From NCBI GenBank assembly GCA_030149325.1, contig JASBRS010000102.1, positions 1 through 37,412 on the forward strand: 37,412 nucleotides of DNA, in the 5' to 3' direction. Below the pieces are notes generated by a model. It ran no database searches and was not told the DNA's origin. It saw only the letters and a list, made by a program, of their open reading frames with translations. Position 1 is the stretch's first letter. Each line of letters starts with the position of its first letter. Origin of the DNA: Deinococci bacterium. Its GTDB lineage: Bacteria; Deinococcota; Deinococci; Deinococcales; Trueperaceae. This document shows positions 1 through 37,412 of the stretch, in pieces. The position numbers and the translations under genes are program-made.

Positions 1-162
1 GATCAGCCAGGCCGGGTCCCGCCGGGCGCGCGCCACCAGCGCCCGCCGCGCCTCCGCCGCCGACAGCACCGGCCGCGGGGGCGCGGCCTCCGCCCCGGCG
101 GCGCCCCCGGACGGGGGTCGCGGCGCCCCGTCGCGGTCCGCCGGCACCGGCGTGCGATCCAC
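1..162 (-). CDS. N-terminal fragment of gene downstream of cydB
   Basis: An open minus-strand frame begins with GTG at 162, 13 nt after the cydB stop, and runs off the window edge, giving 54 residues. The visible part is rich in Pro, Ala and Arg and ends in an Arg-rich stretch finishing DPAWLI, with no recognisable domain. In many bacteria cydAB is followed by cydDC, encoding the ABC exporter needed to assemble cytochrome bd, and an Arg-rich N-terminus before the first membrane segment would fit CydD. That identity rests on gene order only. The ribosome-binding site is weak, so the start is uncertain. Confidence 0.35.
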   Translation of the reverse strand, partial: MDRTPVPADRDGAPRPPSGGAAGAEAAPPRPVLSAAEARRALVARARRDPAWLI

Positions 163-175
163 CCCGGCCCGCCGC

Positions 176-1189
176 TCAGGCGCCGGGGATGTCGCGGCGC
201 GTCACGCGGCGCCGGAACACCCAGTAGCTGTAGGCCTGGTAGGCGAGCACGATCGGCACGAACACGATCGCCACCACGAGCATCACGTGCAGCGTCAGGG
301 GGCTCGAGCTGGCGTTGTACACCGTGAGCGCGTAGGCGGGGTCGAGCGACGACGGCATCACCGTCGGGTAGAGCCCCTCGAACGCCACCACCGTCGCCAG
401 CGCGATGGTCAGGGCGGTGGTGGCGAACGCCCAGGCGTCCCAACGCAGCCGCACCAGCACGGCGCTCGCCACGAAGGCGATCATCGCCAGCACCGGCAGC
501 GTGCCGGGCACCAGGCCGCTGCGGTCGAAGAGGTCGGTCTGGCCGTAGCTGAACAGGAAGAAGGCCACCAGCACGGCGGCCGTCGGCCACCACAGCAGCG
601 ACGCCAGGCGGCGCGCCCGCGCGGCCACCGCCTCGTCGGCGCGAAGGTTGAGGAAGAGCGCGCCGTGCAGCGCGAACACGGCGATGGACACGACGCCGCC
701 GAGCAGCGCGAAGGGGCTGAGGAGCGTCAGCAGGTTGCCCTGGAACTGCATGTCGGCCCCGATCGGCACGCCGCGCACCAGGTTGGTGAGCGCCACCCCC
801 CACAGGAAGGCGGGCAGGGTGCTGCCGACGACGATGGCGGTGTCCGCGGTGCGTCGCCAGCGGAGGCCGTCGAGCTTGCCGCGGAACTCGAAGCCCACCG
901 CCCGCAGGATGAGCGCCACCAGGATCAGGAACAGCGCCAGGTAGAAGCCGCTGAAGAGCGTGGCGTACCAGTCGGGGAAGGCGGCGAACATGGCCCCGCC
1001 GGCGGTGATGATCCATACCTCGTTGGCGTCCCAGAAGGGGCCGACGGTGTTGATGACGATGCGCCGCTCGGTGTCGTCCTTCGCCACCAGCGGCATCAGC
1101 ATGCCGACGCCGAAGTCGAAGCCCTCGAGCACGAAGTAGCCGATGAACAGCACGGCGATGAGCGCGTACCAGATGGTCTGGATGTCCAT
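176..1189 (-). CDS. cydB: cytochrome bd ubiquinol oxidase subunit II
   Basis: CydB is the second membrane subunit of cytochrome bd, the quinol oxidase that reduces O2 to water without pumping protons. The 337-residue protein opens with the family's N-terminal signature (WYALIAVLFIGYFVLEGFDFGVG, residues about 7-29), followed by the NTVGPFWDANEVW motif near residue 50. About eight further hydrophobic segments follow. The length matches short CydB/CioB proteins, such as those of Bacillus and the Pseudomonas cyanide-insensitive oxidase, rather than the 379-residue E. coli form. It starts 10 nt after the cydA stop and is surely co-transcribed with it. The first ATG in frame is used and I see nothing abnormal. 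Confidence 0.96.
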   Translation of the reverse strand: MDIQTIWYALIAVLFIGYFVLEGFDFGVGMLMPLVAKDDTERRIVINTVGPFWDANEVWIITAGGAMFAAFPDWYATLFSGFYLALFLILVALILRAVGFEFRGKLDGLRWRRTADTAIVVGSTLPAFLWGVALTNLVRGVPIGADMQFQGNLLTLLSPFALLGGVVSIAVFALHGALFLNLRADEAVAARARRLASLLWWPTAAVLVAFFLFSYGQTDLFDRSGLVPGTLPVLAMIAFVASAVLVRLRWDAWAFATTALTIALATVVAFEGLYPTVMPSSLDPAYALTVYNASSSPLTLHVMLVVAIVFVPIVLAYQAYSYWVFRRRVTRRDIPGA

Positions 1190-1199
1190 GATGCTCCCT

Positions 1200-2576
1200 C
1201 TAGTAGGCGAACACGTCGCCGAGGCCGGTGTCCTGGTCCCCCTGGCTCGGCGCCGTCACCGGCCGGGCGAAGCGGTACAGCAGGTAGAAGTCGAGCACGG
1301 CGAGCACGCCGTAGATGAGGGTGAAGCCGGCGAGGGTGATGGCCACCTCGGTCGCGCCGACGTTGGGCGAGACCGCCGAGGAGGTGCGCAGGAGCCCCTG
1401 CACCACCCACGGTTGCCGGCCCATCTCGGTGGTGATCCAGCCCGCGAAGTTGGCCAGGTAGGGCAGGAACAGCGCCACCATCGCTGCGCGCAGGAACCAG
1501 CGCCGCTCCAGGCGACCGCGCCACCACAGCAGCAGGCCGACCAGCGCCAGCAGGATGAACAGCATGCCCAGCCCGACCATGGCGCGGAACGACCAGTACA
1601 CGACGGCAACCGGCGGGACGTAGTCGCCAGGCCCGTACTTGGCGACGTCCGCGGCCTCGAGCTGGTGGATGCCCTCGACCTCGCTGGTGGTGTTGTTGTA
1701 GGCCAGCACGCTCAGGAGGTAGGGGAGCTTGATCTCGCGGGTGCTCTTGCCGTCGGCCTGGTCGATGCTGGCGAAGAGCGAGAACGACGCCGGCTGCTCG
1801 CTGTCCCACAGCGCCTCCATCGCCGCCAGCTTCATCGGCTGCGTGCGCGCCGTGTGCTGCGCCTGGCTGTGGCCGGTGGTGGCCGTGAGGAGGCTGGTGA
1901 CGGCCACGATGACGATGGCGATCTGCGCCGAGCGCAGGAACATCTCGCGCTGGTGGTGCCGCAGCAGGTGCCAGGCGCTGATGCCGAGGACGAACAGGCC
2001 TGCCGTGGTGAGGGCCGCCAGGATGGTGTGCGGCGCCTCGACCAGCAGGCGCTCGTTGAGGAACACCGCCACCGGGTCGGAGAGGCGGGCGCGGCCGTCG
2101 ACGAGGGTGTAGCCGACCGGCTGCTGCATCCACGAGTTGGCCATCAGGATCCAGATGGCCGACACCGCCGAGCCCAGCGCCACCATCCAGATGCTCAGCA
2201 GGTGGACGGCGCGCGGCAGGCGGTCGCGGCCGAACAGCCAGATGCCGAGGAAGGTCGACTCCAGGAAGAACGCCATCAGCGCCTCGATGGCCAGCGGGAT
2301 GCCGAAGATGTCGCCCACGAAGCGCGAGTACTCCGACCAGTTCATGCCGAACTGGAACTCCTGGACGATGCCGGTGACCACCCCGAGGGCGAAGTTGATG
2401 ACGAAGAGCTTCCCCCAGAAGCGCGCCATGCGGTCGTACATGTCGTTCTTGGTGCGGAAGTGGATGCTCTGCATGATGGCCACGATCAGGGCGAGGCCGA
2501 TCGTGAGGGGGACGAAGATGTAGTGGTAGGCCGTCGTCACGCCGAACTGCCAGCGCGCCAGCAACAGGGGGTCCAT
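1200..2576 (-). CDS. cydA: cytochrome bd ubiquinol oxidase subunit I
   Basis: CydA is the haem-bearing, quinol-oxidising subunit of cytochrome bd in the cytoplasmic membrane. Expected ligands are visible: His18 (haem b595), His183 in APHTILAALTTAG and Met385 in TTEMGRQPW (the b558 ligand pair), and Glu98 and Glu106 of the proton/haem region. The periplasmic Q-loop begins around MKLAAMEALWDSEQP and lacks the long C-terminal insertion of E. coli CydA, so this is a short-Q-loop enzyme of 458 residues. It heads the cydAB operon. The ribosome-binding site is weak. The 211-bp region shared with gdhA holds an inverted repeat that could be an operator. Confidence 0.97.
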   Translation of the reverse strand: MDPLLLARWQFGVTTAYHYIFVPLTIGLALIVAIMQSIHFRTKNDMYDRMARFWGKLFVINFALGVVTGIVQEFQFGMNWSEYSRFVGDIFGIPLAIEALMAFFLESTFLGIWLFGRDRLPRAVHLLSIWMVALGSAVSAIWILMANSWMQQPVGYTLVDGRARLSDPVAVFLNERLLVEAPHTILAALTTAGLFVLGISAWHLLRHHQREMFLRSAQIAIVIVAVTSLLTATTGHSQAQHTARTQPMKLAAMEALWDSEQPASFSLFASIDQADGKSTREIKLPYLLSVLAYNNTTSEVEGIHQLEAADVAKYGPGDYVPPVAVVYWSFRAMVGLGMLFILLALVGLLLWWRGRLERRWFLRAAMVALFLPYLANFAGWITTEMGRQPWVVQGLLRTSSAVSPNVGATEVAITLAGFTLIYGVLAVLDFYLLYRFARPVTAPSQGDQDTGLGDVFAY

Positions 2577-2599
2577 GGTGCCGATTCTTGGTCGGCCGT

Positions 2600-2627
2600 G
2601 AGGACGCCCCTAGGGACAATCGTCCTC
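2600..2627. promoter_or_regulatory. inverted repeat between cydA and gdhA
   Basis: Perfect 7-bp arms GAGGACG (2600-2606) and CGTCCTC (2621-2627) flank a 14-bp spacer that contains the self-complementary CCCTAGGG (2608-2615). The repeat lies 24-51 bp upstream of the cydA ATG, where a repressor or activator of the oxidase operon would be expected. It does not resemble Rex or ArcA sites. A role as operator is inferred from position and symmetry only. Confidence 0.35.
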
Positions 2628-2677
2628 GCCGGCGGACGGACGCGACCGCCTCCGAGCGGCCGCGAGGACATCCGCCC

Positions 2678-2706
2678 TGGACGCGTCGTGGGGCACTGCG
2701 TAGCCT
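2678..2706 (+). promoter_or_regulatory. candidate promoter of glutamate dehydrogenase gene
   Basis: TGGACG (2678-2683) and TAGCCT (2701-2706) are separated by exactly 17 bp and lie 81 bp upstream of the gdhA ATG. The -10 fits the TANNNT form seen at other genes in the window. Both boxes are imperfect, so this is a moderate to weak call. Confidence 0.35.
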
Positions 2707-2787
2707 CGAAGGGAGCGTGTGCGTCGCCGCCACCTCGGCGGCGCGCGTGGCCTGGCCCGCACGCGACCGGGTCGGCCGGGAGGTGCC

Positions 2788-4119
2788 ATGGACGCATCCG
2801 GTTTGATGGCGCGCGTGGAGCGCCGATGGTCGACCACGCCCGGGTTCCTGGCGGAGATCCGATCGGTGGTGGCGAGCCTCGTGCCCGTCGTCGACGCGTC
2901 CCCGGAGCTGGCCTCGGAGGGGGTGCTGGAGAGGCTGCTCGAGCCCGAGCGGGTGCTGATGTTCCAGGTGCCGTGGCGCGCCGACGACGGCGAGGTGCAC
3001 GTCAACCGCGGCTACCGCGTGCAGTTCAACAACGCCCTCGGCCCCTACAAGGGAGGGCTGCGCTTCCACCCCGACGTCGACCTCGACCTGTTCCTGTCGC
3101 TCGCCTTCGAGCAGGTGCTCAAGAACAGCCTGACCGGCCTGCGGCTGGGCGGCGCCAAGGGCGGCTCCGACTTCGAGCCGCGCGGCCGCTCCGACGCCGA
3201 GGTGGCCCGCTTCTGCTTCAGCTTCATGACGGAGCTGCACCACCACATCGGGGCCGCCGTCGACGTGCCGGCAGGCGACATCGGCGTGGGAGGCCGCGAG
3301 ATCGGTTACCTCTTCGGGGCCTACAAGCGCCTGGTGGGGCGCTTCGAACCGGGCGCGCTCACCGGCAAGGACCCCGTCTGGGGCGGCTCCTTCGTACGCC
3401 GCGAGGCCACCGGGTACGGCCTGGTCTACTTCGTGCGCGAGATGCTGCGCGCACGCGGCGACGACCTGGCCGGCAAGCGCGCCGTCGTCAGCGGCTCCGG
3501 CAAGGTCGCCATCTACGCCATGGAGAAGCTCGAGCAGCTCGGCGCCCAGGTGGCCGCCTGCTCCGACCGCGGCGGCGCCCTCGTCGATCCCGACGGCATC
3601 GACGTCGCCATCGTGAAGCGCCTCAAGGAGGTCGAGCGCACCGGCCTCGCCGGCTACCTCGAGGCGCGTCCCCGCGCTCGCTACCTGAAGGGCGCCAACG
3701 CCTGGGCCGAGCCCTGCCAGCTGGCGCTGCCCTGCGCCACCCAGGACGAGCTCGGCGTGCGCGACGCGCGGCGGCTCGTCGCCAACGGCGTGCAGCTGGT
3801 GGCGGAGGGCGCCAACCTGCCCTGCACGGCCGACGCCATCTCCGCCCTGACGGGTGCGGGCGTGGCCTTCGCCCCCGGCAAGGCCGCCAACGCCGGCGGG
3901 GTGGCGACCTCGGGCCTCGAGATGCAACAGAACGCCGCACAGCAGGCGTGGACCTTCGAGGACGTCGACGCGCGCCTGCAGGCCATCATGGCCGGCATCC
4001 ACGCCAGCTGCCGGCAGGCCGCCGAGCGCTCCGGCAGCCCCGACGACCTGCGTACCGGCGCCAACGTGGCGGGCTTCGAACGGGTCGCGCGGGCGATGCT
4101 GGACCTGGGGGTGGTCTGA
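2788..4119 (+). CDS. gdhA: NADP-type glutamate dehydrogenase
   Basis: This enzyme interconverts 2-oxoglutarate plus ammonia and glutamate, and belongs to the hexameric small-subunit family. The 443 residues carry the substrate motif PYKGGLRFHP (Lys88), the catalytic Lys124 in GGAKGGSDF, Asp164 in the PAGDIGVGGRE motif, and a Rossmann domain from about residue 200. The length and the GGSDF motif match the biosynthetic NADP-dependent type of E. coli. The nucleotide-binding loop reads GSGKVA with Lys239, where Asn is usual. The ATG at 2788 is chosen because GGGAGGTG sits directly upstream and the family N-terminus starts here; a longer upstream frame is not supported. It is divergent from cydA and convergent with the TetR gene. 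Confidence 0.95.
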   Translation: MDASGLMARVERRWSTTPGFLAEIRSVVASLVPVVDASPELASEGVLERLLEPERVLMFQVPWRADDGEVHVNRGYRVQFNNALGPYKGGLRFHPDVDLDLFLSLAFEQVLKNSLTGLRLGGAKGGSDFEPRGRSDAEVARFCFSFMTELHHHIGAAVDVPAGDIGVGGREIGYLFGAYKRLVGRFEPGALTGKDPVWGGSFVRREATGYGLVYFVREMLRARGDDLAGKRAVVSGSGKVAIYAMEKLEQLGAQVAACSDRGGALVDPDGIDVAIVKRLKEVERTGLAGYLEARPRARYLKGANAWAEPCQLALPCATQDELGVRDARRLVANGVQLVAEGANLPCTADAISALTGAGVAFAPGKAANAGGVATSGLEMQQNAAQQAWTFEDVDARLQAIMAGIHASCRQAAERSGSPDDLRTGANVAGFERVARAMLDLGVV

Positions 4120-4144
4120 GGGTCTGCGGTTGGGGCTCCGGGGC

Positions 4145-4720
4145 TCAGATCGCGGCGGCGATGACGACGGCCGCCGCCTGCCGCGCGTGCCAGGCGGGCT
4201 CGGCGCCGCCCTCGACCAGCGCCCCCACGGTGGCGCCGTCGAGCAGCAGTTGCAGCTGGCGCGCCAGCGCCTCCGGCTCGGTCGCGCCCGCGCCCGTCGC
4301 CAGCTCGGCCAGGTAGCGGCGCACCTCGAGCTGGTAGTCGCGGGCGATCGAGCGGGCCGGGTTGAGCTTGCCGCCCAGCTCGATGGTGGCGTTGATCAGC
4401 GGGCAGCCGCGGTAGTCGGGGCTCTCCACCCACTCGCGCAGCAGATCGAAGACCGCCAGCAGCCGGCCCTCGGGGGCCTCGGCGCGCGCGTCGGCGCGGC
4501 GGATCCAGGCCAGGCGTTCGTCGGCGCGGCGCTCGAGCACCGCCTGCAGCAGCGCGTCCTTCGACGGGAAGTGATGGTACAGCGTCATGCGCGCGACCTG
4601 CGCCCGGTCGATGATCTCGTTGATGCCGACGTTGGCGGCGCCGCGCGCGTAGAAGAGTCGGGAGGCTGCGTCCAGCAGACGCTCCAACGGCGGGAGGCGA
4701 CCGTCCTCCTCGAGGCTCAT
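4145..4720 (-). CDS. TetR/AcrR-family transcriptional regulator
   Basis: A 191-residue one-component repressor. The N-terminal helix-turn-helix runs from about residue 10 to 57 (LLDAASRLFYARGAANVGINEIIDRAQVARMTLYHHFPSKDALLQAV), with the YHHFPSKDAL end typical of TetR proteins. The C-terminal ligand domain contains a CPLINATIELGG stretch found in several TetR subfamilies; its ligand cannot be read from sequence. It lies downstream of an aldolase and a MacAB-like exporter on the same strand, so either could be its target. The start ATG is preceded by a -10 box (TATCAT) only 5 nt away, which suggests a leaderless transcript from its own promoter instead of read-through from the aldolase gene. 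Confidence 0.9.
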   Translation of the reverse strand: MSLEEDGRLPPLERLLDAASRLFYARGAANVGINEIIDRAQVARMTLYHHFPSKDALLQAVLERRADERLAWIRRADARAEAPEGRLLAVFDLLREWVESPDYRGCPLINATIELGGKLNPARSIARDYQLEVRRYLAELATGAGATEPEALARQLQLLLDGATVGALVEGGAEPAWHARQAAAVVIAAAI

Positions 4721-4725
4721 GCCGC

Positions 4726-4731
4726 ATGATA
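4726..4731 (-). promoter_or_regulatory. -10 box directly before TetR gene (leaderless type)
   Basis: On the minus strand TATCAT is followed by 5 nt (GCGGC) and then the ATG. There is no Shine-Dalgarno sequence, because transcription would begin at or next to the start codon. This spacing is the known Deinococcus leaderless arrangement. The same layout occurs at 29475-29480. Confidence 0.5.
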
Positions 4732-4801
4732 CCGACTCGCGGCCCGGCCGCGGGGCGCGCCGGGGCGCGCTTCGGGACCATGCCGTGCTCGAGGACGGCG
4801 G

Positions 4802-5566
4802 CTAGCCGGCGGTGCGGAAGGCCGCCAGCCGCGCGTCGGCGGCGGTGGTGAGGCAGGTGGTGTCGGTGGCGACGGTGAGGAGGCGGAAGCCCTCGGAGGC
4901 GGCGCGCCGCGCGAAGGCGGGGTCGGCGGTGTGCAGCCCCGCCACCTTGCCGTGGCGCCGGCAGGCCGCCAGGATGCGTGCGACGGCGGCGACGTGGTCG
5001 GGGTGGTCGTGGTCGATGCGCGGCTCGAGCCCCAGCGCGAAGCTCAGGTCGGCGGGCCCGATGTAGGCGCCGCTGAGCCCCTCGACGGCGCAGATGGCGT
5101 CGACCTCGGCCAGCGCCTCCCGCGTCTCGATCATGGCGAACACCAGGACCTCGTCGTTGGCCCGCGCGACGTAGTCGGCGCCGTGCGCGGGGGCTGCCCG
5201 CACCGGGCCGTAGCTGCGCATCCCGGCGGGCGGATAGCGGCAGGCCGCCACCGCCCGGCGTGCGTCCTCGACGCCGCGGATCATCGGCACGATGACGCCC
5301 AGGGCGCCGGCGTCGAGGATGCGCATCAGCACCGAGGGCTCGTTCCAGGGCGCGCGCGCCAGCGGCACCGCACCCGCGGCCTGGACGGCGCGCAGCAGGT
5401 CCGGCAGGCGGCCGGGATCGGCCAGGCCGTGTTGCAGGTCGACGCACACGCTGTCGAAGCCGCGGCCGGCCATCAGCTCGGCGGCGAACGGGTCGGGCAG
5501 CGCCAGCCAGGCGTTGGCGGCCGCCCGGTCCTCGCGCCACAGCGACCTCAGGGGGTTCTCGCGCAC
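4802..5566 (-). CDS. HpcH/HpaI-family aldolase
   Basis: A 254-residue class II pyruvate-dependent aldolase related to 4-hydroxy-2-oxoheptanedioate aldolase (HpaI) and 2-dehydro-3-deoxyglucarate aldolase (GarL). The family's key residues are visible: His46 in VDLQHG, Arg71 in LARAPWNEP, metal ligands Glu147 (MIETREAL) and Asp173 (GPADLSFALG). The GTG at 5566 is preferred because GGAGGCGGA lies just upstream and the preceding in-frame stretch is Arg/Pro/Gly filler. Such enzymes split 2-keto-3-deoxy acids into pyruvate and an aldehyde. The substrate cannot be assigned, since neighbours are an exporter and a TetR regulator and not a sugar-acid pathway. It lies 91 bp after the exporter operon and may share its transcript. 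Confidence 0.88.
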   Translation of the reverse strand: MRENPLRSLWREDRAAANAWLALPDPFAAELMAGRGFDSVCVDLQHGLADPGRLPDLLRAVQAAGAVPLARAPWNEPSVLMRILDAGALGVIVPMIRGVEDARRAVAACRYPPAGMRSYGPVRAAPAHGADYVARANDEVLVFAMIETREALAEVDAICAVEGLSGAYIGPADLSFALGLEPRIDHDHPDHVAAVARILAACRRHGKVAGLHTADPAFARRAASEGFRLLTVATDTTCLTTAADARLAAFRTAG

Positions 5567-5657
5567 GGCTCCGCCTCCTTCCGGACGGCCTCGCCGCCCC
5601 AGGGGAGCATGACAGGCCGGCACCCCGCGGCGCAACGGCCGGCGCACGCGGCCGACC

Positions 5658-6959
5658 TCACTCGTACCGCAGCGACTCCACCGGGTCCAGGCGCGCGGCG
5701 CGTTGCGCCGGGTAGAAGCCGAAGAAGATGCCGACCGCGGCTGCGAAGCCGAAGGCGATGAGGATGCTCTGCGGCATCACACGCGGCGCCACGCTCAGGG
5801 CGTGGCCCGCCACCCTTCCCAGGCCGACGCCGGCGGCGATGCCGAGGATCCCCCCTCCGACCGACAGCATCGTCGCCTCCAGCAGGAACTGGGCCAGGAT
5901 GTCGCGCGGTTTGGCGCCCAGCGCCTTGCGTACGCCGATCTCGCGGGTGCGCTCGGTGACCGACACCAGCATGATGTTCATGATGCCGATGCCGCCGACC
6001 AGCAGGCTGATGCCGGCGATCGAACCGAGGAACAGCGTGAGGGTGCCGGTGACGGAGTTCAGCGTGGCGAGCTGGTCGGCCTGGTTGCGGATCTCGAAGT
6101 CGTAGCTGGCCGGGTCGGGGATGCCGTGGCGGTTGGCGAGCAGCGTCGTGAGGTCGTCCTGCAACGCCGCCAGGTCCTTGGCGTTGGCGCCCTGCACGTA
6201 GACGCTGTTGAGGGTGGGGTCGCCGGTGGGGCTGCTTCGGTGCAGGCGGCGCACGAAGGTCTCGAGCGGTACCAGGATCTGGGAGTTGGGGTTGAAGAAG
6301 CCGCTGTCGCCCTTGTCGGGGAGCACGCCCAGCACGTCGAAGCCGAGGTTGTTGATGAGGATCGACTGGCCGACGGCGCGCTCGGAGCTGCCGAACAGGT
6401 CCTGCGCCACCTGGTGACCGAGCACCGCCACGCGGCGGGCGGAGGTGTCGTCGGCGGTGGTGAAGAAGCTCCCCTGCGCGACGCTGGCGTTGCGTACCTT
6501 CTCGAAGTCGGCCCAGGTCCCCACCACCTGGGCGTAGCTGGTGTTGGTGCCGTACTTCACCGACAGGCTGGTCTGGACCTGGGGCGCGATGCCCGCGATG
6601 CGCGGATCGTCGAGGGCGCGGATGGCTTCGGCGTCGCCCAGGGTGATGGTGTCGCGCGGCGCGCCGCGTACCCGGCTGCTGCGGTCGCCGCCGCCGCCGG
6701 AGATGGTCAGAAGGTTGCTCCCCAGGCTGGTGATGCGCTCGGTCACGCTGGCGTTGACGCCGCTGCCGGCAGCCGTGAGGGCGACCACGGTGGCCACTCC
6801 GATGACCACGCCGAGGGTGGTGAGGGCGCTACGCAGCACGTTCGAGCGGATCGATCGCCAGGCGATGACGACGATCTCGAGCGCGTCGAGCGAGCCGCGC
6901 CGACGTCGCTGCTGGCGGGCCGTCCCCTCGACGCTCCGGGCGCTACGCGCGGGGTTCAT
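5658..6959 (-). CDS. MacB-like ABC transporter permease
   Basis: This 433-residue membrane subunit belongs to the MacB/FtsX family of mechanotransmission ABC proteins. The first transmembrane segment is at about residues 37-62 (RSALTTLGVVIGVATVVALTAAGSG). A large periplasmic domain of roughly 240 residues follows, then three C-terminal segments including VGGIGIMNIMLVSVTERTREIGVRKALGA, the FtsX signature. It ends in the typical ARLDPVESLRYE. Unlike E. coli MacB, the ATPase is encoded separately. Its ATG lies inside the ATPase gene (17-nt overlap), so translation is coupled. With the adaptor and ATPase it should form a tripartite exporter of peptides, lipids or macrolide-like compounds. No TolC-type channel gene is nearby. 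Confidence 0.92.
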   Translation of the reverse strand: MNPARSARSVEGTARQQRRRRGSLDALEIVVIAWRSIRSNVLRSALTTLGVVIGVATVVALTAAGSGVNASVTERITSLGSNLLTISGGGGDRSSRVRGAPRDTITLGDAEAIRALDDPRIAGIAPQVQTSLSVKYGTNTSYAQVVGTWADFEKVRNASVAQGSFFTTADDTSARRVAVLGHQVAQDLFGSSERAVGQSILINNLGFDVLGVLPDKGDSGFFNPNSQILVPLETFVRRLHRSSPTGDPTLNSVYVQGANAKDLAALQDDLTTLLANRHGIPDPASYDFEIRNQADQLATLNSVTGTLTLFLGSIAGISLLVGGIGIMNIMLVSVTERTREIGVRKALGAKPRDILAQFLLEATMLSVGGGILGIAAGVGLGRVAGHALSVAPRVMPQSILIAFGFAAAVGIFFGFYPAQRAARLDPVESLRYE

Positions 6960-7695
6960 GCTTCCGCACCTCCCCAACGCGGTCCGGCGGACGCGCGCCG
7001 GCCGCGGGGGCGTGGCGCTCGTCGGCCTCCAGCAGCCCGTCGCGCACGCGGATGGTGCGGGACGTCTGGGCGGCGATCTCGGCCTCGTGGGTGACGACGA
7101 CGATGGTGGCGCCCTCGGCGTTGAGCTCGTGGAAGAGCGCCAGGATCTCGTTGCCGGTGCGGGTGTCGAGGTTGCCTGTGGGCTCGTCCGCCAGCAGCAG
7201 CGCCGGGTTGGTGGCCAGGGCGCGCGCCACCGCGACGCGCTGACGCTGGCCGCCGGAGAGGGTGGCCGGGACGCTATCGGCCTTGTCGGCCAGCCCCACG
7301 CGCTCGAGCATCTCCAGGGCACGGGCGCGGCGCGCGCGGCGCCCGTAGCCGCCGTAGGTCAGCGGCGTCTCGACGTTCTCGAGCGAGGTCAGCCGCGGCA
7401 GCAGGTGGAAGGCCTGGAACACGAAGCCGATGGTCTCGTTGCGCACCACCGCGCGGTCGAACTCGCTGAGGCCGGAGACGTCCTCGCCGGCCAGCAGGTA
7501 GCGCCCCTCGGTCGGGGAGTCGAGCAGCCCGAGGATGTTCATCAGCGTCGTCTTGCCCGAGCCCGAGGGGCCCATCAGGGCCAGCATCTCACCGCGGCGA
7601 ACGCTGAAGCTCACGCCCTTCAGGGCCCAGAAGGCCTGATCGGCGAGCCGGTAGGCCTTGCGCACCCCCTCCAGGGTGACGACGTCGGCGCTCAC
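6943..7695 (-). CDS. MacB/LolD-type ABC transporter ATP-binding protein
   Basis: A 250-residue ATPase that powers the neighbouring FtsX-type permease. Visible motifs are Walker A GPSGSGKTT, Q-loop FVFQAFHLLPRLTSLENV, signature LSGGQRQRVAVARAL, Walker B ALLLADEPTGNLD and the H-loop VVVTHE. DEPTGNLD is characteristic of the MacB/LolD/FtsE branch. The GTG start overlaps the adaptor stop by 4 nt (GTGA), and the 3' end overlaps the permease start, so all three genes form one tightly coupled operon. The C-terminal 25 residues are a polar extension rich in Pro, Arg and Ala. Confidence 0.95.
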   Translation of the reverse strand: MSADVVTLEGVRKAYRLADQAFWALKGVSFSVRRGEMLALMGPSGSGKTTLMNILGLLDSPTEGRYLLAGEDVSGLSEFDRAVVRNETIGFVFQAFHLLPRLTSLENVETPLTYGGYGRRARRARALEMLERVGLADKADSVPATLSGGQRQRVAVARALATNPALLLADEPTGNLDTRTGNEILALFHELNAEGATIVVVTHEAEIAAQTSRTIRVRDGLLEADERHAPAAGARPPDRVGEVRKHEPRA

Positions 7696-9128
7696 GGTCG
7701 TCGGCCGGCGCCGCCGGACACGCCGCGCGGACTGCGGAAGCCGCCGCCCCCGGGGTTGACGAACGGCACCGCTCCGGGCGGACGATTGCTCCCCGGACCG
7801 TTGGTGCCGGGGTTGGTCCGGGGCGAGGTCCCGGTCGGGGTGCCGGCCCCGGCGGGGGCGCTCACCAGGACGGTCGCGCCGTCGGGCACGTCGCCGGTGA
7901 GGACGCTGTTGAGACCCGCCGTTCCCACCTCCGTCACCGCCGTGGGCCGGTAGCTGCCGTCGGGTTGCCGGACCAGCACCACGCTGCGGCCGTTGGCGCT
8001 GTGGACCGCGCGGTTCGGCACCTGGAACGTGTCCGCCACCTCCCGCACCACCACCGTGGCCTGGCCGGTCATGCCGCCCCGCAGGCCGCCGTCGGCGTTG
8101 TCGATCTGGACGGTGACGTAGAAGATCGGGATGTTCGAGACCAGGGTGGCGGTGGGGGCGATGCGCACCACCTCGCCCGCGAAGGTCTTGCCGGGGACGG
8201 CATCGAGGGCGACGGTGGCGCTCTGGCCCACGTCCACCTGGGCGATGTCGGACTCGTCCACCTGAGCGTCGAGCTCCAGCCTGGCGTCGTCGACCAGGGT
8301 CAGCAGCGAGCCGCCGGTCCCCACCTGCTCGCCGACCGTGGCGCCGGTGGCGCTCACGACGCCGGCGAACGGCGCCTCGAGGACGGTGTTCGCCAGGTCC
8401 TGCTGCGCCGACGCGAGGCTGAGCCGCGCCTGCTCGACCGACACCGTGGAGGTCGCGACGTCCTGGGCGTCGGCGTCGCGCTGGAGCTTCTGCCCCTGCA
8501 GCAGGGTGTCGAGGTCGGACCGCGCGCGGTCGAGCGCCTCCTGGGCGGTGGTCTGGGCGTCCTCGGCGGCCTGGACCTCGGCGGCGCTGGCGCCCCCGAG
8601 CTGGTAGAGCGTGCGTTCCGACGCGGCGGCGCGCGTCTGCTGGTCGAGGGTGCGCTGCGCGCTGTCGAGCGCGGTGCGGGCGGCGGCGATCTGCGAGGCG
8701 GTGGTGGCCTCGCTCTTGGCCTGGCCGGCGCGCAGCGCCGCCAGCGAGGCCTCGGCCTTGCTGAGCGATAGCTGGGCGTCGTCGACGGCGCGTTGGAAGC
8801 TGGCGCTGTCGACCTCGGCGAGGACGGTGCCCTCGGCCACCCGATCGCCGACCGCGGCGAGGCGCACCAGGCGACCGCTCACCGACGGCGACAGCGCCAC
8901 CGTCCGGGCCGGCGCCAGGGTGCCGGGACCCGACACCGTCACCTGGTACGGCGCGCGTGCCACCGTCGTGGTGACGGGCGCCTCCTCGGTCGCAGGCGCG
9001 CTGCGCGAGCGGATCAGCAGGTAGCCGCCGGCTGCGGCGGCAGCGACCACCACGAAGCCTAGGCTGAACCAGAGCCCTCGATGGCGGCCCCTGCGGGCCG
9101 GCCGGCTGGGCTGGGCATCGATCGCCAT
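7692..9128 (-). CDS. MacA/HlyD-type efflux adaptor protein
   Basis: A 478-residue periplasmic adaptor (membrane fusion protein) expected to link the ABC exporter with an outer-membrane channel. After a basic N-terminus, one membrane segment (GLWFSLGFVVVAAAAAGGYLLIRS) anchors it. A biotinyl-lipoyl half-motif (VSPSVSGRLVRLAAVGDRVAEGTVLAEV type) follows. An Ala/Gln/Asp-rich coiled-coil hairpin runs at about residues 110-215, then the second lipoyl half (LEAPFAGVVSATGATVGEQV) and beta-barrel domains. The last 55 residues are Pro/Gly/Asn-rich and probably disordered, which makes it longer than E. coli MacA (371). The ATG at 9128 with GGAGGTGG upstream is preferred over a GTG two codons earlier. 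Confidence 0.9.
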   Translation of the reverse strand: MAIDAQPSRPARRGRHRGLWFSLGFVVVAAAAAGGYLLIRSRSAPATEEAPVTTTVARAPYQVTVSGPGTLAPARTVALSPSVSGRLVRLAAVGDRVAEGTVLAEVDSASFQRAVDDAQLSLSKAEASLAALRAGQAKSEATTASQIAAARTALDSAQRTLDQQTRAAASERTLYQLGGASAAEVQAAEDAQTTAQEALDRARSDLDTLLQGQKLQRDADAQDVATSTVSVEQARLSLASAQQDLANTVLEAPFAGVVSATGATVGEQVGTGGSLLTLVDDARLELDAQVDESDIAQVDVGQSATVALDAVPGKTFAGEVVRIAPTATLVSNIPIFYVTVQIDNADGGLRGGMTGQATVVVREVADTFQVPNRAVHSANGRSVVLVRQPDGSYRPTAVTEVGTAGLNSVLTGDVPDGATVLVSAPAGAGTPTGTSPRTNPGTNGPGSNRPPGAVPFVNPGGGGFRSPRGVSGGAGRRP

Positions 9129-9220
9129 GACCACCTCCGCGGACGCCCTCGGGGACCGCCCCGAGCGCCCGCAGGTCCCGCCTTCGAGCGACGGGGACCT
9201 CGTCGTGCCGCTCCACCTCG

Positions 9221-9226
9221 ATTATC
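9221..9226 (-). promoter_or_regulatory. candidate -10 box for efflux operon
   Basis: GATAAT on the minus strand lies 93 nt before the adaptor ATG in an otherwise very GC-rich divergent region. A TTCACA at 9252-9247 would be its -35, but the spacer is 20 bp, longer than usual. The box is embedded in CGATTATCG, a short near-palindrome. Confidence 0.35.
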
Positions 9227-9324
9227 GGGCGTGCCTGTGCAGGGGGTGTGAAGGCCGCGGGCGCTGCCGGCCCCGGGCTCGCCGGGCGGGGCCGCGACGC
9301 CCGCGGGCGGTCGGGCCCGGTCGC

Positions 9325-9330
9325 TATAAT
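9325..9330 (+). promoter_or_regulatory. TATAAT -10 box of the ROK regulator gene
   Basis: A perfect TATAAT stands out in GC-rich surroundings 53 nt before the chosen GTG start of the ROK gene. No convincing -35 is seen at 16-18 bp. The ATG that overlaps its end (9329) is in frame, but it would lie inside the promoter and has no ribosome-binding site, so it is not the likely start. Confidence 0.45.
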
Positions 9331-9382
9331 GTCGGCGACCTCGGGTCGCGGGCTCGACCACGACGGGGCCGCCGAGGTGGAC

Positions 9383-10582
9383 GTGAACACCGCCATCATC
9401 CGCCAACTGAACGTCTCCCGCGTGTTCCATGCGCTGCGGGAGCACCCCGGCAGCTCGCAGCGCGAGCTCGCCGCCCTGACCGGGCTCGACCGCGCCACCC
9501 TGTCGGTGGTGGTGGGCCAGCTCGAGGCGCAGACGCTGCTCGACCGACGGCCGCGCCCACGGCGGGGACGGGCCGGCCGACCGGAGGAGGCGCTGTACCT
9601 GTCGCCGGCGGGCGGCTGGTTCGTGGGGGTGCGCCTCGACCCGCGCGAGTTGCATGTGGTGGCGACGACCGTCGACGCACGCCCGGTGGCGGTGCGCACG
9701 GTGCCGGGCAGCTCCGACGTGGAGGACGCGGTGGGCCACGTCGGGAGCGTGGTGCGGGAGCTCGCCGAGGCGCACGGGGTCGGGCTCGAGCGCGTCCGCG
9801 GCGTGGGCGTGGGGGTCGCCGGCCTGATGGGGCGGGAGGGCCACCTGGCGCTGGGGCCGAACCTGGGCTGGCACGACGTGCCGATCCTGGAGCTGCTGCG
9901 GCAGGAGCTGGCGGTGCCCGTCTACGTCGACAACGACACCAAGGCGACGGCCCTGGCGGAGACGCTGTTCGGGTCGTGCAAGAACGTCATGGACTTCGTT
10001 CTGGTGATCGCGCACGCCGGCATCGGCGGGGCGCTCTACCAGGGGGGCATGCTGCAGCGCGGCTGGCACGGCTACGCCGGCGAGTTGGGGCACGTCAAGG
10101 TCGTCGAGGGGGGCCGGCGCTGCGGTTGCGGCGGCCAGGGCTGCCTGGAGGCGTACGCCTCCGAGCCGGCGGTGCTGCAGCGCCTGGCCGAGCGCGGGCG
10201 CCCCTGCGCCGACCTGACCGAGGTCGCGGCGCTCGCGCAGGACGGCGATGCGGCGGCCGTCGAGGTGCTCGAGGACGCCGCCGACAAGCTCGGGCGGGTG
10301 CTGGCGACCGTCGTCAACCTCACCAACCCCCAGCGGGTGGTGGTGGGCGGCGGCTTCGCACGCGCCGCCGCGGTGACGCTGCCGGCGTTGGAGCGTGCCC
10401 TCGATCGCGACGTGCTCGCCCCGACGCGCGCGGACGTCGAGGTGGGGGTGTCGGCGTTGGGGCAGGAGGAGGTCGCCATGGGCGGCGTGGCGCTCGCCAT
10501 GGAGGGCTTCCTGTCGCTGCCGAGCTGGCTGTCGACGGGGCACTTCCGGCAACGCCGGCACGGAGCGCCGCTGGCGTCCTGA
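9383..10582 (+). CDS. ROK-family transcriptional repressor
   Basis: A 399-residue ROK protein of the XylR/NagC/Mlc repressor type. The N-terminal winged helix covers about residues 1-65 (REHPGSSQRELAALTGLDRATLSVVVGQLEAQTLL). It is followed by a sugar-kinase-like fold with VGVGVAGLMG, VYVDNDTKATALAE and the ROK zinc motif: His237 with Cys247, Cys249 and Cys254 in CGCGGQGCLE. ROK repressors usually release their operator when a sugar binds. The sugar ABC transporter begins 254 bp downstream on the same strand behind a palindromic site, so it is the obvious target and its sugar the likely inducer. The GTG at 9383 is chosen because GAGGTGG lies just before it. Confidence 0.92.
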   Translation: MNTAIIRQLNVSRVFHALREHPGSSQRELAALTGLDRATLSVVVGQLEAQTLLDRRPRPRRGRAGRPEEALYLSPAGGWFVGVRLDPRELHVVATTVDARPVAVRTVPGSSDVEDAVGHVGSVVRELAEAHGVGLERVRGVGVGVAGLMGREGHLALGPNLGWHDVPILELLRQELAVPVYVDNDTKATALAETLFGSCKNVMDFVLVIAHAGIGGALYQGGMLQRGWHGYAGELGHVKVVEGGRRCGCGGQGCLEAYASEPAVLQRLAERGRPCADLTEVAALAQDGDAAAVEVLEDAADKLGRVLATVVNLTNPQRVVVGGGFARAAAVTLPALERALDRDVLAPTRADVEVGVSALGQEEVAMGGVALAMEGFLSLPSWLSTGHFRQRRHGAPLAS

Positions 10583-10628
10583 CCCCGCCGGAGCCGAGGG
10601 GCCAGGCGGTCGCGCCCCTGCACGGAGC

Positions 10629-10657
10629 TTGACGCTCTCATGTGCCGGCAGTAGACT
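10629..10657 (+). promoter_or_regulatory. sigma70-type promoter of sugar ABC transporter operon
   Basis: TTGACG (10629-10634) and TAGACT (10652-10657) are 17 bp apart, the best promoter match in the window. Transcription would begin near 10664, leaving a leader of about 170 nt before the binding-protein gene. Confidence 0.75.
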
Positions 10658-10671
10658 CGGCATTGCTTCGA

Positions 10672-10691
10672 CAATCGATTTAATCCGATTG
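10672..10691. promoter_or_regulatory. palindromic operator, probably for the ROK repressor
   Basis: A 20-bp palindrome with perfect arms CAATCG and CGATTG around an AT-rich core (TTAA at the centre); 16 of 20 positions are symmetric. It sits about 8-28 nt downstream of the predicted transcription start, an ideal roadblock position. AT-rich centres are typical of ROK operators. Assignment to the adjacent ROK protein is inferred from position and architecture. Confidence 0.6.
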
Positions 10692-10738
10692 CCAGAGCTG
10701 GACGGCACTTCTGTGCACGCCACCACCTAGCGAGGGAC

Positions 10739-10792
10739 GGACCGACCTCCGGTCCAGTTCGATGCGCGTCAGGCGACTTCGCGCCTGCGCGC
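10739..10792 (+). promoter_or_regulatory. two hairpins in the sugar transporter leader
   Basis: GGACCG (10739-10744) pairs with CGGTCC (10750-10755) across a 5-nt loop. Next, AGGCG (10771-10775) pairs with CGCCT (10782-10786), extended by GCGCG/CGCGC (10764-10768 and 10788-10792). They may shape leader stability or translation. I recognise no known riboswitch. Confidence 0.35.
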
Positions 10793-10836
10793 ACGGTCAC
10801 GAAGTTCTACGGAGGCAGTGGGGAAAGGTGAAGGTG

Positions 10837-12000
10837 ATGCAGGTGAGAGCAGTCAAGAGCATCGGCCTGGTGATTGTCGTGGCGCTGCTGAGCGCGGTCT
10901 TCGCTCAGAGCGCGCAGGATCTCACCATCTCGTCGTTCAACGCCGACTTCACGGCGATGGCCGCGCTGAAGTCGCTGGCCGCGCAGGGGACCGGCAAGAT
11001 CGGTGTGCTGCTGCCGGAGACCACGACCTCGGCGCGCTACACCTCGTTCGACGAGCCGTACCTGAAGAAGGCGTTCGAGGCGGCCGGCCTGGCGAATGAT
11101 CAGTACATCATCACCAACGCCCAGGGCAGCGAGTCGAGCCAGCTCACGCAGGCCCAGGCCGACATCGCCCAGGGCGCGACGGTGCTGGTGGTGGACCCGA
11201 TCTCCTCGGGCGTCGGCGCCTCCATCGAGTCCTACGCCAAGTCCCGCGGCGTGCCGGTCATCGACTACGACCGCCTCACGCTCGGCGGCTCGCGTGACTA
11301 CTACGTCAGCTTCGACAACGTCGAGGTCGGCAAGCTCATCGGTCAGGGCATGATCGACTGCCTGAGCGCCTGGAACGTGCAGAAGCCCAACCTGCTGATC
11401 ATGCGCGGCGCCCCCACCGACAACAACGCCACCCTCTTCGCCCAGGGCTACGACAGCGTGCTGCAGCCGTACTTCACCTCCGGCCAGTACGTCAAGGTCG
11501 GGGAGCCGGCCGGCACCTGGGACCCCTCGGTGGCGCGTACGACCTTCGAGGAGCAGTACACCGCGCACTCCAACATCAACGCCGTGGTGACGCCCAACGA
11601 CGCCAACGCCAACGCGGTGATCTCCTACCTCAAGACCCTCAACGTGCCTGCCAAGACCTTCCCGACCACCGGTCAGGACGCGTCGCTGACGGGCCTCCAG
11701 AACGTGCTCTCGGGCTACCAGTGCGGCACCGTGTACAAGCCCATCTACCTCGAGGCCCAGGCGACGGCGGCCTTGGCCATCTTCCTGCGGGCCAACCAGA
11801 CCCCGCCGGCGGCGCTGGTCAACGGCACCACCAAGGACAGCCAGGCCAACATCGACGTGCCCTCGGTGCTCATGAAGCCGATCTGGGTGACCCCGGCGAA
11901 CATGGCGGCGACCGTGGTCAAGGACAACTTCGTCGACCCCGCGAAGCTGTGTGCAGGCAACATGGCACAGCAGTGTCAGGCCGCGGGCATCAAGAACTAG
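10837..12000 (+). CDS. sugar ABC transporter substrate-binding protein (XylF/RbsB class)
   Basis: A 387-residue periplasmic sugar-binding protein. A signal peptide (about residues 1-22, ending VFAQ) precedes the type I binding fold: IGVLLPETTTSARYTSFDEPYLKKAFEAAGL, then VIDYDRLTLGGSRDYYVSFDNVEVGKLIGQGM. The latter closely recalls E. coli XylF (YDR...YISFDN..VG). Pentose specificity, perhaps xylose, is therefore plausible but unproven, and I leave the gene unnamed. The ATG at 10837 has AAAGGTGA upstream; an in-frame GTG at 10828 is an alternative. It is the first gene of an operon with the ATPase (7-nt gap) and permease, controlled by the promoter and palindrome upstream. Confidence 0.9.
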   Translation: MQVRAVKSIGLVIVVALLSAVFAQSAQDLTISSFNADFTAMAALKSLAAQGTGKIGVLLPETTTSARYTSFDEPYLKKAFEAAGLANDQYIITNAQGSESSQLTQAQADIAQGATVLVVDPISSGVGASIESYAKSRGVPVIDYDRLTLGGSRDYYVSFDNVEVGKLIGQGMIDCLSAWNVQKPNLLIMRGAPTDNNATLFAQGYDSVLQPYFTSGQYVKVGEPAGTWDPSVARTTFEEQYTAHSNINAVVTPNDANANAVISYLKTLNVPAKTFPTTGQDASLTGLQNVLSGYQCGTVYKPIYLEAQATAALAIFLRANQTPPAALVNGTTKDSQANIDVPSVLMKPIWVTPANMAATVVKDNFVDPAKLCAGNMAQQCQAAGIKN

Positions 12001-12007
12001 GCTCCGG

Positions 12008-12820
12008 ATGACGGACGTGACGGCTCGGCCCCCCGAGGTGGGGGCCGAGCCGCTCCTTACACTGCGGGGGATCGAGAAGCACTTCGGGGCGGTGCAGGCC
12101 CTGGCCGGCGTCGACCTCGACGTCCCCTCCGGACAGGTGACCGCGCTGGTCGGCGACAACGGCGCGGGCAAGTCGGTGCTGGTCAAGACCATCGCCGGCA
12201 TCCACGAGCCCGACGGCGGCGAGATGCACTGGGAGGGCAGGCGTGTACGGGTGCGCAACCCGCGCGACGCCGCCGAGCTGGGGATCGAGGTCGTCTACCA
12301 GGACCTCGCCCTGTGCGACAACCTCGACATCGTGCAGAACATGTTCCTGGGCCGGGAGACGGTCCAGAACGGGCTGCTCGACGAGGACACCATGGAGCGC
12401 GAGGCCAGCCGCACGCTCGCCGACCTGCGGGTGCGCACCGTGCGCTCGGTGCGCATGCCCGTCTCGGCCCTGTCCGGCGGGCAGCGCCAGTCGGTGGCGG
12501 TCGCCAAGGCGGTGATGTGGAACTCCAAGCTGGTCATCCTCGACGAGCCCACCGCCGCCCTGGGGGTGGCGCAGACGCAGCAGGTGCTCGAGCTCGTGCG
12601 CCGGCTCGCCGATCGTGGGCTGGCGGTGATCATGATCTCGCACAACCTCAACGACGTCTTCGCCGTGGCCGACCGCTTGGCGGTGCTGCGGCTCGGTGTG
12701 ATGGTGGGCGCCGGTCCCGCCCGCGAGTTCGACTCGCGCCGGGCGGTCGAGCTCATGACCACCGGGCGGTCGTCGGACGGCCCGGCCCGCTCCGCCGGAG
12801 ATGACGAGGTGACGGCATGA
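12008..12820 (+). CDS. sugar ABC transporter ATP-binding protein, single domain
   Basis: A 270-residue ATPase with Walker A GDNGAGKSVLVK, Q-loop VVYQDLALCDNLDIVQNMFLG, signature LSGGQRQSVAVAKAV, Walker B LVILDEPTAALG and H-loop MISHN. It belongs to the carbohydrate-uptake-2 family, but has one nucleotide-binding domain and not the fused pair (about 500 residues) of XylG, RbsA or MglA. It therefore resembles FrcA-type systems and must act as a dimer. Its stop overlaps the permease start (ATGA). Confidence 0.94.
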   Translation: MTDVTARPPEVGAEPLLTLRGIEKHFGAVQALAGVDLDVPSGQVTALVGDNGAGKSVLVKTIAGIHEPDGGEMHWEGRRVRVRNPRDAAELGIEVVYQDLALCDNLDIVQNMFLGRETVQNGLLDEDTMEREASRTLADLRVRTVRSVRMPVSALSGGQRQSVAVAKAVMWNSKLVILDEPTAALGVAQTQQVLELVRRLADRGLAVIMISHNLNDVFAVADRLAVLRLGVMVGAGPAREFDSRRAVELMTTGRSSDGPARSAGDDEVTA

Positions 12821-14121
12821 CGGACCGCGAGGACCGCCGTACCCCGGACGGCTCCGAGCCCACGCGCCTGCTGGCCGGCGCCGACGATGCCAGCCCGCTG
12901 GCGGAGGCCCCCCACCAGACGGGCACCCTGGGAGAGCTGCTGACGGGCTGGTGGACGCAGATCCGCGCCGGCCAGTCGGGCGTCCTGCCGGTCGTGGTGG
13001 GCGTGGTGCTGATCGGCCTCATCTTCCAGACCCAGAACGCGCACTTCCTGTCGGCGGGCAACCTCGTGAACCTGCTGGTGCAGGGGTCGGTGTTCATGCT
13101 CATCGGCATGGGCGAGGTGTTCATCCTGCTGCTGGGCGAGATCGACCTGTCGCTCGGCTACGTCGCCGGCATCGGCGGCGTGGTGGTGACCGAACTGGTG
13201 CAGGCCAGCCCCGGCTGGCCGTGGTGGGCGGCGGTGCTGGCCGCACTGGCGGCGACCGCCGCCATCGGCGCGCTGCAAGGGACGCTGGTGACGCGCTTGC
13301 GCCTGCCGTCGTTCGTGGTGACGCTCGCCGGCCTGCTCGGTTGGCAGGGCGTGATGATCAGGCTGCTCGGCGTGGGCGGCACCATCCCCATCCCCAACGA
13401 GACCGTCAACAACTTCGCCAACGGCACCCTAAGCCGCGCCGGCGGCTGGATCGTGAGCGCCGTGGTGGTGGTGCTGTTCGGGGTGACGACGCTGCTGCGC
13501 GACGAACAGCGCCGACGCTCCGGGCTGGCCGCGCCGAGCCGCTTGCTGACCGGCCTCAAGATCGTGGGGGTCGCGGCCGCCGGCGCCGGCCTGGTGATGC
13601 TGAGCAACGTCGACCGCGGCGTGGCGCGCTTCCCCTTGCACGGCATGCCGTGGGTGTTCCTGATCGTCTTCGGGGTTCTGGCGCTGTGGTCGCTGGTGCT
13701 CGGCAGGACGCGCTTCGGTCGCTACATCTACGCCATCGGCGGCAACGCCGAGGCGGCGCGCCGTGCGGGCATCTCGCTGGCGTGGATCCGGACGCTGGCC
13801 TTCACCCTGGCAGCGATGACGGCGGGGATCGGCGGCATCGTCTACGCCTCGCGGCTGCGCTCCATGTCGACCAGCTTCGACGGCGGCACCATCGTGCTCT
13901 ACGTGGTGGCCACCGCCGTCATCGGCGGCACCAGCCTCTTCGGCGGTCGCGGCCACCCCCTGCACGCGGTGCTGGGCGGCGTGGTCATCGCCGCCATCGT
14001 CAACGGCATGGCGCTCTTGGGGTTGAGCGCCGCCATCCAGCTCATCGCCACCGCCCTGGTGTTGCTGGCGTCGATCACGGTGGACGTGGTGGTGCGGCGG
14101 AGGGGCGACACCGCGCACTGA
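12817..14121 (+). CDS. sugar ABC transporter permease (XylH/RbsC class)
   Basis: A 434-residue inner-membrane permease of the ribose/xylose importer family. About 45 polar residues precede the first transmembrane segment. The family signature GSVFMLIGMGEVFILLLGEIDLSLGYVAGIGGVVV follows at about 90-125, and the cytoplasmic coupling motif IGGNAEAARRAGISLAWIRTLAFTLAAMTAGIGGIVYASRL lies at about 307-347. Around ten hydrophobic segments are visible. It is translated by ATGA overlap with the ATPase gene. It ends 21 bp from the convergent oxidoreductase gene, with no clear terminator between them. Confidence 0.94.
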   Translation: MTDREDRRTPDGSEPTRLLAGADDASPLAEAPHQTGTLGELLTGWWTQIRAGQSGVLPVVVGVVLIGLIFQTQNAHFLSAGNLVNLLVQGSVFMLIGMGEVFILLLGEIDLSLGYVAGIGGVVVTELVQASPGWPWWAAVLAALAATAAIGALQGTLVTRLRLPSFVVTLAGLLGWQGVMIRLLGVGGTIPIPNETVNNFANGTLSRAGGWIVSAVVVVLFGVTTLLRDEQRRRSGLAAPSRLLTGLKIVGVAAAGAGLVMLSNVDRGVARFPLHGMPWVFLIVFGVLALWSLVLGRTRFGRYIYAIGGNAEAARRAGISLAWIRTLAFTLAAMTAGIGGIVYASRLRSMSTSFDGGTIVLYVVATAVIGGTSLFGGRGHPLHAVLGGVVIAAIVNGMALLGLSAAIQLIATALVLLASITVDVVVRRRGDTAH

Positions 14122-14142
14122 CGGCGGCGAGCTCCTCTCCCC

Positions 14143-15288
14143 TCAGGCGCGTGGGCGGACGTTCACCCACGCGCCGCCCTGTGCCGCACTGGCCACGACG
14201 GCCTCGATGAAGTCGACCCCGCGCGCGCCGTCGGCCAGCCCCGGGTAGTCGGCGCCGGCGTCGCCCCGGATGGCCGCGGCAACGCCCGCGTAGACGTTGG
14301 CGAAGGCCTCCAGGAAGCCCTCCGGGTGCCCCGGGGGGACGCGCGAGGCGGCGGCCGCGGCGGCGCCCAGGTAGGGCTGGCCACGGCTCCGCAGCTGTGC
14401 GGGCTCGTCGAGGGTGGCCAGCCACAGGCGGTTCGGCTCCTCCTGGCGCCAGCTCAGGCTGCCGCGCTCGCCGTGCACCCGCAGGCGCAGATCGTTCTCG
14501 GCGCCGATCTCCACCTGGCTGACCAGCAGCACGCCGCGCGCGCCGCCGCGGAAACGCAGCAGCACGGTGGCGTCGTCGTCCAGCGCGCGCCCGGGCACGA
14601 AGGTGGTGAGCTCCGCGCGCACCGCCTCCACCTCCAGGCCGGTGACGGTCGCCAGCAACTGCTCGGCGTGGCTGCCGATGTCGCCGATGGCGCCGCCGGG
14701 ACCGGAGCGCGCCGGATCGGTACGCCACGCGGCCTGACGGTTCTCGCCGCCGGCCTCCAGCGGCGTCGCCAGCCACCCCTGGCGGTACTCCACCACCACC
14801 TTGCGGAGCGGACCCAGCACCCCGTCGCGCACCAGCCTGCGGGCCTCCTTCACCATGGGATAGCCGCTGTAGTTGTAGGTGACGGCGAACACCACGCCGC
14901 GTTCGCGCGCGACCCGCACCAGCTCGTCCGCCTGCGCCGAGCTGTGCACCAGCGGCTTGTCGCACACCACGTGGAAGCCGGCGTCGGCGAAGGCGCGCGC
15001 GATGGGGAAGTGCAGGTGGTTGGGGGTGACGATGCTGACCGCCTCGATGCGCTGCTCCGGCGGCAGGGCCAGCTCCCCGTCGAGCATCGCCTGCCAGCTC
15101 GGATACCCGCGTGGCAGCCCCAGCTCGGCGGCGCTCGCCAGCGCTCGCTCGGGGGTGGAGGCGAGCGCCCCGGCCACCAGCTCGAAGGCGCCGTCGAGGC
15201 GTGCGGCGGCGCGGTGCACGGCGCCGATGAAGGCGCCTGCACCGCCACCCACCATGCCGAGGCGAACGGGCACGGCGGGCTCCCTCAT
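14143..15288 (-). CDS. Gfo/Idh/MocA-family oxidoreductase
   Basis: A 381-residue NAD(P)-dependent sugar or cyclitol dehydrogenase. The Rossmann glycine motif is [18 protein letters not shown] (residues 8-25). The substrate-site motif reads CDKPLV where EKP is usual, and [13 protein letters not shown] supplies the conserved Asp and His of the catalytic GxxxDxGxH segment. The ATG at 15288 has a strong GGAGGAGG site and overlaps the stop of the isomerase gene by 4 nt, so the two work together, probably oxidising and isomerising a sugar or inositol derivative. The pair is convergent with the sugar ABC operon, which may import its substrate. Confidence 0.92.
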
Positions 15289-16310
15289 GCGCCCTCCTCC
15301 GGGCCCCCGTCGCGTCGGGCGAAGGCGGCATCGAAGGCGGCCCCGGCAGGCTCGAAGTCGAGCGCGCGGACCCGAGCGGCGGCCTCGCTGGCGCCGTGGA
15401 TGCGGTCCATGCGCGCGTCCTCCCACTCCACCGACAGCGGTCCGCGGTAGCCGATGTCGCCCAGCGCGGCGACGATCGCCTCGAAGTCGACGTCGCCCCG
15501 GCCCAGGCTGCGGAAGTCCCAGGTCCGGCGCGGGTCGCCGAAGGAGGTGTGCCCCCCGAACACCCCCACGCTGCCGTCGCCCCGTCCCCACGCCACGTCC
15601 TTCATGTGCACGTGCGCGATGCGGTCGGGGAAGCGGTGCAGGAACGCCACGTAGTCCACGCCCTGGTAGGCGAGGTGGCTGGGGTCGTAGTTGAAGGCGA
15701 AGCGCGGGTGGTGCTCGACAGCATCCAGCGCGCGCTCGGCGCTGGCGATGTCGAAGGCGATCTCGGTGGGGTGGACCTCGAGGGCGAAGGTCACGTCCTC
15801 GGCGTCGAACGCCGCCAGGATCGCTTCGAAGCGCTCGGCGAAGTCGTCGTAGCCGCGCTGCCACAGCTCCTGGCCGGTGGGCGGGAAGGGGTAGAGGCTG
15901 TGCCAGATCGAGCTGCCGGTGAAGCCGGTGACGACGTCGACGCCCAGCCGGCGCGCCGCCCGGGCGGTGGCGATCATCTCGTCGGCCGCCCGCCGGCGCA
16001 CGCCTTCGGGATCGCCGTCGCCCCACACCCGCTCCGGCAGGATGGCGCGGTGGCGCTCGTCGATGGGGTCGCAGATGGCCTGCCCGACCAGGTGCGCCCC
16101 GATCGCGAGGCAGTTCAGGCCGTGGCGCTCGAGCAGCGCCCGCCGCTCGGCAACGTAGCCCGGGTCGCTCAGCAGCTTCGGGACGTCGAGGTGATCGCCC
16201 CAGGTGCACAGCTCCAGGCCGTCGTAGCCCATCTGCCGAGCCAGCGGCGCCAGCTCGGCCAGGGGCAGGTCGGCCCATTGTCCGGTGAACAGCGTGACGG
16301 GTCGGGGCAT
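15285..16310 (-). CDS. sugar phosphate isomerase/epimerase family TIM barrel
   Basis: A 341-residue member of the AP-endonuclease-2/xylose-isomerase-like TIM-barrel family, which includes IolE, IolH and ketose epimerases. Putative metal ligands are visible in order: Glu in [13 protein letters not shown], Asp and His in [15 protein letters not shown], His in HVHMKDV and Glu in [11 protein letters not shown]. It is longer than the usual 270-300 residues because of inserted loops. It heads a two-gene operon with the Gfo/Idh/MocA dehydrogenase. The exact reaction cannot be read from sequence. Confidence 0.9.
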
Positions 16311-16358
16311 GGTGCCCCTATTGTGACCCCGCGGCGGACGCTGGAGCCGCGACCGTGC

Positions 16359-16976
16359 TCAGGGCAGGCCGAACCCCGGCGGCAGCGACACGCCCACGAG
16401 GAGCCGGGTGACGTCGATCTGGAGTTGCCCGGGGGCCGAGGCCGAGCCCTGCACCGCGACGCCGATGCGGAACGAGCCGCTCTGGATGCGGGCCAGCGCC
16501 GCGGCGTGGCTGGCGGCGTCGATCGCGAAGGAGGCGGTGACCTGACCCGTCTGGCTGGCGGTGAGCGCCGGGACGTTGGCGCTGGCCACGGCGTACTGCG
16601 ACTGGAACACGTCGGCGGCGGAGGCATCGGCCACGTACAGGGTGGCGGTGCCGGCGCCGATGTCGGTGGTCGGCGTGAGGTCGGCCGCCAGGTCGAGGCT
16701 GAGGCTGTCGACCGCGGCGATGGCGCTCGAGGGGACGCCGAGCGAGGTCAGGTCGATGAGGGCGCCGCCGCTGGGGTTGCTGGAGTTCGGCGGCAGGTAG
16801 AGGGTGACGGGGCCGCCCGTGTAGGACACCGTGGCCTGGGTGTTGGCCGCGCCCAGGAACGGCACCAGGTCGGCCTGCACCTTCAGGGCGGTGTGCGTCG
16901 AGCAGCCGCTGAGGACCGCGGTCAGGGCCAGCGCGAGGACGACGGGAGCGAGGGTACGCGTACGGAGCAGGTTCAT
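16359..16976 (-). CDS. small lipoprotein of unknown function
   Basis: A 205-residue predicted lipoprotein. The signal peptide ends in a clear lipobox (VLSGC, Cys about residue 25). The mature part is rich in Ser, Thr, Ala and Val with a beta-strand pattern (ATVSYTGGPVTLYLPPNSSNPSGGALIDLTSLG), followed by alternating hydrophobic stretches and LLVGVSLPPGFGLP at the end. I recognise no enzymatic motif. It starts 11 nt after the stop of the outer-membrane barrel gene, so the two are an operon and may form an envelope complex. The start ATG has a GGAAG-like site from the spacer. Confidence 0.75.
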   Translation of the reverse strand: MNLLRTRTLAPVVLALALTAVLSGCSTHTALKVQADLVPFLGAANTQATVSYTGGPVTLYLPPNSSNPSGGALIDLTSLGVPSSAIAAVDSLSLDLAADLTPTTDIGAGTATLYVADASAADVFQSQYAVASANVPALTASQTGQVTASFAIDAASHAAALARIQSGSFRIGVAVQGSASAPGQLQIDVTRLLVGVSLPPGFGLP

Positions 16977-16987
16977 GGCGTCCTTCC

Positions 16988-18328
16988 TCACAGTCCGAAG
17001 GCGAGCGAAGCGGCCACGCCGAAGGCCTGGTGGTCGGTGAAGGGGGAGCGGTGCGTGGTCAGCGCGACGTCGATGCCCACGGGGCCGGCATCGAAGCCGC
17101 CGCCCAGGCCGAGACGCAGCCCGTCCTGGTAGCCCACGCCGGCGCGGGCGGCGATCGGACCGAAGCGCGCTTCGGCACCGAGGTGGCTGGCGAACCCGCC
17201 CGACAGGTCGAGGTCGCCGTCGGCCGCGACCAGCAGCCGCATGCCGGGCACGCTGAGGACGTCGGACGGCACGTCGAGCGCCAAGTTGGCCGCGACGCGC
17301 ACGTGGCGGGCGTAGAGGACCTCCTGGACGGTGCCCAACGGCGTGCTGGTGCTGCTGCTCTGGTCGGCCTGCAGCTGCGTCTCGTCGAGGTTCCACACCA
17401 TCACGCCGAGGTGGCGCACGGAGGCGCCGGCGGTGATGGTGCCGGCCGGGCTGGGGAGGGTGAGCGCCAGCCCCAACGCGGCCTCGCCGCCGTACCCCAC
17501 GGTGCCGTTGGTCAGGCCGCCGAGGGCGGTGGTGCCGCTGTAGCTGTAGAGGACGTTGCCGGTGTAGTTCCCGCTGCTGTCCTGCTCGGCCTGCGCCTGT
17601 CCCTGCAGGTCGAGGCTGGCACGGGCGAGCCCGGCCACCGCCGAGCCCTGGACGCCGGCGTAGAGCTGCCCGCCGCCCAACGCCGCGGCCGGGACCGGGA
17701 GGGCGAGCGCGGTGCCGACGTCGATCGCCACCCCGGCCTCGGCATCGGCCCGGAGTGTGGCGGAGGCGCTGGGGCTGCCGCCCTGGAAGACCTGCGCGGT
17801 GTCGGTGCCGGGGACGAGGTCGGCGTGGACGTGCAGGAACGGCCGGACGGCCAGGTGGACCGGGCCCAGGCTGCCTCCGAGCGGCAGATCGAGGCCTTCG
17901 CTGAGGCGCGCCGGTTGGGCCAGGCGCATCGGCGATCCTCCCTGGAAGGCCACGCTCAGACCGTTGGCGTCGACGCTGACGGTGACCTGGTCGGGGCTGA
18001 TGGCGGGGTCGAGCAGGTAGAGGCCGAGGTTGCTGGCCTGGTCGAAGGTGCTCAGGGCGTCGAAGTTGGGGCCGGTGGGGTCCCAGTAGTCGCGGGTGAC
18101 GGCGCTCAGGGCACCCAGGGGCAACGTCAGGCTGGCGCCTCCCCCCGGGATGGCGGCGAAGGCGGGGTTGACGTCGGCGGCGGAGGGACCGGCCACGCGC
18201 ACGCCGCCCATGCCCAGGGCGCGGGCGTCCTGCGCGTGGGCGACGGGGAGGGCCGTCAGCAGCAGGGCTGCCAGCGCGACCGCGCGCCCCACGCTGCGGG
18301 CCGGGGATCGGGGAGGTCGAGGCATCAT
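16988..18328 (-). CDS. predicted outer-membrane beta-barrel protein
   Basis: A 446-residue exported protein. The signal peptide (RAVALAALLLTALPVAHAQ) is followed by ARALGMGGVRVAGPSAADVNPAF, the start seen in OMPP1/FadL and TraF-like barrel families, where the N-terminal segment plugs the barrel. The rest alternates short amphipathic strands with Gly, and ends in ASLAFGL, a plausible C-terminal barrel strand. The tandem ATG at 18328 has AAGGAG six nt upstream; a longer frame toward 18484 is not needed. Possible roles are hydrophobic substrate uptake or a structural porin; neither is shown. It is divergent from the hydroxyproline dehydratase gene. Confidence 0.72.
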   Translation of the reverse strand: MMPRPPRSPARSVGRAVALAALLLTALPVAHAQDARALGMGGVRVAGPSAADVNPAFAAIPGGGASLTLPLGALSAVTRDYWDPTGPNFDALSTFDQASNLGLYLLDPAISPDQVTVSVDANGLSVAFQGGSPMRLAQPARLSEGLDLPLGGSLGPVHLAVRPFLHVHADLVPGTDTAQVFQGGSPSASATLRADAEAGVAIDVGTALALPVPAAALGGGQLYAGVQGSAVAGLARASLDLQGQAQAEQDSSGNYTGNVLYSYSGTTALGGLTNGTVGYGGEAALGLALTLPSPAGTITAGASVRHLGVMVWNLDETQLQADQSSSTSTPLGTVQEVLYARHVRVAANLALDVPSDVLSVPGMRLLVAADGDLDLSGGFASHLGAEARFGPIAARAGVGYQDGLRLGLGGGFDAGPVGIDVALTTHRSPFTDHQAFGVAASLAFGL

Positions 18329-18439
18329 GTCGGGCTCCTTGGCTGCGGGGTTGGACAGCACGCTCCTGCCATTGCAGCGTCCCGGTGGCGAGGCTCGCCA
18401 TGAAAGGTTTCGCTCGCCGCGATCGGGCGCGCCCGGGCG

Positions 18440-18445
18440 TACGAT
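18440..18445 (+). promoter_or_regulatory. candidate -10 box of dehydratase gene
   Basis: TACGAT (TANNNT form) lies 28 nt before the chosen GTG start, leaving room for the GGAGGGG ribosome-binding site at 18462. No -35 is evident. Confidence 0.3.
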
Positions 18446-18473
18446 GACGGCCACGGAGCGAGGAGGGGTCCCG

Positions 18474-19481
18474 GTGGAGTTCACGCGCAGTTACACGACC
18501 GTCGATGCCCATGCCGCGGGGGAGCCCCTGCGCATCGTGACCGGGGGCGTGCCGCCGATCCCCGGCGCCAGCATCCTGGCCAAGCGTCGCTGGGTCCGCG
18601 AGCACCTCGATCACGTGCGCACCACCCTGATGTGGGAGCCGCGCGGTCACGCCGACATGTACGGCTGCTACCTCACCGAGCCGGTGACGACGGCGGCCGA
18701 CGTCGGCGTCATCTTCATGCACAACGAGGGCTACAGCGACATGTGCGGGCACGGCATCATCGCGCTGGCCACGGTGATGGTGGCGCAGGGCATGGTGCCG
18801 CGGGAGGTCCCCGAGACGCGGGTCGGCATCGACAGCCCGGCGGGCTTCGTGGAGGCGTGGGTGGGGTGGGACGGCCGCCGCGTCGGCGAGGTCCGTTTCG
18901 TCAACGTGCCGTCGTTCCTGCTGCACCGCGACGTCACCGTCACGACGCCGAGCGCTGGGGAGGTGACCGTCGACGTCGCCTTCGGCGGGGCCTTCTACGC
19001 CTACCTCGAGGCGTCCGCCGTCGGGTTGGTGCTCGGCCGCGATCCCGTCGAGCGCTTCCAGCAGCTCGGCGACGAGATCAGCCGCGCGGTGCGCACCGCC
19101 GTCGACGTGGTGCACCCGCTCGAGCCCGAACTGCGCGGCATCTACGGCACCATCTTCGCCGGCCCGCCGCGCCGCCCCGACGCCGATCAGGTCAACGTCT
19201 GCATCTTCGCCGATCGCCAGGTCGACCGCTCGCCGACCGGCACCGGCACCGCCGGGCGGGTGGCGCAGCTCGTGGCCCGCGGTCGCCTGGGGCTGGGCCA
19301 GCGGCTCGGCAACGAGAGCATCGCCGGGACGCTGTTCACCGGCACGGCGCTGCGCCGCACCGAGGTCGGTGCGGTGGAGGCGGTGGTCCCCGAGGTCGCG
19401 GGGCGCGCGGCCATCGTGGGCTTCAACACGTGGCTGGTGGAGGAGGGGGACGAGGTGGGGGAGGGGTTCCTGGTGCGCTGA
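18474..19481 (+). CDS. trans-3-hydroxy-L-proline dehydratase-like (proline racemase family)
   Basis: A 335-residue proline racemase superfamily protein. The first catalytic residue is Cys91 in MCGHGIIAL. At the second position the motif DRSPTGTGT has Thr255 instead of the Cys found in proline racemase and 4-hydroxyproline epimerase. In this superfamily a Cys/Thr pair marks trans-3-hydroxy-L-proline dehydratase, which makes 1-pyrroline-2-carboxylate, a precursor of proline. The GTG at 18474 has GGAGGGG at 18462; an ATG at 18444 overlaps the candidate -10 box. It is followed after 184 bp by a peptide-type ABC transporter, which suggests uptake and use of hydroxyproline-containing peptides (inference). 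Confidence 0.88.
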   Translation: MEFTRSYTTVDAHAAGEPLRIVTGGVPPIPGASILAKRRWVREHLDHVRTTLMWEPRGHADMYGCYLTEPVTTAADVGVIFMHNEGYSDMCGHGIIALATVMVAQGMVPREVPETRVGIDSPAGFVEAWVGWDGRRVGEVRFVNVPSFLLHRDVTVTTPSAGEVTVDVAFGGAFYAYLEASAVGLVLGRDPVERFQQLGDEISRAVRTAVDVVHPLEPELRGIYGTIFAGPPRRPDADQVNVCIFADRQVDRSPTGTGTAGRVAQLVARGRLGLGQRLGNESIAGTLFTGTALRRTEVGAVEAVVPEVAGRAAIVGFNTWLVEEGDEVGEGFLVR

Positions 19482-19544
19482 GGGGCCGGGCCCCGCTGGC
19501 GACCGGAGCCCCGGAAGGATTGGTCGGACCGTTCGACCTTATGG

Positions 19545-19550
19545 TAGAAT
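19545..19550 (+). promoter_or_regulatory. candidate promoter of peptide ABC operon (-10 TAGAAT)
   Basis: TAGAAT lies in the only AT-rich patch between the dehydratase and the permease gene. TTGGTC at 19520-19525 could serve as -35, but with a 19-bp spacer. A leader of about 110 nt would follow, containing the inverted repeat at 19571-19615. Confidence 0.45.
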
Positions 19551-19570
19551 TTCCACGGCTATACAGGAGC

Positions 19571-19615
19571 GGGGCCGTACGCCTCGGGTGCGCCATCGCC
19601 CCGACGTACGGCCCC
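19571..19615 (+). promoter_or_regulatory. long inverted repeat in leader of peptide ABC operon
   Basis: GGGGCCGTACG (19571-19581) and CGTACGGCCCC (19605-19615) are perfectly complementary 11-bp arms around a 23-nt loop. In RNA this would be a stable stem in the 5' leader; as DNA it could be an operator. There is no following U-run, so it is not an ordinary terminator. Confidence 0.5.
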
Positions 19616-19665
19616 CGGACCGTCCAAGGCCCCGACAACCGATGCCATGAGCCCGGGGAGACGAT

Positions 19666-20571
19666 GTGACCGACACGCTGCAGGCGCAGCTCGACGATAG
19701 CCCGGGTACCGCGCGTCCGGTCCGACGGCGTAGCTGGTGGCGCCGCCTGGCCGCGGATCGCACCGGGATGCTCGGCCTCGTGCTGGTGGTGTTGGTGGTG
19801 GGGGCCGCGGCGCTGGCGCCGGTGCTCGCACCCTTCGACCCGAACCGGCAGTTCAACGACGGCCTCAGTGCGTACGGGATGCCCCGTCCGCCCGATCCCA
19901 CCTACCTGCTGGGCACCGACCTGCTGGGGCGTGACCTGCTCTCGCGCATCCTCTTCGGGGCCCGCATCAGCCTCGTGATCGGCCTGGTGGCGAACGGCGT
20001 GGCCGTCGCCATCGGAGCCGTCGTCGGCGTGGTGGCGGGCTACTTCCGAGGCTGGCTCGGCACCCTGCTGATGCGCTTCACCGACGTCATGACGGCGTTC
20101 CCGGCGCTGGTGCTGGCGATCGCCCTAGCCGCCATCCTGCGTCCGAGTCTGTGGATCGTCGCGCTGGTGATCGCCCTGGTCAACTGGGTCTACGTGGCGC
20201 GTGCGATCTACGCTCAGGTGCTGGCCATCCGCGAGCAGCCCTACATCGAGGCCACCGCCGCCCTGGGGATCCCCACCTTCGGGGTCCTGCTGCGCCACGT
20301 GGTCCCGCAGCTCACCCTCAGCCTCCTGGTCTTCGCCACCCTGGGCATCTCCACCAGCGTGTTGTTGGAGGCGTCGCTCTCCTACCTGGGGGTCGGGGTG
20401 CAGCCGCCCACGCCCTCGTGGGGCGGCATCATCAACGCCAGTCAGTCGTACCTGACGACGGCCCCCTGGCTGGTGCTGTTCCCGGGGCTGGCGATCATCG
20501 TCACCTCGGTCGGCTTCAACCTCTTCGGCGAGGCGCTCCGCGACGCCCTCGACGTCGGGGGTCAGCGGTGA
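19666..20571 (+). CDS. dipeptide/oligopeptide ABC transporter permease (DppC type)
   Basis: A 301-residue permease. It begins with a cytoplasmic tail and a first membrane segment (GMLGLVLVVLVVGAAALAPVLAPF). The motif YLLGTDLLGRDLLSRILFGARISLVIG is diagnostic of DppC/OppC/NikC proteins. The EAA coupling loop (YIEATAALGIPTFGVLLRHVVPQ) and SYLGVGVQPPTPSWG follow. The GTG start at 19666 follows GGGGAG. It precedes the DppB-type gene with a 4-nt overlap, the reverse of the usual dppB-dppC order. Confidence 0.94.
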   Translation: MTDTLQAQLDDSPGTARPVRRRSWWRRLAADRTGMLGLVLVVLVVGAAALAPVLAPFDPNRQFNDGLSAYGMPRPPDPTYLLGTDLLGRDLLSRILFGARISLVIGLVANGVAVAIGAVVGVVAGYFRGWLGTLLMRFTDVMTAFPALVLAIALAAILRPSLWIVALVIALVNWVYVARAIYAQVLAIREQPYIEATAALGIPTFGVLLRHVVPQLTLSLLVFATLGISTSVLLEASLSYLGVGVQPPTPSWGGIINASQSYLTTAPWLVLFPGLAIIVTSVGFNLFGEALRDALDVGGQR

Positions 20572-21494
20572 CCGGCTACGTCGCTCGGCGCGTCCTCCAG
20601 GGCCTCGGGGCGGTCCTCTGCGTCGTCACCGTGACGTTCGTGCTGACCTACATCGTGCCCGTGAATCCGGCGCAGATGATCGCCGGGCCCAGTGCCACGC
20701 CCGACGTGGTCGCGAGCATCGGCCATCAGCTGGGCCTCGACCAGCCGCTGCCGGTGCGTTACGTCCGCTACCTGTGGGGGCTGGCGCACCTCGACCTGGG
20801 CCGCTCGTACGCCCAGCGCACCCAGGTCGGCGCGCTGGTCGCGAGCCACCTGCCGGTGACCCTGAAGCTGATGCTCACCGGCATCGCCTGCGAGCTGTTG
20901 ATCGGCATCCCCATCGGCATCCTGTCCTCGGTGGCTCCCGGCAGTTGGTGGGACCGCGTCCTCACCCTGGTGGCCTTCATCGGCGTGTCGACGCCGCAGT
21001 TCGTGGTCGGGCTGGTGCTCATCTACCTGCTGGCCTACCTGCTGCCCTGGTTCCCCCTCGGCGGGTATGGCAACGGCGACTTGGGCCACTACGTCCTCCC
21101 GGCACTGTCGGTGGGCTTCGCCGGAGCCGGCTGGTACGCGCGGGTGTTGCGATCGTCGCTGGTGGAGGTATTGCGACAGGACTACGTCCGCACGGCTCGT
21201 GCCAAGGGGGTCCGCCCGCGCTCGCAGGTGTTCCGCCACGCCCTACGCAACGCCATGCTCCCCGTCATCGCCCTGGTCGGCCTCGACCTCGGGGTGTTCA
21301 TGGGCGGTGTGATCGTGGTGGAGCAGGTGTTCGCGCTCCCCGGCCTGGGGCAGATGATGTGGCAGGCCATCCAGGTCCTCGACATCCCGGTGATCATGGG
21401 CGGCGTTCTGGTCACGGCGATCTTCGTCGTGATCGGGAACCTTCTCGCCGACCTGATCTACCCGTTCCTCGATCCCCGGATCCAGTACCGCTAG
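20568..21494 (+). CDS. dipeptide/oligopeptide ABC transporter permease (DppB type)
   Basis: A 308-residue permease with six expected transmembrane segments. It opens VTGYVARRVLQGLGAVLCVVTVTFVLTYIVPVNPA, typical of DppB/OppB. The coupling loop LRQDYVRTARAKGVRPRSQVFRHALRNAMLPVI and the end motif LADLIYPFLDPRIQYR are also diagnostic. The GTG start overlaps the DppC stop (GTGA), so both half-channels are made in equal amounts. No ATPase genes of this transporter lie in the window, so it must borrow them from another locus. Confidence 0.94.
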   Translation: MTGYVARRVLQGLGAVLCVVTVTFVLTYIVPVNPAQMIAGPSATPDVVASIGHQLGLDQPLPVRYVRYLWGLAHLDLGRSYAQRTQVGALVASHLPVTLKLMLTGIACELLIGIPIGILSSVAPGSWWDRVLTLVAFIGVSTPQFVVGLVLIYLLAYLLPWFPLGGYGNGDLGHYVLPALSVGFAGAGWYARVLRSSLVEVLRQDYVRTARAKGVRPRSQVFRHALRNAMLPVIALVGLDLGVFMGGVIVVEQVFALPGLGQMMWQAIQVLDIPVIMGGVLVTAIFVVIGNLLADLIYPFLDPRIQYR

Positions 21495-21581
21495 CGAAGG
21501 AGGCGTGCCCCTGGCGAGAGGCCCCAAGGCAGCAGCGTTTCGTCGTCCCCCAGCACATCTCGGAGCGTGAAGGAGAGCACC

Positions 21582-23183
21582 ATGAACAGGCGCAGTTGGA
21601 TCCTCGCATGGGCGGTGGTGATGGCCTCGGCCAGCGCCGCGTTCGCCGCCAACAGCAAGGTCGTGTTGACGTTCCAGAACGACATCTCCACCCTCGACCC
21701 GGCCATCGGCTACAACTGGGACAACTGGTCGATGATCCAGGCCATCTTCGACGGCCTCATGACCTACAAGCCGGGTACGACCGAACTCCAGCCTGCCCTC
21801 GCCAGCTCCTACACCGTGTCGGACGACGGGCTGACCTACACCTTCGACTTGCGGCAGGGCGTCAAGTTCACGGACGGTGAGGCCTTCGACGCGCAGGACG
21901 TGAAGTTCTCGTTCGAGCGCATGCTCGACCCCGCCACCCAGAGCCCCGGCGTCGGCTTCTTCACCGGGATCGAGGGCGCCCAGGCGTTCATCGACGGCAA
22001 GGCCAAGGACGTCAGCGGCATCCAGGTGCTGTCGCCGAGCCAGGTGCGCTTCACGCTGACGGCGCCGGACGCCACCTTCCTCAACAAGCTGGCGCTGAAC
22101 TTCGCATTCGCCGTCCCGCCGCAGGCGGTCGCCAAGTGGGGCAAGGACTTCGGCCACCACCCCGTGGGCACGGGCGGCTTCTCGATGCAGGAGTGGGTGC
22201 CGGGTCAGCGCTTGGTGCTGGTCAAGAACCCCGACTACTTCGTGGCGGGCGAACCCAAGGTCGACGAGCTCGAGTTCCAGTTCGGCGTCGATCCCAACGT
22301 GGCCTTCCTGCGACTGCAGCGCGGCGAGGTCGACATCCTCGGCGACGGCATCCCCTCCTCCCAGTTCGCCAAGGTCATGAGCGACGCCAAGCTCAAGCAG
22401 CAGGTGGTGTCGTCGGACCAGATCGAGACCAGCTTCGTCGCCCTCAACACCACCATGAAGCCGTTCGACAGCGTCGAGGTACGGCAGGCGCTCAACATGG
22501 CCGTCGATCGCACGCAGGTGTTGCGCGTCATCAACAACCGCGCGGGTGCAGCCGACCAGATCCTGCCCCCGACGATGCCGGGCTACAACCCCGACTACAA
22601 GGGCTTCCCCTACGACCCCGCCCAGGCCAAGCAACTGCTTGCCAAGGCCGGCTACCCCGACGGCTTCAGCACCGAGCTGTACACCAGCAACGTCGATCCC
22701 AACCCACGCATCGCGCAGGTTCTCCAACAGCAGCTCGCCCAGATCGGTGTCAAGGTCGACATCCGGTCGCTGTCGCCGAGCGCGGTGATCGACGCGGCTG
22801 GGCAGGGCAAGACGCCCATGGTGTGGTCGGGCGGCATGGCCTGGCTCGATGACTACCCCGACCCCAACGACTTCTGGTGGCCCATCCTGGCGTGCGACAG
22901 CGCCGTCCCCGGCGGCTGGAACTGGGCCCGCTACTGCAACAAGGCGCTCGACGCCCAGGGCCAGAAGGCCGACGCCATGGTGCAGCTCAGCCAGCACGAC
23001 GCCCGCATCGCGCTGTGGCAGGACGTCTTCACGCAGGCCTCGCAGGACGCCCCGTGGATCCCGCTGTTCAACGAGCGCAGCTACGTCATGCACTCGCCGC
23101 GCATGGGCGGGATCGGCTTCAAGGTGGCCGGCATCTACACCCCGGTGAACTACAAGGAGATCGAGATTGTCCAAGGGCAGTAG
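21582..23183 (+). CDS. peptide/nickel-type ABC transporter substrate-binding protein
   Basis: A 533-residue exported binding protein of the DppA/OppA family. The signal peptide (residues 1-24, WAVVMASASAAFA) has no lipobox. The fold starts VVLTFQNDISTLDPAIGYNWDNWSMIQAIFDGLMTY and contains LASSYTVSDDGLTYTFDLRQGVKFTDGEAFDAQDVKFSFERMLDP, hallmarks of this family. Near the C-terminus DDYPDPNDFWWPIL is the usual DYPDP motif. The ATG at 21582 has AAGGAG upstream. Its 3' end overlaps the amidase gene by 17 nt, which ties the ligand to that enzyme. Ligand class (peptide, amide or other) is not certain. Confidence 0.94.
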   Translation: MNRRSWILAWAVVMASASAAFAANSKVVLTFQNDISTLDPAIGYNWDNWSMIQAIFDGLMTYKPGTTELQPALASSYTVSDDGLTYTFDLRQGVKFTDGEAFDAQDVKFSFERMLDPATQSPGVGFFTGIEGAQAFIDGKAKDVSGIQVLSPSQVRFTLTAPDATFLNKLALNFAFAVPPQAVAKWGKDFGHHPVGTGGFSMQEWVPGQRLVLVKNPDYFVAGEPKVDELEFQFGVDPNVAFLRLQRGEVDILGDGIPSSQFAKVMSDAKLKQQVVSSDQIETSFVALNTTMKPFDSVEVRQALNMAVDRTQVLRVINNRAGAADQILPPTMPGYNPDYKGFPYDPAQAKQLLAKAGYPDGFSTELYTSNVDPNPRIAQVLQQQLAQIGVKVDIRSLSPSAVIDAAGQGKTPMVWSGGMAWLDDYPDPNDFWWPILACDSAVPGGWNWARYCNKALDAQGQKADAMVQLSQHDARIALWQDVFTQASQDAPWIPLFNERSYVMHSPRMGGIGFKVAGIYTPVNYKEIEIVQGQ

Positions 23184-24108
23184 CATCCGCACGATCCACA
23201 GCGCCCACCACCACTTCGGTTGGGACAACGCCCTGGCGCCGGTGCTCACCGTCGCGCCCGGCGAGGAGGTCGACTTCGACATCCTCGACTCCTCCGGTGG
23301 GCAGCTGACCGAGGCCTCGGGGGTCGCGGACGTGGCGGCGCTCGACTTCGAGCGCGTCAACCCCGTTACCGGACCGGTGGTCGTCGACGGCGCGGAGCCC
23401 GGCGACGCCCTGGCCGTGACCGTCGTCGACTTCGAGGAGAGCGCCTGGGGCTGGACCGCCATCATCCCCGGCTTCGGGCTGCTGGCCGACGACTTCCCCG
23501 ACCCCTACCTGCACATCTCCCACTACGACGCCGAGCGGGTGCGCTTCGCAGGCGGCATCGAGCTCCCGACGGTGCCCTTCCCGGGCACCATCGGGGTGGC
23601 GTTGGCGGAGCGGGGGCTGCACTCGGTGGTGCCGCCACGCCGCGTGGGCGGCAACCTCGACGTCCACGACCTCACTCGCGGCAGCACCCTCTACCTGCCG
23701 GTGGAGGTGCCCGGCGCGCTGTTCTCGGTGGGGGACACCCACGCCGCACAGGGTGACGGCGAGGTGTGCGGCACCGCGGTGGAGACGGCCATGCGCACGC
23801 GCCTGCGCTTCGACCTCGTCAAGGGCGCCGAGCTGCCGGCGCCGCAGTTCCGCATGGCGCGGCCCGCGGCCGGCTTCGCGCCGGCCGGCAAGGGCTTCTA
23901 CGCCACCACCGGGGTCGGTCCCGACCTGATGGAGGCGGCCAAGGACGCCGTGCGGGCGATGATCGACCACCTGGGCCGCGATTACGCTCTGGCGCCCGAG
24001 CTCGCCTACTGCCTGTGCAGCGTCGCCGCCGACCTGCGCATCAGCGAGATCGTCGACCAGCCCAACTGGGTGGTGTCGGCGCACCTGCCGCTGGGCATCT
24101 TCGTCTAG
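23167..24108 (+). CDS. acetamidase/formamidase family protein
   Basis: A 313-residue protein of the FmdA/AmdA family, which releases ammonia from formamide or short amides. Family landmarks are HSAHHHFGWDNALAPVLTVAPGEEVDFDILDSSGGQ at the start, and GDTHAAQGDGEVCGTAVET in the centre, where most members have GDxHAAQGDGE. TTG at 23167 is the start: AAGGAG (23154-23159) sits 7 nt before it, inside the end of the binding-protein gene, so the two are translationally coupled. The coupling suggests that the transporter delivers a substrate, or precursor, of this hydrolase. The family also contains enzymes of unknown specificity. Confidence 0.9.
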   Translation: MSKGSSIRTIHSAHHHFGWDNALAPVLTVAPGEEVDFDILDSSGGQLTEASGVADVAALDFERVNPVTGPVVVDGAEPGDALAVTVVDFEESAWGWTAIIPGFGLLADDFPDPYLHISHYDAERVRFAGGIELPTVPFPGTIGVALAERGLHSVVPPRRVGGNLDVHDLTRGSTLYLPVEVPGALFSVGDTHAAQGDGEVCGTAVETAMRTRLRFDLVKGAELPAPQFRMARPAAGFAPAGKGFYATTGVGPDLMEAAKDAVRAMIDHLGRDYALAPELAYCLCSVAADLRISEIVDQPNWVVSAHLPLGIFV

Positions 24109-24127
24109 CTCCCGGCTGCGTTTGGAC

Positions 24128-24159
24128 GGGTGGCGCGCATCGCACGATGCGCGCCACCC
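24128..24159. terminator. strong hairpin after the amidase gene
   Basis: A perfect 14-bp stem (24128-24141 with 24146-24159) around a 4-nt loop GCAC begins 20 nt after the amidase stop. It is not followed by a U-run, common in very GC-rich genomes, so its terminator role rests on position and stability. Confidence 0.65.
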
Positions 24160-24402
24160 GCTTCCGTCGAGGGCCACGACGCCCCCGATGGCCTCTCGGA
24201 GCCGACTGGACGGAATCTAGACGCCGGTGCGCTATCGTGCTGCCATCGCTTCGGCAGGGGTGGGGGCCGCCCACGTGCGCCGTCCGCTCAACGGTAGCTG
24301 GTGCTTCGTCGCTCGCGAGGATCGCCGCCGCTTGGCCGCGTTCCAGCGTGGCGACATCCGCTGCACACGCTCCTCACCCCCCACGCCTGAGGGGGGAGTC
24401 CC
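24160..24402 (+). promoter_or_regulatory. upstream region of lipoprotein operon
   Basis: No gene is visible here. TATCGT at 24233-24238 fits the TANNNT -10 form, but no good -35 accompanies it. Just before the start codon the ribosome-binding run GGGGGG (24391-24396) is complementary to CCCCCC at 24377-24382. A second pairing, CCTCA (24372-24376) with TGAGG (24388-24392), would exclude the first. Both would mask the Shine-Dalgarno sequence to a degree. Confidence 0.3.
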
Positions 24403-26535
24403 GTGGTTCGGAAACGATGGATCCTGCCGCTCCTCGCGGCGCTACTCGCCACCCTGCTGGCGGCCTGTGGGACGGGGGCCCCACCGCTCCCCACCGAGTC
24501 GCCGGTCATCGTGCCGGACACCACCAAGGTCCTCAGCGACACGTCCCGGGCAAGCCTCCAGAGCTACGACCCGAGCACCGGCGTGCTCGACTTCGGTCCG
24601 CAGGCCGACTTCGGCACGCTGGCGGCGGGCGATGTTCTGGTGACGCAGCCGCTGCCGCCGCTGGCGCCCTACGGCTTCCTGCGCAAGGTGGTCTCGGTCG
24701 CCACCGTCGGTCAGGGCACGGTCGTGCAGACCGTGCCCGCCAAGCTCACCGAGGCGATCTACCAGGGCAACTTCCAGCTCCACCAGGCGCTGACGCCGGT
24801 GATGTTGTCCGGCTTCACCCCGCTGACCCAGGGCGTGAGCCTGCAGTCGACGTCGCTCTCGCCCCAGTTCACCTTCAACCTGGATCACGTCGTCGTCTAC
24901 GATGCCGACGGCAACACCAAGACCACCGGCGACCAGATCGTCGCCAACGGCAGCTTCACGCTCGATCCGGTTCTCGACGTCTCCGGTGGCATGCACTACG
25001 AGTTCCCGGCCACCATCTCGACGCGCTTCCACTTCGCCATCGGGATCACCCAGCACGCCGACATCCAGGTGACGGCCGACCTCCAACAGAAGGTGTCCAA
25101 GAAGACGCAACTGGCGTCGATCACCTTCACGCCGTTCACCATCTGGATCGGGCCGGTTCCGCTGGTGTTCGTGCCGCAACTCATCCTCACCGCCTCGTTC
25201 GACGGGCAGTTGAGCGCCACGCTGACGTTCACGGCCAGCGAGGACCTCAAGCTCGTGGCCGGGACCGACAAGCCCTACGGCCAGGGGTTCCACGACATCA
25301 GCACCGCCAGCCTCACCGGCACCTCCAACGCCGACTCGCTGCACTTCGACTACCCGGGCCTGACCTTCTCGATGCAGCCTCAACTGGGCGCCAAGTACGA
25401 TCTGCTGCTCTACGATCTGGCCGGTCCGGATGCCGAGCTGGACGCCTACGTGCTGTTCAAGGGGCAGATCCCGGGCAATCCGGCCTGGCAGGCCTACGCC
25501 GGCATCAAGGGCCAGCTCGGGTTGGACGTTCCCGTCCTCGACGCCAACTGGAGCAAGACGATCTTCGACAAGTCCGTGCTGATCGCGCAGGAGACCACCA
25601 ACACGCCCCCCGAGCTGACGCCCGGCGACGTCAATCCCGCCGACGGATCGAGCGTTCAGTTGGGCGTTCCGGTGCAGTTCAACGTGGCCGCGCGGGACGT
25701 CGAGGACGGGTCGATCACCCAGGGAACCTGGACGTCCGGTGGCCAGCCGTTCGCTCTCGATGCCAACGGTCGCCACACCTTCAGCGCCCCTGGGGATGCC
25801 ACCATCGACGTCACCGTCCACGACTCCGCCGGCGCGACAGCGTCGACCTCGATCACCGTCCACGTGCTCGACACGCCGCCGGTAGCGGCGATCGTGAACC
25901 CGACCGCGAGCAGCGTGATCTACGCGAACACGTCGCTCTACTGGCTGCAGGGCATGGCCACCGACGCCAACGAGCCGGGGGGCCAGCTCGCCTGCAGCCG
26001 CGTCACCTGGACCATCACACCGTCCACCACGGCTTCGGGCAGCGTCCAGGTGCCGGCGGACATCTGCGGGAGCAACCCGATGCAGCAGGCGAGCTTCCCG
26101 GATCCCGGCCAGTACACGGTGTCGCTCACGGCGACCGACCCGGAGGGCATGACGGATGTCAAGGCCATCACCGTCGACGTCGTGGCGCCTCCTGCGGTCC
26201 CCGTTCCCATCGTGTCCATCACCGCGCCCGCCACCGGCGACACCTTCGGGGACAGCGAGTCGATCCCCCTGGCAGGCAAGCTGCAGGAGACCAAGGCCGC
26301 GACCCTGACCTACACCTGGCTCGCGGAGCCGGGCAACCTGGCGAATCCGGACTCGGCGGCCAAGGTCCTTCTCACCGGAACGACGCCGGCGAACTCCGAC
26401 ATCCAGGGCGCCTACAACGGCGGCCTGGGTTGCACGGGGACCGGTGTGGACTACACGCTGTTCCTCCAGGCCTCCGATGGGAGCCAACAGGGGCAGCAGA
26501 GGGTGTTGGTGAAATGCACGTACTTCCCGCGATGA
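24403..26535 (+). CDS. large lipoprotein with PKD/Ig-like repeats
   Basis: A 710-residue predicted lipoprotein (signal peptide ending LLAAC, Cys about residue 22). Residues about 35-130 form a beta-rich module (VLDFGPQADFGTLAAGDVLVTQPLPPLAPYGFLRKVVSVA). A central region to about 390 consists of amphipathic strands (TFNLDHVVVYDADGNTKTTGDQIVANGSFTLDP) and has no recognised family. From about 400 on there are three Ig/PKD-like modules starting near NTPPELTPGDVNPADG, DTPPVAAIVNPTASS and VPIVSITAPATGD. A late Cys pair may form a disulfide. GTG at 24403 has GGGGGGAG upstream. It overlaps the next lipoprotein gene by 4 nt. A surface adhesin or matrix role is possible but unproven. Confidence 0.8.
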   Translation: MVRKRWILPLLAALLATLLAACGTGAPPLPTESPVIVPDTTKVLSDTSRASLQSYDPSTGVLDFGPQADFGTLAAGDVLVTQPLPPLAPYGFLRKVVSVATVGQGTVVQTVPAKLTEAIYQGNFQLHQALTPVMLSGFTPLTQGVSLQSTSLSPQFTFNLDHVVVYDADGNTKTTGDQIVANGSFTLDPVLDVSGGMHYEFPATISTRFHFAIGITQHADIQVTADLQQKVSKKTQLASITFTPFTIWIGPVPLVFVPQLILTASFDGQLSATLTFTASEDLKLVAGTDKPYGQGFHDISTASLTGTSNADSLHFDYPGLTFSMQPQLGAKYDLLLYDLAGPDAELDAYVLFKGQIPGNPAWQAYAGIKGQLGLDVPVLDANWSKTIFDKSVLIAQETTNTPPELTPGDVNPADGSSVQLGVPVQFNVAARDVEDGSITQGTWTSGGQPFALDANGRHTFSAPGDATIDVTVHDSAGATASTSITVHVLDTPPVAAIVNPTASSVIYANTSLYWLQGMATDANEPGGQLACSRVTWTITPSTTASGSVQVPADICGSNPMQQASFPDPGQYTVSLTATDPEGMTDVKAITVDVVAPPAVPVPIVSITAPATGDTFGDSESIPLAGKLQETKAATLTYTWLAEPGNLANPDSAAKVLLTGTTPANSDIQGAYNGGLGCTGTGVDYTLFLQASDGSQQGQQRVLVKCTYFPR

Positions 26536-28118
26536 ACCGTCTCCGAGTAGGCCGGCGTGTGCGGGTCGGCCCCGCCTCGTTGGTCCTGCTGATCGTCGTC
26601 GGACTGGTCGGTTGCAACAGCGCACCTTCGGCGCCGGCCGCGCCCGGCCCCGTGACGCCGCCGACGCGCTACGCCATCCAGCTCTCCACCGCGCAGGTCG
26701 GCCTGGCTGCCGGTGCCACCACGCATCTGACGGCCACGGTGGTCCGGGACGCCGGCTTCACCGGCACCGTCACGCTGTCGCTCAACGGCGCACCCACCGG
26801 CCTCACCGCTGCCTTCACGCCGGTCACCGGACAGCCGGACGTGAGCGACGTCGCGATCTCGGCCGACCCGACCGTCACCCCGTTCACCTACCACCTGTCG
26901 ATCGACGGCGCGTCGGGCATCGAGACGGAGAGCGCGAAGTTCCAAGCCTCGGTGGCCGATCCCACCAGCTTCACGGTGCAGGGCACGGTCGTCGACCTGT
27001 TCCGCGAGCCCATCCCCGGGGCGCAGGTCACCATCGCGGGGACCACCGTCACGGCGGGCGCCGACGGCAGCTTCTCGATCCCCGGGGTGACGCGCCCCTA
27101 CCTCGCCATCGTGACCGTGCCCAGCAAGAACGAGGTGCACGAGTTCGTCGACCTCGATCGGGTCGATCCCGTGCTGCCGCTGCTCGATCAGACCGTCACG
27201 CCGCCCGACGGCGCGACCGTCAGCGGCACGCTCACCGGTGCTGGCGCCAACACCTCGACGCAACTGGCGGAGGTGGCCTTCGCCTCGCCCGAGGCGCACG
27301 GGATCGGCGTGCTGTGGCAGGGCGACGGCCCCGCCTTCGGCCCGCTCCCGGTCACCTGGTCGGGACCGACAACGACGCAGGGCACGTTGCTGGCGTTGAA
27401 GTGGAGCGTGGGAGCGACCGGTCTTCCCGACCAGTACCTCGGGCTGGCCGAGGCGCCCCTCACCCTCGGCGACGGCCAGAGCGTGCCAGGCGCAGACCTG
27501 AGCTTCCAAGCCGTCGCCACCAGCTACCTGTCGGGCACCATCACGCCGCCCGCCGGCTACAGCGTGGCCGCCAAGGACCTGTGGCTCACCGCGGGGCCGA
27601 GGACCGGCATGCTGCTCGGCATCGTGTCCGACAGCGACGACCTCTTCACCTTCGCGACGCCGCAAGCGGGGTACCCGCTCGGGGTCGAGGCCAAGGCGAC
27701 CCTCGGCAACGCCTCGACCACCCTCTACCGCGCCGGCCTGCAACCGAACCAGGTCATCGACATGACGCTCCCGGCACCGCCCGTACTGGGCTCGCCTGGG
27801 ACCAACGACTTCGGCTACGCCACCACCTTCGGCTGGACGCCGGTCGCCGGCACCGTCAGCGTGCTGTGGCTGGCGTCGAGCTCGGGACCGAGCGTGTTCG
27901 TGTACACCGATCGGTCGACCGCCAGCCTTCCCCCCGCACCGTTCCTCGTCCTGCCCGCGTCCACGCGCTACGCCTGGACCGTGGTCGGCTGGGGCTACTA
28001 CGCCAGCATGGACGCCTTCACCGATCCTTCCGCGCCGCCGGGCTCGTTCGGGTTGGCGCAGGACGCGCTGGTGGCGACGGCGGAGCCGTTGGGACTGTTC
28101 ACCTCGGCCACGCCCTGA
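26532..28118 (+). CDS. lipoprotein with Ig-like and CarboxypepD_reg-like domains
   Basis: A 528-residue predicted lipoprotein: a basic N-terminus, hydrophobic core VGPASLVLLIVVGLVG and lipobox Cys near residue 27 (VGC). Residues about 45-140 form an Ig-like module (LSTAQVGLAAGATTHLTATVVRDAGFTGTVTLSLNGAPTGLTAAFTP). Residues about 150-205 resemble a carboxypeptidase regulatory-like module (FTVQGTVVDLFREPIPGAQVTIAGTTVTAGADGSFSIPGV). The remainder is beta-rich and unassigned, ending in FGWTPVAGTVSVLWLASSSG. The ATG at 26532 overlaps the upstream stop (ATGA); an ATG at 26514 is an alternative. It ends 20 bp before a strong bidirectional terminator. The two lipoproteins are made from one transcript. 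Confidence 0.8.
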   Translation: MNRLRVGRRVRVGPASLVLLIVVGLVGCNSAPSAPAAPGPVTPPTRYAIQLSTAQVGLAAGATTHLTATVVRDAGFTGTVTLSLNGAPTGLTAAFTPVTGQPDVSDVAISADPTVTPFTYHLSIDGASGIETESAKFQASVADPTSFTVQGTVVDLFREPIPGAQVTIAGTTVTAGADGSFSIPGVTRPYLAIVTVPSKNEVHEFVDLDRVDPVLPLLDQTVTPPDGATVSGTLTGAGANTSTQLAEVAFASPEAHGIGVLWQGDGPAFGPLPVTWSGPTTTQGTLLALKWSVGATGLPDQYLGLAEAPLTLGDGQSVPGADLSFQAVATSYLSGTITPPAGYSVAAKDLWLTAGPRTGMLLGIVSDSDDLFTFATPQAGYPLGVEAKATLGNASTTLYRAGLQPNQVIDMTLPAPPVLGSPGTNDFGYATTFGWTPVAGTVSVLWLASSSGPSVFVYTDRSTASLPPAPFLVLPASTRYAWTVVGWGYYASMDAFTDPSAPPGSFGLAQDALVATAEPLGLFTSATP

Positions 28119-28138
28119 GCCGAGGTCCGGACGCCGAT

Positions 28139-28176
28139 GGCTTCGGGCTCGCGCCGATCGGCGCGAGCCCGAAGCC
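28139..28176. terminator. bidirectional terminator hairpin
   Basis: A perfect 17-bp stem (28139-28155 with 28160-28176) with a GATC loop lies exactly between two convergent genes, 20 bp after one stop and directly abutting the other. It can serve both strands. The minus-strand peptidase stop codon begins at its edge. Confidence 0.85.
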
Positions 28177-29469
28177 CTACCTCGGCCCCCGTGCCATCGC
28201 TAGCAACCTGTCCAGGATGCGGTCGCCATCGGCGCGCAGGCCGTTGTGCTGGTACTCGTCGGTCGACCACAGCCGCAGGTTGCCGACCGCCTCAGCGGTC
28301 TCGCGGCTGAAGGCGTAGTCGACGTAGATGTCGTCGAGGTAGGCCAGCGCCGCCACCGGCACCTCGTTGGCCGCCAGCGCCGCGACGTCGTACAGCGGTG
28401 GCCAGTCCTCCTTGGCGGCGAGCAGCTCGGCGGCCTCGCGGAACGACGCCAGCGTGGGGAACTGCTCGAACATCCAGGGGTAGATCATCTCGCCGGTGAA
28501 GCGCAGCGTGCCGGTGGCGGCGAAGTCGAGGTCGGGCTGCTCGGCCCGCAGGCGCTGCGCCGCCCAGCGGGTGGCCCGCCCCTGGGCGTAGATGGCCTCG
28601 TGCAAGGCCGCGAACAGCGGGGTGTCCACGAAGCCCTGGCGGCGGTAGACGGCGTGCACGAAGGGCTCGGCCAGCGCGCGCCGGCCTCCCGCCGTCACGA
28701 AGGCGCCCTCCAGCAGGTAGTGCAGCTCCTCGAAGCCGTCCGAGCGCCCCAGCTCCATGCCCAGGAACTGCAGCCGCTCGACCGTGAGGCGCACGCCGTC
28801 GGGCAGGCGCACGTCGTGCTCGAGCAGGTAGCTCGCGACCTCGTTCCACCCCTGGGCGTCGCCCGGGTAGCGCGCCAGGTAGGCGTCGTTGCGTGAGCGC
28901 AGGCGCTGGTAGGTGGCGCGGTAGACGTCGTCGGCGGGGCGCGTGAGGCTGGCCAGCCCGCCGGTGATGAGGGCGCGCTCGAGCCCCTGCGGCGCCGCCG
29001 ACAGGTAGCGCAGCGCGCAGAAGCCGCCGAAGCTCTGCCCCAGGATCGTCCAGCGGCCGTCGTCGCCCAGCAGCTCCCGACGGATGGCCTCGGCGTCGTC
29101 GACGATGGCGTCGGCGCGGAAGTGGGCGAGGTACTCCGCCTGCGCGCGCGCCTCGCCCAGCTCCGGCAGGGTCTGCGCGGTGATGGGGGTGCTGCGGCCC
29201 GTGCCGCGCTGGTCGAGCAGCAGCACCCGGAAGTCCTTCAGGGCGCGCCCGATCCAGCCGCTGGCGGTGGTCGGGCGCGGAGCCTCCGAGCCGGGACCGC
29301 CCTGGAGGAAGAGCAGCATCGGCAGCTCCTCGCCCCGGCGGTCGTCGGCCACCAGCTCGCGCGCGAACACCGACAGGGTCGGGCCGTCGGGGCGGGCGTG
29401 GTCGAGGGGGAGCTCGAAGACGTGGTCGGTGGCGTGCATGCCGGGCATCGCGAAGCGGTCGCGGATCAT
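28177..29469 (-). CDS. proline iminopeptidase-like alpha/beta hydrolase
   Basis: A 430-residue peptidase family S33 protein. The oxyanion motif is LLFLQGGPGSEAPRP (residues 52-66) and the nucleophile is Ser146 in GQSFGGF. Asp near residue 377 (YLDDIYVD) and His408 (EYQHNGLR) complete the triad. These features match prolyl aminopeptidases of about 420-440 residues, which remove N-terminal proline (or hydroxyproline) from peptides. No signal peptide is seen, so it acts in the cytoplasm. It lies near a peptide importer and a hydroxyproline enzyme, which fits proline-rich peptide use. The ATG at 29469 is preceded by TAGCAT at 5-nt spacing, a leaderless arrangement. Confidence 0.9.
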   Translation of the reverse strand: MIRDRFAMPGMHATDHVFELPLDHARPDGPTLSVFARELVADDRRGEELPMLLFLQGGPGSEAPRPTTASGWIGRALKDFRVLLLDQRGTGRSTPITAQTLPELGEARAQAEYLAHFRADAIVDDAEAIRRELLGDDGRWTILGQSFGGFCALRYLSAAPQGLERALITGGLASLTRPADDVYRATYQRLRSRNDAYLARYPGDAQGWNEVASYLLEHDVRLPDGVRLTVERLQFLGMELGRSDGFEELHYLLEGAFVTAGGRRALAEPFVHAVYRRQGFVDTPLFAALHEAIYAQGRATRWAAQRLRAEQPDLDFAATGTLRFTGEMIYPWMFEQFPTLASFREAAELLAAKEDWPPLYDVAALAANEVPVAALAYLDDIYVDYAFSRETAEAVGNLRLWSTDEYQHNGLRADGDRILDRLLAMARGPR

Positions 29470-29474
29470 GCGGC

Positions 29475-29480
29475 ATGCTA
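29475..29480 (-). promoter_or_regulatory. -10 box directly before peptidase gene (leaderless type)
   Basis: On the minus strand TAGCAT, then 5 nt (GCCGC), then the ATG. There is no Shine-Dalgarno sequence. It is the twin of the arrangement before the TetR gene (4726-4731), where the 5-nt spacer differs by two positions. Confidence 0.5.
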
Positions 29481-29511
29481 CCGCCGGGGAGCTCCCGTGC
29501 GACGGCGGGGC

Positions 29512-29527
29512 GCCCCGGTGACGGGGC
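29512..29527 (-). terminator. possible terminator after aldehyde dehydrogenase gene
   Basis: GCCCCG (29512-29517) pairs with CGGGGC (29522-29527) around a GTGA loop, 28 bp past the aldehyde dehydrogenase stop. The stem is short and has no U-run, so the call is weak. Confidence 0.25.
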
Positions 29528-29555
29528 CCCCGCTCGCGGTCGGCCGGCGCGGAGG

Positions 29556-30947
29556 CTAGGCGGTGAGCAGGAAGGCCATCGGCCGCGTGAAGGGGTCGAA
29601 GCCGAGCTGCGACAGCGACACCCCGTGCCCGGAGTCCTTGACGCCGGTCCAGGGCAGCAGCGGGTCGAGGACGTCGCAGCGGTTGGCGTAACAGGTGCCC
29701 GTCTGCAGGCGGCCGCCGAGGCGGGCCGCGGCCTCGAGGTCGCGCGTCCAGATGCTGGCGGTGAGGCCGTAGCGGCTGTCGTTCATGAGCTTCACGGCCT
29801 CTTCGTCGCCGTCGACCGGCAGGATGCCGACGACGGGGCCGAAGGTCTCCTCCTGCATCACCCGCATCGACTGCCGCACGTTGATCAGCACCTGCGGCGC
29901 CAGGTAGGGGGTGCCGTCGGCGGCGGCCGGGAAGTCCTTGGGGTCGATCAGCGGTACGGCGCCGCGCGCCACCGCCGCGCGCACGTGCTCGCGCGCCAGC
30001 TCGGCGTTGGCGGTGCGCACCATGGGGCCGAGGGTGGTGTCGGGGTCGCGCGGGTCGCCCAGCCGGTAGGCGCGCGTCAGCTCGACGTAGCCCTCGACGA
30101 AGGCGTCGAAGAGGTCGCGATGGACGTAGATGCGCTCGACGCCGCAGCACGACTGGCCGGCGTTGAACATGGCGCCGTCGACCAGGCCGGCCACCGCGCG
30201 CTCCAGGTCGGCGTCGGCGCGGACGTAGGCGGGGTCCTTGCCGCCGAGCTCGAGCCCCACCCCGATGAAGCGTTCGGCCGCCGCCCGCTTCACGGCGCGC
30301 CCGCCCTCCACCGAGCCGGTGAAGTGCACGTAGCCCACGCGTTCGTCGGCGATGACGTCGGCGACGGCGGCGTGCGACATGTGCAGCACCTGCAGCACGC
30401 CCTCGGGCAGGCCGGCACGCTGGAAGGCCTCGAGCATGCGCTCGGGGACCAGCGGCGTCTGGTCGGAGTGCTTGAGCAGCACCGCGTTGCCCGCCAGCAG
30501 CGCCGGCACCACGGCGTTGACGGCCGTCAGGAAGGGGTAGTTCCAGGGAGCCAGCACCAGCACCACGCCCACCGGCATGCGCCGGATGACGCGGCGGCTG
30601 CCGGGAGCGCCGCCCACGTCGAGGTCGGCCAGCGCCGCCGGCGCCAGCTCGGCCATGGCCAGGGCGCGTTCGGCGAAGCCGCCGCGGATCTCCTTGGGCC
30701 CGTCGCGCACCGGCCGTCCCATCTGCATCGCCAGCTCCAGCGCGATGGCGTCGGCCTCCGGCACGATGGCGTCGACCATGGCGCGCACCACGGCCCGGCG
30801 CTCATCGAGGGCCGTGGCGCTCCAGGCGGCCTGGGCGCGGGTGGCGCCCGCCAGGGCGCGCTCGATGGCGGCGCCGTCGGCCAGCTCGCGGGTCGCCACC
30901 AACGAGCCGTCGACGGGACTGAAGGTCCGCTGCAGTCGCGCGCTCAC
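29556..30947 (-). CDS. NAD(P)-dependent aldehyde dehydrogenase
   Basis: A 463-residue aldehyde dehydrogenase. The cofactor region contains APWNYPF and FTGSVEGG. The catalytic Glu lies in GLELGGKDPAYV and the nucleophilic Cys in FNAGQSCCGVERIYV, where two Cys are adjacent. EETFGPVVGI and SRYGLTASIWT are further family motifs. In context, after a glutamine-synthetase-like ligase and an SDR, it could oxidise gamma-glutamyl-aminoaldehyde or succinate semialdehyde. Substrate is not readable from sequence. The GTG at 30947 lies 2 nt after the SDR stop, so the genes are coupled. Confidence 0.93.
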   Translation of the reverse strand: MSARLQRTFSPVDGSLVATRELADGAAIERALAGATRAQAAWSATALDERRAVVRAMVDAIVPEADAIALELAMQMGRPVRDGPKEIRGGFAERALAMAELAPAALADLDVGGAPGSRRVIRRMPVGVVLVLAPWNYPFLTAVNAVVPALLAGNAVLLKHSDQTPLVPERMLEAFQRAGLPEGVLQVLHMSHAAVADVIADERVGYVHFTGSVEGGRAVKRAAAERFIGVGLELGGKDPAYVRADADLERAVAGLVDGAMFNAGQSCCGVERIYVHRDLFDAFVEGYVELTRAYRLGDPRDPDTTLGPMVRTANAELAREHVRAAVARGAVPLIDPKDFPAAADGTPYLAPQVLINVRQSMRVMQEETFGPVVGILPVDGDEEAVKLMNDSRYGLTASIWTRDLEAAARLGGRLQTGTCYANRCDVLDPLLPWTGVKDSGHGVSLSQLGFDPFTRPMAFLLTA

Positions 30948-30949
30948 GG

Positions 30950-31723
30950 CTACTCCGGCGTCACGTAGGCGGCGGTGATGCCGCCGTCGACGACGAACTC
31001 GGTGCCGGTGACGTAGCTGGAGGCGTCGCTGGCCAGGTAGAGTGCCGCCTGCGCCATCTCGCGGGCCTCGCCGAAGCGCCCCATCGGCACATGCACCAGG
31101 CGCCGCTGCTTCTTGGCCTCGGTGTCGAGGAACTTCATCAGCAACTCGGTGCGCAGCGGGCCCGGGCAGAGGGCGTTGACGCGGATGCCCTCGCGGGCGT
31201 GCACCACCGCCAGCTCACGCGTCAGCGCCAGCACCGCGCCCTTGCTGGCGGTGTAGGCGATCTGCGGGGTGGCGGCGCCGACCAGCGCAACGAAGGAGGC
31301 GGTGTTGATGATCGAGCCGCCGCCGGCGCGCCGCAGCGCCGGGATGCCGTACTTGCAGCCCAGGAACACGCCCTTGGCGTTGATCGCCATGGTCAGGTCC
31401 CAGACGTCCTCCTCGGTGCTCACGGCGTCGTCGTCGCGGCCGTCCATGATGCCGGCGTTGTTGAACAGCACGTCGAGCCGGCCGTAGGTCGCCTCGGCGT
31501 GCGCCACCATCGCCTGGCAGTCCTCGGCCCGGGCCACGTCGGCGCGTACCGCGCTGGCGCGCCCGCCGGCCGCCTCGACCGCCGCCACCGTCTCGCGGGC
31601 GGCCTCCTCGCGCACGTCGGCCGCGACCACCGCCGCCCCCGCCGCCGCGAAGGCCAGGGCGCTCTCGCGCCCGATGCCGCTTCCCGCCCCCGTGATGAGG
31701 GCCACCTTGTCGTCGAGTCGCAT
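30950..31723 (-). CDS. SDR-family oxidoreductase
   Basis: A 257-residue classical short-chain dehydrogenase. The cofactor motif TGAGSGIG (residues 11-18) is followed by NNAGI near 85. The catalytic Ser is in NTASFVAL, with Tyr and Lys in YTASK, and the C-terminus ends in the usual VTGTEFVVDGGITAAYV. ADVRE after the second strand suggests NAD(H) preference. The ATG at 31723 has GAGGAGA upstream. It sits between the glutamine-synthetase-like and aldehyde dehydrogenase genes, 35 nt and 2 nt away. It probably oxidises an alcohol intermediate of the same pathway, though this is inferred from order. Confidence 0.93.
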   Translation of the reverse strand: MRLDDKVALITGAGSGIGRESALAFAAAGAAVVAADVREEAARETVAAVEAAGGRASAVRADVARAEDCQAMVAHAEATYGRLDVLFNNAGIMDGRDDDAVSTEEDVWDLTMAINAKGVFLGCKYGIPALRRAGGGSIINTASFVALVGAATPQIAYTASKGAVLALTRELAVVHAREGIRVNALCPGPLRTELLMKFLDTEAKKQRRLVHVPMGRFGEAREMAQAALYLASDASSYVTGTEFVVDGGITAAYVTPE

Positions 31724-31758
31724 GCTGTCTCCTCGTCGCCGGCCTTCCACGCCGGCCG

Positions 31759-33138
31759 TCAGATCCGTTCGAAGTAGCGCTGCCGCTCCCAGTCGGTCAC
31801 GGCACGCTCGAAGGCCGCCTGCTCGCTGCGGAAGAAGTGAAGGTAGTGCTCCACCACGTCCTCGCCGAAGGCCTCGCGCGCGAAGGCGCTGCCCTCGAAG
31901 CGCGCGATCGCTTCGCCCAGCGTGCGCGGCAGCGTGGGCAGGTCGTCGGCGTGGTAGACGTCGCCCTGGAACACCGCGGGAGGCTCGAGCTCTCTCGCCA
32001 CGCCATCGAGCCCCGAGGCGAGGGCGGCGCTGAACGCCAGGTAGGGGTTGACGTCGGCGCCGGGGATGCGGCATTCGATGCGCAGGCTCGGTCCCGATCC
32101 CACCACCCGGAAGCCGGCGGTGCGGTTGTCGAAGCTCCAGGCCGCCCGGGTGGGCGCCCAGGAGCCGCTCTGGAAGCGCTTGTAGCTGTTCACGGTGGGT
32201 GCGTAGAACACCATCAGCTCGTCGGCGTGCGCCATCCAGCCCGCCAGGAAGTGGCGGAACAGCGCCGAGCCGCGCACCGGGCCGAGCGTCTCGTCACCGG
32301 CGAAGGCGTTGCCCCCGTCCTTCCACAGGCTGAGGTGGATGTGGCAGCTCGAGCCGGCCTCGTCGGCCGAGGGCTTGGCCATGAAGGTCACGCTCAGCCC
32401 CAGCCCGTCGGCGATCTCCTTGAGCGCCTGCTTGAAGACGCTGTGGCGATCGGCCATCGTCAGCACGTCGGCGTAGCGCACGTTCACCTCGTGCTGGCCG
32501 CGCCCCCACTCGCCCTTGGAGTTCTCCACCGGCACGCCGGAGGCCTTGAGGTGGCGGCGCGCCTCGGCGGTGAAACGCTCCTCGCGGGTGCCCTGCAGCA
32601 GGTGGTAGTCCTCGAGGTACCAGCCCATCGGCGTGAGGCCCTGGTAGCCGAACTCGGCGGCGTCGCGGTAGCCGTCCTCGAAGACGAAGTACTCGAGCTC
32701 GGAGGCAGCCTCGGCACGGTAGCCGGCCGCCGCGGCGCGCTCGACCTGACGCCTCAGCATCGAGCGCGGCGCCAGCTCGACGGCGGCGTTGCCGTCGGCG
32801 GTGCGGACGTCGCACAGCACCAGGGCGCTGCGGTCGAGCCAGCTGGCGCGGCGCAGGGTGCTCAGGTCGGGCTGGAGCTGCACGTCGCCGTAGCCGAGCT
32901 GCCAGTTGGCGAAAGCGTAGCCCTGCACCGGTTCCATCTCCATGTCGGCGGTGAGCAGGTAGTCGCAGGCGTGGGTGCCGTGACGAGCCCCGTCGTCGAG
33001 GAAGAACTCGGCGTCGTAGCGCTTGCCCATCAGCCGTCCGTAGGGGTCGGCGAAGGCCAGCAGTACGGTGTCGATCGATCCCTTCGCGACCTCGTCGGCG
33101 AGGTCGTCCAGGGTCAGCATGCCTCGGATCAGGGTCAT
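31759..33138 (-). CDS. glutamine synthetase-family ligase (gamma-glutamylpolyamine synthetase-like)
   Basis: A 459-residue ATP-dependent ligase of the glutamine synthetase fold. Metal and substrate motifs include SELEYFVFEDG, WGRGQHEVNVRYADVLTMADRHSVFKQALKEIA, SSCHIHLSLW, and NRTAGFRVVGSGPSLRIECRIPGADVNPYLAFSAAL. The C-terminus (HYLHFFRSEQAAFERAVTDWERQRYFERI) is typical of PuuA/GlnA3-type enzymes, which attach glutamate to amines, and differs from true GlnA, which carries an adenylylation loop or a Tyr. The ATG at 33138 has GGGAGG upstream. It heads an operon with an SDR and an aldehyde dehydrogenase, matching amine breakdown through gamma-glutamyl intermediates. The true amine is unknown. 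Confidence 0.88.
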   Translation of the reverse strand: MTLIRGMLTLDDLADEVAKGSIDTVLLAFADPYGRLMGKRYDAEFFLDDGARHGTHACDYLLTADMEMEPVQGYAFANWQLGYGDVQLQPDLSTLRRASWLDRSALVLCDVRTADGNAAVELAPRSMLRRQVERAAAAGYRAEAASELEYFVFEDGYRDAAEFGYQGLTPMGWYLEDYHLLQGTREERFTAEARRHLKASGVPVENSKGEWGRGQHEVNVRYADVLTMADRHSVFKQALKEIADGLGLSVTFMAKPSADEAGSSCHIHLSLWKDGGNAFAGDETLGPVRGSALFRHFLAGWMAHADELMVFYAPTVNSYKRFQSGSWAPTRAAWSFDNRTAGFRVVGSGPSLRIECRIPGADVNPYLAFSAALASGLDGVARELEPPAVFQGDVYHADDLPTLPRTLGEAIARFEGSAFAREAFGEDVVEHYLHFFRSEQAAFERAVTDWERQRYFERI

Positions 33139-33194
33139 CGGTCCTCCCGGCCCTCCGCGCCGCACGGCGACGAGGGCCCGAGCGCGGCGGCCGC

Positions 33195-33221
33195 ATTCTA
33201 CCGCCCGCCGGGGGGGCTCAA
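33195..33221 (-). promoter_or_regulatory. promoter of glutamine-synthetase-like operon
   Basis: On the minus strand TTGAGC (33221-33216) and TAGAAT (33200-33195) are spaced by 15 bp, slightly short, 57 nt before the ATG. The -35 overlaps the stop codon of the small membrane protein gene, so the operon likely has its own start instead of relying on read-through. Confidence 0.5.
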
Positions 33222-33517
33222 CCCAGGGCGCCGAGCGCCGCCGTGAGGGCCCCCGCCAGGAAGATGCTGGCGAAGAAGGTGACCCAGGCGTGGGTCCAGC
33301 GCGGGCGGGCGGAGATCAGGGCGGCGGCCAGCAGCGCCCCCACGACCTGGGAGGCGTCCACCACCATGCCCTTCACCGCCGCGCCGGAGCCGGCGAGCGC
33401 CAGCGGCAGCACCCCGCCGGTGGCGAGGGCCACCAGCGACGCCGCCAGGGCGACGCGCGGCCAGGCGATGCAGCGCAGCACGTCGTCAGGGTAGCGGCCG
33501 AAGGGCCGCCGGCGCAA
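33218..33517 (-). CDS. small membrane protein of unknown function
   Basis: A 99-residue protein if it starts at TTG 33517, 9 nt after the thioredoxin-like stop; a GTG at 33481 would give 87 residues. Three hydrophobic segments are visible, at about 22-43 (RVALAASLVALATGGVLPLALAG), 48-68 (VKGMVVDASQVVGALLAAALI) and 76-97 (WVTFFASIFLAGALTAALGAL). There is no Cys pair or known motif. It follows the TlpA/ResA-like gene and may belong to its transcript, perhaps as a membrane partner. The start has no strong ribosome-binding site. Confidence 0.55.
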   Translation of the reverse strand: MRRRPFGRYPDDVLRCIAWPRVALAASLVALATGGVLPLALAGSGAAVKGMVVDASQVVGALLAAALISARPRWTHAWVTFFASIFLAGALTAALGALG

Positions 33518-33526
33518 CGGCGGCCG

Positions 33527-34123
33527 TCAGTTGGCGGCCGCCAGCATCTTGGCGAGCTGGTTCTGCAGCCGGGTCTCGTCGAGGAAGCCCACGACGCGGC
33601 CGACCTGCTTGCCCGAGGCGTCGAAGAAGAGCGTGGTGGGCATCCCGCGCAGGCCGTAGCGGTTGACCAGGGCGTCGCCGTCGACGTAGCCCACCGGGTA
33701 CTGGATGCCGAGCTGCTGGATCAGGTCGCGCGCCCCGGCGTGGGTGCCGAGTCCGGTCTGCGGGCCGACGTCGACGCCGAGCATGCGGTAGCCCTTGCCG
33801 GCGTGCTGGGCGTAGACCCGCTGGAAGCCGGGCATCTCCATGCGGCACGGAGGGCAGTTCGAGGCCCAGAAGTTGACGATGGTCGGCTCCCCCTGGCCGA
33901 TCACGTCGGAGAGGTGCACGCTGTCGCCGGTGATGCCGAGCTCCTGCTGGCCCTGGTAGAGCCGGATGGTGGCGCCGTCGGCACCCCCGGCGGCGCGCAC
34001 CGCGAGCACGCCTCCCACCACGACCACCACGGCGACCGCTGCGAGGGCGTACCAACGCTGCCGGCGTTGCCGTGCGCGTTGCTGCTGCTGCATCTGCTTC
34101 GTCTGTCGTCGGTTCTTGCCCAT
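33527..34123 (-). CDS. membrane-anchored TlpA/ResA-like thioredoxin
   Basis: A 198-residue redoxin. The first 24 residues are strongly basic and Gln-rich, then one transmembrane segment (WYALAAVAVVVVVGGVLAV) places the thioredoxin domain outside the cytoplasmic membrane. The active site is CPPC (Cys90 and Cys93) in NFWASNCPPCRMEMPGFQ, and the cis-proline loop is GMPTTLFFD. TlpA/ResA proteins keep cytochrome c or copper-site thiols reduced. The ATG at 34123 has GGAGGT upstream. The promoter region holds a cluster of TACCC/GGGTA repeats typical of CsoR-family operators, suggesting control by copper, persulfide or a related signal. Confidence 0.9.
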   Translation of the reverse strand: MGKNRRQTKQMQQQQRARQRRQRWYALAAVAVVVVVGGVLAVRAAGGADGATIRLYQGQQELGITGDSVHLSDVIGQGEPTIVNFWASNCPPCRMEMPGFQRVYAQHAGKGYRMLGVDVGPQTGLGTHAGARDLIQQLGIQYPVGYVDGDALVNRYGLRGMPTTLFFDASGKQVGRVVGFLDETRLQNQLAKMLAAAN

Positions 34124-34168
34124 GACCTCCACCTCGCCTGGATCGCCCGTTTGGCAGGCGCTGTCGTC

Positions 34169-34205
34169 TACCCCCCTAGGGTATTCCAAATACCCCAGAG
34201 GGGTG
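34169..34205. promoter_or_regulatory. cluster of CsoR/CstR-like operator motifs
   Basis: Three overlapping inverted repeats share the TACCC/GGGTA core: TACCC-N5-GGGTA (34169-34183), GGGTATT-N3-AATACCC (34179-34195, perfect arms) and TACCCC-N3-GGGGTG (34191-34205, one mismatch at the end). CsoR, CstR and RcnR regulators bind this kind of site. It lies 46-82 bp upstream of the thioredoxin ATG. No CsoR-type gene is in the window. Confidence 0.5.
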
Positions 34206-34294
34206 TCGCCTCGAGGGGCGGCGGGGGTCCTTCGGGACGGATGCGCTGGGCCCCGACGGGACCGGGGTGGCATCGGAGCGGGGACGTCGCGACC

Positions 34295-35062
34295 CTACGA
34301 CGGGGTCGCCAGGTCCCGCAGGGAGGTGGACGTGTCGTGCCGGGGCCAGTACTCCAGCCCCACCCGACCCCGATACCCCGAGGCCTCGAGCCAATCGAGG
34401 ATGCCGCGCCAGGGGAGCCCGCCGCTGCCGGGCTCGTGCCGCCCCGGGACGTCGGCCAGGTGGACGTGGCCCACGGCGTCCACGTGGCCCGCCAGGACGC
34501 GTTGCGGGGTCTCGCCCATGGTCACCGAGTGGTAGATGTCGTACAGCAGCCCCACCTCCGGGCGGTCCACCGCGGCCAGCAGCGCCAGCGTTTCGGGGGT
34601 GTGGTCGAGGAAGGTGCCGGGGTGGTCGATGCGGGTGTTGAGGGGCTCGAGCAGCAGCCGCACCCCGGTGCCCGCCGCGAGCGCGGCGCCGGCGCGGAGC
34701 GCCGCCGTCAGGGCCTCGATCTGCTCCTCGTGCGGCACGCCGATCCGGACGTCCCCGGACTGCAGGTAGAGGGAGGTCGCCCCGAGCCTGCTTGCCGCCT
34801 CCAGCGAGCGTGCCACGCCCTCGAGCCAGTCGGGATGCCGGGCGGGATCGACCAGCGCCGTGAGGGGCTCGCACACCATGCCCACCAGCGTCACCCCCGT
34901 GGCTGCCAGGGCGTCCTCCAGGGCGTCGAGGTCCTTGTCGCTCCACGACCACATCTCCACCGCGTCGAAGCCGGCGGCGGCGGCCGCCCGCACGCGCTGG
35001 TCGACCCGCTCGCCAGCCTCGCGGAAGAGCACCTCGATGCAGGCCGCGTAGGCGAGGCTCAC
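34295..35062 (-). CDS. hydroxypyruvate isomerase-like TIM-barrel protein
   Basis: A 255-residue member of the Hyi/xylose-isomerase-like family. Expected metal ligands are Glu in LLLEPLNTR, Asp and His in LLYDIYHSV, His in HVHLADVPGRHEPGSGGLPW and Glu in VGLEYWPR. The HLADxPGRxEPGxG segment is the hallmark of Hyi and OtnI-type enzymes, which interconvert hydroxypyruvate and tartronate semialdehyde, or 2-oxo-tetronates. The GTG start at 35062 has GGAGACC upstream. It is followed 171 bp later by the thioredoxin gene. No glyoxylate or tetronate genes accompany it, so the substrate is open. Confidence 0.88.
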   Translation of the reverse strand: MSLAYAACIEVLFREAGERVDQRVRAAAAAGFDAVEMWSWSDKDLDALEDALAATGVTLVGMVCEPLTALVDPARHPDWLEGVARSLEAASRLGATSLYLQSGDVRIGVPHEEQIEALTAALRAGAALAAGTGVRLLLEPLNTRIDHPGTFLDHTPETLALLAAVDRPEVGLLYDIYHSVTMGETPQRVLAGHVDAVGHVHLADVPGRHEPGSGGLPWRGILDWLEASGYRGRVGLEYWPRHDTSTSLRDLATPS

Positions 35063-35096
35063 CGGAGGTCTCCTCGGGGGCGAGCCGGCGTCCGCG

Positions 35097-36143
35097 TCAT
35101 TCCCAGCCGTCCAGGCTCCGGCGCAGGCGCCGGCGGTCGGACCGGGCGTAGCGGCGCGCCATGTCGAGGGTGGCGTGGCGCAGGTGGTCCTGGACCTGGC
35201 CGAGGTCGCCGGTCTGACGGTAGAGACGGGTGCCGGCCGAGTGCCGCAGGGCGTGGACGCCCTTGAAGGTCACCTCGGCGCGCTCGCACAGGCGCCGCAC
35301 CCGGTTGAACACGCCGTACTGCGAGCGCAGCTCGAGCACCCGACCGTCGCCGCCGGCCTGCGCCAGGCGCGCACGCCGGTAGCCGGCCAGCTCGCCCGCC
35401 AGCTTGGGGGTGAGCGCCACCAGGGCGGACTTGCCCCCCTTGCCGCCGCGCACCAGCAGCTCGCGCTTGTCGGCGGCCACCTCGTCCCAACGCAGCCGCA
35501 GCATCTCGCTGACGCGCAGGCCGGCGTGCGCGCCGAGCAGCACGATCACGCGCTCCTGGGGTTCGCCGGCGGCCAGCATCTCGATGAGCTCGTAGTCGGT
35601 GTAGGAGCGTGCGCCCTGGACGTCCTCGGCGCGCGTGGTCTGGCGCCCCATGCGCACGTCGCGGAAGGGGTCGGCGTCGGTCGCGCCCGCCCAGGCCAGG
35701 GCGTCGTAGAGGGCGCGGGCAGCGGCCACCTTGAGCTGGACGGTCGCCGGGGCCAGCGGCCCGGGCTTGACGCGCCGGCCGCGGCGCCGACCGCCGGCGT
35801 CGTCCTCGACCAGGGGAGCGCGGTCGCCGGCGCGCAGGCGCTGGACGTAGTGCTCTCCGGCGTCGCGGCTGGGGCGCAGCAGGTTCTCGTCCTGCCACAA
35901 CGCCACCAGGTCGAGGATGCCGCGCCGGTAGGCGCGACGCGTATGGGCGCTGGTCGCCACCCCCGACGCTCCGTGCAGGGTGAGGTGGGCCTCGACCAGC
36001 TCCCACAGGGCGTCCCCGTCGCGCTCGCTGGCCGCGCGCACGGCGTGCCGCCGGAGGGCGGCGTCGTCGAGTCGGCGCAGGCGCTCGACGCGCTCCAGGG
36101 GGCTGGCGCTCGAGAGCTCGAGCGAGGTCACGGGACCGGCCAT
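35097..36143 (-). CDS. tyrosine recombinase (XerC/D or phage integrase family)
   Basis: A 348-residue site-specific recombinase. The N-terminal SAM-like DNA-binding domain spans about residues 45-155. The catalytic set is complete: Arg210 (HAGLRVSEML), Lys235 or Lys238 in the beta-hairpin (VRGGKGGKSA), His297 and Arg300 (HALRHSAGT), His323 (LRHATLDMARRY) and nucleophile Tyr332. The region at 105-127 is an unusual Arg/Gly/Asp-rich insertion. ATG 36143 is preferred to GTG 36176. Neighbours are housekeeping genes and no att repeats, phage genes or cargo are visible. It could be a domesticated Xer-like enzyme or the remnant of an old element. Confidence 0.9.
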   Translation of the reverse strand: MAGPVTSLELSSASPLERVERLRRLDDAALRRHAVRAASERDGDALWELVEAHLTLHGASGVATSAHTRRAYRRGILDLVALWQDENLLRPSRDAGEHYVQRLRAGDRAPLVEDDAGGRRRGRRVKPGPLAPATVQLKVAAARALYDALAWAGATDADPFRDVRMGRQTTRAEDVQGARSYTDYELIEMLAAGEPQERVIVLLGAHAGLRVSEMLRLRWDEVAADKRELLVRGGKGGKSALVALTPKLAGELAGYRRARLAQAGGDGRVLELRSQYGVFNRVRRLCERAEVTFKGVHALRHSAGTRLYRQTGDLGQVQDHLRHATLDMARRYARSDRRRLRRSLDGWE

Positions 36144-36310
36144 GTCGGTTCCGAGTGTAGCGGCCGTGGCGCGCACGAGCTGTGAAGCAATCGTGTTATC
36201 AAATGCTCGGCGTGGCCATCCTCGCCGCCACGACCCGCCGGCGGAGCCCCGGTGCGGTAGGCTGGGACCCTACCGGACGGTCACGGATCCCGTCCACGAG
36301 GAGCCTCATC
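36144..36310. promoter_or_regulatory. divergent region between recombinase and GAF genes
   Basis: No gene is visible. On the minus strand TACACT (36159-36154) is a -10 box 10 nt before the recombinase ATG, giving a leader of only a few nt. On the plus strand TAGGCT (36258-36263) may be the -10 of the GAF gene; it lies in a small hairpin, GGTAGG (36256-36261) with CCTACC (36269-36274). An AT-rich imperfect palindrome lies at 36186-36207. Confidence 0.3.
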
Positions 36311-36799
36311 ATGCAACCATCGCAGCTTCGGAGCCTGGCCTGGCTGGACGCGCGCGCCCTGCCCGGTGCGTCCTTCCGGGAGCTGGCCGAGGAGGCCGTG
36401 CGCCACCTCCGGGCGGAGCACCCCCACTACCACTGGGTCGGGATCTACATGGTGGAGGGCGCGCTGCTGCGGCTGTGGTCGTGGGACGGGCCGGCGGCCA
36501 CCCAGCACGTCGAGATCCCGCTGGACCAGGGCGTGTGCGGCTACGCGGCCTCCACCGGTAGCATCGCCAACGTCCCCGACGTCGACCAAGACCCGCGCTA
36601 CCTGCAGTGCTTCCTCGGTACGCGCTCGGAGCTGGTGGTGCCGATCCGCGCCGGCGAGCGCGTCTTCGGGGAGATCGACATCGACAGCGACCGGCTGGCG
36701 GCCTTCGACGACAGCGACGAGGCCTTCCTCAGCGCCTTCGGCTCGCGCCTCGCGGAGCTCGCGGCGGACGCCGGCCTCCAGGGCCACGTCCCCGGCTAG
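36311..36799 (+). CDS. GAF-domain protein, free methionine-R-sulfoxide reductase-like
   Basis: A 162-residue single GAF domain. GVCGYAASTGSIANVPDV (from residue 74) and YLQCFLGTRSELVVPIRAGERVFGEIDIDSD match the free methionine-(R)-sulfoxide reductase (YebR/MsrC) pattern. Cys76 and Cys100 are 24 residues apart, the same spacing as resolving Cys94 and catalytic Cys118 of E. coli. The third Cys (Cys84 there) is absent. It may thus reduce free methionine sulfoxide with two Cys, or be a ligand-sensing GAF protein. ATG 36311 follows GAGGAGCC. An NQO-like gene follows after 16 nt. Confidence 0.8.
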   Translation: MQPSQLRSLAWLDARALPGASFRELAEEAVRHLRAEHPHYHWVGIYMVEGALLRLWSWDGPAATQHVEIPLDQGVCGYAASTGSIANVPDVDQDPRYLQCFLGTRSELVVPIRAGERVFGEIDIDSDRLAAFDDSDEAFLSAFGSRLAELAADAGLQGHVPG

Positions 36800-36815
36800 C
36801 GGGCGCGCCGCTCCG

Positions 36816-37385
36816 ATGATCGCCAGCGTCGTTCTGGCCCACCCCCGCCCCGGCTCGCTCAACCACGCGCTGGCGGCGAGCGTAGTGCGTGCCCTCGCCG
36901 CGGCCGGCGCGACCGTCCGCTTCCACGACCTCTACGCCGAGGGCTTCGATCCCCTACTGCGGGCCGACGAGGTGGAGACGACGGTGTTCGCCGACGCACT
37001 GGCGGCGCGCCACGCCGCTGAGATCGTCGAGGCCGACCGCATCGTGATCGTCCACCCCAGTTGGTTCTTCCAGGTGCCGGCGGTGCTCAAGGGCTGGGTC
37101 GAGCGGGTGATCCGCCAGGACGTCGCCTTCGTCATGACCGAGGCCGGCGTGGAGGGCCGGCTGCGGGCGGAGCGCGCGCTGGTGGTGACCACCGGCAACG
37201 CTCCCACGAGCTACGAGGTCGACGCCCTCGGCGACCCGCTCACGACCTTCTGGCGGGACTGCGTCCTCGTCCCCGCGGGCGTCGGTCGCGTCGAGCGGCT
37301 GGCGTTCGGCCCGGTGCGCGGCAGCAGCGCCGCCGCGCGCGCCGCCTGGCTGGCCGAGGCGGCCGCGGCCGCGGCCGCGGCCTAG
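36816..37385 (+). CDS. NAD(P)H:quinone oxidoreductase/KefF-like flavoprotein
   Basis: A 189-residue protein of the flavodoxin-2 fold. The FMN/FAD phosphate loop is LAHPRPGSLNHALAASV (residues 7-23). IVIVHPSWFFQVPAVLKGWVERVI is the family's quinone-site segment and VVTTGNAPTSY the second flavin loop. Such enzymes reduce quinones by two electrons or regulate KefB/C channels. The C-terminus is a run of alanines encoded by four GCGGCC repeats. It starts 16 nt after the GAF protein and is probably co-transcribed, giving an oxidative-stress pair. The start ATG has no strong ribosome-binding site, consistent with coupling. Confidence 0.9.
   Translation: MIASVVLAHPRPGSLNHALAASVVRALAAAGATVRFHDLYAEGFDPLLRADEVETTVFADALAARHAAEIVEADRIVIVHPSWFFQVPAVLKGWVERVIRQDVAFVMTEAGVEGRLRAERALVVTTGNAPTSYEVDALGDPLTTFWRDCVLVPAGVGRVERLAFGPVRGSSAAARAAWLAEAAAAAAAA
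37359..37382 (+). repeat. GCGGCC hexanucleotide repeat (4 copies)
   Basis: Four perfect tandem GCGGCC units encode the C-terminal polyalanine of the flavoprotein and end one base before its stop codon. Changes in copy number would alter only the tail. Confidence 0.85.
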
Positions 37386-37412
37386 GCGCCGGGCCGACGT
37401 CCCGCGCCCGGG

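Follow-up and report, generated by a model that had tools for sequence, protein, structure and literature searches.

What kind of control element lies between a ROK-family repressor gene and the XylF-type sugar transporter genes that follow it, and does the repressor bind there? The window, that is, the whole 37,412-nt stretch of Trueperaceae DNA that we analyzed, was first read as holding a ROK operator on a 20-bp palindrome with CAATCG/CGATTG arms, just after a promoter of the form TTGACG-N17-TAGACT. Much of that description stands. A search of the whole window for sigma-70-like promoters finds this one and no other (shuffled sequences yield 0.3–0.5), the repressor gene lies upstream and the gene for the XylF-like protein downstream, and the palindrome CAATCGATTTAATCCGATTG has the arms described, with 8 of 10 symmetric pairs and a GC content of 35%, compared with 72% for the window.

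As a palindrome, however, this sequence is unremarkable. Among the roughly 37,400 20-mers of the window, 82 are symmetric at 8 or more of their 10 pairs and perfect 6-bp outer arms occur in 32, so that about 0.5 palindromes of such quality are expected in the intergenic stretch. Because equally symmetric inverted repeats are common in the window, symmetry alone is not sufficient to call an operator. What is distinctive is the AT-richness of the sequence and its place at the transcription start. Across the 3.04-Mb genome, CAATCGATTTAATCCGATTG is the one exact instance of CAATCG-N8-CGATTG. This pattern had been expected to be conserved before orthologous transporter genes, but it is absent upstream of the transporter in all eight Trueperaceae relatives examined, and those transporters also have no neighboring ROK gene.

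Table. Positions of the genes and predicted control elements in the window.
Feature	Position	Strand	Basis or remark
ROK-family repressor gene (winged HTH + ROK domain)	9377..10582	+	Pfam, reciprocal best hit
-35 TTGACG	10629..10634	+	sole promoter-like match in window
-10 TAGACT	10652..10657	+	17 nt after -35; predicted +1 at about 10663–10665, from spacing
Predicted ROK operator TTGCTTCGA-CAA-TCGATTTAA	10663..10683 (extended 10661–10685)	.	matrix, shuffles, genome-wide consensus; overlaps predicted +1
Originally proposed palindrome CAATCGATTTAATCCGATTG	10672..10691	.	shares right half of operator, plus everted third half-site
Everted third half-site TTAATCCGA	10680–10688		within palindrome CAATCGATTTAATCCGATTG
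XylF-like sugar-binding protein	10837..12000	+	Peripla_BP_4; alternative earlier start GTG 10828 possible
Single-domain sugar ABC ATPase	12008..12820	+	ABC_tran; 73–75% identical to relatives
Sugar ABC permease	12817..14121	+	BPD_transp_2; GguB-like
GFO/IDH/MocA oxidoreductase	14143..15288	-	orthologue of last gene of relatives' ROK-linked operon; 62–67% identity
AP_endonuc_2 TIM-barrel protein	15285..16310	-	orthologue of gene in relatives' ROK-linked operon; 69–77% identity

The protein encoded upstream matches the Pfam ROK domain (PF00480, 1.3e-53) and an N-terminal winged helix-turn-helix (MarR_2, 1e-9, residues 13–66), both above the cut-off, and it can be aligned over almost its whole length to each of Mlc, Lmo0178 and 1z05. 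The ROK-domain motifs ExGH and CxCGxxGCxE can be read in the translation as GELGH and CGCGGQGCLE. The protein's matches to the NagC and Mlc equivalogs reach 167 and 157 bits, against cut-offs of 650 and 530. A dozen genomes of the family carry orthologues at 44–52% identity. The protein of genome G007 has the window ROK protein as its reciprocal best hit, at 52% identity vs 35% for the runner-up in the window's genome. The recognition-helix region is almost unchanged, reading LDRATLS in the window and LDRATVS in genomes G005 and G007.

In the family genomes these orthologues lie head to head with an Rbs-type operon. Where the contig permits, the order of that operon is RbsA-type ATPase, permease, RbsB-type binding protein, AP_endonuc_2 TIM-barrel protein and GFO/IDH/MocA oxidoreductase. 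In the divergent ROK/RbsA intergenic regions a single AT-rich element is strongly conserved, and the inverted repeat common to them has the ROK-type consensus TTAGTTYGA-N3-TCRAAYTAA. A T-rich left arm and an A-rich right arm are the layout known for ROK operators elsewhere; the RokB operator is TTTGTTC-N11-GAACAAA, and those of Mlc and NagC are laid out similarly (PMC4856308). The element is a near-perfect inverted repeat in G017 (TAAGTTTGA-CAG-TCAAACTAA) and in G005 (TTAAATTGA-CTG-TCAAATTAA), and G007 and G032 have TCGAACTAA as the right half. Genera g12 and g16 have retained the right half while the left half has drifted. When we left each site out of the matrix in turn, every orthologue site ranked first in its own region. 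In the relatives the operator overlaps the promoter of the ROK gene itself, and not a transporter start. A side observation is that the left half in the g12 and g16 regions now reads TTCGAACGA or TTTCATCGT (L148, L149, L153, L154, L157, L158, L161), as if the second contact of the dimer had moved or gone.

We scanned the window with a matrix made from the sites of G005, G007, G032 and G017 only, with no window sequence included and with the register of the aligned sites picked by eye. The top score fell at 10661–10685 (20.1 bits on the plus strand and 20.4 bits on the minus strand), and the next non-overlapping score among the 74,776 positions scanned was -3.5. Shuffling the 25-mer site gave P of about 1e-5 and shuffling the surrounding 50-mer gave P of at most 3e-4, so AT-rich composition does not account for the score. 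The consensus TTARTTYGANNNTCRAAYTAA, allowing up to three mismatches, found one site in the 3.04-Mb genome, at 10663–10683, and the reversed-pattern control found none. The window operator has three mismatches to this consensus, and its left half matches at 7 of 9 positions. The consensus was worded with the window already seen, so the matrix is the cleaner test. The specificity of the motif rests on the GC-rich genomes, because in the AT-rich genomes of the family the consensus count is no better than that of the reversed control. Counting the motif across the family to discover a regulon was uninformative in the AT-rich genomes. No second operator was found before the window's ROK gene or before its catabolic operon, and the site was not found at any other xylFGH examined in the family.

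From these comparisons, there is very probably a ROK operator where the XylF-type transporter operon begins, as the original prediction had it, with the axis at 10673 and not at 10681.5, going by the operators of the orthologues. That prediction was sound in kind and displaced by about 8 bp in detail; tested for conservation, the CAATCG motif fails and a different motif that overlaps it passes. The pair appears to be an ordinary ROK repressor and operator, and what is new is the motif predicted for this orthologue group. This provides one ROK group of the Trueperaceae (Deinococcota) with a concrete operator motif, in place of the CAATCG motif. The literature titles and abstracts searched, with few subscription journals among them, described no ROK operator for Deinococcota.

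It is unlikely that the ROK protein binds CAATCG-N8-CGATTG itself, around 10681.5. The arms of that palindrome are exact and unique in the genome and its inner half-sites resemble ROK half-sites, but they stand in everted order, and neither their order nor their spacing is like that in any ROK orthologue's operator. Its absence before orthologous transporters and the frequency of such palindromes in the window count against it as well. We also considered that the site belongs to another regulator, whether a further ROK paralogue or a protein of the LacI type, and that the adjacent ROK gene is incidental. The window's genome does have three further ROK matches, and other Trueperaceae xylFGH operons have no ROK gene next to them. 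However, the motif came from orthologues of the adjacent gene, which the paralogues match far worse (at most 35% identity), and the one site in the genome adjoins that gene. We judge binding by another regulator to be very unlikely.

Our main reading, to which we give a probability of about 80%, is that the ROK protein encoded upstream binds TTGCTTCGA-CAA-TCGATTTAA and keeps the xylFGH-type operon from being initiated until a sugar-type ligand releases it. A ROK dimer would sit on the inverted repeat over the predicted transcription start and would block initiation directly. A sugar or sugar-derived ligand would then bind in the ROK domain, where GELGH and CGCGGQGCLE are kept, and the repressor would come off. 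The match of the site is a matter of comparison; binding, repression, the position of the start and the ligand are what we infer.

The palindrome could instead work as RNA, forming the first hairpin of a folded 5' leader through which expression is tuned. The leader at 10664–10730 folds with a z of -4.5 and forms a hairpin GCUU...CAAUCG/CGAUUG...GAGC, and the leaders of several relatives also begin (T/C)GCTTCGGG, with that of L037 folding at a z of -3.6. The structures vary between relatives, though, with z just -0.2 to -1.6 in three others, Rfam has no match in the window leader and none above the gathering score in the relatives, and the likeness to ROK operators would have to be a coincidence. 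A role in the transcript therefore seems to us most improbable. No Rfam riboswitch was a convincing match in the leader.

A few other leader features were seen along the way. In relatives L036–L039 and L041, about 190–160 nt before the xylF start codon, the (T/C)GCTTCGGG leader start comes soon after the -10 box, except in L038, and is followed by a hairpin with the loop (G/A)CCC(T/C)GA(T/C)G and a stem that varies by lineage. TTCGGG and the hairpin loop could pair, and one lineage group may have an RNA element here in its leaders. We rejected TTCGGG...CCTGATG as a conserved RNA element; it was seen in xylF leaders from a single lineage group, a search upstream of the other XylF relatives did not find it, and the pattern occurs genome-wide in the family, mostly in unrelated places. 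K-mers shared upstream of 61 XylF-relative groups were just GC-rich background words, and ATTGCTTCGAC, shared with Trinickia, was within chance given the number of comparisons.

The two catabolic genes of the relatives' operon are both in the window, convergent to xylFGH, and the AP_endonuc_2 gene is the sole good copy in a search of its own genome. The relatives' RbsB-type binding protein has no orthologue (best 29%) in the window's genome, a 97%-complete draft, so that this absence is provisional, and the best counterpart of their ATPase there reaches 43%, vs 60–66% among the relatives. Relatives of the XylF-like protein occur at 71–76% identity in six other family genomes (G004, G007, G019, G025, G029, G036) and at 58–77% in many Proteobacteria and Actinobacteria. 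No ROK gene lies beside the family XylF relatives in the stretches examined, and in the wider collection one was near 3 of 80 loci (L093, L097, L120), at 28–30% identity. The simplest reading of these comparisons would be a conserved regulon in which the regulator and the two catabolic genes were kept and the Rbs-type transporter was exchanged for xylFGH. This suggests a small regulatory rewiring.

As in the window, the leaders of relatives L036, L037 and L039 place (T/C)GCTTCGGG 5–6 nt past a -10 box of the form TANNCT. This may reflect a shared promoter ancestor, with the left half-site already present in xylFGH leaders, but it is suggestive only. A further proposal, which we put forward tentatively and at somewhat worse than even odds, is that the original transporter gave way to a sugar ABC transporter from a different subfamily and that the operator was re-formed on the spot, at the promoter that the newcomer already had. 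In this view (T)TGCTTCGA, the left half-site, would have come from the TGCTTCGGG that stands at the matching position in relatives' xylFGH promoters with no adjacent ROK gene, and only the right half would be new. Two genes (210 and 434 aa) with no Pfam or NCBIfam match lie on the minus strand at 16359–18292, directly upstream of and codirectional with the isomerase-like and oxidoreductase genes.

Xylose had been named as the sugar to try first, and this choice is weakly founded. The XylF-like protein scores 183 bits against the xylose equivalog TIGR02634, with a cut-off of 390, and its closest PDB entry is the xylose-binding protein 3m9w. The closest PDB entries of the TIM-barrel protein are 2zds and then 8ro4, a 2-hydroxy-3-keto-glucal hydratase, and the nearest NCBIfam model of the oxidoreductase is levoglucosan dehydrogenase, far under its cut-off. 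Such oxidoreductase and TIM-barrel pairs act in the breakdown of 3-keto-glycosides and levoglucosan (PMC10628242, PMC7676230). With XylF below its cut-off and the two enzymes resembling that pair, a glycoside, anhydrosugar or 3-keto-sugar is at least an equal candidate for the ligand, and xylose is probably not the best first effector.

The arrangement has partial counterparts among known systems. XylR, a ROK protein of Firmicutes and Thermotoga, is likewise a local repressor of sugar uptake and catabolism that binds a promoter-region motif (PMC2873477, PMC3750489); the window differs in its catabolic genes (xylA and xylB were not found in the cluster), its GC-rich host, and its half-site TCRAAYTAA with a 3-bp spacer. 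Mlc/NagC and RokB are winged helix-turn-helix ROK proteins whose operators have T-rich left and A-rich right arms, as in the window (PMC4856308), but the arm sequence and spacing differ and the window has no PTS context. Oxidoreductase genes and TIM-barrel "sugar phosphate isomerase" genes also occur in Bacillus smithii, where they belong to a levoglucosan cluster, and in Agrobacterium, where they belong to the 3-keto-glycoside pathway (PMC7676230, PMC10628242), although the similarity of the window's enzymes to the characterized families is far below equivalog level. In Bacillus smithii these genes adjoin a sugar ABC transporter and a regulator, which is of the LacI family and not ROK (PMC7676230).

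Elsewhere in the window, genes for a proline racemase, oligopeptide-type ABC permeases with a binding protein, and an acetamidase/formamidase-family protein lie adjacent to one another at 18474–24108, perhaps as a cluster for amino-acid or amide uptake. A recombinase of the phage-integrase family is encoded at 35097–36143, near the end of the window.
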